From: Succinivibrio dextrinosolvens DSM 3072
Lineage (GTDB): Bacteria > Pseudomonadota > Gammaproteobacteria > Enterobacterales > Succinivibrionaceae
Assembly: GCF_900167015.1 (NCBI RefSeq)
Contig: NZ_FUXX01000004.1
Location: 1 to 64,000, forward strand
DNA: 64,000 nt
Direction: 5' to 3'
The notes under the pieces were generated by a model. The model saw only the letters and a program-made list of their open reading frames with translations, ran no database searches and had not been told where the DNA came from. Shown here piece by piece: positions 1 through 64,000 of this stretch. Made by a program: the position numbers and the translations under genes. Position 1 is the first letter of the stretch, and each line of letters begins with the position of its first letter.

Positions 1-185
1 AGGAAGGCTTTACTAAGAGAAACTTCACCTGTATCGGCATTTAGTCTACCGACATGAACTCTCTTAGCAACTCGAGACTGTTTCTTAAGCGGGTCCCATT
101 TATTGTAGTAAGAGATGATATAGGTTCTACCCATTTTGTCTGTATAGCTTGAGTAATTCCACTTGATTTCAGATGAGTCAGTCAT
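1..185 (-). CDS. Transposase, N-terminal fragment cut by window edge
   Basis: An open frame starts at an ATG at 185 and runs leftward off the window, so only about 61 residues are visible. It begins MTDSSEIKWNYSSYTDKMGR and continues with a stretch around residues 25-50 (YYNKWDPLKKQSRVAKRVHV). This resembles the N-terminal region of IS1634/IS4-type DDE transposases, where a 'KWDPEKKQ.R..KK.IG' block precedes the catalytic domain. No catalytic residue is inside the window. There is no strong Shine-Dalgarno, only a GGA 9 bases upstream, as is common for transposases. The family call rests on recollection of this N-terminal pattern only. Confidence 0.6.
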   Translation of the reverse strand, partial: MTDSSEIKWNYSSYTDKMGRTYIISYYNKWDPLKKQSRVAKRVHVGRLNADTGEVSLSKAF

Positions 186-340
186 ATAAATAGTCCATTA
201 AGATATATTATGGACTATGATATAACAAAAATAGAATTACATAAAGAAAAAATCTTAAAAAACAGTGGAATAAAAAGAATATTTAGATGATTTGTGATAA
301 TAATCACCCTAGTTTAAAACTAGGGTGAGCGGAGGTTGGG
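186..340. mobile_element. Probable end of the insertion sequence with two inverted repeats
   Basis: This is non-coding sequence between the transposase start and the next gene. A perfect 9-bp inverted repeat, ATAGTCCAT (190-198) / ATGGACTAT (210-218), sits just upstream of the transposase ATG. It overlaps a minus-strand promoter-like pair (TTGTTA, 17-bp spacer, TATCTT). A second perfect palindrome at 305-327 has arms CACCCTAGTTT / AAACTAGGGTG. The first could be an operator. The second could mark the element boundary or end transcription from the SDR gene. The boundary cannot be fixed because the other IS end is outside the window. Confidence 0.4.
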
Positions 341-379
341 TATTATCATAGCAAAAGAGTATACAGGTAAAGATTTCGC

Positions 380-1111
380 TTAGAACTTCAGCTTCTTGAA
401 TATAAACTCAGGGATCATTTTTACAAATCCCATAATGAAGTACCAGATAAGAGGAGTGTAAACAATGGTGTGTCGTTTCTGCATGGAAGCAAAAATCTGC
501 ATACCGACATAATCAGGAGAAGCTGTAAGCAGTTTTGGCTTCTTTCTGTGAGCATTCAGCTTGGTCTCAACCAGACCGCATTTTATATCCAGAACATTTA
601 CTCCATGAGGATATAAAACAGCTCTAAGTCCTGAAAGATAAGTACTAATTGCAGCCTTTGCACTGCAGTAAACGTAGTTGGAGTAATATCCCCTATCTCC
701 TGCAACAGAGCTTATAACCACAATATGACCATCTCCCTTTGCCTTATACTTATCAGTTACAGAGGCTAAAAGAGTAGCTATAGCAGTGTAGTTAACGTTA
801 ATAATTTCCAGCTGATTCTTTAACTCATAATGACATACATTAACATCACCAAGAGTACCTGCTGCTATAAACAGCACATCAGGAATTTCTCTATCATCAA
901 AGAAGGTAGCGACCTTTTCTGAATCTGTTAAATCCAGAACCACACCGTTGATTATACGACCACAGTCCTTATAAAAATCAGAACAGGTTTTATTAAGAGT
1001 TTCTTCGTTTCTGCAAGTAATGGTTATGTTGTAATCCTTCAGAGCAGCCATCTTAATAAAAGAATGAGCAATTTCAGAACTGCCACCGATTACCAGTAAT
1101 GATTTAGACAC
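380..1111 (-). CDS. Short-chain dehydrogenase/reductase (SDR), DprE2-like
   Basis: This is a 243-residue classical-length SDR. Near the N terminus, LLVIGGSSEIAHSF is the Rossmann nucleotide loop in the GGSSEIA form seen in DprE2-like and similar reductases rather than the usual TGxxxGIG. The catalytic set is visible as VISSVAGDRGYYSNYVYCSAK: a Ser, then YxxxK. The C terminus (about residues 215-243) is hydrophobic then basic and may sit at the membrane. A longer frame reaches back to 1162. I chose the GTG at 1111 because AAGGA lies 8 bases upstream and the SDR fold begins there. It is separated from dapB by a terminator, so it may have its own promoter. The substrate is unknown; a sugar or lipid-linked sugar is an inference from the DprE2 resemblance. 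Confidence 0.75.
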   Translation of the reverse strand: MSKSLLVIGGSSEIAHSFIKMAALKDYNITITCRNEETLNKTCSDFYKDCGRIINGVVLDLTDSEKVATFFDDREIPDVLFIAAGTLGDVNVCHYELKNQLEIINVNYTAIATLLASVTDKYKAKGDGHIVVISSVAGDRGYYSNYVYCSAKAAISTYLSGLRAVLYPHGVNVLDIKCGLVETKLNAHRKKPKLLTASPDYVGMQIFASMQKRHTIVYTPLIWYFIMGFVKMIPEFIFKKLKF

Positions 1112-1146
1112 GAGAGAAATCCTTAATAATGTAATTGAGTTAAGAC

Positions 1147-1175
1147 AAAAAAAGCCCCACAAAAAATGGAGCTTT
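1147..1175 (-). terminator. Rho-independent terminator after dapB
   Basis: On the minus strand AAAGCTCCA pairs with TGGGGCTTT (one G-T wobble) and is followed by a run of T. It lies just after the dapB stop and before the SDR gene. Confidence 0.75.
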
Positions 1176-1188
1176 ATAAGTTTATAAA

Positions 1189-1965
1189 TTAGTTCTTATC
1201 CAGACCTAAAACTTCATTCATGCCGTAAAGACCAGGCTTTTTACCGCTTAGCCATAGAGCTGCGCGCAAAGCACCGCGGGCAAAGGTCTGTCTTGAGGTT
1301 GCAACGTGACCTAATTCAACGCGCTCACCCTCTGAGCAGAACATAGCAGTGTGTTCACCAACAATATCACCACCACGGATTGAAGAGAAGCCGATTGATC
1401 CGTAAATACGCTCACCAGTGATACCATCTCTGCCTGCAACCATTACATCCTTCAGGTTAACATTACGGCCTGCAGCAGCGGCCTCACCGATTGCAAGAGC
1501 AGTTCCTGATGGAGAATCAACCTTATAGCGGTGATGAGCTTCAACAATTTCAATATCAGCATCAGCCATAACAGCAGCAGTCTTCTGAACAAGATTTAGA
1601 AGGATGTTCACACCAACTGAGAAATTTGCTGACAGAACAATAGGAATTACCTTTGTGTAATCCTTAATCTTGTCACGCTGATCATAATCAAAGCCTGTAG
1701 TACCAAGAACAACAGCACAGTTATGCTCTTTAGCGTATGCTAAAACAGCCATAGAACATTCTGGTCTTGAGAAATCGATAATCAGATCAGGTACTACTGA
1801 TAATTCATTTATATTTGGAACAACTTCAACATTGCATCCGTTTGGAAGAGAATCCCTGTTTTTATCGATACCACAAACAACTTTAGCATCAGCAAGACCG
1901 CGACAGCATTCCCATAAAGCGTGGCCCATACGACCGCCTAAACCAACAATACAAATTTTAAGCAT
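1189..1965 (-). CDS. dapB: 4-hydroxy-tetrahydrodipicolinate reductase
   Basis: DapB reduces 4-hydroxy-tetrahydrodipicolinate with NAD(P)H in the lysine/diaminopimelate pathway that feeds peptidoglycan. The protein has 258 residues, close to the family norm. GLGGRMG at residues 8-14 is the nucleotide-binding loop. EAHHRYKVDSPSGTA at about 142-156 is the family signature, with the catalytic His pair and Lys148. The start ATG at 1965 has AAGGAG upstream, located inside the end of the preceding GNAT gene (two bases between the genes), so the two are translated from one message. A terminator follows. Confidence 0.97.
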   Translation of the reverse strand: MLKICIVGLGGRMGHALWECCRGLADAKVVCGIDKNRDSLPNGCNVEVVPNINELSVVPDLIIDFSRPECSMAVLAYAKEHNCAVVLGTTGFDYDQRDKIKDYTKVIPIVLSANFSVGVNILLNLVQKTAAVMADADIEIVEAHHRYKVDSPSGTALAIGEAAAAGRNVNLKDVMVAGRDGITGERIYGSIGFSSIRGGDIVGEHTAMFCSEGERVELGHVATSRQTFARGALRAALWLSGKKPGLYGMNEVLGLDKN

Positions 1966-1967
1966 GC

Positions 1968-2453
1968 TTAAAGCTCCTTTTTCATTTTTATTAAGTGGTC
2001 GTTTATATAGCCGATTCTCTTCAATCCAAGATTCTCGTAAAAAATAAGTCCACCACTGTTTTTCGTTTCAACATCAACTTCTATACTGTGCCCGCCTTTG
2101 AGCAGAACCATCTGTTCTGCTATCTTCATAAGGTTTGAGCCTATTCCTAGTCTCATGTATTCAGGCGCAATATAAAGTGCAAGTATCTGACCTAATTTTA
2201 TTTCGTTAACGAAAGTTAAAAAACCATAAAGTTTATTTGCACCACAAACTAGCACGGTCTTATAGTTCTCACCATTTAAGCGCTCTTCCCAGTATTTAGT
2301 GAACTCTTCAGGTGGAAGATTTATTGGCTCTGCTCTGTTTTCATATTTAGCAGATTCAAGCTCAAGTTTAACGATGGCAGCAGCATCTTTAACTTCAGCC
2401 CAGCGTAATGTTACTACATCTTTATTTTTAAGAGTGATGGTAGTTTCAGCCAT
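1968..2453 (-). CDS. GNAT family N-acetyltransferase
   Basis: The 161-residue protein has the GNAT acetyl-CoA fold. A strand about residues 85-97 (LGQILALYIAPEYMRLG) leads into the R/Q-x-x-G-x-G/A phosphate loop, seen as RLGIGSNL, and a C-terminal block (GLIFYENLGLKRIGY) is typical of the family. It sits between recN and dapB with one- to two-base gaps, so it belongs to the nadK-recN-dapB transcript. The acceptor substrate cannot be told from the sequence; small-molecule or protein N-acetylation are both possible. Confidence 0.85.
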   Translation of the reverse strand: MAETTITLKNKDVVTLRWAEVKDAAAIVKLELESAKYENRAEPINLPPEEFTKYWEERLNGENYKTVLVCGANKLYGFLTFVNEIKLGQILALYIAPEYMRLGIGSNLMKIAEQMVLLKGGHSIEVDVETKNSGGLIFYENLGLKRIGYINDHLIKMKKEL

Positions 2454-2454
2454 T

Positions 2455-4125
2455 CTAATTTCCGCTCTGTTTTAATAGTGCATGAGCTGACTGACGGGTA
2501 GCTTCAGTTACAACATTTCCCCCCATCATTCTGGAGATTTCTTCAACTCGTCCGTCCATATCAAGCTTTATGACAAGTGAGTGAACATTACCGTTATCTT
2601 CAACCTTGTTCACTAAAAACTGCTGGTTGGCACTTGCAGCAACCTGAGGCAGATGAGTAACAGTTATAACCTGCACACTCTGACCTAACTGTCTTAACAG
2701 ATTGCCAACGCTTGAAGCGGTTCTACCTGAAATACCGGTATCAACCTCATCGAAAATAAGTGTTGGAGTTGAGTTGGCAGAAGAGGTCAGAACCTCAATG
2801 GCAAGAGCAAGTCTGGACAGCTCACCGCCAGAAGCAACAGCCCCCAGTTCCTTTGGAGACTCTCCAAGATTTGCAGAAAAAAGAAATTCAACGTCATCTC
2901 TTCCGCCTAATCTAGGACGACAGTTCTCATCACGAACAACTTTCACAATAAAAACACCATCCTTCATGGCGAGTTCTTTAATCTTTAAAGAAACCTCAGA
3001 TGACATGCGTTTTGCTGCAGCAGCTCTTAACTCAGATAGTTCACTGCATTTTGCTTCATAAGCATCTCTTAGCTTTTTAACATCAACTGTTAAACCAGCA
3101 ATCTGCTCTTTTAAAGACATGAAATGCTCAAGCTCTTTCTCAAGACGCTCCCTAACCTTATAAAGCTCCTTTGGCTGAACATCGAAACGTCTTGCAAACT
3201 CGTGGCATTTTGAAAGTTTCTCTGACAGTTCCTCAACAAGTTCAGGGTTTGCCTTCAAGGTCAGATCATTTAAGGCATCACGGGCCAAATCTAGGTGTTC
3301 TGCCGCCTTTGAAAGATCCTCAACAATTGGGTCAATGCTATCCTTAGCATAAACACTGACACGGCTTAAATCAGAAATTCTTGCAGAAATAATATCAATG
3401 ATATTGTGCTCTTCATTCTCCAGAACACCTAAAGCAAGAGCAACTGCATCCTGAGCCTGAGACTGATGCTGCAGAGAGTCATAATCAAGGCTTATCTGCT
3501 CGTAATCGCCTTCCTTTAAATCCAGCTTATTTAAGGCATCAAGCTCAAATTTCAGATTCTTGTAATTAGATGCCCCCTGCTGCTGTTCATCAGCAAGTTC
3601 CTGCAGTTTTCTTCGGCTTACATTATAGGCATTGAAAGCTTCATCTACAGCCTTAACCTTATTATTGAGCTTTCCAAAATCATCAACCAGCTTTAGCTGA
3701 TTGCTCTTGTCTATAAGCTTGATACTTGCGTGTTGACCATGAATAGCAACAAGCATTGCGCCTATTTCCTTAAGCCATGCAAGAGTACATGGAGTATCAT
3801 TGATATAGGCCTTGGATTTTCCATCTGAACCAATGACTCTTCTTAACATCAGAGAGCCATCGTCACTCACCAGATCATGAGATTTTAAAAATGATTGAGC
3901 CTGTTCATTCTTATCAATAGAAAAAACAGCATTAAGTTCTGCCTTTGAAGCTCCTGTTCTGACCATATTGGCATCTGCTCTAGCTCCCAAAAGCAGAGAT
4001 AAGGCATCTACGGTAAGTGATTTACCGGCACCGGTTTCACCTGTTATACAGGTCATTCCAGAATTGAAATCTAAAGTATTCTTGGTACTTAAAGCAAAAT
4101 CTTTAACAATTAGCTGTTCAAGCAT
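2455..4125 (-). CDS. recN: DNA repair protein RecN
   Basis: RecN is an SMC-like ATPase that acts in double-strand break repair. The 556-residue protein has the Walker A motif GETGAGKS at residues 29-36. It then has a central coiled coil rich in Glu, Lys and Leu (about 155-370), and a C-terminal ABC half with the signature region SGGELSRLALAIE and the Walker B TLIFDEVDTGISGR. It starts 12 bases after nadK, the gene order known from E. coli. By eye I do not find a CTGT-N8-ACAG LexA box before either gene, so SOS control is not supported here. Confidence 0.97.
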   Translation of the reverse strand: MLEQLIVKDFALSTKNTLDFNSGMTCITGETGAGKSLTVDALSLLLGARADANMVRTGASKAELNAVFSIDKNEQAQSFLKSHDLVSDDGSLMLRRVIGSDGKSKAYINDTPCTLAWLKEIGAMLVAIHGQHASIKLIDKSNQLKLVDDFGKLNNKVKAVDEAFNAYNVSRRKLQELADEQQQGASNYKNLKFELDALNKLDLKEGDYEQISLDYDSLQHQSQAQDAVALALGVLENEEHNIIDIISARISDLSRVSVYAKDSIDPIVEDLSKAAEHLDLARDALNDLTLKANPELVEELSEKLSKCHEFARRFDVQPKELYKVRERLEKELEHFMSLKEQIAGLTVDVKKLRDAYEAKCSELSELRAAAAKRMSSEVSLKIKELAMKDGVFIVKVVRDENCRPRLGGRDDVEFLFSANLGESPKELGAVASGGELSRLALAIEVLTSSANSTPTLIFDEVDTGISGRTASSVGNLLRQLGQSVQVITVTHLPQVAASANQQFLVNKVEDNGNVHSLVIKLDMDGRVEEISRMMGGNVVTEATRQSAHALLKQSGN

Positions 4126-4137
4126 AAAACAATCCAG

Positions 4138-5055
4138 TTATACCAGGCTCTTGCCCCATCCTAATTTCTTTCTTAAAAGACTGTAGTAGTCATATCCACG
4201 TGGGTGCATTAAAGTCAGAGGGATCTGATGCTGTCTTATCATTACAGTACACTTTGTATCAGCTCTCATAGTTACCTGACCGTCACAGTTAATTGCAATC
4301 AGCTCTGGTAAATCATCAGGGCATTCAAACTCGATTTTGATTTCACTCTTGCCAGGGATGATAATTGGAGAACAGTTAAGCGAATGAGGAAACATTGGAA
4401 CCAAAGATAAAAGATCAAGATGAGGTTCAATAATAGAGCCACCAGCAGATAGCGAATAGGCGGTAGAACCAGTAGGTGTGTTGATAATAATACCGTCACC
4501 TCTGATGGTATACATATATTTATCACCGATGGACACTTTTAGAACCATCATGTGAGCAATCGTACCGGAGTGAATTACAGTCTCATTTGTAGCAAGAGAA
4601 TGTCCAACCATCTCTCCAACACCATCCTCAGAACGACGAGAAACAATAACATCAATCATTGTTCTCTCTTCGAGGGTGTATTCTCCGTTTACAATTTTCT
4701 TTATGTTCTCATCAAGATTTGATGGACTTACATCTGTAAGCAGACCCAGATGACCTCTGTTGATTCCCAGCACAGGAACTTTAAGATCAACAAGTGTTCG
4801 TGCTACACCTAAAACAGAACCATCCCCACCGACGACAATAATCAGATCAACATCCCTCATATCCCTTCTGGAAATACATTCTATATCAGGAAGATTAAAT
4901 CCAACCTGTGTATTGGCATCAATATAGACTTTTACACCATAAGAAGTAAACTTCTGAGCAATTTCCTTAATTGCAGAAGACAAAGGTCTTTTGTAAACCT
5001 TGGATATGATTACAACTGATTTGATTTTTTTTTGCTGTACGTTTTCGGTGGCCAC
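4138..5055 (-). CDS. nadK: NAD kinase
   Basis: NadK phosphorylates NAD to NADP using ATP. The 305-residue protein shows GGDGS at residues 76-80 (the NAD/ATP-binding and catalytic Asp motif) and the second signature TPTGSTAYSLSAGG in the middle. The start codon is GTG at 5055 with AGGAG 8 bases upstream. It is the first gene of a run nadK-recN-GNAT-dapB. About 108 bases separate it from the upstream gene, with no clear terminator. Confidence 0.96.
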   Translation of the reverse strand: MATENVQQKKIKSVVIISKVYKRPLSSAIKEIAQKFTSYGVKVYIDANTQVGFNLPDIECISRRDMRDVDLIIVVGGDGSVLGVARTLVDLKVPVLGINRGHLGLLTDVSPSNLDENIKKIVNGEYTLEERTMIDVIVSRRSEDGVGEMVGHSLATNETVIHSGTIAHMMVLKVSIGDKYMYTIRGDGIIINTPTGSTAYSLSAGGSIIEPHLDLLSLVPMFPHSLNCSPIIIPGKSEIKIEFECPDDLPELIAINCDGQVTMRADTKCTVMIRQHQIPLTLMHPRGYDYYSLLRKKLGWGKSLV

Positions 5056-5163
5056 GTAAAGACTCCTACGTTTTTTATTTATATTTTACCTTGCAGGTAG
5101 CCTTTTTTCAAAAAAACACGGCACATTTTGATGCATATTTTTCTTAATTTTAAAACGTGCATC

Positions 5164-5952
5164 CTATTGGGGAACAGACTCATATTCAAAAACAAAATCT
5201 CTAAAGGCAATATGCTCTCCCTTATTGTGATAGTCATTGATCTGAGTGTTGAGGATATTTATCTGATTTGAAAATTCTGACTGGATGTATTCTAGGACTG
5301 CAGATAGCAGATTGTATGCCTGAATTCCGTTAGCTTTGGTCTTTTTTATAGAACAGTACAGATCATTCATCTCTACACAAACAGAATACCAGCTTAAATC
5401 CTCAGGTATAGCTTCTACGTAGTTCTCATTTATATATTTAACCAGCATTCTAAAATCTGGAACTTCATTCTTATGACTAGAATAGTACTTGAGCATCATT
5501 GAGCCAAGACTGATAACATCGTAAAAATCTCCACTGCGCATACACATGGAATAGAAATACTTGCAGGCAAGGACTGCAGAGAAAAACTCAACTGCCGGAG
5601 ATTCAGTCCAGTCTGCGACATCCGGCTGATTGTAGCGGCATACTACCAGGGATTTTAGGGAATCTATATTACCAAGTCCTTTCTCAAAGCACTTTATTAC
5701 AGCCAGTGTTTTAGCAGCCTCATCCATACCAAACTTGGCAGTTTCTCTTAAATTAAGAATGGCCTCATCAATCATGATCTGATTTAAGCAGCCGCTTGCA
5801 TGAATAATGAATAAATCATACTGGGCGCTTCTATAGTCTGGATTCTTTGGTCCTACTTTCATGAGCATAGCTTTAGCCTTCCTATACTGGGCAGCCTTCA
5901 TAAACAGTTCGCCACGCTCCAAAGCGGTCATTGATAAAGCCTTCTTTTCCAT
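5164..5952 (-). CDS. Unrecognised protein with helical-repeat look
   Basis: I do not recognise this 262-residue protein. It has no signal peptide and no membrane segment. The first 100 residues read as paired amphipathic helices with Ala/Tyr/Leu spacing (GELFMKAAQYRKAKAMLMK; SAQYDLFIIHASG; LRETAKFGMDEAAKTLAVI), like TPR or Sel1-type repeats. The remainder is helical and Tyr/Cys-rich. I place the start at the ATG at 5952, which has AAGGTGAGG just upstream, rather than 15 bases earlier. It stands alone between nadK and rbfA. A second Sel1-like protein occurs at 27053, but I see no direct similarity. Confidence 0.6.
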   Translation of the reverse strand: MEKKALSMTALERGELFMKAAQYRKAKAMLMKVGPKNPDYRSAQYDLFIIHASGCLNQIMIDEAILNLRETAKFGMDEAAKTLAVIKCFEKGLGNIDSLKSLVVCRYNQPDVADWTESPAVEFFSAVLACKYFYSMCMRSGDFYDVISLGSMMLKYYSSHKNEVPDFRMLVKYINENYVEAIPEDLSWYSVCVEMNDLYCSIKKTKANGIQAYNLLSAVLEYIQSEFSNQINILNTQINDYHNKGEHIAFRDFVFEYESVPQ

Positions 5953-6120
5953 ACACCTCACCTTCATAATTTCTTATTTCGGGTTACTTTACAGAGTGTA
6001 TTTAGAAGTTTAGGTGCATAAATAAAACGCAACCTTGAAATGTGTACAGAATTTGGCTTTTATCCGGCAAAAATCGCTAAGAATTGATCATAATCACCAA
6101 AAATAAAACAAAAGGTAAAA

Positions 6121-6173
6121 AAAAATGAAAATAAAATAAAAATCCCAAAAGAATTTGGCATTCAATTGGGATT
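6121..6173 (-). terminator. Terminator of the rimP-nusA-infB-rbfA operon
   Basis: On the minus strand, arms AATCCCAA / TTGGGATT (6166-6173 and 6141-6148) are followed by a T-rich tail (6140 downward). It lies about 50 bases after the rbfA stop and separates this operon from the gene at 5164. Confidence 0.75.
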
Positions 6174-6221
6174 CTCTTCGCATTAAGAAATAAAATTACT
6201 TATGTATCAGACCATTAAAAA

Positions 6222-6584
6222 CTAGTCTTTATGCAGACCTTTTCTGATTAACGCATCAATTTTCATTGATTCTGTGACTAAAGAGTCATATCTCAAATCA
6301 AGTTGTGGCATATATCTTAAGTTCAGTCTTGCTGCAAGCTGGGAGCGAAGGAAACCCTTGGCGCTCTTTAAACCAGTCATTGCAGATTTAATTTCTTCCT
6401 CATCATCAGTGAGGAAAGAAATATATACACGAGCATTTCTTAGATCCGGTGAAACATCAACCTCTGTAATAGTGGCGTTTTTCACACGTGGATCTTTGAG
6501 TTCATTCTGCAGTACATCAGCTAGTTCGCGTCTTACTGCAGCTGCTACTCTTTCATTTCTTCCGTAACTTTTCTTTGCTGGCAT
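6222..6584 (-). CDS. rbfA: 30S ribosome-binding factor RbfA
   Basis: RbfA matures the 5' end of 16S rRNA and helps the cell adapt to cold. At 120 residues it has the family length. It opens with basic residues (NERVAAAVRRELADVLQNEL), then DPRV.NATITEVDVSPDLRNARVYISFL and the LRYMPQLDLRYD segment of the KH-like fold. It follows infB by 12 bases and is the last gene of the operon. In E. coli truB, rpsO and pnp follow; here a terminator follows instead. Confidence 0.96.
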   Translation of the reverse strand: MPAKKSYGRNERVAAAVRRELADVLQNELKDPRVKNATITEVDVSPDLRNARVYISFLTDDEEEIKSAMTGLKSAKGFLRSQLAARLNLRYMPQLDLRYDSLVTESMKIDALIRKGLHKD

Positions 6585-6596
6585 ATTATCCTTTAA

Positions 6597-9134
6597 TTAA
6601 TCAAGTGTACGTGCAACTTCAACCTTCTCGAATACCTCGATACGGTCGCCAACACGAACATCCTGATAATTCTTAACACAGATACCGCATTCGTTGTTCT
6701 GCTTAACCTCAGATACATCATCCTTGAAACGACGTAGAGAATCAAGCTCACCTTCGAAGATAACAGTATTATCACGCAGCACACGAATAGGAGCTGAACG
6801 CTTAACAACACCTTCAACAACCATACAGCCTGCAATTGCACCGTACTTAGGATGACGGAAGACATCACGAACCTCTGCATAACCGATGAAGTTCTCACGA
6901 ACTTCCTTCTTAAGCAGACCGGACATAGCCTTCTTAACATCATCAATCAGGTCGTAAATAACGCTGTAGTAATGTAAATCAACTGATTCAGAATCGATTA
7001 CCTGTCTTGCAGGACCATCAGCACGAACGTTGAAGCCGATGATTACTGCGCTATCTGCTGCAGCAAGAGTTGCATCGTTAGCGGTAATACCACCAACACC
7101 AGAACCGATAATCTTAACCTGAACTTCTTCGTTACCAAGTTTCAGCAGTGCATCAGAAATAGCTTCAACAGAACCCTGAGTATCAGCCTTCAGAACAACC
7201 TTAAGTTCTGAAGCATTGCTCTCCTTGAACATAGAAGCAAGCTGAGCACTCTTCTGCTTAGCAATCTTAAGCTCACGGAACTTACCCTGACGGAACAGAG
7301 CTACTTCACGAGCCTTCTTTTCGTCGGATACAGCGGTAACTTCATCACCAGCTGAAGGAACACCAGACAGACCAAATACCTCAACAGGGATTGATGGACC
7401 TGCCTCATTTAGCTCCTGACCCTTTTCATTACGCATTGCACGTACTCTACCGTACTGAAGACCACATAGAATGGTATCGCCCTTGTGTAAAGTACCTGAA
7501 CGAACTAGAACAGTAGCAACTGGACCACGGCCCTTATCAAGACGTGATTCGATAGTTACACCTTCAGCCATACCGTCATGAACAGCCTTAAGCTCTAAAA
7601 CTTCAGCCTGAAGAGTAATTGCCTCTAACAGCTCATCAACACCCATACCAGTCTTTGCTGATACCTCTACGAACTGGTTCTCACCACCCATAGACTCTGG
7701 GATAACAGAATGCTGCATTAATTCGTTGATTACACGCTGAGGATCTGCACCTGGCTTATCCATCTTGTTGATTGCAACAATCATTGGAACCTTAGCAGCC
7801 TGAGCATGCTGGATAGCTTCAAGAGTCTGAGGCATTACACCATCATCAGCAGCTACAACTAGAACAACGATATCGGTACACTGAGCACCACGGGCACGCA
7901 TTGCGGTAAATGCAGCGTGACCAGGGGTATCAAGGAAAGTAATACCATTATTTCTGGTCTCAACATGATAAGCACCGATACGCTGAGTAATACCGCCGGC
8001 TTCGCCAACAGCAACCTTTGACTTACGGATGTAATCAAGTAAAGAGGTTTTACCATGGTCAACGTGACCCATGATGGTTACAACAGGAGCTCTCATAGTA
8101 GCCTCAGAGATAGAACCACCTCTCTCTCTTAAAAGCTGCTCTTCGATCTCATTCTCCTTGCGAAGAATAACCTTATGGCCCATTTCCTCAGCAACAACCT
8201 GAGCTGTAGACTGATCTAAAACCTGGTTGATGGTTACCATTTCGCCTAACTTCATCAGACACTTGATAACCTCAGTAGCCTTAACAGCCATCTTTGCAGC
8301 TAAATCTGCAACAGTGATGGTTTCACCAATTTCAACATCACGGGTTACTGGTGCAGCTGGACGGTTAAAGCCGTGCTGCTGATTTAGTTTTGCAGCACCC
8401 TTAACGCCCTTACCAGCCTTACCGCCCTTCTGTCTACGGTTATTCTGCTGTTCAGCTTCTTCAAAACGCTTGTTGCTTCCGCGTCTGTCAGTACCGCTTC
8501 TGTCTCTGTGACGACCACGGTTCTCAGCTTCACGCTCCTGTCTTGCCTCTGCTTCACGAACATACTGTGATGTTAATGAATCATCATCGTCATCATCACT
8601 TGCACGTGCAGCTTCTTCAGCAGCCCAGCGAGCTTCATTCTCTTCAGCAAGCTTTCTGGCCTGCTCTGCAAGACGCTTAGCCTCTTCCTCTGACTTACGC
8701 TTCTGCTGCTCTTCCTGAGCCTTGCGTAATTCAGCAGTTGCCTTATCCTCTTCCTTCTCCTTGTGAGGAGCAGGAGCTGACTTAGGTTTTACTGCAACCT
8801 TAGTAGCAGCCACCTTAACTTCAGCCTTAGCTGCACTCTTCTCTTCAGGAGCCTTCTGCTGTTTTTCAGCAGCAGCCTTTGCAGCAGCTTTCTCTGCAGC
8901 TTCCTTAGCCTTACGTTCCTGCTCTTCCTTGGCAGCCTGCTCTTCAGCAGCTTTTTTCTCTAAAGCTTCAGCTTCAAGCTGAGCCTTTCTTGCCTTAGGA
9001 TCGACAATAATCTTTTTCTTTCTAACTTCTACCTGAACTTTCTTAGTTCCCTGCATAGCAGCATTGGAACTAGAAGACTTCTTTAAAGACATGCGTTTTG
9101 GTGCTGCGCCTGTCTGTTCTTTCTCTTCACTCAT
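6597..9134 (-). CDS. infB: Translation initiation factor IF-2
   Basis: IF-2 is the GTPase that brings initiator tRNA to the 30S subunit. At 845 residues it is near the E. coli length (890). The N-terminal third is a long Ala/Glu/Lys helix-forming region (about 45-170) with an Asp run near 180-185, then an Arg/Gly-rich linker. The IF2-N module [18 protein letters not shown] is at about 268. The G domain starts with GHVDHGKT (356-363), followed by [15 protein letters not shown] and NKMDKP. Domains II-IV fill the rest. It lies between nusA and rbfA in the classical operon. Confidence 0.98.
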
Positions 9135-9153
9135 CTAAAGCCTTCCTTAAATC

Positions 9154-10641
9154 TTACTTTGCTGAATCTTTGAACCAGAACTCATTTCTAGCTGCCATAA
9201 TAATTTCGCCAGCCTTCTTCTCGTCCAGACCTTCGATATCAGTTAAGTCATCAGTAGCCTGCTCAGCTAAATCTTCACCGGTCTTGATACCGTGAGCAAC
9301 TAACTTAGTAGCAAGCTCCTCGTCAATACCTTCTAGTGCAGATAACTGCTTGATACCTTCAGCATTTTCAGCCTTCTCTTTTGATTCCAAAGCTTCTCTT
9401 GCAACGTTCTGTAACTCTGAAGCGGTTTCTTCATCCATACCATCAATTTCTAAAAGATCTGATGGATCAACATAAGCAACTTCTTCTAGGTTAGTAAAGC
9501 CTGCATCTGCAAGTGCTCTTGCAAAATCGTCATCAACATTCAGGTTATCAGTAAAGTTCTTTACAATCTTACCAACTTCTTCCTGAAGATTTGACTCAAG
9601 CTCATTTTCAGTCATAACCTTTAGATCCCAGCCTAGAAGCTGAGAAGCCAATCTTACATTCTGACCATTTCTGCCAATTGCTAAAGCAAGATTCTGCTCT
9701 TCAACTGCAATGCAGATGGAGTGGTCTTCTTCATTGATGATAATTCTAGAAACTTCTGCAGGTTCCATGGTATTGGTTACATACTGAGCTAGATTCTCAT
9801 CATATAAAACAACGTCAATCTTTTCGCCTGACAGCTCATTTGATACAGCGGTAACACGAGCTCCTCTCATGCCGATACATGCGCCTCTTGGGTCAATACG
9901 CTTATCTTTTGAACGCACTGCAATCTTTGCACGAGAACCTGGGTCACGAGCGACACCCATAATCTCAATTACATCCTCGCCAATCTCAGGAACTTCAATT
10001 CTGAATAATTCCTTTAAGAAATCAGGAGATGTTCTTGAACAGATAATCTGTGGACCACGATTTGCCTCAGACTTGATTTCCTGTAGAAGAACCTTAACAC
10101 GGTCACCTCTACCATAAGTCTCGTGAGGAATAATCTGATCTCTCTTTAATACAGCCTCAGCATTGTTGCCTAAATCCAGAACCATGATGTCATGAGTCTG
10201 CTTCTTAACTGTAGCGTTAACAATCTTGCCAACTCTTTCTCTCTGCTCAGCAACAACCTGCTCTCTTTCTGCATCCTTAACTTTCTGAGATAGAACCTGT
10301 TTTGCAGTCTGAATGGTAATACGATCGAATGCTACAGACTCAATCTGCTCCTCAACAATATCACCAGCCTTAATGCCTGGATGGTCAATAACAGCTGCCT
10401 GTAGAGAAATCTCCTGTGCAGGCTTCTCCAAAGGACCATCTGTGTCTACAACAACCCATCTACGGAAAGTATCATAAGAACCTTCTTTTCTATCAATAGA
10501 TACGCGAACAAGAATTTCTACCTGATACTTCTTCTTGGTTGCAGTTGCTAATGCAATCTCTAAAGCCTCAAAGATTTTATCTCTTGGAATAGCGCGTTCA
10601 TTTGACAGCGCCTCTGCAATGGCAATAATCTCTTTACCCAT
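9154..10641 (-). CDS. nusA: Transcription termination/antitermination factor NusA
   Basis: NusA binds RNA polymerase and RNA to modulate pausing, termination and antitermination. It has 495 residues. In order it shows the N-terminal polymerase-binding domain, S1 (EQRERVGKIVNATVKKQ), two KH domains (IDPRGACIGMRGARVTAVSNEL and the later AIGRNGQNVRLASQLLGW), and two C-terminal acidic repeats (about 365-420 and 440-490), as in E. coli NusA. It sits between rimP and infB. The attenuator-like hairpin in the rimP leader is a plausible place for NusA feedback. Confidence 0.98.
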   Translation of the reverse strand: MGKEIIAIAEALSNERAIPRDKIFEALEIALATATKKKYQVEILVRVSIDRKEGSYDTFRRWVVVDTDGPLEKPAQEISLQAAVIDHPGIKAGDIVEEQIESVAFDRITIQTAKQVLSQKVKDAEREQVVAEQRERVGKIVNATVKKQTHDIMVLDLGNNAEAVLKRDQIIPHETYGRGDRVKVLLQEIKSEANRGPQIICSRTSPDFLKELFRIEVPEIGEDVIEIMGVARDPGSRAKIAVRSKDKRIDPRGACIGMRGARVTAVSNELSGEKIDVVLYDENLAQYVTNTMEPAEVSRIIINEEDHSICIAVEEQNLALAIGRNGQNVRLASQLLGWDLKVMTENELESNLQEEVGKIVKNFTDNLNVDDDFARALADAGFTNLEEVAYVDPSDLLEIDGMDEETASELQNVAREALESKEKAENAEGIKQLSALEGIDEELATKLVAHGIKTGEDLAEQATDDLTDIEGLDEKKAGEIIMAARNEFWFKDSAK

Positions 10642-10659
10642 TTTCTATCTAAGACCTCG

Positions 10660-11160
10660 TTATGATGCGCTTCTAGGAGCTTTCTTGTTGTTCTGTGGAA
10701 ATTCAGGAACGACTCTAGCAGTGGAGATATTGGAAAAAGCGACTTCCATTTCACCAGATACTTTATCGTTAATCTTGAGCATGCCATCTTCTGAAACACT
10801 CTCTAAGATGCCCTGAAGTTTATGTCTTCCTTGAGTTGGCATACGTAGTTCTGCCTTAACAGTCTTTCCAACATATGCCTTAGTTTGTTCAAGTGTGAAC
10901 AGGATTCTGTCAAGACCAGGTGAAGAAACCTCAAGTGTATACTTAGGTGCAATTAAATCTGCAGCATCCAATGCAGGAGACAACACATCCATGATTTCTC
11001 CACACTTGTCTGCGCTTACACCCTCTTCTGAATCAATGAACACCTGTAAAACCGCATGATCGCTACCGCCTCGGTATCTTATTCCCCAGACTTTAACATC
11101 CATGGATTCAACCAATGGTGTTACAAGTTCAGTAACTTTTTCTTCAATGGTTCCTGCCAT
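10660..11160 (-). CDS. rimP: Ribosome maturation factor RimP
   Basis: RimP is needed for 30S subunit maturation. The 166-residue protein has the two-domain family form: an N-terminal alpha/beta domain ending in KYTLEVSSPGLDRILFT (the signature SSPGLDR) and a C-terminal SH3-like barrel. It is the first gene of the nusA-infB operon. About 145 bases of structured leader lie upstream, with a good promoter. Confidence 0.96.
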   Translation of the reverse strand: MAGTIEEKVTELVTPLVESMDVKVWGIRYRGGSDHAVLQVFIDSEEGVSADKCGEIMDVLSPALDAADLIAPKYTLEVSSPGLDRILFTLEQTKAYVGKTVKAELRMPTQGRHKLQGILESVSEDGMLKINDKVSGEMEVAFSNISTARVVPEFPQNNKKAPRSAS

Positions 11161-11180
11161 TAGTACCTCTTAAATCCCAT

Positions 11181-11210
11181 AAAAAAAGGACCGCTAACTA
11201 GGGTCCCTTT
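11181..11210 (-). terminator. rimP: Leader terminator/attenuator in front of rimP
   Basis: On the minus strand GGACC (within AAAGGGACC) and GGTCC form a short stem with an 8-9 base loop, followed by seven T (11187-11181). It ends only 20 bases before the rimP ATG, so readthrough must be regulated or partial for the operon to be expressed. Gammaproteobacterial rimP leaders with a terminator have been described from comparative genomics; I infer this is one. Confidence 0.7.
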
Positions 11211-11233
11211 CTTTTGAAGTTCCACTATATCAA

Positions 11234-11277
11234 ATACATATCTTAAGATATGTATAGGTTCAAGCTCACACTTGAAC
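11234..11277 (-). promoter_or_regulatory. rimP: rimP leader hairpins
   Basis: Two upstream hairpins precede the leader terminator. One is a 22-base perfect palindrome at 11234-11255 centred on CTTAAG. The other has arms GTTCAAG / CTTGAAC (11258-11264, 11271-11277) around a 6-base loop. They may compete with or position the terminator hairpin. Confidence 0.6.
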
Positions 11278-11310
11278 AGACTTGAATCTGTATAAATCCA
11301 AGCATGCATA

Positions 11311-11339
11311 TTTATAGCAGATTATTGTAAAAAAATCAA
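11311..11339 (-). promoter_or_regulatory. Promoter of the rimP operon
   Basis: On the minus strand TTGATT (11339-11334), a 17-bp spacer, and an extended minus-10 TGCTATAAA (hexamer 11316-11311). This puts the transcript start near 11304, about 145 bases before rimP. Confidence 0.75.
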
Positions 11340-11345
11340 GTTTTA

Positions 11346-12992
11346 TCACTCCTGAGATTTTGTTTCAGATTCTTCTTCCCCGCCATCTTTAGGTTTATTT
11401 CGAGTCAGTTTTAAAACATTGATACTGGTTAAATCAGCACTTGAAACTTCAATAGTCCAGCCATCAACCTCCAGTTTTTCTCCCTGCTTAGGAACTCTCT
11501 GGAAGCGATCAAGAACATATCCAGCAATTGTCTGATAATGTTCATTTGCACTGATAGCAAGTCCTGTTTCTCGCTCTAGATCCGATAAAATGGTATCGCC
11601 ATCTACACGATAGGCACTTTCGGATTCATCATATGGAAGAATTTCAGGTGTTTCAGTTCTGCTTGGCATCTCTCCCGTGATTTCCTCAAGAATATCCTGT
11701 AGAGTTACTACACCTTCAAAAACACCAAACTCATCAAAAACAAAACCAAAATACTTCTTGTTTTTCTTAAACTGTTCTAAGGCCTTTAGAATACTGATTG
11801 TCTCAGGCAGATGAATAGGCTGTACTATCTGGCGTTCAATATCTCCAACAGCAGTATTGCCCTGCAACATCTGTCCTAAAAGATTTGCTCTTACAATAAA
11901 ACCTAAAGGCTGATCCTTAAATCCGTTCTTATAGGCAATCAGTCGACTGCGGGTACACTGCATTGCCTTTTTAATAACAGATGTTGTAGAACCGTCAATC
12001 TTAATCATCTGAAGATCAGGTCTTGCTGTCATAACAGCCTTAACCGGCAAAGTTGAAAGCTGCAGTACTCTTGACACCATTTCCTGTTCCTGAGAATTGA
12101 AAATATCCTCCTCAGGAGCAGAAATAATTGCATCCTTCAAGGTTGGCATATCATCAGGACGGGAACCAAGCAGTCTTAGTACAATAGTAGCTGCAGTCTG
12201 TCTTGCAGTATTATTCTTTTTTAGCTGAAGAAGATTCTTTCTTGAAATCTGATTAAAGGACTCAATAAGAATTGAAAAGCCCATTGCCGAATACAGATAG
12301 CCTTTACTTACGTATATATGGAAAGCTTCCAGAATTAAGCTGAATGCAATTAAAAGCAGGAATCCTAAACACAGAATAACCAGTGTAGGATGTTTTGTAA
12401 CAAACTCTGAAATAGCTCCTGACGCCCATATCAGAAGTACCGAAGCAATGGTTACAGAAATAATCATGATATAACCATGATTAGTCATACCGATGGCTGT
12501 AACAATGGCGTCTGCAGAGAAAAGAACATCCAGAATAATAATCTGAGAAACAACCACAGCAAAGGACTGAACTACAGCCTTATTAACCGTCATAGCCTCT
12601 TCAACGTCTGTTGCCTCAAGCTTTCCATGCAGCTCCTGAGTTGCCTTATAAATAAGGAACAGACCACCAGCAAGCATCATCAGATCACGGCTTGTACACT
12701 CAAAGTCATAGATAGTGAATAACGGTTTAGATATCGCGACAATATATGCCGCAGAAAGCATGAGGATGATTCTTATTACAAGAGCTCCCCCAAGACCAAG
12801 ATATCTTGCCTGCTTTGCCTGTTTAGGAGGTAGTTTTGCAGAAAGAATAGCAATAAACAGTAGGTTATCAATACCCAGAACTGTCTGAATTACGGTCAGA
12901 GTTAAAAGACCAACCCAGGCGGTAGGATCTAAAAGCCAGGCTATATCGAATTGTAAGGTAGGTCCTGCTATAGAACTTGCGAGCTCTTCCAT
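11346..12992 (-). CDS. TerC-family membrane protein with CBS and CorC/HlyC domains (YoaE/YegH type)
   Basis: The 548-residue protein has three parts. The TerC-like membrane region (about 20-245) has seven or so hydrophobic segments, including TVIQTVLGIDNLLFIAILSA and VLFSADAIVTAIGMTNHG with the conserved Asp residues of the family. A CBS pair (about 310-430) follows (RSRLIAYKNG; FGFVFDEFGVFEGVVTLQDILEEITG), then a C-terminal CorC/HlyC transporter-associated domain (about 450-530) and an acidic tail. This is the E. coli YoaE/YegH layout. The transported ion is not certain; metal or divalent-cation export is inferred from related families. The gene stands alone, with 180 bases of AT-rich sequence upstream that holds no clear promoter to my eye. 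Confidence 0.85.
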   Translation of the reverse strand: MEELASSIAGPTLQFDIAWLLDPTAWVGLLTLTVIQTVLGIDNLLFIAILSAKLPPKQAKQARYLGLGGALVIRIILMLSAAYIVAISKPLFTIYDFECTSRDLMMLAGGLFLIYKATQELHGKLEATDVEEAMTVNKAVVQSFAVVVSQIIILDVLFSADAIVTAIGMTNHGYIMIISVTIASVLLIWASGAISEFVTKHPTLVILCLGFLLLIAFSLILEAFHIYVSKGYLYSAMGFSILIESFNQISRKNLLQLKKNNTARQTAATIVLRLLGSRPDDMPTLKDAIISAPEEDIFNSQEQEMVSRVLQLSTLPVKAVMTARPDLQMIKIDGSTTSVIKKAMQCTRSRLIAYKNGFKDQPLGFIVRANLLGQMLQGNTAVGDIERQIVQPIHLPETISILKALEQFKKNKKYFGFVFDEFGVFEGVVTLQDILEEITGEMPSRTETPEILPYDESESAYRVDGDTILSDLERETGLAISANEHYQTIAGYVLDRFQRVPKQGEKLEVDGWTIEVSSADLTSINVLKLTRNKPKDGGEEESETKSQE

Positions 12993-13172
12993 ACTACAGG
13001 ACTCCTTTACCTGAAAGATTTAAAACGAAAAAGAATCTTAAATTATCACAACAGGTCGGGTCAGGGTTCATTTTTAATTAAATATCACTCCAAATTAACA
13101 AAGGCTCTTACTTTAGATTTTAGAAAAAAAACTATAGCAGAGCCGTACATTAATCATAAATCGAAAAACAGT

Positions 13173-14369
13173 TTATTTTTTTCTACCAAAACTGCTCTTA
13201 ACAGTTCCTCTGCTCCTTACTGCAGAGAATTTGCTTAGCTTTCTGCCTGAGCCATTACTATCATCTCGACGAGCTGAATAGCTTGAACGGGATACTATCT
13301 TAGACTCAGAAATATTTCTGTTTTCATTTGAGGAAAAGTTCCTCTTGCCTCTTCTTGAAGAATCCTTGCTGTAAGGAGCCTTTCCTGATTTTGAAGGAGC
13401 TCTGCTCTTCTCTCCGTTTTTTGAAGGATATGAAGACTTTCTTCCTTCAGTTTTCTTCTCATATTTTCTTGGAGATGACTTCTCAGAAGAAGGCTTACCT
13501 GAAGATCTGCCACCTGCAGCTCTTGGCTTTCTGCTCTCACCAGTCTTGCGAGCTCCCTGAGCAGAAGGCTTCTTGCCTCTGGTTGACTGAGCAGCGTCTA
13601 GATCCATTGAGCTTGCTACTTCCTCAATAGGATCAAGATGAACAGTCTTTCTTAACTTGTTTATTTCAGATAATGTCAGTTCTCTGAACTGACCGGTCTT
13701 AATATTAGGATCAAGACTTACACCTGCGTATTTGATTCTGATAAGACGGCTAACCTTAAGACCAACAGCTTCCCATAGGCGTCTAACCTCACGCTTACGA
13801 CCTTCCTTTAAGGTAACGTGATACCATGAGTTACGACCTTCACCGCCCTGATACATAATCTTGCTGAATCTTGCAACACCATCTTCCAATGTTACTCCCT
13901 GAAGAAGATCTGAAATCTGCTTCTCAGAAACTTCACCATAGATACGAGCAGCGTAAACACGCTCAACCTCATACTTAGGATGCATTAGCGCATTGGCAAG
14001 TTCACCGTCAGTTGTGAATAATAGAAGACCTGAAGTGTTAATATCAAGACGACCAATATAAATCCATCTGCCAGAAGGAGGCTGTGGAATATGATCAAAA
14101 ACAGTAGGTCTGTTTTCTGGATCTGATAATGTGGTTAACTCACCTTCTGGCTTGTGGTACATCAGAACTCTGCACTCAACCTTATTTGAAGAAGGTGACA
14201 GCACAACCTTGTTATCGATCTTAACTGTAATATCGTTTGCTTCAAAACGGTCACCGATGGAGGCAATCTTGCCATCAACAGAAACTCGGCCCTCATCAAT
14301 CATCTGTTCTAGGGCTCTACGTGAAGCGATTCCAGCACGGGATAAAATTTTCTGTAACTTCTCAGTCAT
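13173..14369 (-). CDS. rluB: 23S rRNA pseudouridine(2605) synthase RluB with long basic tail
   Basis: This enzyme makes a pseudouridine in helix 93 of 23S rRNA. An S4 domain occupies about residues 1-60 (KILSRAGIASRRALEQMIDEGRV). The catalytic motif IGRLDINTSGLLLF has Asp109. Other family blocks are VERVYAARIYG and LKEGRKREVRRLWEAVGLKV. E. coli RluB has about 291 residues, whereas this one has 398. From about residue 245 the tail is almost only Ser, Lys, Arg, Gly and Glu, and is probably disordered and RNA-binding. RluB is preferred over RluE/RluF because of the S4 domain and tail. It is divergent from zapA. Confidence 0.9.
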   Translation of the reverse strand: MTEKLQKILSRAGIASRRALEQMIDEGRVSVDGKIASIGDRFEANDITVKIDNKVVLSPSSNKVECRVLMYHKPEGELTTLSDPENRPTVFDHIPQPPSGRWIYIGRLDINTSGLLLFTTDGELANALMHPKYEVERVYAARIYGEVSEKQISDLLQGVTLEDGVARFSKIMYQGGEGRNSWYHVTLKEGRKREVRRLWEAVGLKVSRLIRIKYAGVSLDPNIKTGQFRELTLSEINKLRKTVHLDPIEEVASSMDLDAAQSTRGKKPSAQGARKTGESRKPRAAGGRSSGKPSSEKSSPRKYEKKTEGRKSSYPSKNGEKSRAPSKSGKAPYSKDSSRRGKRNFSSNENRNISESKIVSRSSYSARRDDSNGSGRKLSKFSAVRSRGTVKSSFGRKK

Positions 14370-14492
14370 ATATCTCTCAAGCCATAAAATGGCGATAAAA
14401 AAATTTCGTAAAAGCGTATTTTATCATTTTGGGAGAGATTCTATCGAATTAAAGATAAATTTATTTTAAAATACCTGCAAAAAGGAGATATG

Positions 14493-14810
14493 ATGCCAGA
14501 TAACGATAAAGACAGCAGTGTCTCATTCTCAATTCTCGGAGAGAATTTTAATCTTCGTTGCTCTTCCGAAAAGAAGGCAATTCTTGAAGCCTCTGTAAAA
14601 AATCTTCAAGCAAAAATTTCTAAAATGCTTAGGGACAATCCTAGTATTTCCCCTTTTCAGGTAGCGATTCTAGCTGCGCTTGACTCAGAAAGTAATCTAC
14701 TGGAATACCTGGATGCAGATACTCCTTTTATCAATCAGGCCACAAAGAAAATCCTAAAAATGAAATCCGAATTAAAGAAGACAGAAAATGGCAGAGTACA
14801 AAGGAAATAA
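14493..14810 (+). CDS. zapA: Cell division protein ZapA
   Basis: ZapA bundles FtsZ at the division ring. The 105-residue protein has the family form: an N-terminal strand (SVSFSILGENFNLRCSSEKKAILEASVKNLQAKI) followed by a long helix for tetramerisation. Two ATGs lie in tandem at 14490 and 14493. I choose the second because AAGGAG is then 5 bases away rather than 2. Its last 23 bases overlap fau. In E. coli the 6S RNA gene lies between these two; there is no room for it here. Confidence 0.88.
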   Translation: MPDNDKDSSVSFSILGENFNLRCSSEKKAILEASVKNLQAKISKMLRDNPSISPFQVAILAALDSESNLLEYLDADTPFINQATKKILKMKSELKKTENGRVQRK

Positions 14811-15393
14811 AGAATTCAGAAAAAAAATCCGCCAGGAAATTCTTAAACAGAGAAGAACTATTCCCGATGAGGATGCTTATAAAGCAGGACTTAATATCGT
14901 AAAGGTTCTAAAGGAACATCCTTTTTTCACAAGTAAAAAAATTGTTGCTTCCTATGTCAGCACGGGAGGAGAAATATCAACCTCACCGCTGAATGACTAT
15001 CTACTAGACGCCCACGATCTGATTCTTCCTTTCATAAATATTAACGTTAAAGGCAGTATGGATTTTTATTCATTCAAAAAGGGAGATCCCCTTATAGAAA
15101 ATAGATTCCATATTCTTGAGCCAGAGAATAAGAAAGAAAATCTGATCAGACCTGATTTAATAGATGCTATTGTTGTTCCGCTGGTTGCTTTTGACAACAG
15201 AGGAAACAGAATGGGAATGGGGGGAGGATACTACGACAGAATGCTGAAAAAAATTTCTGCAGAATGTCTTCTGATAGGTATCGCTTATGACTTTCAGCTT
15301 ATTGATAATGTTCCAACCGAAAGCTGGGATATGCCATTAGATGAAGTGATTACTCCGACAGCTCACTATATATATAACAAAAAATGGCCATAA
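14788..15393 (+). CDS. fau: 5-formyltetrahydrofolate cyclo-ligase
   Basis: The enzyme converts 5-formyl-THF to 5,10-methenyl-THF with ATP. The 201-residue protein shows the N-terminal R..I..Q.R block (FRKKIRQEILKQRRTIPDE), SYVSTGGEISTSPL, and the family signature VPLVAFDNRGNRMGMGGGYYDR followed by IGIAYDFQLIDNVP..SWDMPLDEVITP. It overlaps zapA and ends in a bidirectional hairpin. E. coli calls this gene ygfA/fau. Confidence 0.93.
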   Translation: MAEYKGNKEFRKKIRQEILKQRRTIPDEDAYKAGLNIVKVLKEHPFFTSKKIVASYVSTGGEISTSPLNDYLLDAHDLILPFININVKGSMDFYSFKKGDPLIENRFHILEPENKKENLIRPDLIDAIVVPLVAFDNRGNRMGMGGGYYDRMLKKISAECLLIGIAYDFQLIDNVPTESWDMPLDEVITPTAHYIYNKKWP

Positions 15394-15408
15394 GGCCATT
15401 TTCTTTTA
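15381..15408. terminator. Bidirectional terminator between fau and secG
   Basis: AAAATGGCC (15381-15389) and GGCCATTTT (15394-15402) form a 9-bp stem with a 4-base loop containing part of the fau stop codon. T-rich sequence follows on the plus strand, and an A/T-rich flank on the minus strand serves secG. Confidence 0.75.
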
Positions 15409-15429
15409 AACGCAATATCAGACTAGAAA

Positions 15430-15837
15430 TTATTTCTTATCTGAAACTACTGGAGCATCACTCTTAGATGCATTATTCTCGGTCTTAACTGCAGGTGCAT
15501 CAGTCTCAACAACAGGAGCATCGGTAGTAACTGCAGGAACTGACTCTACAACTTCAGCCTCTGGAGCATCACCAATGTTTGAGAAGTTTGAAGTCTCTTC
15601 GTGCTGAGCCTTCTGAAGATAGCCTAAAGCTAAACAAACACCAAAGAAAAGAATAATTAAAAACCAGGTTGAACGGGTTAGGAAGTTACCTGAACCAACT
15701 GAACCGAAAACAGTATTTGAAGCGCCAGCACCGAAAGATGCGCCCATACCAGCGCCCTTACCCTGCTGAACTAAAATCAAAGAAATCATCGCAATAGCGA
15801 TTAAAAGTAGTAAAACGATTAAAACTTGATACAACAT
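15430..15837 (-). CDS. secG: Preprotein translocase subunit SecG
   Basis: SecG is the small inner-membrane subunit of the SecYEG channel. Two membrane segments are clear (about 4-22 and 52-72), joined by the conserved cytoplasmic loop QQGKGAGMGASFGAGASNTVFGSVGSGNFLTR. The Ala/Val/Asp/Thr-rich tail extends to 135 residues, compared with 110 in E. coli. It is the last gene of rlmE-ftsH-folP-glmM-secG and has its own promoter just upstream. Confidence 0.95.
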   Translation of the reverse strand: MLYQVLIVLLLLIAIAMISLILVQQGKGAGMGASFGAGASNTVFGSVGSGNFLTRSTWFLIILFFGVCLALGYLQKAQHEETSNFSNIGDAPEAEVVESVPAVTTDAPVVETDAPAVKTENNASKSDAPVVSDKK

Positions 15838-15878
15838 AATAATAACGCACCCTATTTTGCGTACATTTAGACTGCAAA

Positions 15879-15907
15879 ATGATACAAGTTTATGAAAATA
15901 AATTCAA
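15879..15907 (-). promoter_or_regulatory. secG: Promoter of secG
   Basis: On the minus strand TTGAAT (15907-15902), 17-bp spacer, TATCAT (15884-15879). It lies directly after the glmM stop and about 40 bases before the secG ATG. Confidence 0.6.
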
Positions 15908-15913
15908 GAACTT

Positions 15914-17257
15914 TTAACTGTCGGACTGACGAATAATTACATCAGCAATTCTCTGAGCTTTTGAGCGAACGTCATCACGGTCCTCGCCTTCAACCATCAC
16001 TCTGACCAGAGGTTCAGTTCCTGATTTTCTCAGAAGCACACGACCGGTTGAGCCTAATTCCTTCTCAACGGCTTTTACTTCCTTCATAACAAGTTCATCG
16101 GTAGTGATATCAATACCGGCAGTCAGACGAACATTAATAAGTTCCTGAGGGAACATTACAAGCCCTTCAGATAGTTCTTCAATATCCTTACCCTCGTACA
16201 TACATGCCTTTAAAACCTGAAGAGCAGAAACAATTCCGTCACCAGTTGTTGCATGATGAAGAGAGATGATATGACCACTGTTTTCACCGCCTAGCTTCCA
16301 GTTTCTCTCTAAAAGCTGTTCCATAACGTAACGGTCACCTACCTTTGCTCGGCAGAATTCAATATTCTCGCGCTTTAAAGCAAGCTCTAAACCAAGATTT
16401 GTCATCAGAGTGCCAACAACACCGCCATTCAGACGATTTCTCTTCTGAGTATCCTTGGCAATAATGTACAGAAGGTTATCTCCGTCGCGAAGAACACCAT
16501 GTCTGTCACACATAAGAACACGGTCACCGTCGCCATCAAAGGCAATACCAAGATCAGCCTTGGTTGCAAGAACTTTGGCAACAAGAGCCTGAGGGTGAGT
16601 AGAGCCAACCTCATCGTTAATATTAATACCGTTTGGTGCATCACCGATTGTGATCACTTCAGCGCCAAGCTCTCTAAATACAGATGGAGCAATATGGTAA
16701 GTAGCACCGTTTGCACAGTCTAAAACAATCTTTAATCCTTCAAGGCTGAACTGGCTTGCAAAGGTTGACTTACAGTACTCAATATATCGGCCCTGAGCAT
16801 CCTCCTGACGGTAGGCACGACCAAAATCAGAAGCAGCAGCAAGCTCAATTGAATCTTGATCTAGATACTTTTCAATCTCAAGCTCAATTTCATCAGGAAG
16901 CTTTGTACCCTGACCTGAGAAGAACTTGATACCGTTGTCAAAGTAAGGATTATGAGAAGCACTGATTACAACACCAAGATCAGCTCTGAAGGCACGGGTT
17001 AGATGAGCTACTGCAGGTGTAGGCATAGGACCTAACATTACAGGGGACATTCCGCCAGCTGAAAAACCAGACTCAAGAGCAGCCTCAAGCATATAACCTG
17101 ACAGACGGGTATCCTTACCGATGATTACCTTTCCGCCTTTTTTCTTACCTAAAACTTTACCAGCAGCTAAACCTAACTTTACAGCAAAATCTGGAGTAAT
17201 AGGAAACTGACCAACACGACCTCTAACGCCGTCAGTTCCAAAATATTTTCTTTTCAT
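15914..17257 (-). CDS. glmM: Phosphoglucosamine mutase
   Basis: GlmM interconverts glucosamine-6-P and glucosamine-1-P for UDP-GlcNAc, and thus supplies peptidoglycan and LPS. The 447-residue protein begins [15 protein letters not shown]. The active phosphoserine is Ser101 in [16 protein letters not shown], the metal loop is DGDGDRVL, the sugar loop is GGENSGHII, and the phosphate-binding loop is [15 protein letters not shown]. It is 11 bases after the folP-like gene, the standard gammaproteobacterial arrangement. Confidence 0.97.
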
Positions 17258-17268
17258 TTGTTATTTTC

Positions 17269-18138
17269 TCATTTTGTATTGTGATTCTTACCTAAACCAC
17301 GAATTGCATCTCTCAGAGTTCTCAATCTTCTGACAATTGACTTAGATAATCGATATGGCTTTGTCTTTGCTGACATAATCTGCCAGAAACCAATAGCAAT
17401 TGCAATCTCACTTACATCAGAAGTTCTGATAATCTGCACTGATTTATCTGACGCACAGAATACAGCAGCAGTAAGAGAAAGTGTACGATTCTCTTTTAAA
17501 AGAACATCTTCAAGAGGAAGCTGACGAGGAATTCCTACACAGATTGGCAGAGCAAAACTCTTGAAGGATTCCAGTCTTCCGATAAGTCTGAGCTTTGAAT
17601 TTACAGAAGCATTTATAATAGAAGGGTCAATGACAATTCTTTTTCTGGCAATACCAGAATTTAACAACGAATCTATCTTGGCATAGAAAAACTCAGAAAT
17701 TAAAGACACAACATCTGTGTCATCTTCTACGCGTTCACTAGGTTCACAGTGGATGCAGACAACTGCCTCAGAATCCTTGAAAGCCTTAATAGCCTCTTCC
17801 GAGTCTAGTCCCTTTGATGTAATAATCATTGAAACACCAAGCTTAATGGAGTTAATGATTACACTTGGATTGTCAGAGTTTACAGCAATTGGAACTGAAA
17901 GCTCTTTTAGTAAAGCCTCAACTACACTGCAGACTCTTGACTCATCAACATCATCAAGATTGAATTCGGTCTTCTTGGTTCCAACTTCTAAAAGTTCAGC
18001 TCCTGATTTAACAAAAGAATGAGCAAGTTCAACAATTTCTTCTATTGATCTAGAATCCTCTGGATATAGAACAATTGTGCCCATAACCTTGGTCAGACTC
18101 AGGTCCAAGCTTTTATTATCTGGCAATTTTAGTTTCAT
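17269..18138 (-). CDS. folP: Degenerate dihydropteroate synthase homologue
   Basis: Position (ftsH-folP-glmM), length (289 residues) and overall pattern identify this as FolP, which condenses p-aminobenzoate with the pterin pyrophosphate in folate synthesis. The active-site motifs are eroded. The NVTPDSFSDGG loop is now VLYPEDSRSIE, and GGESTRPG is GTKKTEFN. The VDT Asp is Asn (AVNSDNP), and the INDI loop is ITSK. The Gly-rich GFGFGK after the conserved DP is lost (IDPSIINAS), SRKS is PRQL, and the RVHDV His is Ser (RTSDV). Arg and Asp in the last block remain. I start at the ATG at 18138, with AAGGA upstream, not at the longer frame to 18201, which would run through a hairpin. It may be inactive or serve another role. 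Confidence 0.75.
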   Translation of the reverse strand: MKLKLPDNKSLDLSLTKVMGTIVLYPEDSRSIEEIVELAHSFVKSGAELLEVGTKKTEFNLDDVDESRVCSVVEALLKELSVPIAVNSDNPSVIINSIKLGVSMIITSKGLDSEEAIKAFKDSEAVVCIHCEPSERVEDDTDVVSLISEFFYAKIDSLLNSGIARKRIVIDPSIINASVNSKLRLIGRLESFKSFALPICVGIPRQLPLEDVLLKENRTLSLTAAVFCASDKSVQIIRTSDVSEIAIAIGFWQIMSAKTKPYRLSKSIVRRLRTLRDAIRGLGKNHNTK

Positions 18139-18188
18139 GCAATTCCTTATGTGATTTTGTCGAAAAAAGAACCGTCCTTTTAGACAAA

Positions 18189-18220
18189 CACCGTAATACA
18201 TCTGTTCTAGTATTACGGTG
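18189..18220 (-). other. Perfect 11-bp inverted repeat between ftsH and folP
   Basis: CACCGTAATAC (18189-18199) and GTATTACGGTG (18210-18220) flank a 10-base loop in the 133-base gap after ftsH. Only TTTG follows on the minus strand, so it is either a weak terminator or an RNA processing/stability hairpin. Confidence 0.6.
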
Positions 18221-18271
18221 ATAATAATAGATTAATACAATCTATACTGTTTAAGTTTAGATTCTATTTCT

Positions 18272-20269
18272 TTACTTATCTTCTTTTTCTGATGAATCCT
18301 GTGACTTATCCTCAGAATCGATTCTTACATCATCGTTCTCTAAAGGTTTCTGTGATGCATCTGAAGAATCATTATTATCTGATGAATCTGAATTGTCATC
18401 AGACTTATCTTCAGCTGAATCTGAACCTGATGAAGTCTTGTCCTCATGCTTAGAAGGAGCTCTTACTTCACGACGATTCATAAGATCATCAATCTGATCT
18501 GCATCTATGGTTTCATATTTTAGAAGAGCATCTTTCATGTTCTCTAAAATATCCTTGTTAGCCTCAAGCAGCTCAACCGCTTTCTGGTAGCAGGAGTTGA
18601 TAATCTCGGTTACTTCCTCATCAATTGTTGCTGCTGTCTTGTCAGACATTGCAATCATTGAAGATGAAGCTCCACCTAGGTATGCAGAACCTTCATTATC
18701 CTTCTCATACTGCATAGGAGCTAATTTCTTGGAGAAGCCCCAGCGGGTAACCATATTTCTTGCAATCATGGTTGCTCTTTCAATGTCGTTTGAAGCACCG
18801 GTGGTTACAGCATCAGCACCAAACATCATCTCTTCAGCAATTCTTCCTGCAAACAGAGTTGAAATGTTTGAAAGAAGGCCTCGTCTGCTCTGAGAAACTC
18901 TATCCTGCTCAGGAAGATACATGGTTACACCTAGAGCTCTTCCTCTTGGGATAATAGAAACCTTGTATACAGGGTCGTGCTCTGGAACAAGCTTACCTAC
19001 GATAGCATGACCTGCCTCATGATAAGCAGTGTTAATCTTCTCATGCTCATTCATAGCCATTGAACGACGCTCTGCGCCCATCAGAAGCTTATCCTTTGCC
19101 TCTTCGAATTCCTGCATTGAAACTACACGCTTGTTATGTCGAGCTGCTCCAAGTGCAGCCTCATTAACAAGATTTGCAAGCTCAGCACCAGAGAAACCAG
19201 GAGTTCCACGAGCGATAGTTGCAGTATCAACATCCTTGCCAAGAGGAACTTTCTTAACATGAACATTCAGAATCTGCTCACGGCCTCTTACATCTGGAAG
19301 ACCTACAACAACCTGTCGGTCGAAACGACCTGGTCTTAGAAGTGCAGGATCAAGAACGTCTGGTCTGTTGGTTGCTGCAATAATAATCACAGCCTCAAAT
19401 CCTTCGAAACCGTCCATTTCAACCAGCAGCTGGTTCAGAGTCTGTTCACGCTCGTCATGACCGCCGCCCATGCCGACACCACGCTTTCTACCAACAGCAT
19501 CAATTTCGTCGATGAAAATGATGCAAGGAGCGTTCTTCTTAGCCTGAGCAAACATATCTCTAACACGAGAAGCACCAACACCAACGAACATCTCAACGAA
19601 ATCAGAACCTGAAATTGAGAAGAACGGAACCTTTGCCTCACCAGCAATTGCTCTTGCAAGTAAAGTCTTACCGGTACCTGGAGGACCTACCATCAGAACA
19701 CCACGAGGAATTCTACCGCCAAGCTTTGAGTATTTTGTTGGATCCTTTAAGAAGTCAACCAGCTCAACCACATCTTCTTTTGCCTCATCACAGCCAGCGA
19801 CATCAGCAAATGTTGTCTTAATCTGGTTCTCTGAAAGAAGTTTTGCCTTTGATTTACCGAATGACAGAGGATTACCCTTTGAACCGCCCTGCATCTGTCT
19901 CATAAAGAAGATCCAAACTGCAATCAGCAGTATCATTGGGAACCAACTTATGAAGATGGCAAATAACGTGCTCTGCTCCTCTGGCTTGGTACCAGAAGTA
20001 CGAACATTGTGGCTTAAAAGAGTATCAATGATTGCAGGGTCGGAAATAGGCATTACGGTTACAAATTTCTGACCGTTGGTCTTGATACCGTTAATGACCT
20101 TTCCGTCAAATGTTGCCTGAGCAATCTGATCTGACTGCACTTCCCTTACAAAGGTAGTGTAATCCTGTAACTGGCCAGAATTATCTGTCGTGCTGAAAGA
20201 CTCGAATAGAGTCATCAGAATGACAGCAATCACCAACCACAATATAAGATTTTTTGTCATATATTTCAC
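18272..20269 (-). CDS. ftsH: ATP-dependent zinc metalloprotease FtsH
   Basis: FtsH is a membrane-anchored AAA+ protease that degrades LpxC, sigma-32 and misassembled membrane proteins. The 665-residue protein has two N-terminal membrane segments (about 5-23 and 104-123), Walker A GPPGTGKT at 195-202, Walker [16 protein letters not shown], the second region of homology [20 protein letters not shown], and the zinc site HEAGH at 417-421. The tail after about 600 is Ser/Asp/Glu/Lys-rich and longer than in E. coli. Its GTG start at 20269 directly follows the rlmE stop. An in-frame ATG at 20260 matches the E. coli N terminus but has its GGAG 12 bases away. Confidence 0.98.
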
Positions 20270-20962
20270 TTACTCCAAATCTTCTTCAGGAAGATCTTCA
20301 ATATTTTCTTCACCAGGAGCAACGCCATTCAGAGGATGGCCTTTAAACCCGGTTGCAACCATGTATACCTCACGAGAACGATCTCTTGAAGCATCAGGCT
20401 TTCTAACCTTTACGGTTGTAAAATCATTATGCAGTTCCTTTAAGTATTCCTGAGAACCAACGCCCTGGAATACCTTAACAACAAAGGTTCCGCCTATTTT
20501 CAGAACACGTCTTGCCATATCAAGAGCGAGCTCTGACAGATACATTGCTCTTGGCTGATCAATACCGACAGTTCCTGACATATTTGGTGCCATATCAGAA
20601 AGCACAACATCTGCGCCAACACCAATCATAGAATAAAGTGTCTTGAAGACTTCTTCGTCTCTGAAATCACCCTGTAAAAACTGCACGTTACGGATAGGGC
20701 GGATAGGAAGAATATCCATAGCGATAACTCTTCCACTTTCACCGATACATTTAACCGCATACTCAGACCAGCCACCAGGAGCTGCACCTAAATCTACAAC
20801 AATATTTCCCTGACGGATAAGACGATCTTTTTTCTGCAGTTCTTCTAATTTAAAAGATGCTCTTGAGCGAAGACCAAGCTTATGGGCTTGTTTTACATAT
20901 GGATCGGAAAAGTGCTCATGTAACCACCTAGATTGACTGGCAGTACGTTTTTTTGCTGGCAT
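20270..20962 (-). CDS. rlmE: 23S rRNA (uridine-2552-2'-O)-methyltransferase RlmE
   Basis: RlmE methylates U2552 in the A loop of 23S rRNA with S-adenosylmethionine. The SAM site [16 protein letters not shown] and the K-D-K-E set (Lys in [12 protein letters not shown]; Asp in [11 protein letters not shown]; Lys in [10 protein letters not shown]; Glu in [11 protein letters not shown]) are all visible. The 230-residue protein is slightly longer than E. coli's 209 because of an acidic C terminus. Its stop abuts the ftsH start. A promoter is seen upstream at 21013-21040. Confidence 0.96.
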
Positions 20963-21012
20963 TAAATTGGGATCCTTGAATACATTAATTTATTTGTTTA
21001 TATCTCTTGAAT

Positions 21013-21040
21013 ATTATACAATTTGTACAGCTTTAATCAA
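21013..21040 (-). promoter_or_regulatory. Promoter of rlmE-ftsH
   Basis: On the minus strand TTGATT (21040-21035), 16-bp spacer, TATAAT (21018-21013), about 50 bases before the rlmE start. Confidence 0.7.
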
Positions 21041-21107
21041 TAAAAAGCCAAGAAACGACTGTAGAGATAGAAATATATTATAGTTTAGTCAAATTATCTC
21101 GATAATA

Positions 21108-21217
21108 GTTCTCAGTCTGATAATGAGAACATACAAACAATAGGTTTACTCCAGAGTTTTCATTTAAGGTGGTCAGAAAACTCTGTACTAATGCTGTTTA
21201 GACTTAGCTAAACAGCA
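21108..21217 (+). promoter_or_regulatory. yhbY: Structured leader of yhbY: three hairpins in a row
   Basis: Three perfect inverted repeats stand in series before yhbY. GTTCTCA / TGAGAAC is at 21108-21114 and 21124-21130. CAGAGTTTTC / GAAAACTCTG is at 21152-21161 and 21176-21185. TGCTGTTTAG / CTAAACAGCA is at 21192-21201 and 21208-21217. The last is followed by AATTTTG and ends 31 bases before the yhbY ATG. No open frame explains them. A cis-acting RNA is the simplest reading. Confidence 0.6.
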
Positions 21218-21248
21218 AATTTTGCAGAATTTTTTAAAGAGGATAAAG

Positions 21249-21539
21249 ATGTCACTAAATTCACATCAGCGCCAGTTCTTAAAGGCTCAGGCTCACCAGT
21301 TAAAGCCTGTTGTTATGTTAGGTAACGATGGTCTTTCAGAGAATGTTTTAAAAGAGATTGACTCAAGCATTGAGCATCATGAGCTAATCAAGGTAAAGTT
21401 AAATGCAGGTGAAGGCCGCAAAGAGCAGGCTGAAACAGCTGCTAAGACTGTAAACGCAGAGCTAGTAAGTCTAGTTGGAAGAATTGCTGTTCTATTCCGT
21501 CAGAGAAAAGACGACAGCAGATTTATCCTTCCACGTTAG
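21249..21539 (+). CDS. yhbY: CRM-domain RNA-binding protein YhbY
   Basis: YhbY-type proteins bind pre-50S ribosomal particles through a single CRM domain. The 96-residue protein has the family opening LNSHQRQFLKAQAHQLKPVVMLGNDGLSENVLKEID, the H-E-LIKVK block, and a GRIAVLFRQRK end. I start at the ATG at 21249, which has GAGG upstream, rather than at the longer frame. It is divergent from rlmE, as in E. coli. It has an unusual structured leader and ends in a strong terminator. Confidence 0.93.
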   Translation: MSLNSHQRQFLKAQAHQLKPVVMLGNDGLSENVLKEIDSSIEHHELIKVKLNAGEGRKEQAETAAKTVNAELVSLVGRIAVLFRQRKDDSRFILPR

Positions 21540-21558
21540 CTCCCCAAAATACAGTTAC

Positions 21559-21588
21559 AAAAAAAGGATCCTGATGGATCCTTTTTTT
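21559..21588. terminator. Bidirectional terminator between yhbY and greA
   Basis: A 13-bp stem centred on GGATCC, with arms at 21559-21571 and 21576-21588, has a TGAT loop. T runs flank it on both strands, so it can end both converging transcripts. Confidence 0.9.
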
Positions 21589-21614
21589 GTATGAATTTTT
21601 TTCTAAGACATCTA

Positions 21615-22103
21615 TTAGATGTATTCAACCTTTACTACTTCGTAGCAGATAGTTCCCTTAGGAATCTTAATCTCAATCTCATCCTCTTCCTGCTTGCCAA
21701 GTAAGCCCTTAGCAATTGGAGTCTTGTAAGAGATCAGGTTAGAATCAATATCAGCCTCGTCCTCACCAACAATCTTGTAAGTGATTTCCTTATCTGTATC
21801 AACGTCAACTAAGGTTACTGTTGAACCAAAGATAACCTTTAGCTTACCGCCTGTAGGATTCTTAAGCTTGGTTACATCGATAACGTTAGCAGAAGCTATC
21901 TTACCTTCGATATCCTTGATTCTAGCCTCGCACATGCCCTGCTCTTCTTTAGCTGCATCGTACTCTGCATTTTCACTTAGATCACCGTGGCTTCTTGCCT
22001 CAGCAATTGCTGCAACAATACGTGGACGCTCAACAGTCTTTAAACGAACCAACTCTTTTCTTAACAGCTCTTCACCACGTGGAGTCATTGGAGTCTGATC
22101 CAT
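21615..22103 (-). CDS. greA: Transcript cleavage factor GreA
   Basis: GreA enters the RNA polymerase secondary channel and stimulates cleavage of backtracked RNA. The 162-residue protein has an N-terminal coiled-coil hairpin ([39 protein letters not shown]) whose tip holds the acidic DLSENAEYD motif, then a C-terminal FKBP-like domain ([28 protein letters not shown]). This distinguishes it from GreB. It stands alone, with a long leader. Confidence 0.97.
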
Positions 22104-22350
22104 ATGTAAATCCTCTTATATAATTAAAGTCTGTATCAGTGGTAAGCTGACCTTTACCATTGAAATCTTATATGAACACTTAAGTTATCTGTAAATTCAG
22201 AATCAGGAAGCAATCATTCTATCCCGATCCGGTAAGTCAGTTTTTACCAGTCTTATCTACTATCATGAACATCGAGTTATATTCAGACTCTGATGTTTCT
22301 AAAAACTTGTGCTCCCCTAAAAATCTAAGAACCATCCTAAAATTCAGGGT
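22104..22350 (-). promoter_or_regulatory. greA: Non-coding greA leader with a repeated hairpin
   Basis: This stretch has no gene. Two similar hairpins occur on the minus strand: TGGTAA / TTACCA at 22159-22140, and a related one at about 22248-22231 with arms GGTAA / TTACC. Both enclose a short CAG/GAC-containing loop. A third imperfect hairpin, AACATC(A)GAG / CTCGATGTT, lies around 22269-22300. In E. coli the greA leader gives rise to the GraL RNA; whether this is comparable is inference. I cannot fix a promoter with confidence. Confidence 0.4.
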
Positions 22351-22381
22351 AAAAAAAACAACGCCTAATTTTCATTAGGCG
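22351..22381 (-). terminator. Terminator after dnaJ
   Basis: On the minus strand CGCCTAAT, a GAAA tetraloop, ATTAGGCG (22381-22362), then a T-rich tail. It is a textbook terminator 84 bases after the dnaJ stop. Confidence 0.92.
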
Positions 22382-22464
22382 CCATCTGTACGTAAAAATA
22401 TACACTCTTGTGAACTTTCAATCAACAGTGATCTATTTCTACTTTGACAAAAATCACCATCTTT

Positions 22465-23691
22465 TTAGCTTGAAAGATCATCAAAGAACTTCTTTACGCC
22501 CTTTATGAAGCCTTCCGATTTCGGTTTGTGCCTCGCTGCGCTCTCAGCTCTTTTTTTAGCACTCTTTTCATCTTTTGATGATTTGTCTTCTTTACCGTCT
22601 TTTGAATCCTTGTCTTCTCCATTTAAAGAAGCCTCGAATTCCTTAAGCAGGTCTTTCTGATGTGCAGTCAGATTAATAGGAGTCTCAACTACAATCTTGC
22701 AGTATAGGTTACCTTTGAAGGTTGAATTATAAGACTTAACACCTTTTCCAGGAATTCTCATCATAATTCCGGTCTGGGTCTCTGGTCTTATGCTGATATT
22801 AACAGCACCTTCCAGAGTAGGAACCTCAACCTTGCCACCTAAAGCAGCTGTAGTGAAGCTGATTGGAACCTCACAGTACAGATCATTGCCGTCACGGGTA
22901 AAGATATCATGATCCTTAACCTCGATAACAACATATAAGTCTCCTGCAGGAGCACCGTTTAGACCGGCCTCGCCCTCACCTGTCAGACGAATACGATCAC
23001 CTGTATCAACACCTGCTGCAATATCGACTTCCAGAGTCTTTGACTTTAGAACACGACCAGTGCCTGAACATGACTTACAGCCGTCAGTGATAATGTAGCC
23101 AGAACCATTACAGTGTGGACAGGTCTGAGAAACCTGCATAAAGCCCTGACGCATAAAAATCTGTCCCTGACCGTGACAGTGAGGACAGGTCTCTTTCTTG
23201 CCATTCTTGCCTAAGCCAGAGCCACCACAGGTATCACACTTAACGTAGGTCTTAACATTAAGTTTCTTCTTGCAGCCTTTAACAGCTTCTTCAAGAGAAA
23301 GGGTGATTCGAGCTCTAAGATCTCTACCGCGGATTTCACGAGGACCTGATGAACGAGAGCCAAAACCGCCACGTCCACCGCCGAAAATATCACCGAAGAT
23401 GTCACCGAACATGTCAGAAAAGTCAGCGCCAGCACCAAAAGGATTGCCACCGCCTGCCTGTGAACCATCAGCACCGGCAAAACCATACTGATCATAGGCA
23501 GCACGTTTCTGAGGATCTGATAGAACCTGGTAAGCCTCGTTGATTTCACGGAACTTTTCACCAGCATCAGGATCCTTGTTTCTATCAGGGTGATACTTAA
23601 TAGCTAAACGCTTAAAGGCACGTTTGATAGTAGCATCATCCGCGCCCTTCTCTACACCTAGCACTTCATAGTAATCACGTTTGGAAGCCAT
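22465..23691 (-). CDS. dnaJ: Chaperone protein DnaJ
   Basis: DnaJ is the J-protein partner of DnaK. In order it has a J domain (1-70) with HPD in [11 protein letters not shown], a Gly/Phe-rich stretch (about 75-115), and four zinc-binding CxxCxGxG-type repeats ([32 protein letters not shown]). C-terminal substrate domains follow. At 408 residues it is longer than E. coli DnaJ (376) because of a Lys/Asp/Ser-rich insert near residues 355-390. It follows dnaK across a hairpin that may partly terminate. Confidence 0.98.
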
Positions 23692-23710
23692 ATCGTCCTC
23701 TTAAATTGAC

Positions 23711-23738
23711 AAAAAGGCAGATGATAAAATCATCCACC
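23711..23738 (-). terminator. Intercistronic hairpin between dnaK and dnaJ
   Basis: On the minus strand a 10-bp stem (GGTGGATGAT / ATCATCTGCC, two wobble pairs) with a 3-base loop is followed by five T. It probably lowers dnaJ expression relative to dnaK by partial termination. Confidence 0.65.
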
Positions 23739-23762
23739 TTTTTTGGAAATATTAAGTACTAA

Positions 23763-25688
23763 TTACTTGTTGTCGTCTTTTACTTCTTCGAATTCAGCAT
23801 CAACGACATCGTCTTCCTTATTAGCACTATTTGACTGCTGTGAAGACTGCTGTGAAGACTGCTGAGCTTGAGCCTGTGCCTGACCAGCCTGCATTAGTAC
23901 GGCAGCAGCCTCTAATACAGCCTTCTCAGCCTGCTCAATCTTCTCTTTGTCATCACCGCGAGCAGCCATCTCAAGGTCACCTAATGCCTTGTTGATCTTG
24001 GTCTTGTCAGCATCTGAAACCTTATCACCTAGATCTGACATCTGCTTCTTGATCTGGTGAGCAGTTGAATCAGCGCGGTTACGTGCAGTAGCAAGCTCTT
24101 CGAACTTCTTATCCTCTGCTGAGTGCTCTTCAGCCTCGCGAACCATACGCTTGATATCTTCATCAGATAGACCTGAAGATGACTTAATAGTAATCTTCTG
24201 CTCTTTGCCGGTCTTCTTATCCTTAGCTGAAACGTGGATTAAACCATCAGCATCAATATCGAAGGTAACTTCGATCTGTGCCATTCCACGTGGCTGAGGC
24301 TCAATACCCTCTAGGTTGAACTGACCTAGTGACTTGTTGTCAGCTGCTCTCTTTCTCTCACCCTGTAGAACGTGGATGGTTACTGCAGGCTGATTGTCTT
24401 CAGCAGTTGAGAATACCTGTGACTTCTTAGTAGGAATGGTTGTGTTCTTCTCAATCAGAGTAGTCATAACACCACCAAGAGTCTCGATACCTAATGATAG
24501 AGGGGTAACGTCTAGAAGTAGAACGTCCTTCTTATCACCAGTTAGAACACCACCCTGAATTGCAGCACCGATAGCAACTGCCTCATCTGGGTTAACATCC
24601 TTACGAGGCTCCTTACCGAAGAAATCAGCAACAAGCTTCTGAACCATTGGCATACGTGACTGACCACCAACAAGGATAACATCGTTAACCTCTGATGGAG
24701 ACAGACCAGCATCTGATAAAGCAGTCTTAACTGGGTCTAAGGTTTTGTTTACTAAATCTTCAACTAATGACTCTAGCTTTGAACGAGTAATCTTGATGTT
24801 CATGTGCTTAGGGCCAGTTGCATCAGCAGTAATGTATGGTAGGTTTACATCGGTCTGCTGTGAAGATGAAAGCTCAATCTTAGCCTTTTCTGCAGCTTCC
24901 TTTAAACGCTGTAGAGCTAAAGGATCAGCACGTAAATCAACACCCTGCTCTGCCTTGAATTCATCAATCAGGTAATCAACGATGCGGTTATCGAAATCTT
25001 CACCACCTAAGTGAGTATCACCGTTGGTTGCTAAAACTTCGAAGGTCTTCTCGCCATCTAACTCATCGATATCGATGATTGAAATATCGAAGGTACCACC
25101 ACCTAAGTCGTAAACAGCAATCTTCTGCTCGCCCTTAGCCTTGTCCTCACCGTAAGCGATAGCTGCAGCGGTAGGCTCATTGATAATACGCTTAACATTC
25201 AGGCCTGCGATACGACCAGCATCCTTTGTAGCCTGACGCTGTGAATCGTTGAAGTATGCAGGACAGGTAATAACTGCTTCAGTAACCTCTTCACCAAGAA
25301 TATCCTCTGCAGTCTTCTTCATCTTCTTTAAAACTTCAGCTGAAATCTGAGGAGGAGCTAACTTCTTATCGTCAACCTCAACCCAAGCATCACCGTTATC
25401 AGCCTTGGTAATCTTGAATGGCATAATGCCAACATCACGCTGAACCTCGGCATCCTCATAACGACGACCGATTAAACGCTTGATAGCAAATAAGGTGTTC
25501 TTTGGATTGGTAACAGCCTGACGCTTTGCAGCATCACCAACAATGATCTCACCATCTTTAGCATAAGCTACGATTGATGGGGTTGTACGACGACCTTCTG
25601 AATTCTCCAGAACTCTAACTTTATCACCATCTAACACTGCAACGCATGAGTTAGTAGTACCTAAGTCAATACCAATAATTTTACCCAT
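23763..25688 (-). CDS. dnaK: Chaperone protein DnaK (Hsp70)
   Basis: DnaK is the major Hsp70 chaperone. The 641-residue protein has the nucleotide-binding domain with [52 protein letters not shown] and [13 protein letters not shown]. The substrate domain follows ([20 protein letters not shown]), then a helical lid and a Gln/Ser/Ala-rich tail ending in an acidic EEVKDDNK, comparable to the E. coli EEVKDKK end. A sigma-32-like promoter lies between it and grpE. Confidence 0.99.
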
Positions 25689-25751
25689 TTTGGATTTCCT
25701 CTATTTCAAATTCTTTGTGTCACTTAATGACTTTTATCTATCTGTATTACT

Positions 25752-25779
25752 AAATGGAGTCTAATAATTTTTTTTCAAG
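25752..25779 (-). promoter_or_regulatory. dnaK: Heat-shock (sigma-32) promoter candidate of dnaK
   Basis: On the minus strand CTTGAAA (25779-25773), 13-bp spacer, CTCCATTT (25759-25752). This is one mismatch from the E. coli consensus CTTGAAA-N11-16-CCCCATNT. It lies just after the grpE stop. Confidence 0.65.
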
Positions 25780-25780
25780 A

Positions 25781-26488
25781 TTATGCTTCAATATTTATTG
25801 TATTTTTTGCTTCCTCAGCATTTGCTTCCTGAGGTGCGCCTCTTGAAACAATAACCATTGCTGGTCTTACTACTCTTCCATTCAGTGTGTAACCTTTCTG
25901 CATTACAGACATTACGCAGTTAGCTTCAACCTCGTTTGAAGGAGCCATTGAAATTGCCTGATGAAGATTAGGATCAAATGGCTGATTTAAAGGGTCAACA
26001 GCGGTAACACCAAACTTTGACAGTTCCTTTAGAAGAAGTGTAACTGTATTCTGAACACCTTCGATAGTAGGTTTAACTGCTTCATTGTTTGGATCAGTGT
26101 GCTGAAGGGCTAACTCTAGTGAATCAACAACAGGAATCAGAGCCTTAAGAAGCTTCTCATTACCGTATTTTCTTTCGCGTTCAACATCAGCTTCGATACG
26201 TTTTTTCTGATTTTCTGTTTCAGCAACAGCACGAACAAGACGATCAATCTCATCCTTGTGCTTGGCCTCTAAAGCAGTCATCTGTAATCTTAGCTGCTCA
26301 TTCTCAGCAAGGATTTCTTTAACATCAAATGTTGACTCCTGATTTTCCTCAGCGGCATTCTCTACCTCTGGTTCAACATCGTTCTGAGCTTCAACATTTT
26401 CTGTTGCAATTTCTTCGATATTCTGAGATTCATCAAGATTCTGAGCATTCTCAAAAGCCTGTTTCATCTGAGTTTCTTCAGTCTGCAT
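25781..26488 (-). CDS. grpE: Nucleotide exchange factor GrpE
   Basis: GrpE releases ADP from DnaK. The 235-residue protein has an acidic, probably disordered start (about 1-50) and a long dimerising helix (NEQLRLQMTALEAKHKDEIDRLVRAVAETENQKKRIEADVERE). The beta domain has the family signature: PFDPNLHQAISM...VMSVMQKGYTLNGRVVRPAMVIVS. Here grpE precedes dnaK-dnaJ directly, unlike E. coli where it is separate. It is divergent from bamE. Confidence 0.97.
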   Translation of the reverse strand: MQTEETQMKQAFENAQNLDESQNIEEIATENVEAQNDVEPEVENAAEENQESTFDVKEILAENEQLRLQMTALEAKHKDEIDRLVRAVAETENQKKRIEADVERERKYGNEKLLKALIPVVDSLELALQHTDPNNEAVKPTIEGVQNTVTLLLKELSKFGVTAVDPLNQPFDPNLHQAISMAPSNEVEANCVMSVMQKGYTLNGRVVRPAMVIVSRGAPQEANAEEAKNTINIEA

Positions 26489-26531
26489 TTTCTACTCTTA
26501 AAAAATTGTTGTTAAATTAACGCTAAATCTA

Positions 26532-26560
26532 AGATGGGGATCGCCTTTTTTGATTTCAAG
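26532..26560 (-). promoter_or_regulatory. grpE: Heat-shock (sigma-32) promoter of grpE
   Basis: On the minus strand CTTGAAA (26560-26554), 14-bp spacer, CCCCATCT (26539-26532). This is an exact match to the E. coli RpoH consensus, about 44 bases before the grpE ATG. Confidence 0.88.
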
Positions 26561-26620
26561 AGCAATATGCAAAAAAAATTTAAAATTAATTAAAAATAAA
26601 ATCAGATATATACAGTTTTT

Positions 26621-26629
26621 TGCTACAAT
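26621..26629 (+). promoter_or_regulatory. bamE: Extended minus-10 for bamE
   Basis: TGCTACAAT fits the extended minus-10 pattern TGnTATAAT with one mismatch. No good minus-35 is visible. The ATG of bamE follows 25 bases later, with AAAAGGA between. Confidence 0.45.
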
Positions 26630-26654
26630 TTCCTAATAAAAAAAAGGATTTATT

Positions 26655-27047
26655 ATGAAGCTAAAAAATATTTTATGCATCAGCGCAATCTGTGCCTGTG
26701 TGCCTTTTGTATCTTCATGTGCTTATAGAGCAGATCTTAATCAGGGAAACTATGTAGATCAGGATCTAGTTAATAACCTTTCATATGGAATGTCAGCAGA
26801 ACAGGTAAGATACGTTCTTGGTGCTCCTATGTTAGTAGATCCTTTTGACAAGTCTCGCTGGTACTACACAGCATTCAAACGAGAAGGATGGAGTGATCCT
26901 GAAATCAAGAATCTGATTCTTCTGTTCCAGAACAACACTCTTGTAGATATGTCAGGAGATTACAAGAAACCTGCAGGATTTGAGGCTGGCTCACAGACTC
27001 TTCCTAACAGCAATCAGGTAGATAATTTCGAACTTCCACAGGAATAG
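26655..27047 (+). CDS. bamE: Outer membrane assembly lipoprotein BamE
   Basis: BamE is a small lipoprotein of the BAM complex that inserts outer-membrane beta-barrels. The 130-residue protein has a signal peptide with lipobox VSSC (Cys22). Its SmpA/OmlA fold is seen in GNYVDQDLVNNLSYGMSAEQVRYVLGAPMLVDPFDKSRWYYTAFKREG; the G-M-x-x-x-Q-V-x-x-x-L-G-x-P core is diagnostic. It lies divergent from grpE and 5 bases before a second lipoprotein gene. Confidence 0.95.
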   Translation: MKLKNILCISAICACVPFVSSCAYRADLNQGNYVDQDLVNNLSYGMSAEQVRYVLGAPMLVDPFDKSRWYYTAFKREGWSDPEIKNLILLFQNNTLVDMSGDYKKPAGFEAGSQTLPNSNQVDNFELPQE

Positions 27048-27052
27048 TACTT

Positions 27053-27739
27053 GTGAATAAGACCTTCCTGCTTTTTATTTCTCTGATTTCATTCTGTTTT
27101 ACAGGATGTACTCTGGAAGATGAAACTGCAGAAAAAATTATCATACCAGTTGAAAAAAAGCAGGATTATTCCTCTAAGGCAGAAGAAGTTTTCACAGAAT
27201 ACGCAAAAAAATGTACGACTGGAGATATGCGTGCTGCTCCTAAGGTTGTACATATGTATGTATCCTCTCTCCAGAAAGGTGATTTTGATGAATCCGTCGC
27301 TTTACCAGAGATTGAGGATAACTTCGATGTTCCAGAAAAAATCAAACCTTATGAGTTTCAGCAGGTAAGTACCAACGCGATATACGAGATGTGTCTGCAG
27401 AAAGCTTCAAGTGAAGGTCACAAGGAATATTCCAATTACTTTGTTTCAAGAGGAACTGTATCAGCAAAGATATCCCGTAAATTCTATTCAGAAGATAGAA
27501 CCTCCGATGGAGCATACTGGTCTCGAAGAGTAACAAATCTTCTTGGATTAAAAACCGGATACTACATACTTGGAAGGTTGTTCTGCAACGATGAAAAAAC
27601 CTTCACCATCGGAGCAGATCTTCTAAAAGAGTCGGCTAAGCTGGGCGATGAGAACGCAAAACAGTATCTTTTTGACCTGGCCCTTAACAACAATGTATTT
27701 GAGAAACTTTCAAAAAATAAAGATAATCTGAAAGACTAA
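27053..27739 (+). CDS. Putative lipoprotein, function unknown
   Basis: The 228-residue protein begins at GTG 27053 and has a short signal peptide with lipobox FTGC (Cys19). The mature part is charged. Its end (about 180-215; YILGRLFCNDEKTFTIGADLLKESAKLGDENAKQYLFDLAL) resembles one or two Sel1-type helical repeats. I do not recognise the family. It follows bamE by 5 bases, so the two are probably co-transcribed and it may act in the same envelope compartment; that is inference from position only. Confidence 0.65.
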   Translation: MNKTFLLFISLISFCFTGCTLEDETAEKIIIPVEKKQDYSSKAEEVFTEYAKKCTTGDMRAAPKVVHMYVSSLQKGDFDESVALPEIEDNFDVPEKIKPYEFQQVSTNAIYEMCLQKASSEGHKEYSNYFVSRGTVSAKISRKFYSEDRTSDGAYWSRRVTNLLGLKTGYYILGRLFCNDEKTFTIGADLLKESAKLGDENAKQYLFDLALNNNVFEKLSKNKDNLKD

Positions 27740-27861
27740 TTCTCATCATACAAATGCATTAACTGTATCTTTTTGCACGATTTTCTTTAGATTATTTTTG
27801 TTTATACCTCTCAAAACTAAATATTTGATGTGGTGACTTTCTTAATTTGTCACACAACAAA

Positions 27862-27889
27862 TTCACAAAATAACAACAAAAACTATAAT
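27862..27889 (+). promoter_or_regulatory. ppk: Promoter of ppk1
   Basis: TTCACA (27862-27867), 16-bp spacer, TATAAT (27884-27889), 33 bases before the ppk start. Confidence 0.65.
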
Positions 27890-27922
27890 TTCTAATTAGA
27901 TGAATGAAATTATGAGGTGGAC

Positions 27923-29986
27923 ATGGTAGATAAATTTGTTCCAAAAGAATTATCCTGGCTCTCCTTTAACGGAAGAGTTTTACAGGAAGCAGCAGATCCA
28001 TCTGTACCTTTAATTGAAAGAGTTAGATTTCTAGGTATTTACTCAAGCAATCTTGATGAATTTTTTAAGGTTCGTGTAGCTGAGCTTAAAAGACAGGTCA
28101 TCATCAATAATGCGCAGGGTGAAAACGAGGCTGCTGTTAACCTGCTGCGTCAGGTTCAGAATGAAGCAAATAAATACCAGAGAACATTAAACAGCATCTA
28201 TTCAGATCTGCTTGAAGAACTGTCAAAGCACAATATTCTGATGAGAGATCAGGATTCCATCACTCAGGAGCAGAAGGACTGGGTTTCAAGCTACTTCAAG
28301 CATCATGTCTTAAAACACATCAATCCTGTAATTATTGATGCTGAGACTGACCTTGTTTCATTTCTTAAGGATGAATTTACCTATCTTCTGGTAAAGCTTT
28401 CAAACAGCAGCAGTGAATACCATGCTCTAATCGAGATTCCTACAGATAAGATCCCTCGTTTTATCCGTATGCCATCTGAAGATAACAGTGTCGTCTTCAT
28501 GTTCCTGGACGACGTAATCAGAGTCGGTATGGAAATGATCTTCCGTGGCCTTTATGAGTACGATAGCATCGAAGCATATTCAATTAAGATGAATAGAGAT
28601 GCTGAATACGACCTTCTTGGAAATATCGACCGTTCTGTGCTGGAGAATATGTCTGAGGCTTTAAAGCAGAGACTTAATGCAATGCCAGTTCGATTCTCTT
28701 ATGATGCAGCAATGCCAGAGGATATGGTCAGATTCATGGCTGGAGAGCTGAAGATGTCAGCAATTGACTCCATGATGCCAGGAAACCGCTACCATAACTT
28801 CAAGGACTTCCTTGCTTTCCCAAGCATCGGCAGTGATGAAATGGAAAACCCAAGTCTGAGTGAAATCAAATCAGTTCAGTTTGAAACTGCTATTACTCCA
28901 TTTGATGCCATTGCCAAAAAGGATGTTCTGCTTTACTACCCATATTATTCATTTGATTATTTTACAGAGTTCCTTCGTTATGCATCCTACGATCCAAAGG
29001 TAAGCTCAATCAAAATCAACATTTATCGTGTGGCAAGCAACAGCCGTGTTATCAATTCTCTAATGCATGCTGCCAACAATGGAAAATCTGTTACAGTGGT
29101 AGTTGAGCTTAAGGCAAGATTTGATGAGGCAAACAACGTTAAGTGGGCTTCCTTCCTGACACAGGCAGGTGTTAAGGTGCTGTTCGGTTTGCCAACACTT
29201 AAGATCCACTCAAAACTATGTCTTGTAACCAGACATGAAGGAGACAAGATCACTCGTTATGCCCATATCGGTACAGGTAACTTCAATGAAAAGACGGCAA
29301 AAATCTATACAGACTTTGCCCTATTCACTGCTAATGAAAAGATAACCAGCGAAGTTAACGATGTATTCAGATTTATTGAATATCCTTATACAAGACCAGT
29401 ATTTAACAACCTCCTGGTTTCACCTTTAAATGCAAGAGAGAAAATCTCCTCAATGATTGATCGTGAAATCGAGTTTGCAAAGCAAGGAAAAGAAGCAGCT
29501 ATTAACTTTAAGGTTAATGCTCTTGTCGATATCGATCTTATTGAAAAGCTGTATGAGGCTAGTCAGGCTGGAGTTAAGATCAGAGGTATCGTAAGAGGAA
29601 TGTGTTCAATCAAGGCTGGTGTGCCAGGACTCTCTGAAAATATCTACATAACATCTATTGTGGACAGATTTTTAGAGCATCCTCGTGTCATGCTGTTTAA
29701 CAACGGAGGACAAGAAGAACTCTATATAAGTTCAGCCGACTGGATGAGACGAAATCTGGATCTGAGAATCGAGGTTGGAACAAAAATTCTTGATCCTGAT
29801 TTAAAGGAGAGAATCAAGGCAATTCTACTGTTACAGCAGAAAGATAACAGAAAAGCACGAATAGTCGATCCAGATCAGGTAAACAATTACGTTCAGGCAG
29901 GGCCAAATGAAAAACAGATTCGCTCGCAGATAGAAATACATGATTATCTAGAGAGAGTGGAAAACGAAATGGCCATTGATGTCTGA
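27923..29986 (+). CDS. ppk: Polyphosphate kinase 1
   Basis: PPK1 polymerises the gamma-phosphate of ATP into inorganic polyphosphate. The 687-residue protein opens with the N domain (PKELSWLSFNGRVLQEAADPSVPLIERVRFLGIYSSNLDEFFKVRVAEL). The phospholipase-D-like catalytic half contains the autophosphorylated His in LKIHSKLCLVTR and the block YAHIGTGNFNEKTAKIYTDF, then SSADWMRRNLDLRIEV. I start at the ATG at 27923, with GAGG 5 bases upstream, rather than at a GTG 6 bases earlier. In many proteobacteria ppx follows; here a terminator and rmuC follow. Confidence 0.97.
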   Translation: MVDKFVPKELSWLSFNGRVLQEAADPSVPLIERVRFLGIYSSNLDEFFKVRVAELKRQVIINNAQGENEAAVNLLRQVQNEANKYQRTLNSIYSDLLEELSKHNILMRDQDSITQEQKDWVSSYFKHHVLKHINPVIIDAETDLVSFLKDEFTYLLVKLSNSSSEYHALIEIPTDKIPRFIRMPSEDNSVVFMFLDDVIRVGMEMIFRGLYEYDSIEAYSIKMNRDAEYDLLGNIDRSVLENMSEALKQRLNAMPVRFSYDAAMPEDMVRFMAGELKMSAIDSMMPGNRYHNFKDFLAFPSIGSDEMENPSLSEIKSVQFETAITPFDAIAKKDVLLYYPYYSFDYFTEFLRYASYDPKVSSIKINIYRVASNSRVINSLMHAANNGKSVTVVVELKARFDEANNVKWASFLTQAGVKVLFGLPTLKIHSKLCLVTRHEGDKITRYAHIGTGNFNEKTAKIYTDFALFTANEKITSEVNDVFRFIEYPYTRPVFNNLLVSPLNAREKISSMIDREIEFAKQGKEAAINFKVNALVDIDLIEKLYEASQAGVKIRGIVRGMCSIKAGVPGLSENIYITSIVDRFLEHPRVMLFNNGGQEELYISSADWMRRNLDLRIEVGTKILDPDLKERIKAILLLQQKDNRKARIVDPDQVNNYVQAGPNEKQIRSQIEIHDYLERVENEMAIDV

Positions 29987-29989
29987 TTT

Positions 29990-30016
29990 AAATGCGCGTT
30001 ATAGACGCGCATTTTT
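29990..30016 (+). terminator. Terminator after ppk1
   Basis: AAATGCGCGT (29990-29999) and ACGCGCATTT (30005-30014) form a 10-bp stem with a 5-base loop, followed by T residues. Confidence 0.8.
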
Positions 30017-30109
30017 GTGTTCGTGGTATCATGTGTCAGAACACACATATACTTGTAAAAAACGTCTTAAAGGCGGTTAGAAACAAGCTGAATATCTTTG
30101 TATGACAAT

Positions 30110-31795
30110 ATGACAAAAACTTTTGAGTTAATAATGGATTACATAATCAATAACCCACTAATCTTCGTAATTATTTTCGGACTGGTTTTAATTACTGCCA
30201 TCTATTTCTATCTAAAAAATTCAGATCTAAATAAGAAAGCATTCGAACTAGATAAAGCCAATCAGGAACTGAATAAATCAAACATGGACCTGAACACAGC
30301 TTTGAATCAAAGAAATTCAGAACTTGAAACACTAAAACAAAGATTTGAAGAAAATGACAGAAGCTTTGTTAACCTGAATCTGCAGTATCAGAAATGTCTG
30401 TCAGACAACAACGCGCTCAGTTCACAGATGTCTTTGAGCTCAGAAAAAATAAGACTATTAGAAAAGAATGTTGCAGATCTTCAGAACAATGTCAGAACTC
30501 TTGAAGTTCAGAACAAAGACCTTTCAAATCAGAATGAAATCCTAATTAAAAACAATCAGGAAGTATCAGAAAAATTATCCTGTACTTTAGAAGAAAAGAT
30601 TGCAGTCAATGCTGAGAAGGAAGGACTTTTAACCCAGAACAAGGTCCTAGAATCCAAAATTGAATCAGATAAACTGCTATATCAGAAGATTGAAGAGTCA
30701 TACAATCTGTCAAAGCAGCAGCTTGAAGAACAATTAACCAACCTTTCAGAGAAATTCGTAAAGCTTGGTACAGAGGATTTGAGTAAGCATTCTCAATCTA
30801 ACCTTGAGAACATTGTAAAACCTCTCAAGGAAGAACTAGATAAATTCAAACAGATGGTAAACGAGAATCATGCAAAGCAGGAAAAGAGAGTCGGAGCCTT
30901 TGAGACTGAACTTAAGAACCTGCATGAATCATCGCTGAATCTTTCAAATCAGGCACAGGAACTTACAAACGCCCTTCGCTCCGGAGTAAAAACTCAAGGT
31001 ATCTGGGGAGAGCTCCAGCTTGAGAGAGTACTTGAAAGCTCAGGCCTTGAAAAAGGAAGAGATTATGAACGTGAAGTTGCAGTAAAACCTGACAGCAATG
31101 ATATAAATCATACAGGTCGTCCTGATGCAGTAGTATATCTTCCTGACAACCACTGTATTGTAATCGATGCAAAATGCTCTCTTACAGCATATACAAACTT
31201 CATCAACTCACAGGATAAGTTGGAAAAGGAAAGCTTTCTTAAGGCTCATATTGCTTCAGTTAAGAAACATATCTCCGAGCTTAAGGATAAGAGATACTGT
31301 GATGATTACAGAAAGACTTTAAACTGTCCTTCCTTCGTATTCATGTTCGTACCTCTGGATGGCGCACTGTACGATGCACTAAAGACTGATTCATCCCTAT
31401 ACAATGAGGCTGCCAGAAATAAAATCTATCTGGTTTCTCCTTCTTCATTACTGCCAGCCCTTCGTGTTGTTTCAAATCTGTGGATGCTGTCTGAACAGAC
31501 AGAGAATATTGGGGAGTTAATCAGAATAGCACAGGATATCTGGAAGAAGTTCTCAACAATTGAGGATAAAATGGCTTCAGTTCTGAGCAATACTGATAAG
31601 CAGCAGAAGAGTCTTTTAGAGCTGCAGAATCTGCTTTATACAGGAAGAGGAAATCTCAAGAACAAGCTGGCAAACTTCAATACAGCAGGAACACACTATA
31701 TCAAGCAGGATAATGTTCTTACCATTGATGGAAATTCAGTAGAGATGATTCCAAATGAACAGTCGGAGAATCTGGCTGTAAACGACAAGAGTTAG
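30110..31795 (+). CDS. rmuC: DNA recombination protein RmuC
   Basis: RmuC limits inversions at short inverted repeats and carries a restriction-endonuclease-like core. One N-terminal membrane segment (about 15-32) is followed by a long coiled coil (about 35-240, rich in Asn, Gln, Leu and Glu). The RmuC core is GVKTQGIWGELQLERVLESSGLEKGRDYERE, then RPDAVVYLPDNHCIVIDAKCSLTAY with the catalytic-type D...D-x-K pattern, and a C-terminal helical part. The start is uncertain: TTG 30098, ATG 30110 and ATG 30134 are all in frame, and none has a strong Shine-Dalgarno. I use 30110. Confidence 0.93.
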   Translation: MTKTFELIMDYIINNPLIFVIIFGLVLITAIYFYLKNSDLNKKAFELDKANQELNKSNMDLNTALNQRNSELETLKQRFEENDRSFVNLNLQYQKCLSDNNALSSQMSLSSEKIRLLEKNVADLQNNVRTLEVQNKDLSNQNEILIKNNQEVSEKLSCTLEEKIAVNAEKEGLLTQNKVLESKIESDKLLYQKIEESYNLSKQQLEEQLTNLSEKFVKLGTEDLSKHSQSNLENIVKPLKEELDKFKQMVNENHAKQEKRVGAFETELKNLHESSLNLSNQAQELTNALRSGVKTQGIWGELQLERVLESSGLEKGRDYEREVAVKPDSNDINHTGRPDAVVYLPDNHCIVIDAKCSLTAYTNFINSQDKLEKESFLKAHIASVKKHISELKDKRYCDDYRKTLNCPSFVFMFVPLDGALYDALKTDSSLYNEAARNKIYLVSPSSLLPALRVVSNLWMLSEQTENIGELIRIAQDIWKKFSTIEDKMASVLSNTDKQQKSLLELQNLLYTGRGNLKNKLANFNTAGTHYIKQDNVLTIDGNSVEMIPNEQSENLAVNDKS

Positions 31796-31822
31796 AAAAA
31801 AAAGAGAGGCAACCGCCTCTCT
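31796..31822. terminator. Terminator between rmuC and ilvH
   Basis: GAGAGGC (31804-31810) and GCCTCTC (31815-31821) with a 4-base loop. On the minus strand (ilvH side) eight T follow directly, so it is strong in that direction. On the plus strand the tail is TTCTTCT. Confidence 0.85.
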
Positions 31823-31840
31823 TCTTCTATACGGTTACTG

Positions 31841-32344
31841 TTATGGCTTCATGAAATGATTGCCCTTTGCAATACCAACAACACCAGATCTAACTACTTC
31901 AAGAACCTCAGCAAGCTTGCCTATAGTTGTAATAAAGTTATCAATCTCAGATGAATTGCCAACGAATTCTAAGGTAAAGATTTCAGCGTTAACATCAATA
32001 ATCTTTGAATTAAAGATATCAGCCAGACCTTTAACCTCATCACGGGCATTCTTGTTAGGAGTATTTACCTTAACTAAAACCATTTCGCGCTCAATACCGC
32101 CTTCAGCCTCTTCAAGAAGAGCTGAAACACGGAAAACGCAGACCAGCTTATGCAGCTGCTTGGTAATCTGTTCAGCCTCCCACTTTTCTCCTGTGGTCAG
32201 GATAGAACATCTTGATAAGGTTGGATCATCTGTAGGCGCAACTGTCAGACTGTCGATGTTGTATCCACGCTGAGAGAATAAACCTACAACACGAGATAAG
32301 GAACCGGCTTCATTTTCCAGCAAGATTGATATAACGTGTCTCAT
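31841..32344 (-). CDS. ilvH: Acetolactate synthase small subunit, copy 1
   Basis: This is the regulatory subunit of acetohydroxyacid synthase, which mediates branched-chain amino acid feedback. The 167-residue protein begins with an ACT domain, MRHVISILLENEAGSLSRVVGLFSQRGYNIDSLTVAPT, and has the IlvH C-terminal domain. It lies 3 bases after its large subunit. A closely similar second copy of the same length lies at 35245. IlvH is preferred over IlvN by length. Confidence 0.93.
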   Translation of the reverse strand: MRHVISILLENEAGSLSRVVGLFSQRGYNIDSLTVAPTDDPTLSRCSILTTGEKWEAEQITKQLHKLVCVFRVSALLEEAEGGIEREMVLVKVNTPNKNARDEVKGLADIFNSKIIDVNAEIFTLEFVGNSSEIDNFITTIGKLAEVLEVVRSGVVGIAKGNHFMKP

Positions 32345-32347
32345 TTA

Positions 32348-34060
32348 TTACTCCTCATTTAACATCATGTCTATCATTGAACCATTAGCTCTTAGCCATG
32401 GCATTACCTTGGTATTGGTATCTGTAATAATATCAACCAAAGTAAACTCATCCTTTGCCATGAGAACTTCTCTAATAGTTGATTCAAGCTTATCGTTATC
32501 AGTAATTCTGATTCCCTTAAAGCCGTATGCTTCAACCAGTTTTATAAAATCAGGGTTACCATCAAGATTTGTAGCACTGTAACGCTCTTTGTAGAACACA
32601 GTCTGGAACTGTCGAACCATTCCAAGAACAGAGTTATCAAGAATAAAGATCTTAATTGGAAGCTTATATTTTCTGCAGACTGCAAGCTCCTGCATATTCA
32701 TCTGGAATGAACCATCACCGGTTATACAGAAAACATTGGCCTCAGGAATAGCAAACTTGGCACCAATTGCTGCAGGAAGACCTACACCCATGGTTCCTAG
32801 ACCGCCAGAGGTAATGAAATGACGAGGAGTCTCAAAATCAAAGTACTGAGCAGAAAACATCTGATGCTGACCAACATCTGTTGTAATGATTGGGTTCAAC
32901 TTAAGCTCATTTGAAATTCTGTTGATAGTTTCTATAACTTCCTGAGGACGGATCATTCCCTCCTTTTTGGAATACTTCAGACAGTTCTTCTTTTTGAATT
33001 CCTCAATCTGATTCCACCATAGAGATAAGTCTGCAGGCTCTTTCTGCCCCTGCTCATCTAGTTCCTTATCAATCTGAGTAAGAACAGTTCTGGCATCACC
33101 CACAATAGGAATATTGGCACTAACTGTCTTTGAGATTGAAGCTGGATCAACATCGATATGAATAACAGTTGCATTAGGACAGTATTTAGAAACCATATTG
33201 GTTGCTCTGTCTGCAAATCTGGTTCCGACAGCAAATATCAGATCGGAATTATGCATGGTCTCATTGGCTTCATACAGACCATGCATACCAATCATACCTA
33301 GATATTGGCGATCAGTTGTTGGATATGCAGAAATTCCCATTAGAGTTGTCACTACAGGGAAATTAAGTCTTCTGGCAATCTTGTACGCAATCTCTGAAGC
33401 GTCTCCCTGAACAACACCGCCACCTAAAAGCATTACAGGCTGTTTAGCTTTGATAAGCTGCGCAGCTGCTCTTTTAACCTGTCCTTTATGACCAAATACT
33501 GTAGGATTATAAGAACGAATTGAAATATCAGATTTCTTTTCATAATCAAAAAGATATCCACGATTCTGACAGTTTTTAGGAATATCTACAACAACAGGTC
33601 CTTTTCTTCCCGTTGAGGCGATGTAGAAGGCCTTACGAATGTTTTTTGCAATATCCTCGGGCTTCTTACACAAAAAGCTATATTTAACCACAGGACGGGT
33701 CACACCCATGGTATCTACTTCCTGGAATGCATCTGTACCAATCAGATCAGTACTAACCTGTCCTGTTATAAGAACCAGCGGAATAGAATCACCATAAGCT
33801 GTTGCCAGAGCGGTAACAGTGTTTGTTGCGCCAGGACCTGATGTCACAAGAGCAACACCGACCTTACCAGTACAACGGGCAAAACCATCAGCCATATGAA
33901 CAGCTCCCTGTTCATGGCGAGCTAAAACATGAGTTATCTTTGAATCAAACAACTCATCATAAATATCAGTAACAGCTGCACCAGGGTATCCGAAAATACG
34001 GTCAACACCGAGATCTTCCAGAACTCTGACAACCTGCTTTGCACCATTTAATTTTTCCAT
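32348..34060 (-). CDS. ilvI: Acetolactate synthase large subunit, copy 1
   Basis: This ThDP enzyme forms acetolactate or acetohydroxybutyrate at the start of valine, leucine and isoleucine synthesis. The 570-residue protein has FGYPGAAVTDIYDEL, the catalytic Glu in ARHEQGAVHMADGFAR, TSGPGATNTVTALATAY, the central FAD-binding domain, and the ThDP/Mg motif ITGDGSFQMNMQELAVCRKY. It has the same length as the second copy at 35751 and is alignable throughout, but diverged (for example GYPGAAV against GYPGGAV). It is downstream of a SUFU-like gene in the same direction. Confidence 0.95.
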   Translation of the reverse strand: MEKLNGAKQVVRVLEDLGVDRIFGYPGAAVTDIYDELFDSKITHVLARHEQGAVHMADGFARCTGKVGVALVTSGPGATNTVTALATAYGDSIPLVLITGQVSTDLIGTDAFQEVDTMGVTRPVVKYSFLCKKPEDIAKNIRKAFYIASTGRKGPVVVDIPKNCQNRGYLFDYEKKSDISIRSYNPTVFGHKGQVKRAAAQLIKAKQPVMLLGGGVVQGDASEIAYKIARRLNFPVVTTLMGISAYPTTDRQYLGMIGMHGLYEANETMHNSDLIFAVGTRFADRATNMVSKYCPNATVIHIDVDPASISKTVSANIPIVGDARTVLTQIDKELDEQGQKEPADLSLWWNQIEEFKKKNCLKYSKKEGMIRPQEVIETINRISNELKLNPIITTDVGQHQMFSAQYFDFETPRHFITSGGLGTMGVGLPAAIGAKFAIPEANVFCITGDGSFQMNMQELAVCRKYKLPIKIFILDNSVLGMVRQFQTVFYKERYSATNLDGNPDFIKLVEAYGFKGIRITDNDKLESTIREVLMAKDEFTLVDIITDTNTKVMPWLRANGSMIDMMLNEE

Positions 34061-34111
34061 AGCTTGTTTTCTAAATCATAAAAAATAATAAATCTATCTT
34101 GCGGTTATCTC

Positions 34112-35143
34112 TTACATCTTAGCTACCACATTGCAGACGTCATCTCTGGTGGATATAAAAGGAGTAATCATAACCAGCTTCTCTTTAAATAAATTCAGTA
34201 ACTCAACAGCTGAATGAGCTTTTCTGAAATTAAGTTCCATTGGTCTTAAAGGCAGAAGTTCAAGGAAAGACAGTTCAGCTCCATCAAGAATCATGGTCTG
34301 CTGTTCCTTCTCATAATCGCCCATTCCAACCAGCATAGCACCGTTAAAAGCAGTTCTTGAACTAAAGCCAGACTCTTTTTCAAGGTAATAGCCAAAGCCA
34401 ATATTGTCGCGGGTTGCAATCAGATGCTTGATTACTTCAATCATCAGAAAGACTTCAAAGTTACTCTTTGAGTCTGGATTGAATTTATAATCAGAAGGCA
34501 GTGCAAAACACAGTTCGACACATTCATCAGCCGAACCGCTCTTACCTTTCATAACTTTTGCTGAAAGGCCTACACTTACCAGCAGATTATAGTCATGTTC
34601 CTTTGTTGGAGGAATTCTGAAAATATCAACATTGTCAAAAGAACATAAATGCTGATATTCACCAAAATTCTTCTTCACATGCTCAAGAATAAGTTTCCTG
34701 TGTTCTTCACTCTGACCTTTGAAAGCAGCACGCTCAATCATAGCATTTACATTTGAGAGCATGGTTGTAATCTGCTCAAAAAGTTTGCTGTCACTTACAC
34801 TGGCAAATTTTAATGCTCTTTCAAATCTGATCTTGCTGTCCTCAATTAGCCCCTGTTTAAACAGAATATATCCTCTGTAGAACTGATGCTTTGGATTATC
34901 CTTTCCTTCCAGAGAGAATCTGTCCAAAAGCAGATTTGCCTTTTCAAACAGTGAATAAGGATCAGATGTTTTGTTCGCTGCATTGATATAAGCTCTTACA
35001 AGCTCATTACACAAATCAAAATCAAGTTCAGAATTTTCAAGTAAATTTATAACTTTAAAAAGCTCCTGACTCTGATAAAGAGCATCTATTTTTTCCAACA
35101 GGTCTTTCTTGTATTCAATAAAATCTTTACTATCCATAACCAT
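34112..35143 (-). CDS. TPR-like N terminus with SUFU (suppressor-of-fused) C-terminal domain
   Basis: The first about 150 residues of this 343-residue protein are paired helices with TPR spacing (NPKHQFYRGYILFKQGLIEDSKIRFERALKFA). From about 165 the sequence VDIFRIPPTKEHDYNLLVSVGLSAKVMKG and later ELCFALPSDYKF matches the bacterial SUFU-domain pattern (D.y.i.Pt....LlT.Gms ... ElcicLP..w). SUFU-type proteins occur as immunity proteins in polymorphic toxin systems and also as orphans. No toxin is recognisable beside it; its neighbours are acetolactate synthase genes. The start may be ATG 35143 or 35137, as the Shine-Dalgarno is weak. The domain call is from memory of the family pattern. Confidence 0.65.
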   Translation of the reverse strand: MVMDSKDFIEYKKDLLEKIDALYQSQELFKVINLLENSELDFDLCNELVRAYINAANKTSDPYSLFEKANLLLDRFSLEGKDNPKHQFYRGYILFKQGLIEDSKIRFERALKFASVSDSKLFEQITTMLSNVNAMIERAAFKGQSEEHRKLILEHVKKNFGEYQHLCSFDNVDIFRIPPTKEHDYNLLVSVGLSAKVMKGKSGSADECVELCFALPSDYKFNPDSKSNFEVFLMIEVIKHLIATRDNIGFGYYLEKESGFSSRTAFNGAMLVGMGDYEKEQQTMILDGAELSFLELLPLRPMELNFRKAHSAVELLNLFKEKLVMITPFISTRDDVCNVVAKM

Positions 35144-35199
35144 TCTTTATCTTATCTTTGAGTACAAACTACCTGATTAATACGTCGGAGCCTAAAATT

Positions 35200-35223
35200 A
35201 AGCCCCGATGATTATCGAGGCTT
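35200..35223 (-). terminator. Terminator after acetolactate synthase copy 2
   Basis: On the minus strand AAGCCTCGAT / ATCGGGGCTT (one wobble) with a 4-base loop is followed by AATTTT. It lies just after the ilvH copy at 35245 and before the SUFU-like gene. Confidence 0.7.
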
Positions 35224-35244
35224 TCTGTTTAATTCAGCTGTATC

Positions 35245-35748
35245 CTATGAATGCAGTGAATGTTCGCCTCTAAAAATTCCACACACTCCAGAACGCACGG
35301 TTTCGACGACTTCAGCCTGTTCTGACACGGCTTTTAGGAATCTGTCGACCTCGAATGAGGTATCAACATACTGGAGGATATAGAGCTCAGGTGTAATATC
35401 AACTATCTGTGCTTTAAAAATATCACAGAGTGTCTTGATTTCTTCTCTTAAAGTGTGACCCACTGCCTGCACTTTGACAAAAAGAATTTCTCTTTCAACA
35501 ATATCTATAGAGTTGTCCTGCTGGCTTGATACCTTAATTACATTAACCAGCTTATGCAACTGTTTAGTTATGCGTTCAACGATAGCACCATCACCTTCTG
35601 TAAGAATTGTGATTCTTGATAAAGTTTTATCTTCAGTTGGAGCAGCTGTAATGTTCTCAATGTTGTAACCTCTCTGAGAAAAAAGGCCAACTACTCGTGA
35701 AAGAGCGCCAACTTCGTTTTCAAGTAAAATAGAAATGATCTGACGCAT
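35245..35748 (-). CDS. ilvH: Acetolactate synthase small subunit, copy 2
   Basis: The 167-residue regulatory subunit has an N-terminal ACT domain, MRQIISILLENEVGALSRVVGLFSQRGYNIENITAAPTED, and an IlvH C-terminal domain (VRSGVCGIFRGEHSLHS at the end). It is nearly colinear with the copy at 31841 but clearly diverged. It is two bases after its large subunit, so the pair is translationally coupled. Confidence 0.94.
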   Translation of the reverse strand: MRQIISILLENEVGALSRVVGLFSQRGYNIENITAAPTEDKTLSRITILTEGDGAIVERITKQLHKLVNVIKVSSQQDNSIDIVEREILFVKVQAVGHTLREEIKTLCDIFKAQIVDITPELYILQYVDTSFEVDRFLKAVSEQAEVVETVRSGVCGIFRGEHSLHS

Positions 35749-35750
35749 AA

Positions 35751-37463
35751 CTATTCCTCACCTAAGAACATATCTGACATACTTCCGCCCATCTGCTGCA
35801 TTGGAAGTACCTTGGCATCGGTATTACATACGATATCAACAATAACAAGCTTATCTTTCATCGATAGAGCTTTCTTTACAGCAGAATCCAGATCCTTAGG
35901 ATCGGTAACTCTGAAGCCTTCATGACCATATGCCTTGGCAAGAGCAACAAAGTCAGGATTTGAGTTCAGATTTGTTGAGCTGATATGACCTCTGTAGAAC
36001 ATCTTCTGCCACTGACGAACCATACCTAATGTAGAGTTGTCAAAGATAAAGATCTTCAGAGGAATATTAAATTCAAGACAGGTTGACAGCTCCTGAATAT
36101 TCATCTGGAATGAACCGTCACCGGTGAATAGACAGACTTCCTTGTCAGGACAGCCGATCTTTGCTCCAACAGCGGCAGGGAAGCCATATCCCATGGTACC
36201 CAGACCACCTGAAGTCAGCAGATGACGAGGCTCGTTAAACTTATAGTACAGAGCGGTAAACATCTGGTGCTGACCAACGTCAGTTGCAATAATAGCCTCA
36301 CCGTTGGTTGCCTTATAAACAGCTTCAACGATCTCCTGAGGCTGAATCAGCTTACTGTCCTTTTCATAATCAAGACAGTTGTCCTCACGCCACTTGTTAA
36401 TCTGATCCCACCAGTGTTTCATGGCAGCAGCATTCTCCTGAAGCTTGAATTCGTCAAAAGCATCAATGAACTGCCCTAAAACAGTCTTTGCATCGCCTAC
36501 AATTGGAATATCAGCAACAACTGTCTTTGAAATAGAAGCAGGATCTATATCAATATGAACAATCTTGGCGGCAGGACAGAACTTGGATAGATTGTTGGTT
36601 ACACGGTCATCAAAACGGCAGCCGACAGCAAATACGAGATCAGCCTTGTCCATTGCCTGGTTAGCCTCGAAGGTACCGTGCATACCAAGCATTCCCAAGA
36701 ACTGTTTGTCAGTGCTTGGATAAACACCTAAACCCATCAGGGTTGAGGTTACAGGCAGATTAAATCTGTGAGCTATGGTACGAACCTCATCCATTGCGCC
36801 AGATAACTGGGCACCGCCACCGATAAGCATTACAGGATGAGATGCATCAGCAATAAGTTTTGCAGCTCTCTTTACCTGGCCCTTATGGCCCTGCTTGGTT
36901 GGATTATATGAACGCATCTTTACAGGAGATTTCATCTCTGGGTATTCAAACTTCAAAGAAGGACGAACACAATCCTTAGGCACATCAACAACTACAGGAC
37001 CAGGACGGCCTGATGATGCAAGGAAGAATGCCTGTCTGATGAACTTAGGAATATCAAGAGCGCTCTGACACAGGTACGAGTGTTTTACGATAGGTCTTGT
37101 GATACCTACAGTATCAACTTCCTGGAATGCGTCTGAACCGATTAGAGGAGTACCAACCTGACCTGTGATAACAACAAGAGGAATTGAATCCATATATGCA
37201 GTAGCAATTGAGGTAACAGTGTTGGTTGCGCCTGGACCTGAGGTCACAAGACAAACACCGACCTTGCCTGTTGCTCTGGCATAACCATCAGCAGCATGGG
37301 CGACTCCCTGCTCATGTCTTCCAAGGATATGCTTAATCTTCTTTGACTCTAAGAGAGCATCGTAAATATCAAGAACAGCACCACCTGGATAACCGAAAAG
37401 ATTATCTACCCCTAAATCCTCAAGAGTGCGCACCAACATCTGTGCACCTGACATCATGGTCAT
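35751..37463 (-). CDS. ilvI: Acetolactate synthase large subunit, copy 2
   Basis: This is a second ThDP-dependent catalytic subunit of 570 residues: FGYPGGAVLDIYDALLES, Glu in GRHEQGVAHAADGYAR, TSGPGATNTVTSIATAYMDS, and the ThDP motif FTGDGSFQMNIQELSTCLEF. This copy is closer to the common IlvI consensus than the one at 32348. The ATG at 37463 has AAGGAG 8 bases upstream. Only 20 bases separate it from the methyltransferase gene, so it may be read from the transcript that begins at the flavoprotein gene. Confidence 0.95.
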   Translation of the reverse strand: MTMMSGAQMLVRTLEDLGVDNLFGYPGGAVLDIYDALLESKKIKHILGRHEQGVAHAADGYARATGKVGVCLVTSGPGATNTVTSIATAYMDSIPLVVITGQVGTPLIGSDAFQEVDTVGITRPIVKHSYLCQSALDIPKFIRQAFFLASSGRPGPVVVDVPKDCVRPSLKFEYPEMKSPVKMRSYNPTKQGHKGQVKRAAKLIADASHPVMLIGGGAQLSGAMDEVRTIAHRFNLPVTSTLMGLGVYPSTDKQFLGMLGMHGTFEANQAMDKADLVFAVGCRFDDRVTNNLSKFCPAAKIVHIDIDPASISKTVVADIPIVGDAKTVLGQFIDAFDEFKLQENAAAMKHWWDQINKWREDNCLDYEKDSKLIQPQEIVEAVYKATNGEAIIATDVGQHQMFTALYYKFNEPRHLLTSGGLGTMGYGFPAAVGAKIGCPDKEVCLFTGDGSFQMNIQELSTCLEFNIPLKIFIFDNSTLGMVRQWQKMFYRGHISSTNLNSNPDFVALAKAYGHEGFRVTDPKDLDSAVKKALSMKDKLVIVDIVCNTDAKVLPMQQMGGSMSDMFLGEE

Positions 37464-37483
37464 TACATTCTCCTTTTTATTTA

Positions 37484-37990
37484 TTAGCCTTTTTTAGGTT
37501 TTGGCCAGAACCTTTGTGGTACATCCTGAATCCATTGTTCGAATTCTTCAGGAAAATCTCTTTTTAACCTTGGCTCATCAAGAAATACTGCAAAAAAATA
37601 AGCAAACAGTAAAAAGCCAAAAGGTACGACTAGCGTAAAAAATGAATTAACTGCACAGCAAAGTCCAAGATAAAACAGAAAAGCTCCCATGTGCATAGGA
37701 TTTCTACATAATGCGTATGGACCTGTTGTAACTAATTTTATAGTTTCTTTTGAAATTTTTATATTACCGATGACTACTGCACCACCTTTGCCCTTTTTTA
37801 TGAGTTCAAGGTTTGACCAGATCATAAAAAGAAGGCCGACAGCGGAGCTGAAAGCGCCGAAAAATACAGCTACTTTTCCTTCAGGCATGAAGGTATACGG
37901 ACATAGCGTTGCTATGAAGAAAATAATAGCAGGAATAGCTACAAAAAAAATTGAGCCTCCAAGTAGATATGAAAAAATATATCTAGCCAT
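37484..37990 (-). CDS. ICMT/PEMT-family membrane methyltransferase
   Basis: The 168-residue integral membrane protein has four or five hydrophobic segments (about 6-28, 40-62, 103-120, 122-142). The family signature is GPYALCRNPMHMGAFLFYLG followed by a C-terminal DEPRLKRDFPEEFEQW with the E-x-x-L...F...Y/F pattern. Isoprenylcysteine carboxyl methyltransferase and phospholipid N-methyltransferase share this fold. In bacteria the substrate is usually unknown. Its first 8 bases overlap the end of the upstream flavoprotein gene, so the two are coupled. Confidence 0.75.
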   Translation of the reverse strand: MARYIFSYLLGGSIFFVAIPAIIFFIATLCPYTFMPEGKVAVFFGAFSSAVGLLFMIWSNLELIKKGKGGAVVIGNIKISKETIKLVTTGPYALCRNPMHMGAFLFYLGLCCAVNSFFTLVVPFGFLLFAYFFAVFLDEPRLKRDFPEEFEQWIQDVPQRFWPKPKKG

Positions 37991-40900
37991 TCAATGCCTT
38001 CTTGAGCAAATCATCCACAACAAATAATGGATGAACAGCTCTCTTTCCTTCCATTCTGTGAACCTGAGAACGACAGCTGAAACCGGTAATCAGACAATGG
38101 TCAAAATCTCTCTTCTCAAGCTCAGGCTTCCAGTTCTTTTCGTATACCGCATAGGTCTGCTTCTGGTTTTCTGCCATATGACCGAATAAACCAGCCATAC
38201 CACAGCAGGCAACATTTACAGGAATCAGATTTAGACCAAAGGTCGATAAAATACTCTGCCATAAAACCGGAGACTGAGTTATAAGAGCTCTTTCTGTACA
38301 GTGAGTAAAGAGATAATACATTTCCTTAAACTCATCAGTTCTTGATGCAGATAATACCTGATCCTTGATCTTGTCAAAACGTTTTGCAAAATCGGAAGTT
38401 TCCATCTGTTCAGAGAGCCACTCTTCAGGAAGCTTTACAATAAATGAACCGCGGGCATCATCAAGAATCTGAGAGTATTCATCTCTATAGCAGATGGTTA
38501 ATGCAGGATCGTATCCTACAAGCTCAAGACCAGCCTTTGACAGCATTTCAAGGCGTGCAGCCTGTTTTACAGCATAATGAACAAAACGGCGACGCTCACC
38601 TCTGATAATCAGAATCTTTCCATTCACATAAGGTTTTAAGAAAGCAACCTTATAGCCTAGATTACGAATTACTCTTGCCATGGAAATCAAACCTTCAGCC
38701 TCATAACAGACAGTGAAAGGGTCTGTCACAATCAGAACTTCATCTCCAGAAACCATAGCCTGTTTTGATGAATAAATCTCAAAACCTTCCTTGTAGCATA
38801 GAGCTCTGAAAGTATTTTTACTGAATAGAGGCAAATCAACCATTCCGAAAATTCTCTTCACTGCATACTTAACAGGAGAGCTTGATAAAAGCGCATTCGA
38901 TATGGTTGGGAATCTTGAAAGAATAGGCAGAGTTAATTCTGCATTTAAAATCAGAAGATCCTTAAGAGGACGAAGATAACGTCCATAGTATAAGGAAAGG
39001 AATCTTGAATTCAGATCAGCTGCATTAACATGTGCAGGACAGATACTCTTACATGACTTGCATGAAAGACAGGTTCTTATCTTCTTCAGATATTCACTTG
39101 AGTAGTCACCGCGTCTTGTAAACAGTGTATTAAAACATCTTCTAACAAAGTTAATAGGAGATGGGCTTGAGGTTAAAATGGACAGCTCTTCAGCTGAGAC
39201 ATTATGTCCCCTGTCGTTAAGTAATCTTAGCCATTCTCTCATAAGCTCACTGAAGCCCTTTGGAGAACGTATGTGATCCTTGGTGTAGCGGTAGCTTGGA
39301 CACATAAGAGCACTGGTCTGATAGCTAAAGCACTGACCGTTTCCATTGCAGCTTAATGCGCCTTTAAATGAATTTCTGATATTTACAGGTATGGTTCTGT
39401 CTAGATCACCTCTCATCTGACCAGAGATAGAAACAATCTTATCCTCATTGTTTTCAAAAGGAACACAGATCTTACCTGGATTTAAAATATTATTGGCATC
39501 AAATGCAGATTTAATCTTTCTAGCAACAGGATACAGTTCCTTGAAGAAGATTTCTCCATAGCATGAACGATATCCTCTGCCATGCTCACCCCACATCTGG
39601 CCCTGATATTTATTTACTAGTTCAACAACCTTATCAGAGATGGTAACCAGTTTCTTTCTGTCAGAATCAGTTGTCAGATCAAGAGCAGGACGAACATGCA
39701 TCAGACCTGTATCAACATGACCGAACATACCGTAGGTTACATGAAGTGAATCTAAAAGAGCTCTGAACTCAAGAATGTAATCAGCAAGATTTCTTGGAGG
39801 AACAACAGTATCTTCAGTAAAAGCAACAAGCTTCTTATCACCAGATGCCGCACCTAAAAGACCAACAGCCTTCTTTCTCATGCCGTAGATTGCAGAGATT
39901 GCTTCAGGAGTTACCGCAAGCTGCGCACCTAAAATTCCATTTTCAAAATTTTTAGCTTTTTCTTCTATATTGGAGAAGATATCAACAAGTTTCTTATGCT
40001 CAACATCCCTGTTGTATCCATTGAACTCAACAATGTTAATACCTTTGATGGAATGACCTTTGACTTCCTCGATATAGTCCTTTACAGACTCCCAGACTGT
40101 GTCCTTTTTAGCAAGGAATAAAACTCTAGAATCAACAGTCTCAACAGAAAATACACCCGCATCAATCAGTTCAACAGCATGTCTTAAGGCACTGTCAAAG
40201 TCCTCATATTTAACAACCATCAGCTCTCTGAAATCAGGGATTTTTGTAAGATCAAGAGTCGCCCCGCAGATTACTGCCAAGGTACCCTCAGCACCACAGA
40301 TCAGACGAGCCAGATTTAATGTATCGGTTTTAGGATCATATGAATGGTTCAAATCATAACCTGTCATGAAGCGGTTTAACTTAGGGAAGATCTTCTCTAC
40401 CTGTTTTCTGTTATCTTTCAACAGAGCATAACACTTACGGTAGATATCACCTTCCAGGCCTTCTTTCTCTAAGCACTCCTTTAATCTATCACCGCTTACA
40501 GGCCCAAAGGTAGTCAGAGTTCCATCTGCAAGAACAACTGTTACATCCTTGATATGGGATGAAGTTCTACCATATTTTAGTGATCCCTGACCTGCAGCAT
40601 CATTTGAAATCATGCCACCAACACAGGCTCGATTTGAGGTTGATAACTCAGGAGAAAAGAATAGACCATGAGGTTTTAAGAAATCGTTCAGTTCATCTTT
40701 AATAACACCAGACTGAACATGAACAGATCTGTCCTCAACATTAAGATCAGAGATTTCTTTCATGTATCTGGAACAGTCGATAGTGATTCCATCATTCAAT
40801 GACTGTCCGTTGGTGCTGGTGCCACCGCCTCTAGGAGTTATCACAAGCTTCTTGAAGATGCTCTCGGCTCTTAGTTTTAAAGCGGTAACGATATCCTGAC

Positions 40901-41081
40901 TGTCTTTAGGGAAAATTACACCCTGAGGCATTCTCTGATAAACAGAATTATCAGTAGAAACTAGTAATCTTGAGGAATGAGAATACTCAATATCTCCTTT
41001 GAAACCTTTGTCTTTAAGGGAATCAAAATACTTCTTATATACATTATTAACTGAAGGGAGATCTGATATTTTTGGGATCAT
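37983..41081 (-). CDS. ydiJ: FAD-linked, iron-sulfur D-2-hydroxyglutarate dehydrogenase-like protein (YdiJ type)
   Basis: The 1032-residue fused protein has an FAD-binding PCMH domain (VITPRGGGTSTNGQSLNDGITIDCSRYM; GACVGGMISNDAAGQGSLKYG region) and an FAD-oxidase C domain (GMFGHVDTGLMHVRPALDL). Iron-sulfur segments follow: CNGNGQCFSYQTSALMCPSYRYT and CLSCKSCKSICPAHVNAADL. The C-terminal CCG-type domain has CTERALI and NVACCGMAGLFGH. Length and layout match E. coli YdiJ, reported to oxidise D-2-hydroxyglutarate. It heads a run of co-directional genes and has a promoter at 41127-41155. Confidence 0.88.
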   Translation of the reverse strand: MIPKISDLPSVNNVYKKYFDSLKDKGFKGDIEYSHSSRLLVSTDNSVYQRMPQGVIFPKDSQDIVTALKLRAESIFKKLVITPRGGGTSTNGQSLNDGITIDCSRYMKEISDLNVEDRSVHVQSGVIKDELNDFLKPHGLFFSPELSTSNRACVGGMISNDAAGQGSLKYGRTSSHIKDVTVVLADGTLTTFGPVSGDRLKECLEKEGLEGDIYRKCYALLKDNRKQVEKIFPKLNRFMTGYDLNHSYDPKTDTLNLARLICGAEGTLAVICGATLDLTKIPDFRELMVVKYEDFDSALRHAVELIDAGVFSVETVDSRVLFLAKKDTVWESVKDYIEEVKGHSIKGINIVEFNGYNRDVEHKKLVDIFSNIEEKAKNFENGILGAQLAVTPEAISAIYGMRKKAVGLLGAASGDKKLVAFTEDTVVPPRNLADYILEFRALLDSLHVTYGMFGHVDTGLMHVRPALDLTTDSDRKKLVTISDKVVELVNKYQGQMWGEHGRGYRSCYGEIFFKELYPVARKIKSAFDANNILNPGKICVPFENNEDKIVSISGQMRGDLDRTIPVNIRNSFKGALSCNGNGQCFSYQTSALMCPSYRYTKDHIRSPKGFSELMREWLRLLNDRGHNVSAEELSILTSSPSPINFVRRCFNTLFTRRGDYSSEYLKKIRTCLSCKSCKSICPAHVNAADLNSRFLSLYYGRYLRPLKDLLILNAELTLPILSRFPTISNALLSSSPVKYAVKRIFGMVDLPLFSKNTFRALCYKEGFEIYSSKQAMVSGDEVLIVTDPFTVCYEAEGLISMARVIRNLGYKVAFLKPYVNGKILIIRGERRRFVHYAVKQAARLEMLSKAGLELVGYDPALTICYRDEYSQILDDARGSFIVKLPEEWLSEQMETSDFAKRFDKIKDQVLSASRTDEFKEMYYLFTHCTERALITQSPVLWQSILSTFGLNLIPVNVACCGMAGLFGHMAENQKQTYAVYEKNWKPELEKRDFDHCLITGFSCRSQVHRMEGKRAVHPLFVVDDLLKKALNG

Positions 41082-41126
41082 TGATTAGTTAAGCCTCATG
41101 TATTCTTTTTTTTAGTAATAAATAGA

Positions 41127-41155
41127 ATAATGCGACAAGTAACGAATATTTGCAA
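41127..41155 (-). promoter_or_regulatory. Promoter of the ydiJ run
   Basis: On the minus strand TTGCAA (41155-41150), 17-bp spacer, CATTAT (41132-41127), about 45 bases before the ydiJ start. Confidence 0.55.
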
Positions 41156-41203
41156 TGACTTATGTCGAACTAACCAAAATTGGGAGAAAACTAAGAAGAT
41201 TAC

Positions 41204-41280
41204 TGGTAGCTATGACTGGAATCGAACCAGTGACCTCAGCATTATGAGTGCCGCGCTCTAACCAACTGAGCTACATAGCC
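41204..41280 (-). tRNA. tRNA-Met (CAT), elongator, copy 2 of the duplication
   Basis: The cloverleaf folds in 77 bases with an encoded CCA. The anticodon loop is CTCATAA, and the T arm is ACTGG TTCGATT CCAGT. It resembles E. coli elongator tRNA-Met (GGCTA.GTAGCTCAGTTGGTTAGAGC). It lacks the C1:A72 mismatch of the initiator, but the acceptor ends in a G1:U72 wobble (GGCTATG / CATAGCT). Confidence 0.95.
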
Positions 41281-41286
41281 ACTGAA

Positions 41287-41362
41287 TGGCTGGGGTACTA
41301 GGATTCGAACCTAGGTAATGGCGGAATCAGAATCCGCTGCCGTACCACTTGGCGATACCCCA
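41287..41362 (-). tRNA. tRNA-Gln (CTG), copy 2 of the duplication
   Basis: Seventy-six bases including CCA. The acceptor is TGGGGTA / TACCCCA, the anticodon loop is TTCTGAT, and the T arm is CTAGG TTCGAAT CCTAG. The body is very close to E. coli glnV. Confidence 0.96.
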
Positions 41363-41398
41363 ACATGAGATAAGAATTAAGACACCTTTGAAGGTGAA

Positions 41399-41475
41399 TG
41401 GTAGCTATGACTGGAATCGAACCAGTGACCTCAGCATTATGAGTGCCGCGCTCTAACCAACTGAGCTACATAGCC
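41399..41475 (-). tRNA. tRNA-Met (CAT), elongator, copy 1 of the duplication
   Basis: Identical in sequence to the tRNA-Met at 41204-41280, with the same G1:U72 acceptor end. Confidence 0.95.
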
Positions 41476-41481
41476 ATTGAA

Positions 41482-41557
41482 TGGCTGGGGTACTAGGATT
41501 CGAACCTAGGTAATGGCGGAATCAGAATCCGCTGCCGTACCACTTGGCGATACCCCA
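41482..41557 (-). tRNA. tRNA-Gln (CTG), copy 1 of the duplication
   Basis: Identical in sequence to the tRNA-Gln at 41287-41362. Confidence 0.96.
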
Positions 41558-41580
41558 ACAGTGTGTTAAACAAATCCCTT

Positions 41581-41656
41581 TGGCAGGGGTACCTGGACTC
41601 GAACCAGGGAAATGGCGGGATCAAAACCCGCTGCCTTACCACTTGGCTATACCCCT
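41581..41656 (-). tRNA. tRNA-Gln (TTG)
   Basis: Seventy-six bases including CCA. The acceptor is AGGGGTA / TACCCCT (A1:U72), the anticodon loop is TTTTGAT, and the T arm is CCTGG TTCGAGT CCAGG. It is the first gene of the cluster, 39 bases downstream of a near-consensus promoter. Confidence 0.96.
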
Positions 41657-41694
41657 ATCAAGTACTAGGTCGCTTTTGTTCGACAACGTGCACT

Positions 41695-41722
41695 ATTATA
41701 TGAAAATAAAAATGCTTGTCAA
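41695..41722 (-). promoter_or_regulatory. Near-perfect promoter of the tRNA cluster
   Basis: On the minus strand TTGACA (41722-41717), 16-bp spacer, TATAAT (41700-41695). Both hexamers are exact sigma-70 consensus. All five tRNA genes lie downstream in the same direction. Confidence 0.92.
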
Positions 41723-42024
41723 CAAAATAAAAAAAATAAATTTAGGTCACAAAATTTATTTAGAGCGCAAAGACCTAATAATGATGATTTATATCGGATT
41801 ATCCTTACGTTAACCTTTTTTGAAATCTTTCTCAGATTAGTAAGAAAACATTTCAGACAACACTCTAAAAACTGAAAAACGAGTGTCACCCTACACAAAT
41901 TATAGGAATTATTTTGAAATATGTTTGCCACAAAGTGTTTTTGTGGCACACTCAAGAATTGTAAAAAAACAAATCCAATCTCAAAAGGAGCCGATAGCAA
42001 TAAGTAAGCTATCGATATAATCAT
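41723..42024 (+). promoter_or_regulatory. Gene-free leader of the HAD gene with hairpins
   Basis: No gene is supported here. Hairpins on the plus strand are ACACTC / GAGTGT (41860-41865, 41881-41886), TGCCACAAA / TTTGTGGCA (41926-41934, 41940-41948) and CGATAGC / GCTATCG (41992-41998, 42008-42014). The last separates a strong Shine-Dalgarno AAAAGGAG (41983-41990) from the HAD ATG at 42025. Removing the stem leaves an 11-base spacing. I cannot place a confident promoter. Confidence 0.5.
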
Positions 42025-42879
42025 ATGATAAAAGAAAACGTCCTTGCCATCTGTTACGACTTTGATAGAACTCTAACTCCTTATGAAATGCAAGCACAGG
42101 GTTACATTCAGCAGCTAAATGAGAATGTTGATGAATTCTGGGCTCTATCATCAAAGATTGCTATAGAAAATCAGATGGACCCAAACCTTTCTTATATGTA
42201 TCTGATGCTTAACGGTGCCAAAGGCAAGTTTCAGGTAAAAAGAGAAAAGCTAATCGAATTCGGCTCTAAGGTAAAGCTATACAAAGGTGTATCAGACTGG
42301 TTTTCAAGAATAAATCAGTATGGAAAGAAAAAAGAAGTTAAGGTCGAGCACTATATTATTTCCTCTGGTCTAAAGGAGATGATAGAAGGAACAAAAATTG
42401 CCGACGAATTCAGAATGATCTATGCAAATTCATTTTTATATGACCATAACGGAGCAGCAGTTTGGCCAGCACAGAACATCAACTTCACAAACAAGACCCA
42501 GTTTCTTTTCAGAATATCCAAAGGTACTCTTGATGTAAATGATAATGATGTAAACCGTTACTATGAGCCGGAAAATATTAGGGTACCGTTCAATAATATT
42601 GTCTACATAGGAGACAGTCAGACAGATATTCCATGTATGAAGCTTGTAAATTCTCTCGGAGGACATTCTATCGGAGTCTACGACCCAACCAGTAACAACA
42701 AGGCAAGAGTCCACGAACTGATTATGGATAAGAGAATCAAGCACTTTGCAAAAGCTGATTATTCTAAGGGAAGTAAGCTTGATGAGCTGATGCACAACAT
42801 TATTGATTACACCTCAGCTTCCTACAAACTTAACCGTGATTACTGGGAGAATTTGGATGAGGCAGAGAATCTTGCCTAA
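42025..42879 (+). CDS. HAD-superfamily hydrolase
   Basis: The 284-residue protein has the HAD motifs in order: motif I DFDRTLTPYEM near residue 12-22 (nucleophile Asp and acid Asp), motif II Ser in YIISSGLKEMIEG, a Lys in FTNKTQFLF, and motif IV GDSQTDIPCMKLV. The large insert between motifs I and II (about 25-105) is a helical cap. The substrate is unknown; a phosphatase of the phosphoserine-phosphatase-like group is likely. An in-frame stop at 42001 excludes an upstream start, so the Shine-Dalgarno-hairpin-ATG arrangement in its leader is real. No partner gene adjoins it. Confidence 0.85.
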   Translation: MIKENVLAICYDFDRTLTPYEMQAQGYIQQLNENVDEFWALSSKIAIENQMDPNLSYMYLMLNGAKGKFQVKREKLIEFGSKVKLYKGVSDWFSRINQYGKKKEVKVEHYIISSGLKEMIEGTKIADEFRMIYANSFLYDHNGAAVWPAQNINFTNKTQFLFRISKGTLDVNDNDVNRYYEPENIRVPFNNIVYIGDSQTDIPCMKLVNSLGGHSIGVYDPTSNNKARVHELIMDKRIKHFAKADYSKGSKLDELMHNIIDYTSASYKLNRDYWENLDEAENLA

Positions 42880-42938
42880 TATTTTTCAAAAATTGCATAA
42901 TTCTGCAATTATACATTTGTAAAAATTTTACACAAAAG

Positions 42939-42967
42939 TTGCGATTTCTCGTTTATATCTACATAAT
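42939..42967 (+). promoter_or_regulatory. Promoter-like pair in the gene-free region
   Basis: TTGCGA (42939-42944), 17-bp spacer, CATAAT (42962-42967). It would drive transcription into the first RNA candidate from about 42974. It is one of two possible starts for that RNA. Confidence 0.4.
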
Positions 42968-43055
42968 TTCATGATAAAACAAAATGTTATTCAAAAGATT
43001 ATTATGTTTGCGATTTTTTCAAACAGAGATCAACTTTTTGCTCAAAATTTACAAA

Positions 43056-43257
43056 TATAATTAACACTGTAGCTTGTGAAATAAAGAATTTTGTCATCTA
43101 AGTATTCTCTAAGTTAGAGCTTCTAGAATAGATAATAGAAAAACGGAAGAGACAAAATGATTTCAAACTCTATAGTTTTAAATGATTTTGTTTTTTAACA
43201 AGAAAGAATCACATACCTCATCGCCTAGGTCCACACCTTTTGACCTAGGCATTTTTT
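43056..43257 (+). ncRNA. Candidate small RNA 1, terminator-ended
   Basis: A perfect minus-10 TATAAT (43056-43061) gives a start near 43069 and a transcript of about 190 bases. It ends in the strong terminator GCCTAGGTC / GACCTAGGC (43224-43232, 43243-43251) plus seven T. Inside, ATTTTGTC (43088-43095) can pair with GACAAAAT (43151-43158), enclosing TATTCT / AGAATA. Just before the terminator stem is CACATACCTCATCGCCT, also found in candidate 2. A 13-codon mini-ORF (43157-43198) lies between. No known RNA family is recognised; it is not 6S, tmRNA, RNase P or SRP RNA by eye. Confidence 0.5.
43157..43198 (+). CDS. Possible 13-residue leader peptide in small RNA 1
   Basis: ATG at 43157 after GGAAGAG gives MISNSIVLNDFVF and a TAA stop. 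The start codon overlaps the 3' arm of the long-range stem GACAAAAT, so it could be sequestered. There is no structural gene after the terminator that it would obviously regulate, and such short frames arise by chance. Confidence 0.2.
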   Translation: MISNSIVLNDFVF

Positions 43258-43500
43258 TGTCCAATAAATAAAAAAATCTTTATATCTCAATAAACTAAGT
43301 GTCAACTAAGAAAAACAATCTATCATGTATCCTGCATAGACGATATTAGACTAGTTAAAACTACGACTAATGTTCAAGCAATTTATTGGAAGATTTTCCG
43401 AACTCATCGATTAAGTAACACTTGATGTTTTACTAACGTTTTCACAATTACACATACCTAAATCGCCTCTGACTTTTTCCTTTGTCAGAGGTTTTTTTTT
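43257..43500 (+). ncRNA. Candidate small RNA 2, terminator-ended
   Basis: The promoter-like pair TTGTCC (43257-43262), 17-bp spacer, TTATAT (43280-43285) gives a start near 43292 and about 205 bases of RNA. It ends in CCTCTGAC / GTCAGAGG plus nine T (about 43466-43500). A hairpin with arms ATTAG / CTAAT and inner TAGTT / AACTA lies near 43345-43372. CACATACCTAAATCGCCT directly precedes and enters the terminator stem, matching candidate 1. The long T runs suit Hfq-dependent RNAs. No open frame of note. Confidence 0.5.
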
Positions 43501-43624
43501 ATGTTTTTCTACGTTAAAAAAACAATGAAGAAATTCCGTAAAATTATTTTTAATATTTTTGAAATTAATCACAAAATAATATAGTATTAATTGTCCCTAA
43601 AACACGAAAAAAATGCCCTTTTTC

Positions 43625-43633
43625 TGTTATAAT
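43625..43633 (+). promoter_or_regulatory. Extended minus-10 promoter of the Fic module
   Basis: TGTTATAAT is an exact extended minus-10, with no clear minus-35. It lies 30 bases before the antitoxin ATG. Confidence 0.6.
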
Positions 43634-43662
43634 TAAATTGGTGTGATTACTACGGAGATCGT

Positions 43663-43821
43663 ATGTTGCTAGATGAAGTAAAAGCTACTTTAGCAATGGA
43701 AAATTTATATCTGTCAGAAGAGCAAGAAAAGCTATTACAAAGCTATGCTGATGGAGAAATTTCTTTTAAAGAATTTCAAGAACAGATATTAAAGATAACT
43801 GAAGATAACAAGGTAGCTTGA
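43663..43821 (+). CDS. Fic antitoxin, VbhA-like (52 residues)
   Basis: This small frame starts at ATG 43663 with GGAGA upstream. Residues 9-14, TLAMEN, fit the [S/T]xxxE[G/N] inhibitory motif. In class I Fic antitoxins this places a Glu into the toxin's ATP site. The remainder (SEEQEKLLQSYADGEISFKEFQEQILKIT) has the helical layout of the VbhA family. The Fic toxin starts 3 bases after its stop, so the two form a toxin-antitoxin operon with the antitoxin first and probably translational coupling. Confidence 0.82.
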   Translation: MLLDEVKATLAMENLYLSEEQEKLLQSYADGEISFKEFQEQILKITEDNKVA

Positions 43822-43824
43822 ATT

Positions 43825-44421
43825 TTGGAAGCCTCGACTTTCGATAAAGTCTATTGTTATCCAGGTACTGAAGTTTTAATCAATAACTTCAATGAGCATG
43901 ATCCTAGAGTGCTTTCTCAATATGAAAGAATGTACACTGGAGCAAGGATCATCGATCTATTTAAAAAGCCTATTCAGGGCAAATTTGATCTATCCCACTT
44001 AAAGGCAATTCATAAATATATCTTTCAGGATATTTACCCTTGGGCGGGTGAACTGCGCCTGGTTAATATTTCCAAGGAAATTCTTTTCTGTGATGCTCAG
44101 TTTATCGAGAAAACCATTAGCAAAGTTTTCGATAAGCTTGCACAGGAGAATTATCTGAGAGACTGTAGCGAAAAGAATATTGCTGAAAAAGCTGCTTATT
44201 ATCTTGGAGAAATAAACGCCGTACATCCGTTCAGAGAAGGAAATGGAAGAGCTCAGCGAGAGTTCGTAAGAGAATTACTTCTCCCTCTTGGATTTAAGGT
44301 TGATTATTCTTTATGTGATCCTAAGATGATGCTTTATGCATCAATTAATGCATTTGCCAGTGATTATGAACTAATGACCGAGTTATTTGATAAATGCATT
44401 ATTGCAAAACCTCAAAATTAA
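43825..44421 (+). CDS. Fic-domain toxin (adenylyltransferase, VbhT/FicT type)
   Basis: Fic enzymes transfer AMP from ATP to hydroxyl side chains. Known FicT toxins modify DNA gyrase and topoisomerase IV, and that target is inferred here. The 198-residue protein has the complete active site HPFREGNGRAQR (His134 to Arg145), the flap KEILFCDAQFIEKTI (about 84-98), and the N-terminal core YPGTEVLINNFNEHDPRVLSQYERMYTGARI. It starts at TTG 43825. All catalytic residues are intact, so the toxin should be active and in need of the antitoxin. It ends 21 bases before miaB, in the same direction, with no terminator between. Confidence 0.92.
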   Translation: MEASTFDKVYCYPGTEVLINNFNEHDPRVLSQYERMYTGARIIDLFKKPIQGKFDLSHLKAIHKYIFQDIYPWAGELRLVNISKEILFCDAQFIEKTISKVFDKLAQENYLRDCSEKNIAEKAAYYLGEINAVHPFREGNGRAQREFVRELLLPLGFKVDYSLCDPKMMLYASINAFASDYELMTELFDKCIIAKPQN

Positions 44422-44442
44422 AATAACTAATTAATAAAAATC

Positions 44443-45807
44443 ATGACTACTATTCAAACCACCTTATCTGCGCCAAAACTTCAATTAGGTTCTTTCTATG
44501 TACACGTCTGGGGATGCCAAATGAATGTATATGACGGAGGAAGAATCAGAGATTTAATGACAGCTTCTGGTTTTGCAGAATCTTCTACCCCAAAAGGGGC
44601 AAATATTATAATTCTTGTAACCTGTGCAGTTAGAGCAAAGGCAGAAGATAAGGTATTCAACCAGATTGCATCCTGGAGACATACAGGTGAAATCAATAAC
44701 GACACCATTATTGCCCTTGGAGGATGTGTTGGAGCCGAGCTTGCAGAACAGATTCTTGATCTGGATAAGAGCATCAATATTATTTTCGGACCAAGAACAA
44801 TCCACAGACTGCCTAAGATGGTTGGCGAATTCATTGCTTCAGGAAAACCAGTAGTAGACGTAACCGCTGATGCCATCGACAAGTTTGACTATCTACCAGA
44901 AGCGGGAGCAGTAGGTCCTTCAGCATTCGTAACCATTATGGAAGGATGCTCTAACAAATGCACATACTGCATTGTTCCTTACACCCGTGGAGAGGAACAG
45001 TCCAGACCAGTTCAGGATATCATTGATGAGTGTGTGGGACATATTGCAAACGGAGTTAAGGAAATTCATCTTTTAGGACAGAACGTTAACTCCTATCATG
45101 GACTAAATACTGATGGCTCCGACTGCAAATTCTCTACCCTTCTATATGAAATTGCCGCTATTCCAGGAGTTGAGAGAATCAGATTCACTACCTCAAATCC
45201 TATGGACTTTACAGATGACATTATTGAGGCAATCAAGGATCTGCCTGTAATCTCAGACGGTATTCATGTACCTATTCAGGCTGGTTCAGATAGAATTTTA
45301 GAGGCTATGCACAGAAGATATACAGCAAAACAGTATGTTGAGCTGATAAAAAAGATTAGAGCCGCACGTCCAACTGTACATATATCCTCTGATTTCATTG
45401 TTGGATTCCCAGGTGAAACCGATGAAGACTTCAATGAAACCATGAAAATTGTAAACGAAGTAAAATTCGATCAGAGTTTCTCTTTTGTTTATTCAATAAG
45501 ACCAGGAACCCCTGCTGCTACACTTGAGGATCCAGTTTCAAAGGAAACCAAGATGCAGAGACTTTATATTCTTCAGCAGAGACTTGAAGAACTGGCATCT
45601 GAATATACACAGGCATTTGTCGGAACAACCCAGAGATGCCTTGTAGAGGGAACCTCAAGAAAAGATGAGAATGAACTCAAGAGCAGAGCATCCTCAGGAA
45701 GAATTGTAGTATTCAAGGGACCTCTATCTCTTGTAGGACAGATGGTTGATGTAAAGATCACTTCTGTTGCAGCTCATACACTTAAGGGTGAGCTGGTAAC
45801 TAAGTAA
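44443..45807 (+). CDS. miaB: tRNA-2-methylthio-N6-dimethylallyladenosine synthase MiaB
   Basis: MiaB adds the methylthio group at A37 of tRNAs that read UNN codons. The 454-residue protein has the N-terminal domain with three cluster cysteines (WGCQMNVYDGGRI, VTCAVRAKAEDK, LGGCVGAE), the radical-SAM site EGCSNKCTYCIVPYTRGEE, and a C-terminal TRAM domain (from about 385). It heads the miaB-ybeZ-ybeY-corC-lnt run. The Fic module lies just upstream and may feed transcription into it. Confidence 0.97.
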   Translation: MTTIQTTLSAPKLQLGSFYVHVWGCQMNVYDGGRIRDLMTASGFAESSTPKGANIIILVTCAVRAKAEDKVFNQIASWRHTGEINNDTIIALGGCVGAELAEQILDLDKSINIIFGPRTIHRLPKMVGEFIASGKPVVDVTADAIDKFDYLPEAGAVGPSAFVTIMEGCSNKCTYCIVPYTRGEEQSRPVQDIIDECVGHIANGVKEIHLLGQNVNSYHGLNTDGSDCKFSTLLYEIAAIPGVERIRFTTSNPMDFTDDIIEAIKDLPVISDGIHVPIQAGSDRILEAMHRRYTAKQYVELIKKIRAARPTVHISSDFIVGFPGETDEDFNETMKIVNEVKFDQSFSFVYSIRPGTPAATLEDPVSKETKMQRLYILQQRLEELASEYTQAFVGTTQRCLVEGTSRKDENELKSRASSGRIVVFKGPLSLVGQMVDVKITSVAAHTLKGELVTK

Positions 45808-45816
45808 GGCATTGTG

Positions 45817-46935
45817 ATGAACTCAATTACACAAGATTTTGTTTTAGATCCTGATGACAAAAATAGAATTGCCTATCTTGTAGGACCTGAAGACGAAAAT
45901 TTAAAACAGATAGAAAAAAGACTAGGCGTAAAGATCAGTTATTCCGGAGCTCATTTTCATCTGGAAGGTAAAGCCGGCCATGTGAAAAAAGCATACAAGC
46001 TGATTAAGTCTCTATATATTGATACTACTCCTATCAAAGGCTCAAAGAAGCCTTCTGAAGTTACACCTGATATGGTTCATCTTGCTATTACAGAGACAAC
46101 CTCTTTAGAGCAGGACAACACAGATTATTCTTTAGACCATGAAAAAGGATCTATTGATTCACTGTATGCAAAGGCCAATAACTTTAAGACAAAGCGTGGC
46201 TTTATTAAAGCAAGAACCTCAAATCAGTCAGACTATATCAACAAGATAGTATCTCACGATGTGAGCTTCGGTATCGGTCCTGCCGGAACAGGAAAAACCT
46301 TTCTGGCTGTAGCTGCCGCTGTTGATGCACTTGAGAGAAATGAAATCAGACGTATCATTCTGACAAGACCAGCTATTGAGGCAGGAGAAAAGCTTGGATT
46401 CCTGCCAGGAGATCTTTCTCAGAAAGTTGATCCTTATCTAAGACCTCTTTACGATGCTCTTTTTGAGATGCTTGGTTTTGAGAAAGTTGAGAAACTGATC
46501 GAAAAACAGATTATTGAAATTGCTCCATTGGCATACATGAGAGGAAGAACCCTAAACGATTCTTTTATAATTCTAGATGAGGCTCAGAATACTACAGTAG
46601 AACAGATGAAAATGTTCCTGACACGTATCGGCTTTAACTCTCATGCAGTCATCACCGGAGATCCAAGTCAGATTGACCTTCCTAGAAATGTAAGATCTGG
46701 ATTAAAGCATGCTATTGAAGTTCTAAAGTCTGTTGAGGAGATTGGTTTTACATTCTTCGAGTCATCAGATGTTGTAAGACATCCTGTAGTAGCAGCCATT
46801 GTTAATGCCTATGATGAGTACGAGAAAACTCATGACAGTTCTCATCAGCAGTATTCAGGCTATAAAAACAGTAAAACAGAGTTAACCGGAACAGAACGTT
46901 CCGAAAAAGAGGTAGCTAATGAAAGTAATAATTGA
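45817..46935 (+). CDS. ybeZ: PhoH-like ATPase YbeZ
   Basis: YbeZ is a PhoH-family nucleotide-binding protein that partners with the endoribonuclease YbeY in rRNA processing. The protein has an N-terminal KH-like region (about 15-65), Walker [18 protein letters not shown] near 155, [32 protein letters not shown], and Walker [26 protein letters not shown] start at ATG 45817, with AAGG 7 bases away, rather than the GTG one codon before. It overlaps ybeY by 17 bases. Confidence 0.94.
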
Positions 46936-47395
46936 TCTGCAGATTGCAACAGATGAGGCACTGGAGAGCTATCCTTCTCTTGAAACCATGACTAAATGGG
47001 CAACTGTTGCTCTTAAAACAGGTGGCAGAACAAATGACAGCGAAATTACCATACGTATGGTAGATTCAAAAGAGATTCATGAGCTGAATGCCACATACAG
47101 ACATGTAGACAGACCAACCAATATTCTTTCATTCCCTTTTGAATTACCAGAGGGAATAGAAGATCTGCCTCTGTTAGGAGATCTGGTCGTATGCAAAGAA
47201 GTTTTAGAAAGAGAATGCAAGGAGCAGAACAAAACTCTTGAGGAACATTTTGCTCATCTGATTGTTCACGGCTGTCTGCATCTTTTAGGCTATGACCACA
47301 TTGAAGAAGAAGATGCCAAGGAAATGGAGCCTCTAGAGGTTAAGGCTATGGCTGAACTTGGCTATGAAAATCCTTATAAAGATGATGAGTTCTAA
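46919..47395 (+). CDS. ybeY: Endoribonuclease/rRNA maturation factor YbeY
   Basis: YbeY takes part in 16S rRNA 3' maturation and 70S quality control. The 158-residue protein has the metal site H-x3-H-x5-H at His117, His121 and His127 ([14 protein letters not shown]), and the upstream block [18 protein letters not shown]. Its start lies inside ybeZ. Confidence 0.96.
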
Positions 47396-47437
47396 ATAAA
47401 GAAACACCTGTAACAGAATAAACATTTGGAAAAAACT

Positions 47438-48292
47438 ATGACCGATACTCACGACGAAGAACACAGTTCTTTTTTATCAAAGATTTTTTCAAAAAAAACT
47501 GAACCAACAAGTCAGGATGAATTAGAACAGGTTATAAGAGAAGCTTCAGAGAATGAAGTTATTGATGAAGATACAGAAGAAATGCTTCAGGGTATCTTCG
47601 ATATCAACAGACTTCGTGTATCTGACGTGATGATCCCTGCCAACGAGATTGTTACCATCCACGTTAACAGCTCTATCGAAGAAGCTGCAAAAATAGTACT
47701 TAAGACAGCCCACTCACGTTATCCGGTAATCGGAGAGGATAAGGACCACATTGTAGGAGTACTTCTTGCAAAGGATTTAATTCCATACGCATGCGGCCTA
47801 AAGGAACTTGAAGGGGGATCAATTAAATCAATACTACGCTCCCCTATTATTGTTCCAGAAGCAAAGCGTGTTAACTCAATGCTGAAGGAATTCCAGCAGA
47901 ACCGTTTTCACATTGCAATTGTCGTAGATGAATTCGGCGGAGTATCAGGTCTTGTAACTATTGAAGACGTACTTGAGGTCATCGTAGGTGATATCGATGA
48001 TGAATATGACACTGAAGTAAACTCAGAGCATATTGTAAAATCAAAGGAAGGAAAATCCTACATAGTCAGCGGTGTTACTGAAGTCGAGGAATTCGACGAG
48101 TTCTTTAAGTGCAACTTTTCTGAACTGGCAGAAGTCGACACCATTGCAGGCCTAACCACTCATATGCTGGGTAAATTCCCTAACGTAGGGGAGAAGCTGA
48201 CAATTGAAGGATTTGAATTCAAAGTATTGGAGGCCAACGACAGAAGAGTTCACCTTCTTGAAGTAACACCTCCTCCAGCAACAGAACAGTAA
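47438..48292 (+). CDS. corC: CBS/CorC-domain protein CorC
   Basis: CorC (YbeX) is linked to magnesium/cobalt efflux. The 284-residue protein has a short N-terminal acidic part, two CBS domains (VSDVMIPANEIVTIHVNSSIEEAAKIVLKTAHSRYPVIGE, then RVNSMLKEFQQNRFHIAIVVDEFGGVSGLVTIEDVLEVIVGDI), and a CorC/HlyC C-terminal domain (about 205-280). An in-frame TTG at 47426 would add four residues. I use ATG 47438, with GGA 9-10 bases upstream. It lies between ybeY and lnt as in E. coli. Confidence 0.94.
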   Translation: MTDTHDEEHSSFLSKIFSKKTEPTSQDELEQVIREASENEVIDEDTEEMLQGIFDINRLRVSDVMIPANEIVTIHVNSSIEEAAKIVLKTAHSRYPVIGEDKDHIVGVLLAKDLIPYACGLKELEGGSIKSILRSPIIVPEAKRVNSMLKEFQQNRFHIAIVVDEFGGVSGLVTIEDVLEVIVGDIDDEYDTEVNSEHIVKSKEGKSYIVSGVTEVEEFDEFFKCNFSELAEVDTIAGLTTHMLGKFPNVGEKLTIEGFEFKVLEANDRRVHLLEVTPPPATEQ

Positions 48293-48303
48293 GAAACAGG
48301 AAT

Positions 48304-49902
48304 ATGCAGTTTTTTATAAAATTATACTTTATCCTATCAGCCCTGCTTGATGGAAAAAGGTTATTAGCTATTGTCAAAACACCCCTGGGAATGTGTGTCT
48401 CTTCCATAGTCCTAGGCGCAATCATGAGTCTTTCTATTGCACCAGTTGAAAAATGGCCTTTTGCAGTTATTGCACTGGTATTTTTCATGATGCAGCTTTA
48501 TACATGTAAATTCGTTCCTCAGGTAGCTCTTTTAACTCTACTGTTCTTCGGAACCTATGGAACAATATCACTTACATGGCTGAACTTTGTGATGGAAGGC
48601 TTTGGACAGGTTCCAGCAGTATTATCCTACATAATAATCTTTGGATTTTCATTCGCCTATGTAGCAGCGCCATATGCATTTCTCAATATGGTTGTATTTT
48701 ATTTTACCCAAAAGAAGAAATCAGTCTATCTGTTGTGCTTTGTTCCTATTGCATTCATTCTTGCAGACTACATTATTTACTACTACTTAACAGGATTTCC
48801 TTGGCTTTATGCAGGTTATTCCTGTGTAGAAGGACCTCTTAAGAATTATGCTCCATTTATTGGTGTAAGAGGAATTAATACAGTCCTTTATGTTTTAAGC
48901 GCAGCTCTTGCACTTACTGCTCTAAGAAAATTCCTATATCTTCCTATTGCAGCAATGATTCTTGTGGTAGGATTATTTCTGGAGAACTTTCCTCAGGTCG
49001 AAAAACTCCCTACTATCACAGCATCTCTGGTTCAGGCTAATATCACACAGTCCGTACATAACAATGCAGCAAGTGCCAACGAGATCTTCTCTACATACTG
49101 GAATCTGACAAAACCAAAGATTCAGAATTCAAAAATTGTTGTCTGGTCAGAATCAGCTCTACCAGTAGACTATTATTCATCTGCAGATCTGATCGGAGAT
49201 TTAGACACTGTATTCAAGAGTGAAAAATCTGATCTTGTAACCGGAATTTTTAGCTCTGTTCAGGATAAGTTATACAATTCTATTGTTCGTATTGGAAATA
49301 GTGCAGATCTTGCAAAAGATCTTCCTTATCAGAAGAGAAAGCTTGTTCCATTCGGAGAAATAGTTCCTTTTGAGGAGTTTCTAAGACCATTAGGCTCTAT
49401 CTTTGTTATTCCTAATTCCTCATTCAGCTATGGAGCAGATGACCAGCTTCCTGTCAGAATTAGGGATAATAAGTTCATTCCTGCAATCTGCTATGAAGCA
49501 ATTTTCCCTGAGGTAATATCCTCAATGGATTCTGCAGAGACAAACGGTATCATTATGGTTTCAAATGATTCCTGGTTCGGTCCTACACAGGCACCGGAAC
49601 AGCATCTGAATATTGCAAGAATGAGAGCAATGGAACTTCAAAAACCAATGCTTCGTTGTACTAACAGCGGAATTACAGCTTACATCGATGAGAATGGAAA
49701 GGTTGTAGACAGACTTCCTCCGGATCAGGAAGGGGTTCTGACTGTTCAGTTCGCACCAGTTAAAGGCCAGACATTCTATTCAAAATATGGCACCTTTACC
49801 TTGTTCATTATTATGCTGATACTGCTTGGCTTCGGTATTTACGGATTAAAGAAGAAAGATGATGCTTCCAAAGAAACATTAAACAAGCTTATCAGACCTT
49901 AG
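48304..49902 (+). CDS. lnt: Apolipoprotein N-acyltransferase
   Basis: Lnt adds the third acyl chain to lipoproteins in the inner membrane. The 532-residue protein has an N-terminal membrane half with six or more hydrophobic helices. The periplasmic nitrilase domain has the triad Glu283 (VVWSESALP), Lys344 (QKRKLVPFGE) and Cys396 (PAICYEAIF). A final membrane helix (about 500-518) ends the protein. Substrates in this window include BamE, LptE and the lipoprotein at 27053. Confidence 0.96.
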   Translation: MQFFIKLYFILSALLDGKRLLAIVKTPLGMCVSSIVLGAIMSLSIAPVEKWPFAVIALVFFMMQLYTCKFVPQVALLTLLFFGTYGTISLTWLNFVMEGFGQVPAVLSYIIIFGFSFAYVAAPYAFLNMVVFYFTQKKKSVYLLCFVPIAFILADYIIYYYLTGFPWLYAGYSCVEGPLKNYAPFIGVRGINTVLYVLSAALALTALRKFLYLPIAAMILVVGLFLENFPQVEKLPTITASLVQANITQSVHNNAASANEIFSTYWNLTKPKIQNSKIVVWSESALPVDYYSSADLIGDLDTVFKSEKSDLVTGIFSSVQDKLYNSIVRIGNSADLAKDLPYQKRKLVPFGEIVPFEEFLRPLGSIFVIPNSSFSYGADDQLPVRIRDNKFIPAICYEAIFPEVISSMDSAETNGIIMVSNDSWFGPTQAPEQHLNIARMRAMELQKPMLRCTNSGITAYIDENGKVVDRLPPDQEGVLTVQFAPVKGQTFYSKYGTFTLFIIMLILLGFGIYGLKKKDDASKETLNKLIRP

Positions 49903-49913
49903 ACAAACAATAC

Positions 49914-49947
49914 AGCCTCTCTGAAACATACAGTTATCAAAGAGGCT
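49914..49947. terminator. Weak hairpin between converging lnt and the passenger-like gene
   Basis: AGCCTCT (49914-49920) and AGAGGCT (49941-49947) flank a 20-base loop. No real T run follows on either strand, so its role as a terminator is uncertain. Confidence 0.35.
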
Positions 49948-49975
49948 ATCTATCAAATCACTATCTGCAGATAGA

Positions 49976-52588
49976 TTAACCGAATCTACCAGAACCAGTT
50001 TTTCTTATCAGAACAACTGAGAATCCAAGTAACAAGATACAGCCGACAAAACTTAGAATGTAACGCCACATTGGAAGAGGCTTAGAAGCATTACTATATG
50101 TGTTAATAAAATCACCAATGTAGCATCCACGAGGAGAACAGTTTACGGTTCTTCCCATTTTCCCCTGTGTATACCAGATATGCTTAGGGAATTTTGTATA
50201 GGCATTGTACTTTGAAAGCATTCCATTGGCCTGTCTTACGAAATTATTCATAAAATCAAGTAATGCCTTAGGATCAGAGGAATAGCGTTTTATATCGTTG
50301 TAAGAGATACCAGGCTCAAAGTTTACAACGCCATCAGGAGCATATAGGGTACCATCAAACTTAATTGCATCTAAAAGAGAGCCATTTTTTTCAGCATCTA
50401 TACAGATAACAGAATTACTTGAAATTGTTGCCTTGTCTTTAACAATAAATGTCTGTGACCCACCATCAGTCAAATCAAGTTGACCTCCACGGCTCAAATC
50501 CAGAACATCAACAACCGAAGGCTTAGCTCCAGCCTCAGGATGAATAAATACAGAAGAGTCCTTTATGTACAGACGATTAACATTAATAGAACCTTCAATA
50601 TCACTCAGTCCACCATAACTTAGAAGATTAATGGTCTTGCCTATAATGTTTCCTGCAATCTGAATATGAGATTTACTGTCTGAAACAAGGTTATCCGAAG
50701 AAAACTCCTTGACTTTGTTTTTCTTCTTGATACCAAGATTGATATTTGTTGAAAGTTTCTTAACAAACGCAGGAATATTCAGATTCTCTCCATATACAGA
50801 ATCAAACTGAAGTTTTCCTGCTAACAGCTTTACATCATATGGTTTTGAATATAGAGACCTTCCATCAGGAGATACGTAGTAATTCCAGTTGGAAACAATA
50901 TCACCAACGACCCTTGCCTTATCAGTAAGATTGATATCCCGTACATGAGCAGAATCATCAATGTATATAGAATACTTCTTTCCGGTAACCTTTCCTGAGA
51001 TATTAAGAGCTGATACCAGAGGACCTCTGATTATATTAGGAGTATCGTAGGCTTCTGCCTGCTCCTTAGGAAGTTTTCTCTTGATATAGTCGTAGGTACG
51101 GACTCTTTTGTATGAGCCACGATATTCTTTAAGATCAGACAGCACATTGGATCCGAAATCAAAGTTTAAAGCAATACCGTCTTTTCCGTTAGCCTCTACA
51201 TCTCCACAAATATCTATACTGTTGTCACGTCCGTATGTTACAGCGATACCTGATGAAGACTCACCATTTTCGACAACAGACGTTGTTTTAGGAATTAAAA
51301 GTGTATTGCGAGATCCTTCAATTCTGATACCAATACTACTAAAGCCCTGGCTAGCAATAATTGCAGACTGAATTACATCATTATAGCTTCCATATATGTG
51401 AGTACCTGTTGATAAAGGAACGATAGAAGCTTTATCCTGATTGAATGGTCTGACTTCACCATTTGATGCAGTAAAAGACTTTGTAATTTTGTAATTACCC
51501 CTGTGCTCAGGAGTGCCTGAATTATAAATTGATGTTCCGAAGAAATCTTTTGTGTTGATGTTGTAACCGATATCCTTAAACAGCTCCAGCTCTGCCTGAT
51601 TATAAAAACCATGATTAATAAATGAGGAGCCAGATAAAATGCTGTTTCTTAAATTCAGTTTAGGTGCACCACTCTTTGTAAAGTGAATGCTGAATCTATC
51701 TGTTTTATAAAAGTCAGCCTGAGGCTTTGTATTTTTTCCAGGAGCCAGCAGAGCTTCAGTGTTTACACCAACAAATTTAAAATGACAGGATGAATAGGAA
51801 TCATAATCACATGACTTCTGAATATCCGAAAACTTTACCTTATCAGTCACAAAATTATTATTGCTGATTATATGGTAATCAAAAGTAGAAAGAGGATTTT
51901 TAAAGCCTTCATGATTATGGTTAGAATAAACGCCAATCAGAGAAGCAAAAGTCAGAAAGAGCTTGTGAGACAGCGATTCTTTTATTCCGTTTTCGGGTAA
52001 CAGCTTTATTCTGTTTTTTGAACTGAATACCCCAATATCCTTATTGTAGTTGATCTCTACAAGACCATAGTCATGCCGATTATTAATAACGCAAATATTC
52101 TTGAGATTCGATTCAAAATATCCCATTCCTGAGCACAGATTTGCAGCATCATAATGAAGATCAAATGCTCTGGAACTTCTATCAGGATCTGTGCTTGCTA
52201 CAAACGGAACACTAAAAGGCTCATTATCAGAAACGTAATTTCTAAAGAGGAAAGTTAAAATGGATGATGCATTTATCCATGTATATTTTGAAGATGAAAA
52301 CTCCAGTTCACCCTTTTGAGAAGGGGCATCTACTCCTTTTGCTCTTCTTGAAAACAAATCACTGATTTCACTGTCTTCAGTCACAACGTAAGGTTTAAAC
52401 AGAGAATTTCTGCTTGTAAAAATCTTATCTGACTCTTTAAGATCAGAGAAAAGTCTGTGTATATCGTTGTGGTAATAGAGCCCCGAGGGCTGGTCAAAAT
52501 TTTTTGAAGAGTCAGTACTAGCCAAGGCCTGATGCTGGCACATCAGACCCGATAAAACTATTGCAATTACAGTTTTAACATCAAACAC
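49976..52588 (-). CDS. Large exported protein, autotransporter-passenger-like without a beta-barrel
   Basis: The 870-residue protein starts at GTG 52588 and has a Sec signal (about 1-24, ending QALAS). Residues 385-490 read like an autotransporter beta-helix passenger (short strands with G-N-x-S-I turns; SSGIAVTYGRDNSIDICGDV; GIALNFDFGSNVLSDLKEYRGSY). About 310-355 (FYNQAELELFKDIGYNINTKDFFGTSIYN) resembles a segment in passengers that carry a metallopeptidase-like front, but I see no HExxH. Instead of a beta-barrel, the C terminus has one hydrophobic helix (about 840-860) and the tail RKTGSGRFG, so it is probably membrane-anchored. It follows an L,D-transpeptidase gene by 8 bases. The family resemblance is from memory. 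Confidence 0.6.
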   Translation of the reverse strand: MFDVKTVIAIVLSGLMCQHQALASTDSSKNFDQPSGLYYHNDIHRLFSDLKESDKIFTSRNSLFKPYVVTEDSEISDLFSRRAKGVDAPSQKGELEFSSSKYTWINASSILTFLFRNYVSDNEPFSVPFVASTDPDRSSRAFDLHYDAANLCSGMGYFESNLKNICVINNRHDYGLVEINYNKDIGVFSSKNRIKLLPENGIKESLSHKLFLTFASLIGVYSNHNHEGFKNPLSTFDYHIISNNNFVTDKVKFSDIQKSCDYDSYSSCHFKFVGVNTEALLAPGKNTKPQADFYKTDRFSIHFTKSGAPKLNLRNSILSGSSFINHGFYNQAELELFKDIGYNINTKDFFGTSIYNSGTPEHRGNYKITKSFTASNGEVRPFNQDKASIVPLSTGTHIYGSYNDVIQSAIIASQGFSSIGIRIEGSRNTLLIPKTTSVVENGESSSGIAVTYGRDNSIDICGDVEANGKDGIALNFDFGSNVLSDLKEYRGSYKRVRTYDYIKRKLPKEQAEAYDTPNIIRGPLVSALNISGKVTGKKYSIYIDDSAHVRDINLTDKARVVGDIVSNWNYYVSPDGRSLYSKPYDVKLLAGKLQFDSVYGENLNIPAFVKKLSTNINLGIKKKNKVKEFSSDNLVSDSKSHIQIAGNIIGKTINLLSYGGLSDIEGSINVNRLYIKDSSVFIHPEAGAKPSVVDVLDLSRGGQLDLTDGGSQTFIVKDKATISSNSVICIDAEKNGSLLDAIKFDGTLYAPDGVVNFEPGISYNDIKRYSSDPKALLDFMNNFVRQANGMLSKYNAYTKFPKHIWYTQGKMGRTVNCSPRGCYIGDFINTYSNASKPLPMWRYILSFVGCILLLGFSVVLIRKTGSGRFG

Positions 52589-52596
52589 TTAAATCT

Positions 52597-53511
52597 CTAG
52601 AATTCAACTGGATTTAGCAACACAGGTCTGCCGGTTCTTTCATGAAGAGCTCTCTGCAGAATATCCTGATCAATACGAGGATCCTTAAAGAATTCTAGTT
52701 GAGACTTTGTAAATGAGAAAGGAACATTTGCATCAAAATTGTCAAATTCAGACTGACTTCTCGATAATGGCTGATGAACCTCAATATAAAGATCACCATT
52801 TGGTTCTTCAGCAAACTTGATAGGTTCGTTAATAAACTGAACTCTGGTGCCAACTGCAACCTTATGGAATAACTCCTCGTTATCCTCGTTACGTAAACGA
52901 ACACAGCCATGACTTACACGCAGACCAATACCAAAATCAGCATTTGTACCATGAATAGCGTAAAGCTTGCCTACATACATAGCGTAAAGGCCCATTGGAT
53001 TATCTGGACCGGCTGGTACTACAGGAGGAAGATACTCACCCTCAGCAGCATATTCAGCTCGCATTGCAGCTGTTGGGGTCCAGGTTGGTTCAGCCTTTTT
53101 ACGCTCAACCTTTGTAGTCCATGCTAAAGGAGTGCCCTTACCGATCTGACCGATACCGATTGGATAAACTTCTACTCTGCCCTTGTTGTAGTAGTACAGG
53201 CGCATTTCGGCAGAATTAACAATAATGCCCTCATGAACTGTATCAGGAAGGATCAGCTTTGTTGGAACAACAAGATTAAGACCTTTCAGAGGAACAATAG
53301 GATCAACCTCTGGATTAGCCTCAATCATATTGGAAAGACCTAAATGATACTCAGCCGCAACATATTCAAGGGTAGTAATTCCGTTAGGATCAATCTGATA
53401 GATTTTCTCCTCACCTACTACCCGGTTACCATTAAGATTGTATACGTTGGTTGCATTTGCTGCTGTAACAGTGGAAAAAAGAGCTAAAGCTAAAGCTAAT
53501 TTCTTAAACAT
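52597..53511 (-). CDS. L,D-transpeptidase (YkuD family) with LysM-like domain
   Basis: These enzymes form 3-3 crosslinks in peptidoglycan or attach proteins to it. The 304-residue protein has a signal peptide (about 1-20) and a LysM-like domain (36-84). The catalytic domain has Cys203 in [24 protein letters not shown], with His187 upstream. The layout matches the E. coli ErfK/YbiS/YcfS/YnhG group that attaches Lpp or crosslinks. Its operon partner is the exported protein above, which suggests but does not show a substrate link. Confidence 0.93.
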
Positions 53512-53559
53512 GATTGTCTCATTATTAATCAGTTTTAAAATTTACTAAAACTGAATTAA

Positions 53560-53589
53560 ATTATCGCCAGAAAATAAAAGCAATGTAAA
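53560..53589 (-). promoter_or_regulatory. Promoter of the L,D-transpeptidase gene
   Basis: On the minus strand TTTACA (53589-53584), 18-bp spacer, GATAAT (53565-53560), 49 bases before the ATG. Confidence 0.55.
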
Positions 53590-53764
53590 AACGTTTTGGC
53601 ACTATATATACTCGGTACCGCGGTGCAATTTTAACACAGATCAAACTTTCGGACTATTGTTAGATTATTCGAAAAAATATGTTTCTTAAAAAAAATTGTA
53701 TATAATCTACCCTGCTTTTATAACGATATTCATTAATAAATATTTACAGGGAAGATTTTCCAAA

Positions 53765-53947
53765 TTGTCTAAAACAGGAATGATTGTTGAATTTGTGATT
53801 CTGGCAGTGTGGTTCTGGGCCTTTCTATGGGCTTACAGCCACTATAACTACAAAGTTAATCCAAAAACAAAATTCAAGAAGACCTTCTACAGAGATCTGC
53901 TTTTGGCTATTACTCTGCTGCTTCCAGTTATTCTTATTCTTTTCTAG
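53765..53947 (+). CDS. Small two-helix membrane protein, unknown
   Basis: The frame from TTG 53765 gives 60 residues, with GGGAAG about 10 bases upstream. It has two hydrophobic helices (about 6-24 and 44-60) separated by a basic loop (NYKVNPKTKFKKTFYRD). This positive-inside pattern suggests an inner-membrane protein with the loop in the cytoplasm. An ATG at 53780 would give 55 residues; a TTG at 53696 would give 83 but runs through promoter-like sequence. I do not recognise it. It lies alone between the transpeptidase and leuS. Confidence 0.45.
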   Translation: MSKTGMIVEFVILAVWFWAFLWAYSHYNYKVNPKTKFKKTFYRDLLLAITLLLPVILILF

Positions 53948-54142
53948 CACCAATTTTTCACCATAATAGCTCACCTTTCTTATATACAAAGTAGCAAATC
54001 ACAGCCTCAAATCCGCCTTTTCCATAAACTTTATTTTATTTTTTTTCTAGGGCATACGTCAAAATCCGGCGTAAATGTGGCAAAATATATGATTATTTTT
54101 AATTTGAACAGATTTTAAATTTTAACTTGGAGCACTTAGTCC

Positions 54143-56740
54143 ATGGCTGACAATAAAGTTGCCTACAATCCTCAGGAAATTGAGCCTGAAGTACAGAAAT
54201 ACTGGGAAGAACATCAGACTTTCCATGCAACAGAAGATAAAAACAAAGAGAAATACTACTGCCTTGTTATGTTCCCTTATCCATCAGGCAGATTACATTT
54301 AGGTCATGTTAGAAACTATGCTCTAGGTGACGTTATTGCAAGATTTAACCGCTTATTAGGTAAAAACGTTCTTGCTCCTATCGGCTGGGACGCATTCGGT
54401 CTTCCTGCAGAAAACGCTGCAATCAAAAACAATAAGCAGCCAGGAGACTGGACCTATGAAAACATTTCCTACATGAAAGGCCAGTTAAAGTCACTAGGTC
54501 TTTCATATGACTGGGCTCGTGAAGTTGCAACCTGCAGACCAGAATACTATAAGTGGGAGCAGAAGTTCTTCGGAGAACTTTACAAGAAAGGTCTTGTATA
54601 CAAGAAGGTTTCTTCAGTTAACTGGTGTCCTGTAGACAACACCGTTCTTGCTAACGAGCAGGTTGAAGACGGCTGCTGCTGGAGATGCGGTGCAAAGGTA
54701 GAGATCAAGGAAATTCCTCAGTGGTACCTGAAGATCACTGCATATGCAGAAGAGCTTTTAAATGATTTAGATAAGCTTGATGGATGGCCAGAGCGTGTTC
54801 GCACCATGCAGAAGAACTGGATCGGTCGTTCTGAAGGTCTGAATATCACTTTCAAAGTTGACGGCAGTGATGATACCTTTACCGTATACACCACTCGTCC
54901 AGATACCTTCATGGGTATTACCTATATTTCAATTTCAGCTAACCACCCACTGGTTAAGAAGTGTTGTGAAACAAATCCTGAGCTTGAAGCTTTCTGTCAG
55001 GAATGCCGCACTCAGAAATTCGCAGAAGCAGATCTTGCCACCATGGAAAAGAAAGGTATGGCAACAGGTCTCTATGCAATTCACCCTATTACAGGAAGAA
55101 AGGTACCTATCTATGTTGCTAACTTCGTTATCATGGATTACGGTACTGGCGCAGTTATGTCTGTACCAGGTCACGATCAGCGTGATTATGAGTTCGCTAA
55201 GAAATACGGCATTGAAATCATCCCTGTAATCAAAGAATCTAAGGAATCAGGAGATCCTGATCTGTCAGAGCACGCATTCGTTGAACACGGTATTGCATGC
55301 CACTCTGGTGAATTTGACGGCATGAACTTTGAAGAAGCATTCAAGGCAATTGCTGACAAGCTTGAGAGCATGGGCTGTGCTGAACGCAAGGTTAATTACA
55401 GACTGCGTGACTGGGGTATTTCACGTCAGCGTTACTGGGGTGCACCAATTCCAATGCTGACTATTGATGAGACTGGTGAAGTTGTTCCTGAGAAGGATGA
55501 GAATCTGCCAGTTGAACTACCTTATGACGTAAAGATTAACGGTGTAATTTCTCCTCTAAAGACAGACGAGAAATGGTACAAGACCACCTATGAAGGAAAG
55601 AGTGCAACTCGTGAAACCGATACCTTCGATACCTTCATGGAGTCATCATGGTACTTTGCAAGATACTGCTCTCCACGTGATGAAAAGGAAATGTTCGACA
55701 AGGATGCAGCTAACTACTGGCTACCAGTTGATCAGTACATCGGCGGTATTGAGCACGCTGTTCTTCACCTGCTGTATTCACGCTTCTTCTTCAAGCTTCT
55801 AAGAGATGCAGGAATGGTTAAGTACGACGAGCCATTCAAGCGTCTGCTATGTCAGGGTATGGTTCTGGCTGACGCATACTACTATCTGGATGATAAGGGT
55901 GTTAAGAACTGGGTAAACCCACTTGATGCATTCCCTACCCGTGATGAAAAGGGTAATATCATCTCAGCAGTGGACAAGGAAGGTCACCAGCTGCACCACG
56001 AAGGCATGATTAAGATGTCCAAGTCAAAGGCTAATGGTATCGATCCTGAGTACATGGTTAAGATGTACGGTGCTGATACTGTTCGTCTGTTCATGCTGTT
56101 CGCTTCTCCAGCTGAACTTACCCTTGAGTGGAGACAGTCAGGTGTTGAAGGTTCTCAGAGATTCCTTCGTAAGCTTTGGTCTCAGGTACAGGATCTTGTT
56201 AATGCAGGTGCTAAGCCTACTCTTGATAAGAACAAGTTAACTCCTGAGCTTAAGAAGCTAAGACATGAACTTCACGTAACAATTGAGAAGGTTACCGATG
56301 ATATCGGACGCAGACAGACCTTCAATACTGCAATCGCAGCTATCATGGAGTTACTGAACCTTGCTAACAAGTGCACAGGAACAGATGAAGCTTCTCTTGC
56401 AGTTCGTTATGAAGTATATAATAACGTTATTATCATGCTTTACCCAATCGTTCCTCATATCTGCTTCAAGTTATGGTCAATGCTTGGCAATACTACCGAG
56501 ATCGATACTGAAACCTGGCCTGTTGCTGATAAGGATGCTCTAAAAGAGGACGAGATTACTGTTGTAGTTCAGATCAACGGTAAGGTTCGTGCAAAGATCA
56601 GCATCAATCCAAATGAGGATGAAGAGTCTGTTATTGCAAAGGCAAAAGCAGCACCAGAAACTCAGAAATTCACTGAGGGTAAAGAAATCAAGAAGACTAT
56701 CTACGTTAAGGGTAGATTAGTTAACATTGTTGCTGTCTAA
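54143..56740 (+). CDS. leuS: Leucyl-tRNA synthetase
   Basis: A class I synthetase of 865 residues (E. coli 860). The HIGH motif is HLGH at 52-55 in [19 protein letters not shown]. The editing CP1 domain has [12 protein letters not shown]. The zinc-like Cys block is [25 protein letters not shown]. The KMSKS loop is [14 protein letters not shown], and an anticodon-binding and C-terminal domain follow. It heads the leuS-lptE-holA-nadD-rsfS-rlmH-mrdAB series of E. coli. The 195-base upstream gap shows no leader peptide to my eye. Confidence 0.98.
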
Positions 56741-56758
56741 CAACTAAGGAAGTAATAG

Positions 56759-57571
56759 ATGAGATTTAAGGTCTTTGCTGTTGGAGTAATGCTATTGGGA
56801 CTTAGTGCCTGTGGTTTTCATATTCCTAATCAAAACAGACTTGGATCGAGTCTTACTGAAATAGATGTTACAGGAGCGTATCACAACCAGTTCTACAAGC
56901 TGGTTGTGCAGAAACTTCAGGTTAGAGGTGTAAAAGTAAACTATCAGGGAACAGCTAATCGTGACTTTAAGGGCCGTGATAATGTTCCTACTCTTGAAAT
57001 TGCAGCTCCTCAGGTAAGTTTACCAATTGTATCCGTAAATGCTTTTGGTTCTGCAAAGGAATACAATATGGTGGTTACAACCTCTGCCATCCTGAAAGTT
57101 CCTAACCATAGTAAGCCAATTATTATCAGAAACGGTATCAGCAGACTAACTCTAAATAAAGGTGATAACTCTCTTGCAAGTGCCAATGAGAGAAGAATCC
57201 TTCTAGAGGAAAGTCTTGAAGAGCTGTCAGACCAGATGATAAGAAGAATCAACTATCTGGGCAAGCAGTCAGATCCGGATTCATCAAAAGTAACTCCAGC
57301 ACAGCTGGTTCTTGCAAAAGATGAGGATAATAATGAGGTTTACATTGATAATTCTCCTTCTATGACACTGCTTGATGCTCTTAAGGCACAGCAGACTCAG
57401 GAAGAAATCGATTCAGATTCCGTTGCACTTTCAGAGCTTAATAACGGACTTAGAGTTCTGAATCCAGAGAAGAAATATGAGTTACCAAAAGCAAAGATTA
57501 AGATGGTAAATGAAGCTCCAGATGATTTAACTGAAGAAGGATTCATCAAAAAGGGATCTTCCTCAAAATAA
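56759..57571 (+). CDS. lptE: LPS-assembly lipoprotein LptE, with C-terminal extension
   Basis: LptE plugs the LptD barrel that inserts LPS in the outer membrane. A lipobox LSAC gives Cys18, followed by the family start GFHIPNQNRLGSSLTEIDVTGAYHNQFYKLVVQKL. Similarity to E. coli LptE (193 residues) covers about the first 175. A further about 95 residues form a hydrophilic tail rich in Asp, Glu and Lys. It is in the expected slot, 18 bases after leuS. Confidence 0.9.
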   Translation: MRFKVFAVGVMLLGLSACGFHIPNQNRLGSSLTEIDVTGAYHNQFYKLVVQKLQVRGVKVNYQGTANRDFKGRDNVPTLEIAAPQVSLPIVSVNAFGSAKEYNMVVTTSAILKVPNHSKPIIIRNGISRLTLNKGDNSLASANERRILLEESLEELSDQMIRRINYLGKQSDPDSSKVTPAQLVLAKDEDNNEVYIDNSPSMTLLDALKAQQTQEEIDSDSVALSELNNGLRVLNPEKKYELPKAKIKMVNEAPDDLTEEGFIKKGSSSK

Positions 57572-57598
57572 GAGCTTTCACTTTTTCAGATCTTTTCG

Positions 57599-57627
57599 AA
57601 AGTCAGCTTAATGCTGACTTTTGTTTT
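57599..57627 (+). terminator. Terminator-like hairpin between lptE and holA
   Basis: AAAGTCAGC (57599-57607) and GCTGACTTT (57613-57621) form a 9-bp stem with a 5-base loop, followed by TGTTTT. It splits the leuS-lptE part from holA onward. Confidence 0.75.
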
Positions 57628-57696
57628 CAAAGTTTCTGCTAAAATCACCTCTAAACAAAGAGTCTGATAATCAGGAATTATTTCAGCGGATTAGAT

Positions 57697-58794
57697 ATGG
57701 CATTAGCACCGGTATACGTTATTTCAAGTGATGAGCCTTTCTTGAAGAACGAAAAGAGTTCAATGTTGATTCAGATGGCCAGAAAAGAGCTACCTGAAGC
57801 TGAATTCATGCTCTTCACAAATAACGACTTCTCATCAGGAGCAACTGCTAATCTTGCAAGACTTGAAAACGAACTTATCGATCCTGGTCTTTTCGGTGGA
57901 GACCGCATTATCAAGATTTATCTTGATTCTATCAACTCAACTACCGTACAGGTTCTACAGCTTTTAGCCAAAAGATCTCGTCCAGGTGTAGTTACAGTTG
58001 TTGAAATTCCTCGTATCAAGAAAACAACTCTGCCAACTGCGCCAGAAAAATATACCGATAAATTCCGCGGACAAAGTTCTGTTGAAACAAAACTTAAGCA
58101 TGTTCTGGCATTTCTTATGGACATTGGAGGAATCAATGAAATTCTCTATGCTCCATCGGGAATACAGTTCAATACATGGATAATGAATCAAGCTCAGAAG
58201 CATGGCCTCAAAATTGACGCTGATGTGGTGACTTTCCTGTCGTTATGCTGCGAAGGCAATCTTGTGGCTGTAGATCAGTTCTTCTCCATCGCAAAAATTT
58301 CCGGAAAAGAAGTAATTGATCTAGATACTGCCAAGGCTTATCTGGAATCTAGCAGCAGATACACCGGATTTGAATTTTCAGAGGCAGTCCTGGCTCCTAA
58401 TACAATTCGAGCATTAAATATTCTTGCCTCATTATGTCAGACAAACTCTAACAGAACACAGATACTATCTATGGTGGTATCTAATTTTGACAAAATGCTC
58501 TGGGTAATAAGAAAACTTAAAGAGCCTGAGAATTCACAGATTCTGAGATCTCGTAATTTTAAAGAACGCTCTGCATTTTTTAAATCAAACGGAATCGTAC
58601 TGCCATCAACAAGTGATGTTCTTATAAAAGCGGCTTCAACCATGCCAGATGATTTTTATGAATATCTTGTATCAGAACTTGCTCAGGCAGCAAAGTATCT
58701 TCAGGAATTTGACGATAAGAAAGCCTACCAGTCACTTCAGAACATGGCTGTATCAGTGTATACATCATCTGTACGAGAGTTAAAAAAACTGTAA
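57697..58794 (+). CDS. holA: DNA polymerase III subunit delta
   Basis: Delta opens the sliding clamp within the clamp loader. The 365-residue protein (E. coli 343) shows the delta pattern: PVYVISSDEPFLKNEKSSMLIQMARKE, then LARLENELIDPGLFGGDRIIKIYL and the collar domain SSRYTGFEFSEAVLA. Its stop codon overlaps the nadD ATG (TAATG), so the two are coupled. Confidence 0.94.
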   Translation: MALAPVYVISSDEPFLKNEKSSMLIQMARKELPEAEFMLFTNNDFSSGATANLARLENELIDPGLFGGDRIIKIYLDSINSTTVQVLQLLAKRSRPGVVTVVEIPRIKKTTLPTAPEKYTDKFRGQSSVETKLKHVLAFLMDIGGINEILYAPSGIQFNTWIMNQAQKHGLKIDADVVTFLSLCCEGNLVAVDQFFSIAKISGKEVIDLDTAKAYLESSSRYTGFEFSEAVLAPNTIRALNILASLCQTNSNRTQILSMVVSNFDKMLWVIRKLKEPENSQILRSRNFKERSAFFKSNGIVLPSTSDVLIKAASTMPDDFYEYLVSELAQAAKYLQEFDDKKAYQSLQNMAVSVYTSSVRELKKL

Positions 58795-59516
58795 TGATCC
58801 AGAATATTAAAAAGATAGGCGTGCTAGGGGGAAGCTTCAATCCTCCTCATAATGACCACATCAGAATTGCCGAGTATATTAAGAACAGACTATCGCTGGA
58901 TAAGTTCATTATTGTTCCTAACGCTCAGCCTCCACATAAGAATACCTGCCATGTAGGATTTGAACATCGCAGGAAAATGCTCGAAATTCTTGCATGCCAG
59001 TATGATGATCTTGAAATCAGTGATATTGAAAGTGATCCGAATGTACCTCATTACACCATTGATCTGATTGATAAGATTAGGAATCTTTATCCGAAGGCAT
59101 ACGTATTTTTCTGTATGGGAATGGATTCACTTATCTATCTTGATAAGTGGAGAAACGGACTTTCTATAACAGAAAAATGCAATATTGTTGTTATTGGAAG
59201 AAAAGGATATTCCATCGAGGAAGCTAATCCTCCTGTAAAAGATTATCTAAAATCTCATGCTGTTTATGAGGATTCAGATGACTTTTCACAGAAACTTAAC
59301 GAAGAAAAAGGCAACTGCTTTTTATTAAAAGAATGCTTTAATGATGTAAGTTCTAGTAAAATAAGGCTAGAATTTGACGAATTTTATAAAAACGATAAAC
59401 ATAAGAAAGAGTTGTTTGATTATGCCGATAAATTTCCATATTCACTAAAATATCTTGATAAGGGAATTATTGAGTATATTACTAAGAATTCACTGTACAA
59501 AGAGAGAGAATCCTAA
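58794..59516 (+). CDS. nadD: Nicotinate-nucleotide adenylyltransferase
   Basis: NadD adenylates nicotinate mononucleotide in NAD synthesis. The 240-residue protein has the nucleotidyltransferase start IGVLGGSFNPPHNDHIRIAEY (the HxGH-type site here HNDH). It also has FCMGMDSLIYLDKW and the C-terminal SSSKIRLEF, matching the family ISSTxIR. With nadK in the same window, two late steps of NAD(P) synthesis are present. Confidence 0.95.
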   Translation: MIQNIKKIGVLGGSFNPPHNDHIRIAEYIKNRLSLDKFIIVPNAQPPHKNTCHVGFEHRRKMLEILACQYDDLEISDIESDPNVPHYTIDLIDKIRNLYPKAYVFFCMGMDSLIYLDKWRNGLSITEKCNIVVIGRKGYSIEEANPPVKDYLKSHAVYEDSDDFSQKLNEEKGNCFLLKECFNDVSSSKIRLEFDEFYKNDKHKKELFDYADKFPYSLKYLDKGIIEYITKNSLYKERES

Positions 59517-59517
59517 T

Positions 59518-59853
59518 TTGGAAAACGAAATTTTAATTCAGAAGTGTATTAAAACTCTTGAAGACTCAAAGGCCAGAGATTTAGTAAGCATTGATGTAAA
59601 AGAACATTCATCGATCGCTGACAATATGGTGATCTGCACCGGAACATCTAACCGTCATGTAAGTGCTATTGCACAGAGACTTGTTGATAATCTTTACAAG
59701 GAAGGCTTAAAGCACATCAAGATTTCAGGTGAACAGCTTGGCGAATGGGTTATCGTTGATACTGGTTCAGTAATGGTTCATATTCTTCAGAACGAAGCTA
59801 GAGAAAGATATGAATTAGATGATTTATATCGCTGCATGGCTGCCGGATTTTAA
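59518..59853 (+). CDS. rsfS: Ribosomal silencing factor RsfS
   Basis: RsfS binds L14 and blocks subunit joining in stationary phase. The 111-residue protein has the family core KARDLVSIDVKEHSSIADNMVICTGTSNRHVSAIAQ and GEQLGEWVIVDTGSVMVHILQNEARERYELDDLY. I start at TTG 59518, one base after the nadD stop, since the longer frame overlaps nadD. It is placed as in E. coli but without cobC between. Confidence 0.94.
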   Translation: MENEILIQKCIKTLEDSKARDLVSIDVKEHSSIADNMVICTGTSNRHVSAIAQRLVDNLYKEGLKHIKISGEQLGEWVIVDTGSVMVHILQNEARERYELDDLYRCMAAGF

Positions 59854-59856
59854 AGC

Positions 59857-60327
59857 ATGAAACTGATTATCATTGCTGTTGGCAACAAAATGCCATCATG
59901 GGTTACAGAAGCTTTTACAGACTATCAGAAAAGATTTCCTCCAGAGATGAAACTGGTATTAGAGGAAATTGCCCCTGTAAAACGAAATGGAAAAAACTCT
60001 GATGAAAAGGCAAAAGAGCTTGAGGCAAAGATGATCCTTGAAGCTTTACCAAAGAAAGCCTACATAGTTGCTTTAGATGAAAGAGGAAAGCAGTTCACAT
60101 CGCTAGAGCTTGGTGACAAAGTTGGTGTATGGCAGAACCTAGGAATGGATGTTGTACTGATCATCGGCGGACCAAACGGACTTACAGATGAAGTAAGAAA
60201 CAAGGCAAACGAACTTTGGTCACTGTCAAAACTGACTCTTCCTCACCCTCTGGTAAGGGTATTTCTTGCGGAAACCATCTACAGAGGATGGAGTATCTAC
60301 GCAAACTTACCTTATCATAGGGCTTAA
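59857..60327 (+). CDS. rlmH: 23S rRNA (pseudouridine-1915-N3)-methyltransferase RlmH
   Basis: RlmH methylates pseudouridine 1915 in helix 69. The 156-residue SPOUT enzyme has the family pattern: KLIIIAVGNKMPSWVTEAFTDYQKRFP at the start, ALDERGKQFTSLELGDKV, VLIIGGPNGLTDEV (the SAM knot), and SLSKLTLPHPLVRVFLAETIYRGWSI.YHRA at the end. It is three bases after rsfS. Confidence 0.97.
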   Translation: MKLIIIAVGNKMPSWVTEAFTDYQKRFPPEMKLVLEEIAPVKRNGKNSDEKAKELEAKMILEALPKKAYIVALDERGKQFTSLELGDKVGVWQNLGMDVVLIIGGPNGLTDEVRNKANELWSLSKLTLPHPLVRVFLAETIYRGWSIYANLPYHRA

Positions 60328-60348
60328 ACATAAAGAATATTTGAAAAC

Positions 60349-60427
60349 CTCCGCAAAATTCGTTAAAAAAACGAAAATAAAGGATATATATCGTTTTTTA
60401 CCGTTAAAATAATAAATAAGTGCGGAG
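60349..60427 (+). other. Nested inverted repeats before mrdA
   Basis: CTCCGCA (60349-60355) pairs with TGCGGAG (60421-60427). Between them AAAAAACGA (60366-60374) pairs with TCGTTTTTT (60391-60399). The arrangement occupies most of the 126-base gap between rlmH and mrdA and could be a partial terminator or leader fold. Confidence 0.4.
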
Positions 60428-60453
60428 AATATAAGAAGAATTTAGAGAAAAAA

Positions 60454-62472
60454 TTGTCAATTTTTAGCAGAAAAAGTCGACACGAACGGTCACTTTTCAG
60501 AAAACCAACAAAAAGGCGTTATTCATCTCGAGACGGACTAGGTAAGGAAAATCGTAACGAGAAACTTGAACTTAGAGTATTCCGTTCTAGAGTATTCATA
60601 TGCATCGGTATATCCATACTGATGGTGGTTATTCTTTTCTGCAATCTTTACTATCTGCAGATTATCTCCTATCAGGACTACAAGACCAGATCAAATGAGA
60701 ACAGCATCAAGGTAATGCCTGTTGTTCCACCTCGAGGAATCATTTACGACAGAAATCATGTGGTACTTGCAGACAACTCTCCTGTTTACCATCTGGTTCT
60801 CTTCCCTAACAAGCAGATCAGCACAAAAGATACAATCGAGGAACTTGATAGATTACTTGAGCTGAATCTGTCAGAAAAGGATATTGCAAGATTACTATAT
60901 GAATCAAAAACCAGAAAGCGTTTTTCCGGTGTTGAGCTTTCTAACTTCCTCTCAGAGGAACAGATTGCAACCTTTGCGGTAAATTCATACAAATACCCAA
61001 ATGCCCAGATCGTAGCAAATCTGAAAAGATATTATCCTTTTGCTGATATTACAACCCATACCACAGGTTATGTATCCAGAATCAACCAGAATGACGTAAA
61101 GAAACTTGCAAGCGCAGGAAAACTGGATAACTACGAAGGTTCAACTGAAATCGGTAAGCTTGGTATTGAGAAATACTATGAGGACTCTCTTCATGGAGAA
61201 ACTGGTTCAACCAAGGTTGAGGTTAACTCACACGGACAGGTAATCCGTACACTTAACTACGAACCTCCTGTTCCAGGAAAGGATCTGAAGCTTACCATTG
61301 ATATCAGACTTCAGTACTACGCTCAGGAAATCTTTGGACAGATGAAAGGTGCAGTTGTGGCAATTGATCCTTCAAACGGCGAAATTCTGGCAATGTACTC
61401 AAACCCTAGCTATGATCCAAATCCTTTTGTTCGAGGAATCAGATCTGGTGAATACAAGAGACTTCTGGACAATCCGGGACATCCTCTGATCAACAGAGCA
61501 ACTCAGGGTGGTTATGCTCCTGCATCAACTGTAAAACCACTACTTTGTGTAATGGGATTGAATGAGAAACTGATTACAACCAAGGGCAATTTCTTTGGAG
61601 CTCCATATTTCAAGCTACCAGGTTCAACTCATCAGTTCCGTGACTGGAGAGCATGGGGGCACGGCTGGATGGATTTATACAGAGCAATTGAAATTTCAGC
61701 CGATACCTATTTCTATGATCTTGCATATAGAGCAGGTATTAACAGAATTCATGACTATCTGGACAGATATGGTTTCGGTAAAAAAACCGGTATTGATATC
61801 TCAGAAGAATCCTTAGGTATAAATCCTTCCAGAGACTGGAAGAAATCACGTTTCAATCAGCAGTGGCATCTTGGAGATACTGTACCAATCGGTATTGGTC
61901 AGGGTTACTGGACTTCTACCCTTATGCAGCTTGCCAAAGCTCACGCTACCCTTGCAAACAGAGGTGTTACCAGGACGCCTCATCTGCTAAAGGAAATGGT
62001 TGATCCTTCAACAAATGAAGTAACCGAGTATATGCAGGAAGAGCCTGAAGATACACTTAAGGTAAAAGATCCTCAGTATTATGAGGACTGCAGAACCGGT
62101 ATGTATCTAGTTGTAAACGGGCCCGAGGGTACCGGCAGAAGAGCATTCTTCGGAGCTAAATACAAGGCAGCTGGTAAATCAGGAACAGCACAGGTGGTTT
62201 CTATTAAACAGGGCAAAAAATACAACGCAGCAAAGTTAAAAGTAGAGCATCGTGATAATGCACTGTTCGTTGCCTATGCACCGTTCAAAAAACCGCGTAT
62301 CCTTGTTGCAGTTATTCTTGAGAACGAGGGTGGTGGTTCTACCAAAGCTGCTCCTGTTGCAAGAGCAATGATTGATAAGTACCTTTTGGACCTATATCCA
62401 AACGGATATATGGGCGATCCTGAGCCTCAGGTGGTTAAGTTCGGAATGGGTGGAACAGTAGTTTTACAGTAA
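60454..62472 (+). CDS. mrdA: Penicillin-binding protein 2 (elongasome transpeptidase)
   Basis: PBP2 crosslinks peptidoglycan for cell elongation with RodA. The start is TTG 60454. Residues 1-45 are strongly basic, longer than in E. coli PBP2, before the single membrane helix (about 47-67). The pedestal begins SNENSIKVMPVVPPRGIIYDRN. The catalytic SxxK is Ser358-Lys361 (YAPASTVKP), followed by SADTYFYD and KSGTAQVV. The total of 672 residues compares with 633 in E. coli. The downstream partner is mrdB. Confidence 0.97.
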   Translation: MSIFSRKSRHERSLFRKPTKRRYSSRDGLGKENRNEKLELRVFRSRVFICIGISILMVVILFCNLYYLQIISYQDYKTRSNENSIKVMPVVPPRGIIYDRNHVVLADNSPVYHLVLFPNKQISTKDTIEELDRLLELNLSEKDIARLLYESKTRKRFSGVELSNFLSEEQIATFAVNSYKYPNAQIVANLKRYYPFADITTHTTGYVSRINQNDVKKLASAGKLDNYEGSTEIGKLGIEKYYEDSLHGETGSTKVEVNSHGQVIRTLNYEPPVPGKDLKLTIDIRLQYYAQEIFGQMKGAVVAIDPSNGEILAMYSNPSYDPNPFVRGIRSGEYKRLLDNPGHPLINRATQGGYAPASTVKPLLCVMGLNEKLITTKGNFFGAPYFKLPGSTHQFRDWRAWGHGWMDLYRAIEISADTYFYDLAYRAGINRIHDYLDRYGFGKKTGIDISEESLGINPSRDWKKSRFNQQWHLGDTVPIGIGQGYWTSTLMQLAKAHATLANRGVTRTPHLLKEMVDPSTNEVTEYMQEEPEDTLKVKDPQYYEDCRTGMYLVVNGPEGTGRRAFFGAKYKAAGKSGTAQVVSIKQGKKYNAAKLKVEHRDNALFVAYAPFKKPRILVAVILENEGGGSTKAAPVARAMIDKYLLDLYPNGYMGDPEPQVVKFGMGGTVVLQ

Positions 62473-62509
62473 AAAAACAAACAACAAGCACAGATATCAA
62501 GTAGTAAAA

Positions 62510-63658
62510 ATGTCAGAAGATAAAAATACATTAAGTCAGGTAACCAGTAACAGCATTGGAAAAAACTTCTTTTCCAGACATCACGTAGATCTTCCGCTGA
62601 TGTTCGGTCTGTTTTTAGCTCTGTGTTTCAGTCTGTTTGTTCTGTACTCTGCATCAGGTCAGCATGCTGATATGCTGATTCGTCAGATCACAAGAACAGG
62701 AGCTGCATTCGTACTAATGATTGCAGTTGCACAGATTCCACCAAAATACTTTGCAAAAGCTTCAACCTATCTTTACATCATAGGCGTAATTCTGCTTGTA
62801 ATGGTTGAACTGTTCGGTGATATTTCAAAAGGAGCTCAGAGATGGCTTAATCTGGGTATAGTAAGAATTCAGCCATCTGAATTTTTCAAGGTTGTTATGC
62901 CTCTGTCAGTTGCAGCATTTCTCGCAAAAACTGCCCTGCCACCAAAACTTCTGCATACAATTTGTTCTTTTATCATCGTAGGTATTCCAACAGTACTTAT
63001 TCTGATGCAGCCTGATTTAGGTACAGCAGCTCTGGTTTCTGTTGCAGGCTTTATCTGCATCTTTATTGCAGGTCTTTCATGGTGGTGGCTGATTACAGGT
63101 GCCATTGCAGGAGCAGCAGCCCTCCCTGTCATCTGGAATTTCGTACTTCATGATTATCAGAAACAGCGTGTTTTCACCCTGTTAGATCCATCATCGGATC
63201 CTTTGGGAGCTGGTTATCATATCATCCAATCCAAGATTGCAATTGGTTCAGGTGGTCTATATGGTAAAGGCTGGCTTCAGGGAAGTCAGTCACAGCTGGA
63301 CTTTCTTCCAGAGCCTCATACAGATTTTATTTTCGCTGTGTTATCAGAAGAAACAGGTCTGGTTGGTTTCCTCATTCTTATATCACTCTACTGTTTTATA
63401 ATCGGCAGATGCGTTGTCATCACATTAAATGCTCGTCATAACTTTGAAAGAATTCTGTGTGGAAGCTTTACCTTCACATTTATGTTCTACATATTTGTTA
63501 ACATCGGTATGGTTTCAGGAATTCTGCCAGTTGTAGGTGTTCCTCTGCCTCTCATCAGTTATGGCGGAACAGCGATGATTACACTGATGATCTGCTTTGG
63601 AATAATGATGTCAATTCACACACATAAACGAATAAGTTTCTTTAAAAAGGATAAATAA
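62510..63658 (+). CDS. mrdB: Peptidoglycan glycosyltransferase RodA
   Basis: RodA polymerises glycan strands from lipid II for elongation. The 382-residue SEDS protein has about ten membrane helices and the family landmarks: ALCFSLFVLYSASGQH, RWLNLGIVRIQPSEFFKV, LILMQPDLGTA, GAGYHIIQSKIAIGSGGLYGKGWLQGSQSQLDFLPEPHTDFIFAVLSEE, and VGVPLPLISYGGT. It follows mrdA by 37 bases. Confidence 0.97.
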   Translation: MSEDKNTLSQVTSNSIGKNFFSRHHVDLPLMFGLFLALCFSLFVLYSASGQHADMLIRQITRTGAAFVLMIAVAQIPPKYFAKASTYLYIIGVILLVMVELFGDISKGAQRWLNLGIVRIQPSEFFKVVMPLSVAAFLAKTALPPKLLHTICSFIIVGIPTVLILMQPDLGTAALVSVAGFICIFIAGLSWWWLITGAIAGAAALPVIWNFVLHDYQKQRVFTLLDPSSDPLGAGYHIIQSKIAIGSGGLYGKGWLQGSQSQLDFLPEPHTDFIFAVLSEETGLVGFLILISLYCFIIGRCVVITLNARHNFERILCGSFTFTFMFYIFVNIGMVSGILPVVGVPLPLISYGGTAMITLMICFGIMMSIHTHKRISFFKKDK

Positions 63659-63695
63659 GGAGGCTGCACATAATGTGCAGGCAATAATAGAAAGA

Positions 63696-64000
63696 ATGAA
63701 CAAAACAATTAGTAAACTTGCCATAGTATTGGGATTATCCTTTTTTACAGCCACATCCGTTCATGCTGCGCCTAATTTTGATGAACTAGCTAAATATGCA
63801 GGAGTAGATGTTCAAACACTTAAAGATGCCACATCTCAGGCTGTATATCAGCAGAAAATTATCGATGCAATCACCCGTCCTTCAGAAGGAAAACCTTGGT
63901 GGCAGTACAGAAAGATCTTTATTACAACTTCAAGAATCGAGGCTGCTGTAAGGTTCTACTTTGAAAACGAAAAAACTCTTTTAAAGGCTCAGAAGGACTT
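63696..64000 (+). CDS. mltB: Lytic murein transglycosylase B, N-terminal part (cut by edge)
   Basis: The frame from ATG 63696 runs off the window after about 101 residues. It has a signal peptide (about 1-24, ending VHAA) and the MltB-type start DAITRPSEGKPWWQYRKIFITTSRIEAAVRFYFENEKTLLKAQKD. This resembles the family 'R..E..W..Y...F....RI..G..FW...E..L..A' pattern. The catalytic Glu lies beyond the edge. E. coli has rlpA next to mrdB; here an mltB-like gene takes this place. A 17-base hairpin CTGCACA / TGTGCAG (63664-63680) precedes it. Confidence 0.75.
   Translation, partial: MNKTISKLAIVLGLSFFTATSVHAAPNFDELAKYAGVDVQTLKDATSQAVYQQKIIDAITRPSEGKPWWQYRKIFITTSRIEAAVRFYFENEKTLLKAQKD

Follow-up and report, generated by a model that had tools for sequence, protein, structure and literature searches.

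The closest described counterpart of the locus reported here is the OmrA/OmrB pair of Escherichia coli, which passages in PMC4211561 and PMC7602753 describe as tandem sibling small RNAs (sRNAs) under EnvZ/OmpR, and for which feedback on ompR has been reported. AbcR1/AbcR2 and PrrF1/PrrF2, which belong to other bacteria, are likewise treated in part of PMC4211561 as sibling sRNAs standing in tandem in some species. Systems of the PmrA or QseB type are also said to act on sRNAs, since a table in PMC7602753 places RsmY under PmrA/PmrB and GlmY under QseC/QseB; RsmY is tabled there as sequestering a protein, unlike the pair proposed below. For Glaesserella parasuis, a passage in PMC10714720 gives the QseB site as CTTAA-N4-CTTAG. 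Among open-licence papers on Succinivibrio or Succinivibrionaceae, none was evidently about sRNAs, Hfq or response-regulator regulons. AbcR1/AbcR2 and PrrF1/PrrF2 are under other regulators, and GlmY is a different RNA.

We analysed a window of 64,000 nucleotides from the gut and rumen bacterium Succinivibrio dextrinosolvens DSM 3072 (genome G000), in which a gene-free stretch is a real, conserved feature and most likely a new sRNA family of a known kind. We assign a probability of roughly three in four to the reading that its two units are tandem sibling trans-acting sRNAs under a PmrA/QseB-like regulator, with a seed that would block target messages. The likeness to OmrA/OmrB, as far as the above passages describe that pair, lies in the tandem genes, the shared ends with different middles, the OmpR-family regulator and the occurrence of one or two copies among relatives. 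According to the same passages, OmrA and OmrB have both ends, 5' and 3', in common and use the 5' end for pairing, whereas the block shared by the Succinivibrio units lies beside the terminator; the predicted 5' parts of the latter, with starts themselves predicted, differ between the units, unlike the near-identical pairing 5' ends of OmrA/OmrB, and the regulator is PmrA/QseB-like rather than OmpR. The Succinivibrio box, CTAAGT-N5-CTAAG, is similar in kind to the Glaesserella site and different in sequence. By analogy, the pair would work like OmrA/OmrB while standing outside that family.

The first inspection of this DNA, hereafter the initial annotation, had recognised no known RNA family, and Rfam agreed: at the gathering score, only five tRNAs were found in the whole window. 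The best Rfam match at the locus, SQ1002, reached 25.7 bits against a gathering score of 128 (E 0.0023), and Spot 42 reached 17.1 bits against 80; we take both as chance because the sequence is A+U-rich and carries a terminator. OmrA/OmrB were absent from the matches at the gathering score and from the nine matches at E up to 10 on 42880-43670; AbcR1/AbcR2 and PrrF1/PrrF2 likewise gave no Rfam match to the units. In a plasmid collection searched by blastn with words of 11, no match to the locus was found. On the minus strand at 41204-41656, the window also holds two repeated tRNA-Met/tRNA-Gln pairs and one extra tRNA-Gln.

Anatomy of the two units

The gene-free stretch, put at about 780 bases in the initial annotation, measures 783 bases (42880-43662) in the list of open reading frames (ORFs) of the window, and lies between a HAD-family ORF and a 52-aa ORF. 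The two strong hairpins claimed for it, followed by 7 and 9 T, both fold. In each unit, a conserved direct repeat CTAAGT-N5-CTAAG[TA], which had been overlooked, is followed after 9 nt by a -10 box (43098-43129 and 43295-43326). These elements replace the promoters originally proposed, and the RNAs predicted from them are about 123 and 168 nt long instead of 190-210 nt. The features are as follows.

42025-42879, + strand: upstream neighbour, HAD-family gene; conserved flank outside the RNAs, the same neighbour being present in loci L194 and L199
43098-43114, + strand: unit 1 response-regulator box CTAAGT-N5-CTAAGT (11-bp direct repeat), at the same place in all five tandem genomes
43124-43129, + strand: unit 1 putative -10 element TAGAAT (TAAAAT in two relatives), 9 nt past the second half-site, from conservation
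43136-43258, + strand: unit 1 sRNA, predicted at about 123 nt with a predicted start, from identity and covariance model
43147-43196, + strand: unit 1 central A+U-rich hairpin, from the fold; sequence largely kept in the five-species alignment
43208-43223, + strand: unit 1 16-nt stretch complementary to the ribosome-binding site of a 91-aa gene, from target comparison
43210-43218, + strand: unit 1 seed CACAUACCU, conserved and unpaired in the fold
43223-43258, + strand: unit 1 intrinsic terminator, from the fold
43295-43311, + strand: unit 2 response-regulator box CTAAGT-N5-CTAAGA, from conservation
43321-43326, + strand: unit 2 putative -10 element TATCAT, 9 nt past the second half-site, from conservation
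43333-43500, + strand: unit 2 sRNA, predicted at about 168 nt with a predicted start, from identity and covariance model
43380-43440, + strand: unit 2 core, identity 0.99 over five species
43451-43459, + strand: unit 2 seed CACAUACCU, conserved and unpaired in the fold
43465-43500, + strand: unit 2 intrinsic terminator, from the fold; stem changes relative to single-copy relatives preserve pairing
43663-43821, + strand: downstream neighbour, 52-aa ORF preceding the Fic gene; no Pfam match
43825-44421, + strand: downstream neighbour, Fic-domain protein; best NCBIfam model VbhT, 160 bits against a cut-off of 800

The unit 1 terminator is built as GCCTAGGTC-10 nt-GACCTAGGC (43223-43250), followed by an A and 7 T (43252-43258), and that of unit 2 as GCCTCTGAC-10 nt-GTCAGAGGT (43465-43492), with 9 T at 43492-43500. 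A terminator scan of the window, which allows loops of 3-8 nt, called neither of them; both loops are 10 nt. The 3' ends fold at -15.9 (unit 1) and -14.8 kcal/mol (unit 2) with all nine seed bases unpaired in both, and the fold z-scores are -4.0 for 43090-43258 and -2.6 for 43328-43500. Each unit, as read from its sequence, thus has its own predicted promoter and its own intrinsic terminator in an intergenic region.

The motif said to be shared beside the terminators, CACATACCT..ATCGCCT, occurs as CACATACCT-C-ATCGCCT in unit 1 (43210-43226, gap of 1 nt) and as CACATACCT-AA-ATCGCCT in unit 2 (43451-43468, gap of 2 nt). Searched as CACATACCTN{1,3}ATCGCCT, it was found in the organism's own genome at these two units only, and the reversed control gave 0. 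When the gap was fixed at 2 nt, the search returned unit 2 together with five places carrying 1-2 mismatches, which we take as chance; unit 1 was missed because of its 1-nt gap.

Conservation in the genus

When 60 genomes were searched by DNA similarity, nearly all of the stretch was recovered in the organism's own genome and in four others of the genus, 80-92% identical, so that both units are kept in 5 of the 19 Succinivibrio genomes (the tandem genomes G000, G003, G004, G010 and G014). Each of these has the two-block motif at two places, and the other 14 genomes of the genus lack it. The four relatives, found by similarity of the whole stretch and without use of the motif, keep both blocks; the reading of the units as paralogous trans-acting sRNAs thereby withstands the check on conservation set for it in the initial annotation. 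Over the five species, pairwise identity averages 0.95 in the unit 1 RNA and 0.89 in the unit 2 RNA; the outer flanks reach 0.79 and 0.78, and the stretch between the units 0.59. The 33-bp promoter stretches stand at 0.89 for unit 1 and at 0.76 for unit 2, the latter no higher than the flanks because the spacers vary.

Six more genomes of the genus (G001, G002, G005, G009, G012 and G015) carry one such RNA. These single-copy RNAs were found with the pattern ACATACCTN{12,42}TTTTTT over the 19 genomes, in a search on ACATACCT, and their seed identity is by construction because the pattern contained the seed; only the five tandem genomes and the loci of the Fic gene are independent of the seed-based search. 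The invariance of CACATACCT in all 16 aligned 3' ends (five of unit 1, five of unit 2 and six single) is to be read in this light: the ten tandem rows were not picked by the seed, and they come from five related species, with the five unit 1 rows nearly alike. Of the conserved block originally proposed, the part that stands as common to the tandem units and all single-copy relatives is CACATACCT, whereas the full CACATACCT..ATCGCCT is missing from the single-copy relatives. The ancestor probably had one RNA at the locus, doubled in the clade of the window; doubling rather than loss would explain the tandem and single copies. In G015, a second regulator box lies between the HAD gene and the sRNA box (L199, 3000-3031), followed by a hairpin, recognised by eye, that carries no seed; these may be a decayed or different second RNA.

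The terminator stem was examined in eight rows (five single and three of unit 2), where 98.4% of the cells are paired; a terminator must pair anyway. Nine cells are changed on both sides, which 0 of 500 shuffles reached, and the covariation score is 0.406 against 0.185, again with 0 of 500 shuffles reaching 0.406. Counted by pairs, three of the eight are changed on both sides, which 288 of 500 shuffles matched, and the changes represent few events because they separate unit 2 from the rest. A covariance search, suggested in the initial annotation together with a synteny search, bore out the family: the model, built from these eight rows with unit 1 and G005 left out, matched 11 of the 19 genomes of the genus at E < 1e-6 and none of 37 other genomes of the family, among which the best E was 0.037. 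Eight of the 11 matched genomes gave rows to the model, and G003, G005 and G010 gave none. Unit 1, absent from the model, was matched in all five tandem genomes (E 2.0e-5 to 4.4e-5); the match of unit 2 (E 6.9e-13) concerns a sequence that is part of the model. This search of more than 40 genomes used stricter filters, with which weak members may be missed.

A regulator box and a probable PmrA/QseB-like regulon

The pattern CTAAGTN5CTAAGN10TANNNT has 7, 7, 8, 4 and 8 matches in G000, G014, G004, G003 and G010, respectively (34 in total), against 0 for the reversed pattern. In G000, the five matches other than the two units precede an 87-aa His-rich gene, a YgiW-like (BOF) gene, a D/H/K-rich gene, macAB and zapG-degQ. 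The same genes were confirmed by tblastn at ten further matches: the ygiW-like gene in G003, G004 and G010, macA in G004, G010 and G014, zapG in G003, the D/H/K-rich gene in G010 and G014, and the His-rich gene in G010. The box also precedes the His-rich gene in G014, as read at the locus, and the matches beyond the confirmed and read loci were assigned by 32-mer likeness. Judging from N-termini read by eye, the His-rich and D/H/K-rich proteins appear to be secreted. A box before lpxC, found in G004 only, may be chance. Among the six single-copy RNAs, the box has the form CTAAG[TG]-N5-CTAAGT in four, with the first half altered in G012 (ATAAGT) and G005 (CTAATT), and its distance to the -10 box is 9 nt in all six.

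One match to the OmpR-family DNA-binding domain was found in each of the five tandem genomes, including the one-contig genome G014; in G000, a draft of 104 contigs with 97% completeness, it lies on the contig of the window (C30:100457). This regulator scores 223 bits with the PmrA model (cut-off 330) and 191 with the QseB model (cut-off 345), and we term it PmrA/QseB-like because neither NCBIfam equivalog cut-off is reached. CpxR was also considered, on account of degQ and ygiW, and was set aside with 117 bits for its model against 223 for PmrA. A QseC-like kinase adjoins the regulator gene (161 bits, cut-off 475). The regulator gene itself is preceded by CTAAAT-N5-CTAAGT-N9-CATAAT, identical in all five tandem genomes, so that the direct-repeat box at fixed spacing is found also before the regulator gene, with CTAAAT as its first half. 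With relaxed patterns, 11 of 17 regulator orthologues (at least 62% identity) have a box within 300 nt upstream, once at -237, and none was found within that distance in G001, G007, G012, G015, G016 and G018, of which G001, G012 and G015 have the RNA; two further regulator loci gave no readable regulator frame. That both RNAs belong to a PmrA/QseB-like regulon is well supported by these comparisons, and we infer that the regulator encoded on the contig of the window would drive both. Feedback of the RNAs on the regulator's own mRNA found no support, the pairing being matched by 20 of 200 shuffles for unit 1 and 25 of 200 for unit 2.

The proposed seed, its candidate targets and rival readings

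The initial annotation had further proposed that target sites complementary to the shared block can span a Shine-Dalgarno sequence and a start codon. A conserved seed complement, AGGTATGTG, does cover one Shine-Dalgarno sequence, whereas no general excess is seen: AGGTATGTG occurs at 67 places in the five genomes against 75 for the reversed word. Twenty-two of the 67 are the RNAs themselves or other seed-terminator endings; 65 were inspected in context, the remaining two being units 1 and 2 of G010. Among the 58 distinct contexts, the 16-nt matches to unit 1, with seed-terminator endings excluded, form three independent groups. The first lies on the ribosome-binding site of a 91-aa gene (G000, G003, G004 and G014), the second in codons 11-16 of a HIT-domain gene of 143 aa (G010 and G014) and the third in the leader of a flavodoxin gene (G004).

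The 91-aa gene is one good candidate target of unit 1, judging from complementarity. It was found in 4 of the 19 genomes of the genus, with a perfect 16-nt site in all four, and was not found in the tandem genome G010; because of this restricted occurrence, it cannot be what has kept the seed elsewhere. Its start codon is assumed because the frame stays open further upstream in G004 and G014, and its protein has no Pfam or NCBIfam match. The duplex of its leader with unit 1 reaches -27.3 kcal/mol (z -7.1, 0 of 200 shuffles) and that with unit 2 reaches -18.8 kcal/mol (0 of 200). Among the nine leaders tested, good pairing is confined to this one; the eight others are matched by 19 of 200 shuffles at best. 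Comparison and fold together thus reveal a conserved, unpaired seed complementary to a translation-initiation region of an mRNA. In G004 (L154), the 91-aa gene is followed by a gene for a CesT-type chaperone (PF05932). We do not claim as a target the 342-aa gene of G010 (L095) and G014 (L146), where AGGTATGTG is present in the leader and the pairing spans 11 nt only. This gene has a weak, below-cut-off match to the ADP-ribosylating toxin domain PF01375 (20.1 bits), and effector injection may occur in some of these bacteria.

The seed also stands at other transcript ends, which the initial annotation had missed. In the five tandem genomes, CACATACCT before a strong terminator is found downstream of an aminotransferase gene in all five (L134, L093, L099, L141 and L159), in an intergenic unit 190-300 nt after a tRNA-Thr gene in four (L200 on C33 of G000, L100 in G010, L147 in G014 and L155 in G004), after an hflC-like gene in two (L071 and L094) and after an HU gene in one (G004). 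In the tRNA-Thr-side unit, about 16 nt separate a TATAAT-like sequence from the seed; this unit and the HU-side unit would yield RNAs of about 55 nt, and the hflC-like and aminotransferase endings are possible 3'-UTR-derived RNAs. One more such ending is present in G011 (L294). The covariance model touched several of these places among its 14 matches at E 0.0048-0.096: of the ten inspected, six are seedless terminators, L293 has neither seed nor terminator, L295 has the seed only, and L294 and L308 (G004) have both; of the remaining four, L310, a place on C88 of G000 and L311 lie opposite candidate targets or at the aminotransferase end, and the fourth lies opposite the flavodoxin leader of G004.

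Such recurrence would also be expected if CACAUACCU, before the terminators of several transcripts of the genus, were bound by a protein or acted as a signal for processing or stability, and were no pairing seed. Of 59 distinct seed contexts, 19 have a strong terminator within 20 nt; they fall into six groups, which include the two units and the aminotransferase and hflC-like ends. Among random positions of the same loci, 67 of 7560 have one. These counts come from the stricter of two tests, used because the looser one was positive at 328 of 2520 random positions. In the hflC-like ending, moreover, six of the nine seed bases are inside the stem. What makes this reading unlikely is that the 16-nt complement of unit 1 lies on the ribosome-binding site in four genomes and at two other independent places, and that CATC, required for pairing with GATGAGG, follows the seed in unit 1 and in four of the six single-copy RNAs.

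The position of the RNAs bears on whether they would instead be a cis-acting leader or attenuator of the Fic operon. The single RNA lies directly upstream of the 52-aa ORF and the Fic gene in G002, G005, G012 and G015, and a search with the Fic protein, which makes no use of the seed, agreed: it gave 71 loci, and the best ten (L205-L214, 69-98% identical) have seed and box upstream of Fic in eight cases. L207 (RUG171) keeps HAD and Fic without seed, box or recognisable unit, and in L214 (S. faecicola) the RNA is found at another place of the contig that carries Fic; in the other 61 loci, one seed-like match and no box were found. Against a leader, both units end at terminators of their own, and 3' of both follows a TATAAT-bearing stretch, CTTTTTCTGTTATAATTAA, that is the same in all five tandem genomes; another ORF intervenes between the RNA and the 52-aa ORF/Fic pair in G001; in G009, if that record is rightly identified, RNA and Fic are about 9 kb apart; and pairing with the leader of the 52-aa ORF was equalled by 90 and 46 of 200 shuffles. 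We regard a Fic leader as very improbable. The 52-aa ORF is taken as a VbhA-like antitoxin, judged by position alone. The order of this ORF, Fic and three further genes (window 43663-47395 and L196-L199) recurs across several Succinivibrio genomes; the three genes are presumably MiaB-, PhoH- and YbeY-like.

A coding function, with small proteins of 9-13 aa from unit 1 and 14 aa from unit 2, is hardly credible: unit 1 has GGAAGAG 5 nt before an ATG and unit 2 a 14-codon frame M-[FI]-[KQ]-QFIGRFSELID, each in all five genomes, against which the unit 1 frame varies (13, 13, 9, 9 and 9 aa) with differing ends, that of unit 2 has no evident Shine-Dalgarno sequence and the conserved core extends past its stop, and neither frame occurs in the six single-copy RNAs, two of which are without any frame of at least 9 aa.

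The anatomy, the conservation, the box with its spacing, the near-identical box before the regulator gene and the complementarity on which the reading as tandem trans-acting sRNAs rests are properties of the sequences themselves. From them we infer a course of events comprising transcription, regulator binding, Hfq dependence, repression and an inducing signal. The kinase would sense a signal, perhaps metal or envelope stress, as one may guess from the regulon, and the regulator would bind the 11-bp direct repeat, which would replace a -35 box, so that both RNAs would be made, each starting about 7 nt past its -10 box and ending at its own intrinsic terminator. Hfq could hold the oligo-U tail; two Hfq-family matches are present in the genome, one near hflKC and one at G000:C39:37433-37618 (open frame of 152 aa). 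The unpaired CACAUACCU beside the terminator would then serve as the seed, pairing with AGGUAUGUG in messages and blocking ribosome entry. For unit 1, the pairing would extend over 16 nt across the Shine-Dalgarno sequence of the 91-aa gene, so that its translation would be blocked while the regulon is on, and the core of unit 2 may add targets of its own.

We also suggest, tentatively, that the one 9-nt seed CACAUACCU on several unrelated terminators, those of the regulator-driven tandem siblings, of the minimal RNAs of about 55 nt, which would consist of hardly anything beyond seed and terminator behind a TATAAT-like box, and of mRNA 3' ends, could form one pairing code through which several inputs act on the same messages, evolution keeping the seed and replacing the rest. 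If the reading as regulated tandem sRNAs is true, it predicts a Succinivibrio sRNA family tied to a defined two-component regulon with a defined box. Because the tandem clade shows one OmpR-family regulator and one conserved candidate target, the regulator, the RNA and the target would be directly testable, and the recurring seed-terminator ending would be an example of how a single seed comes to be shared by several RNAs.
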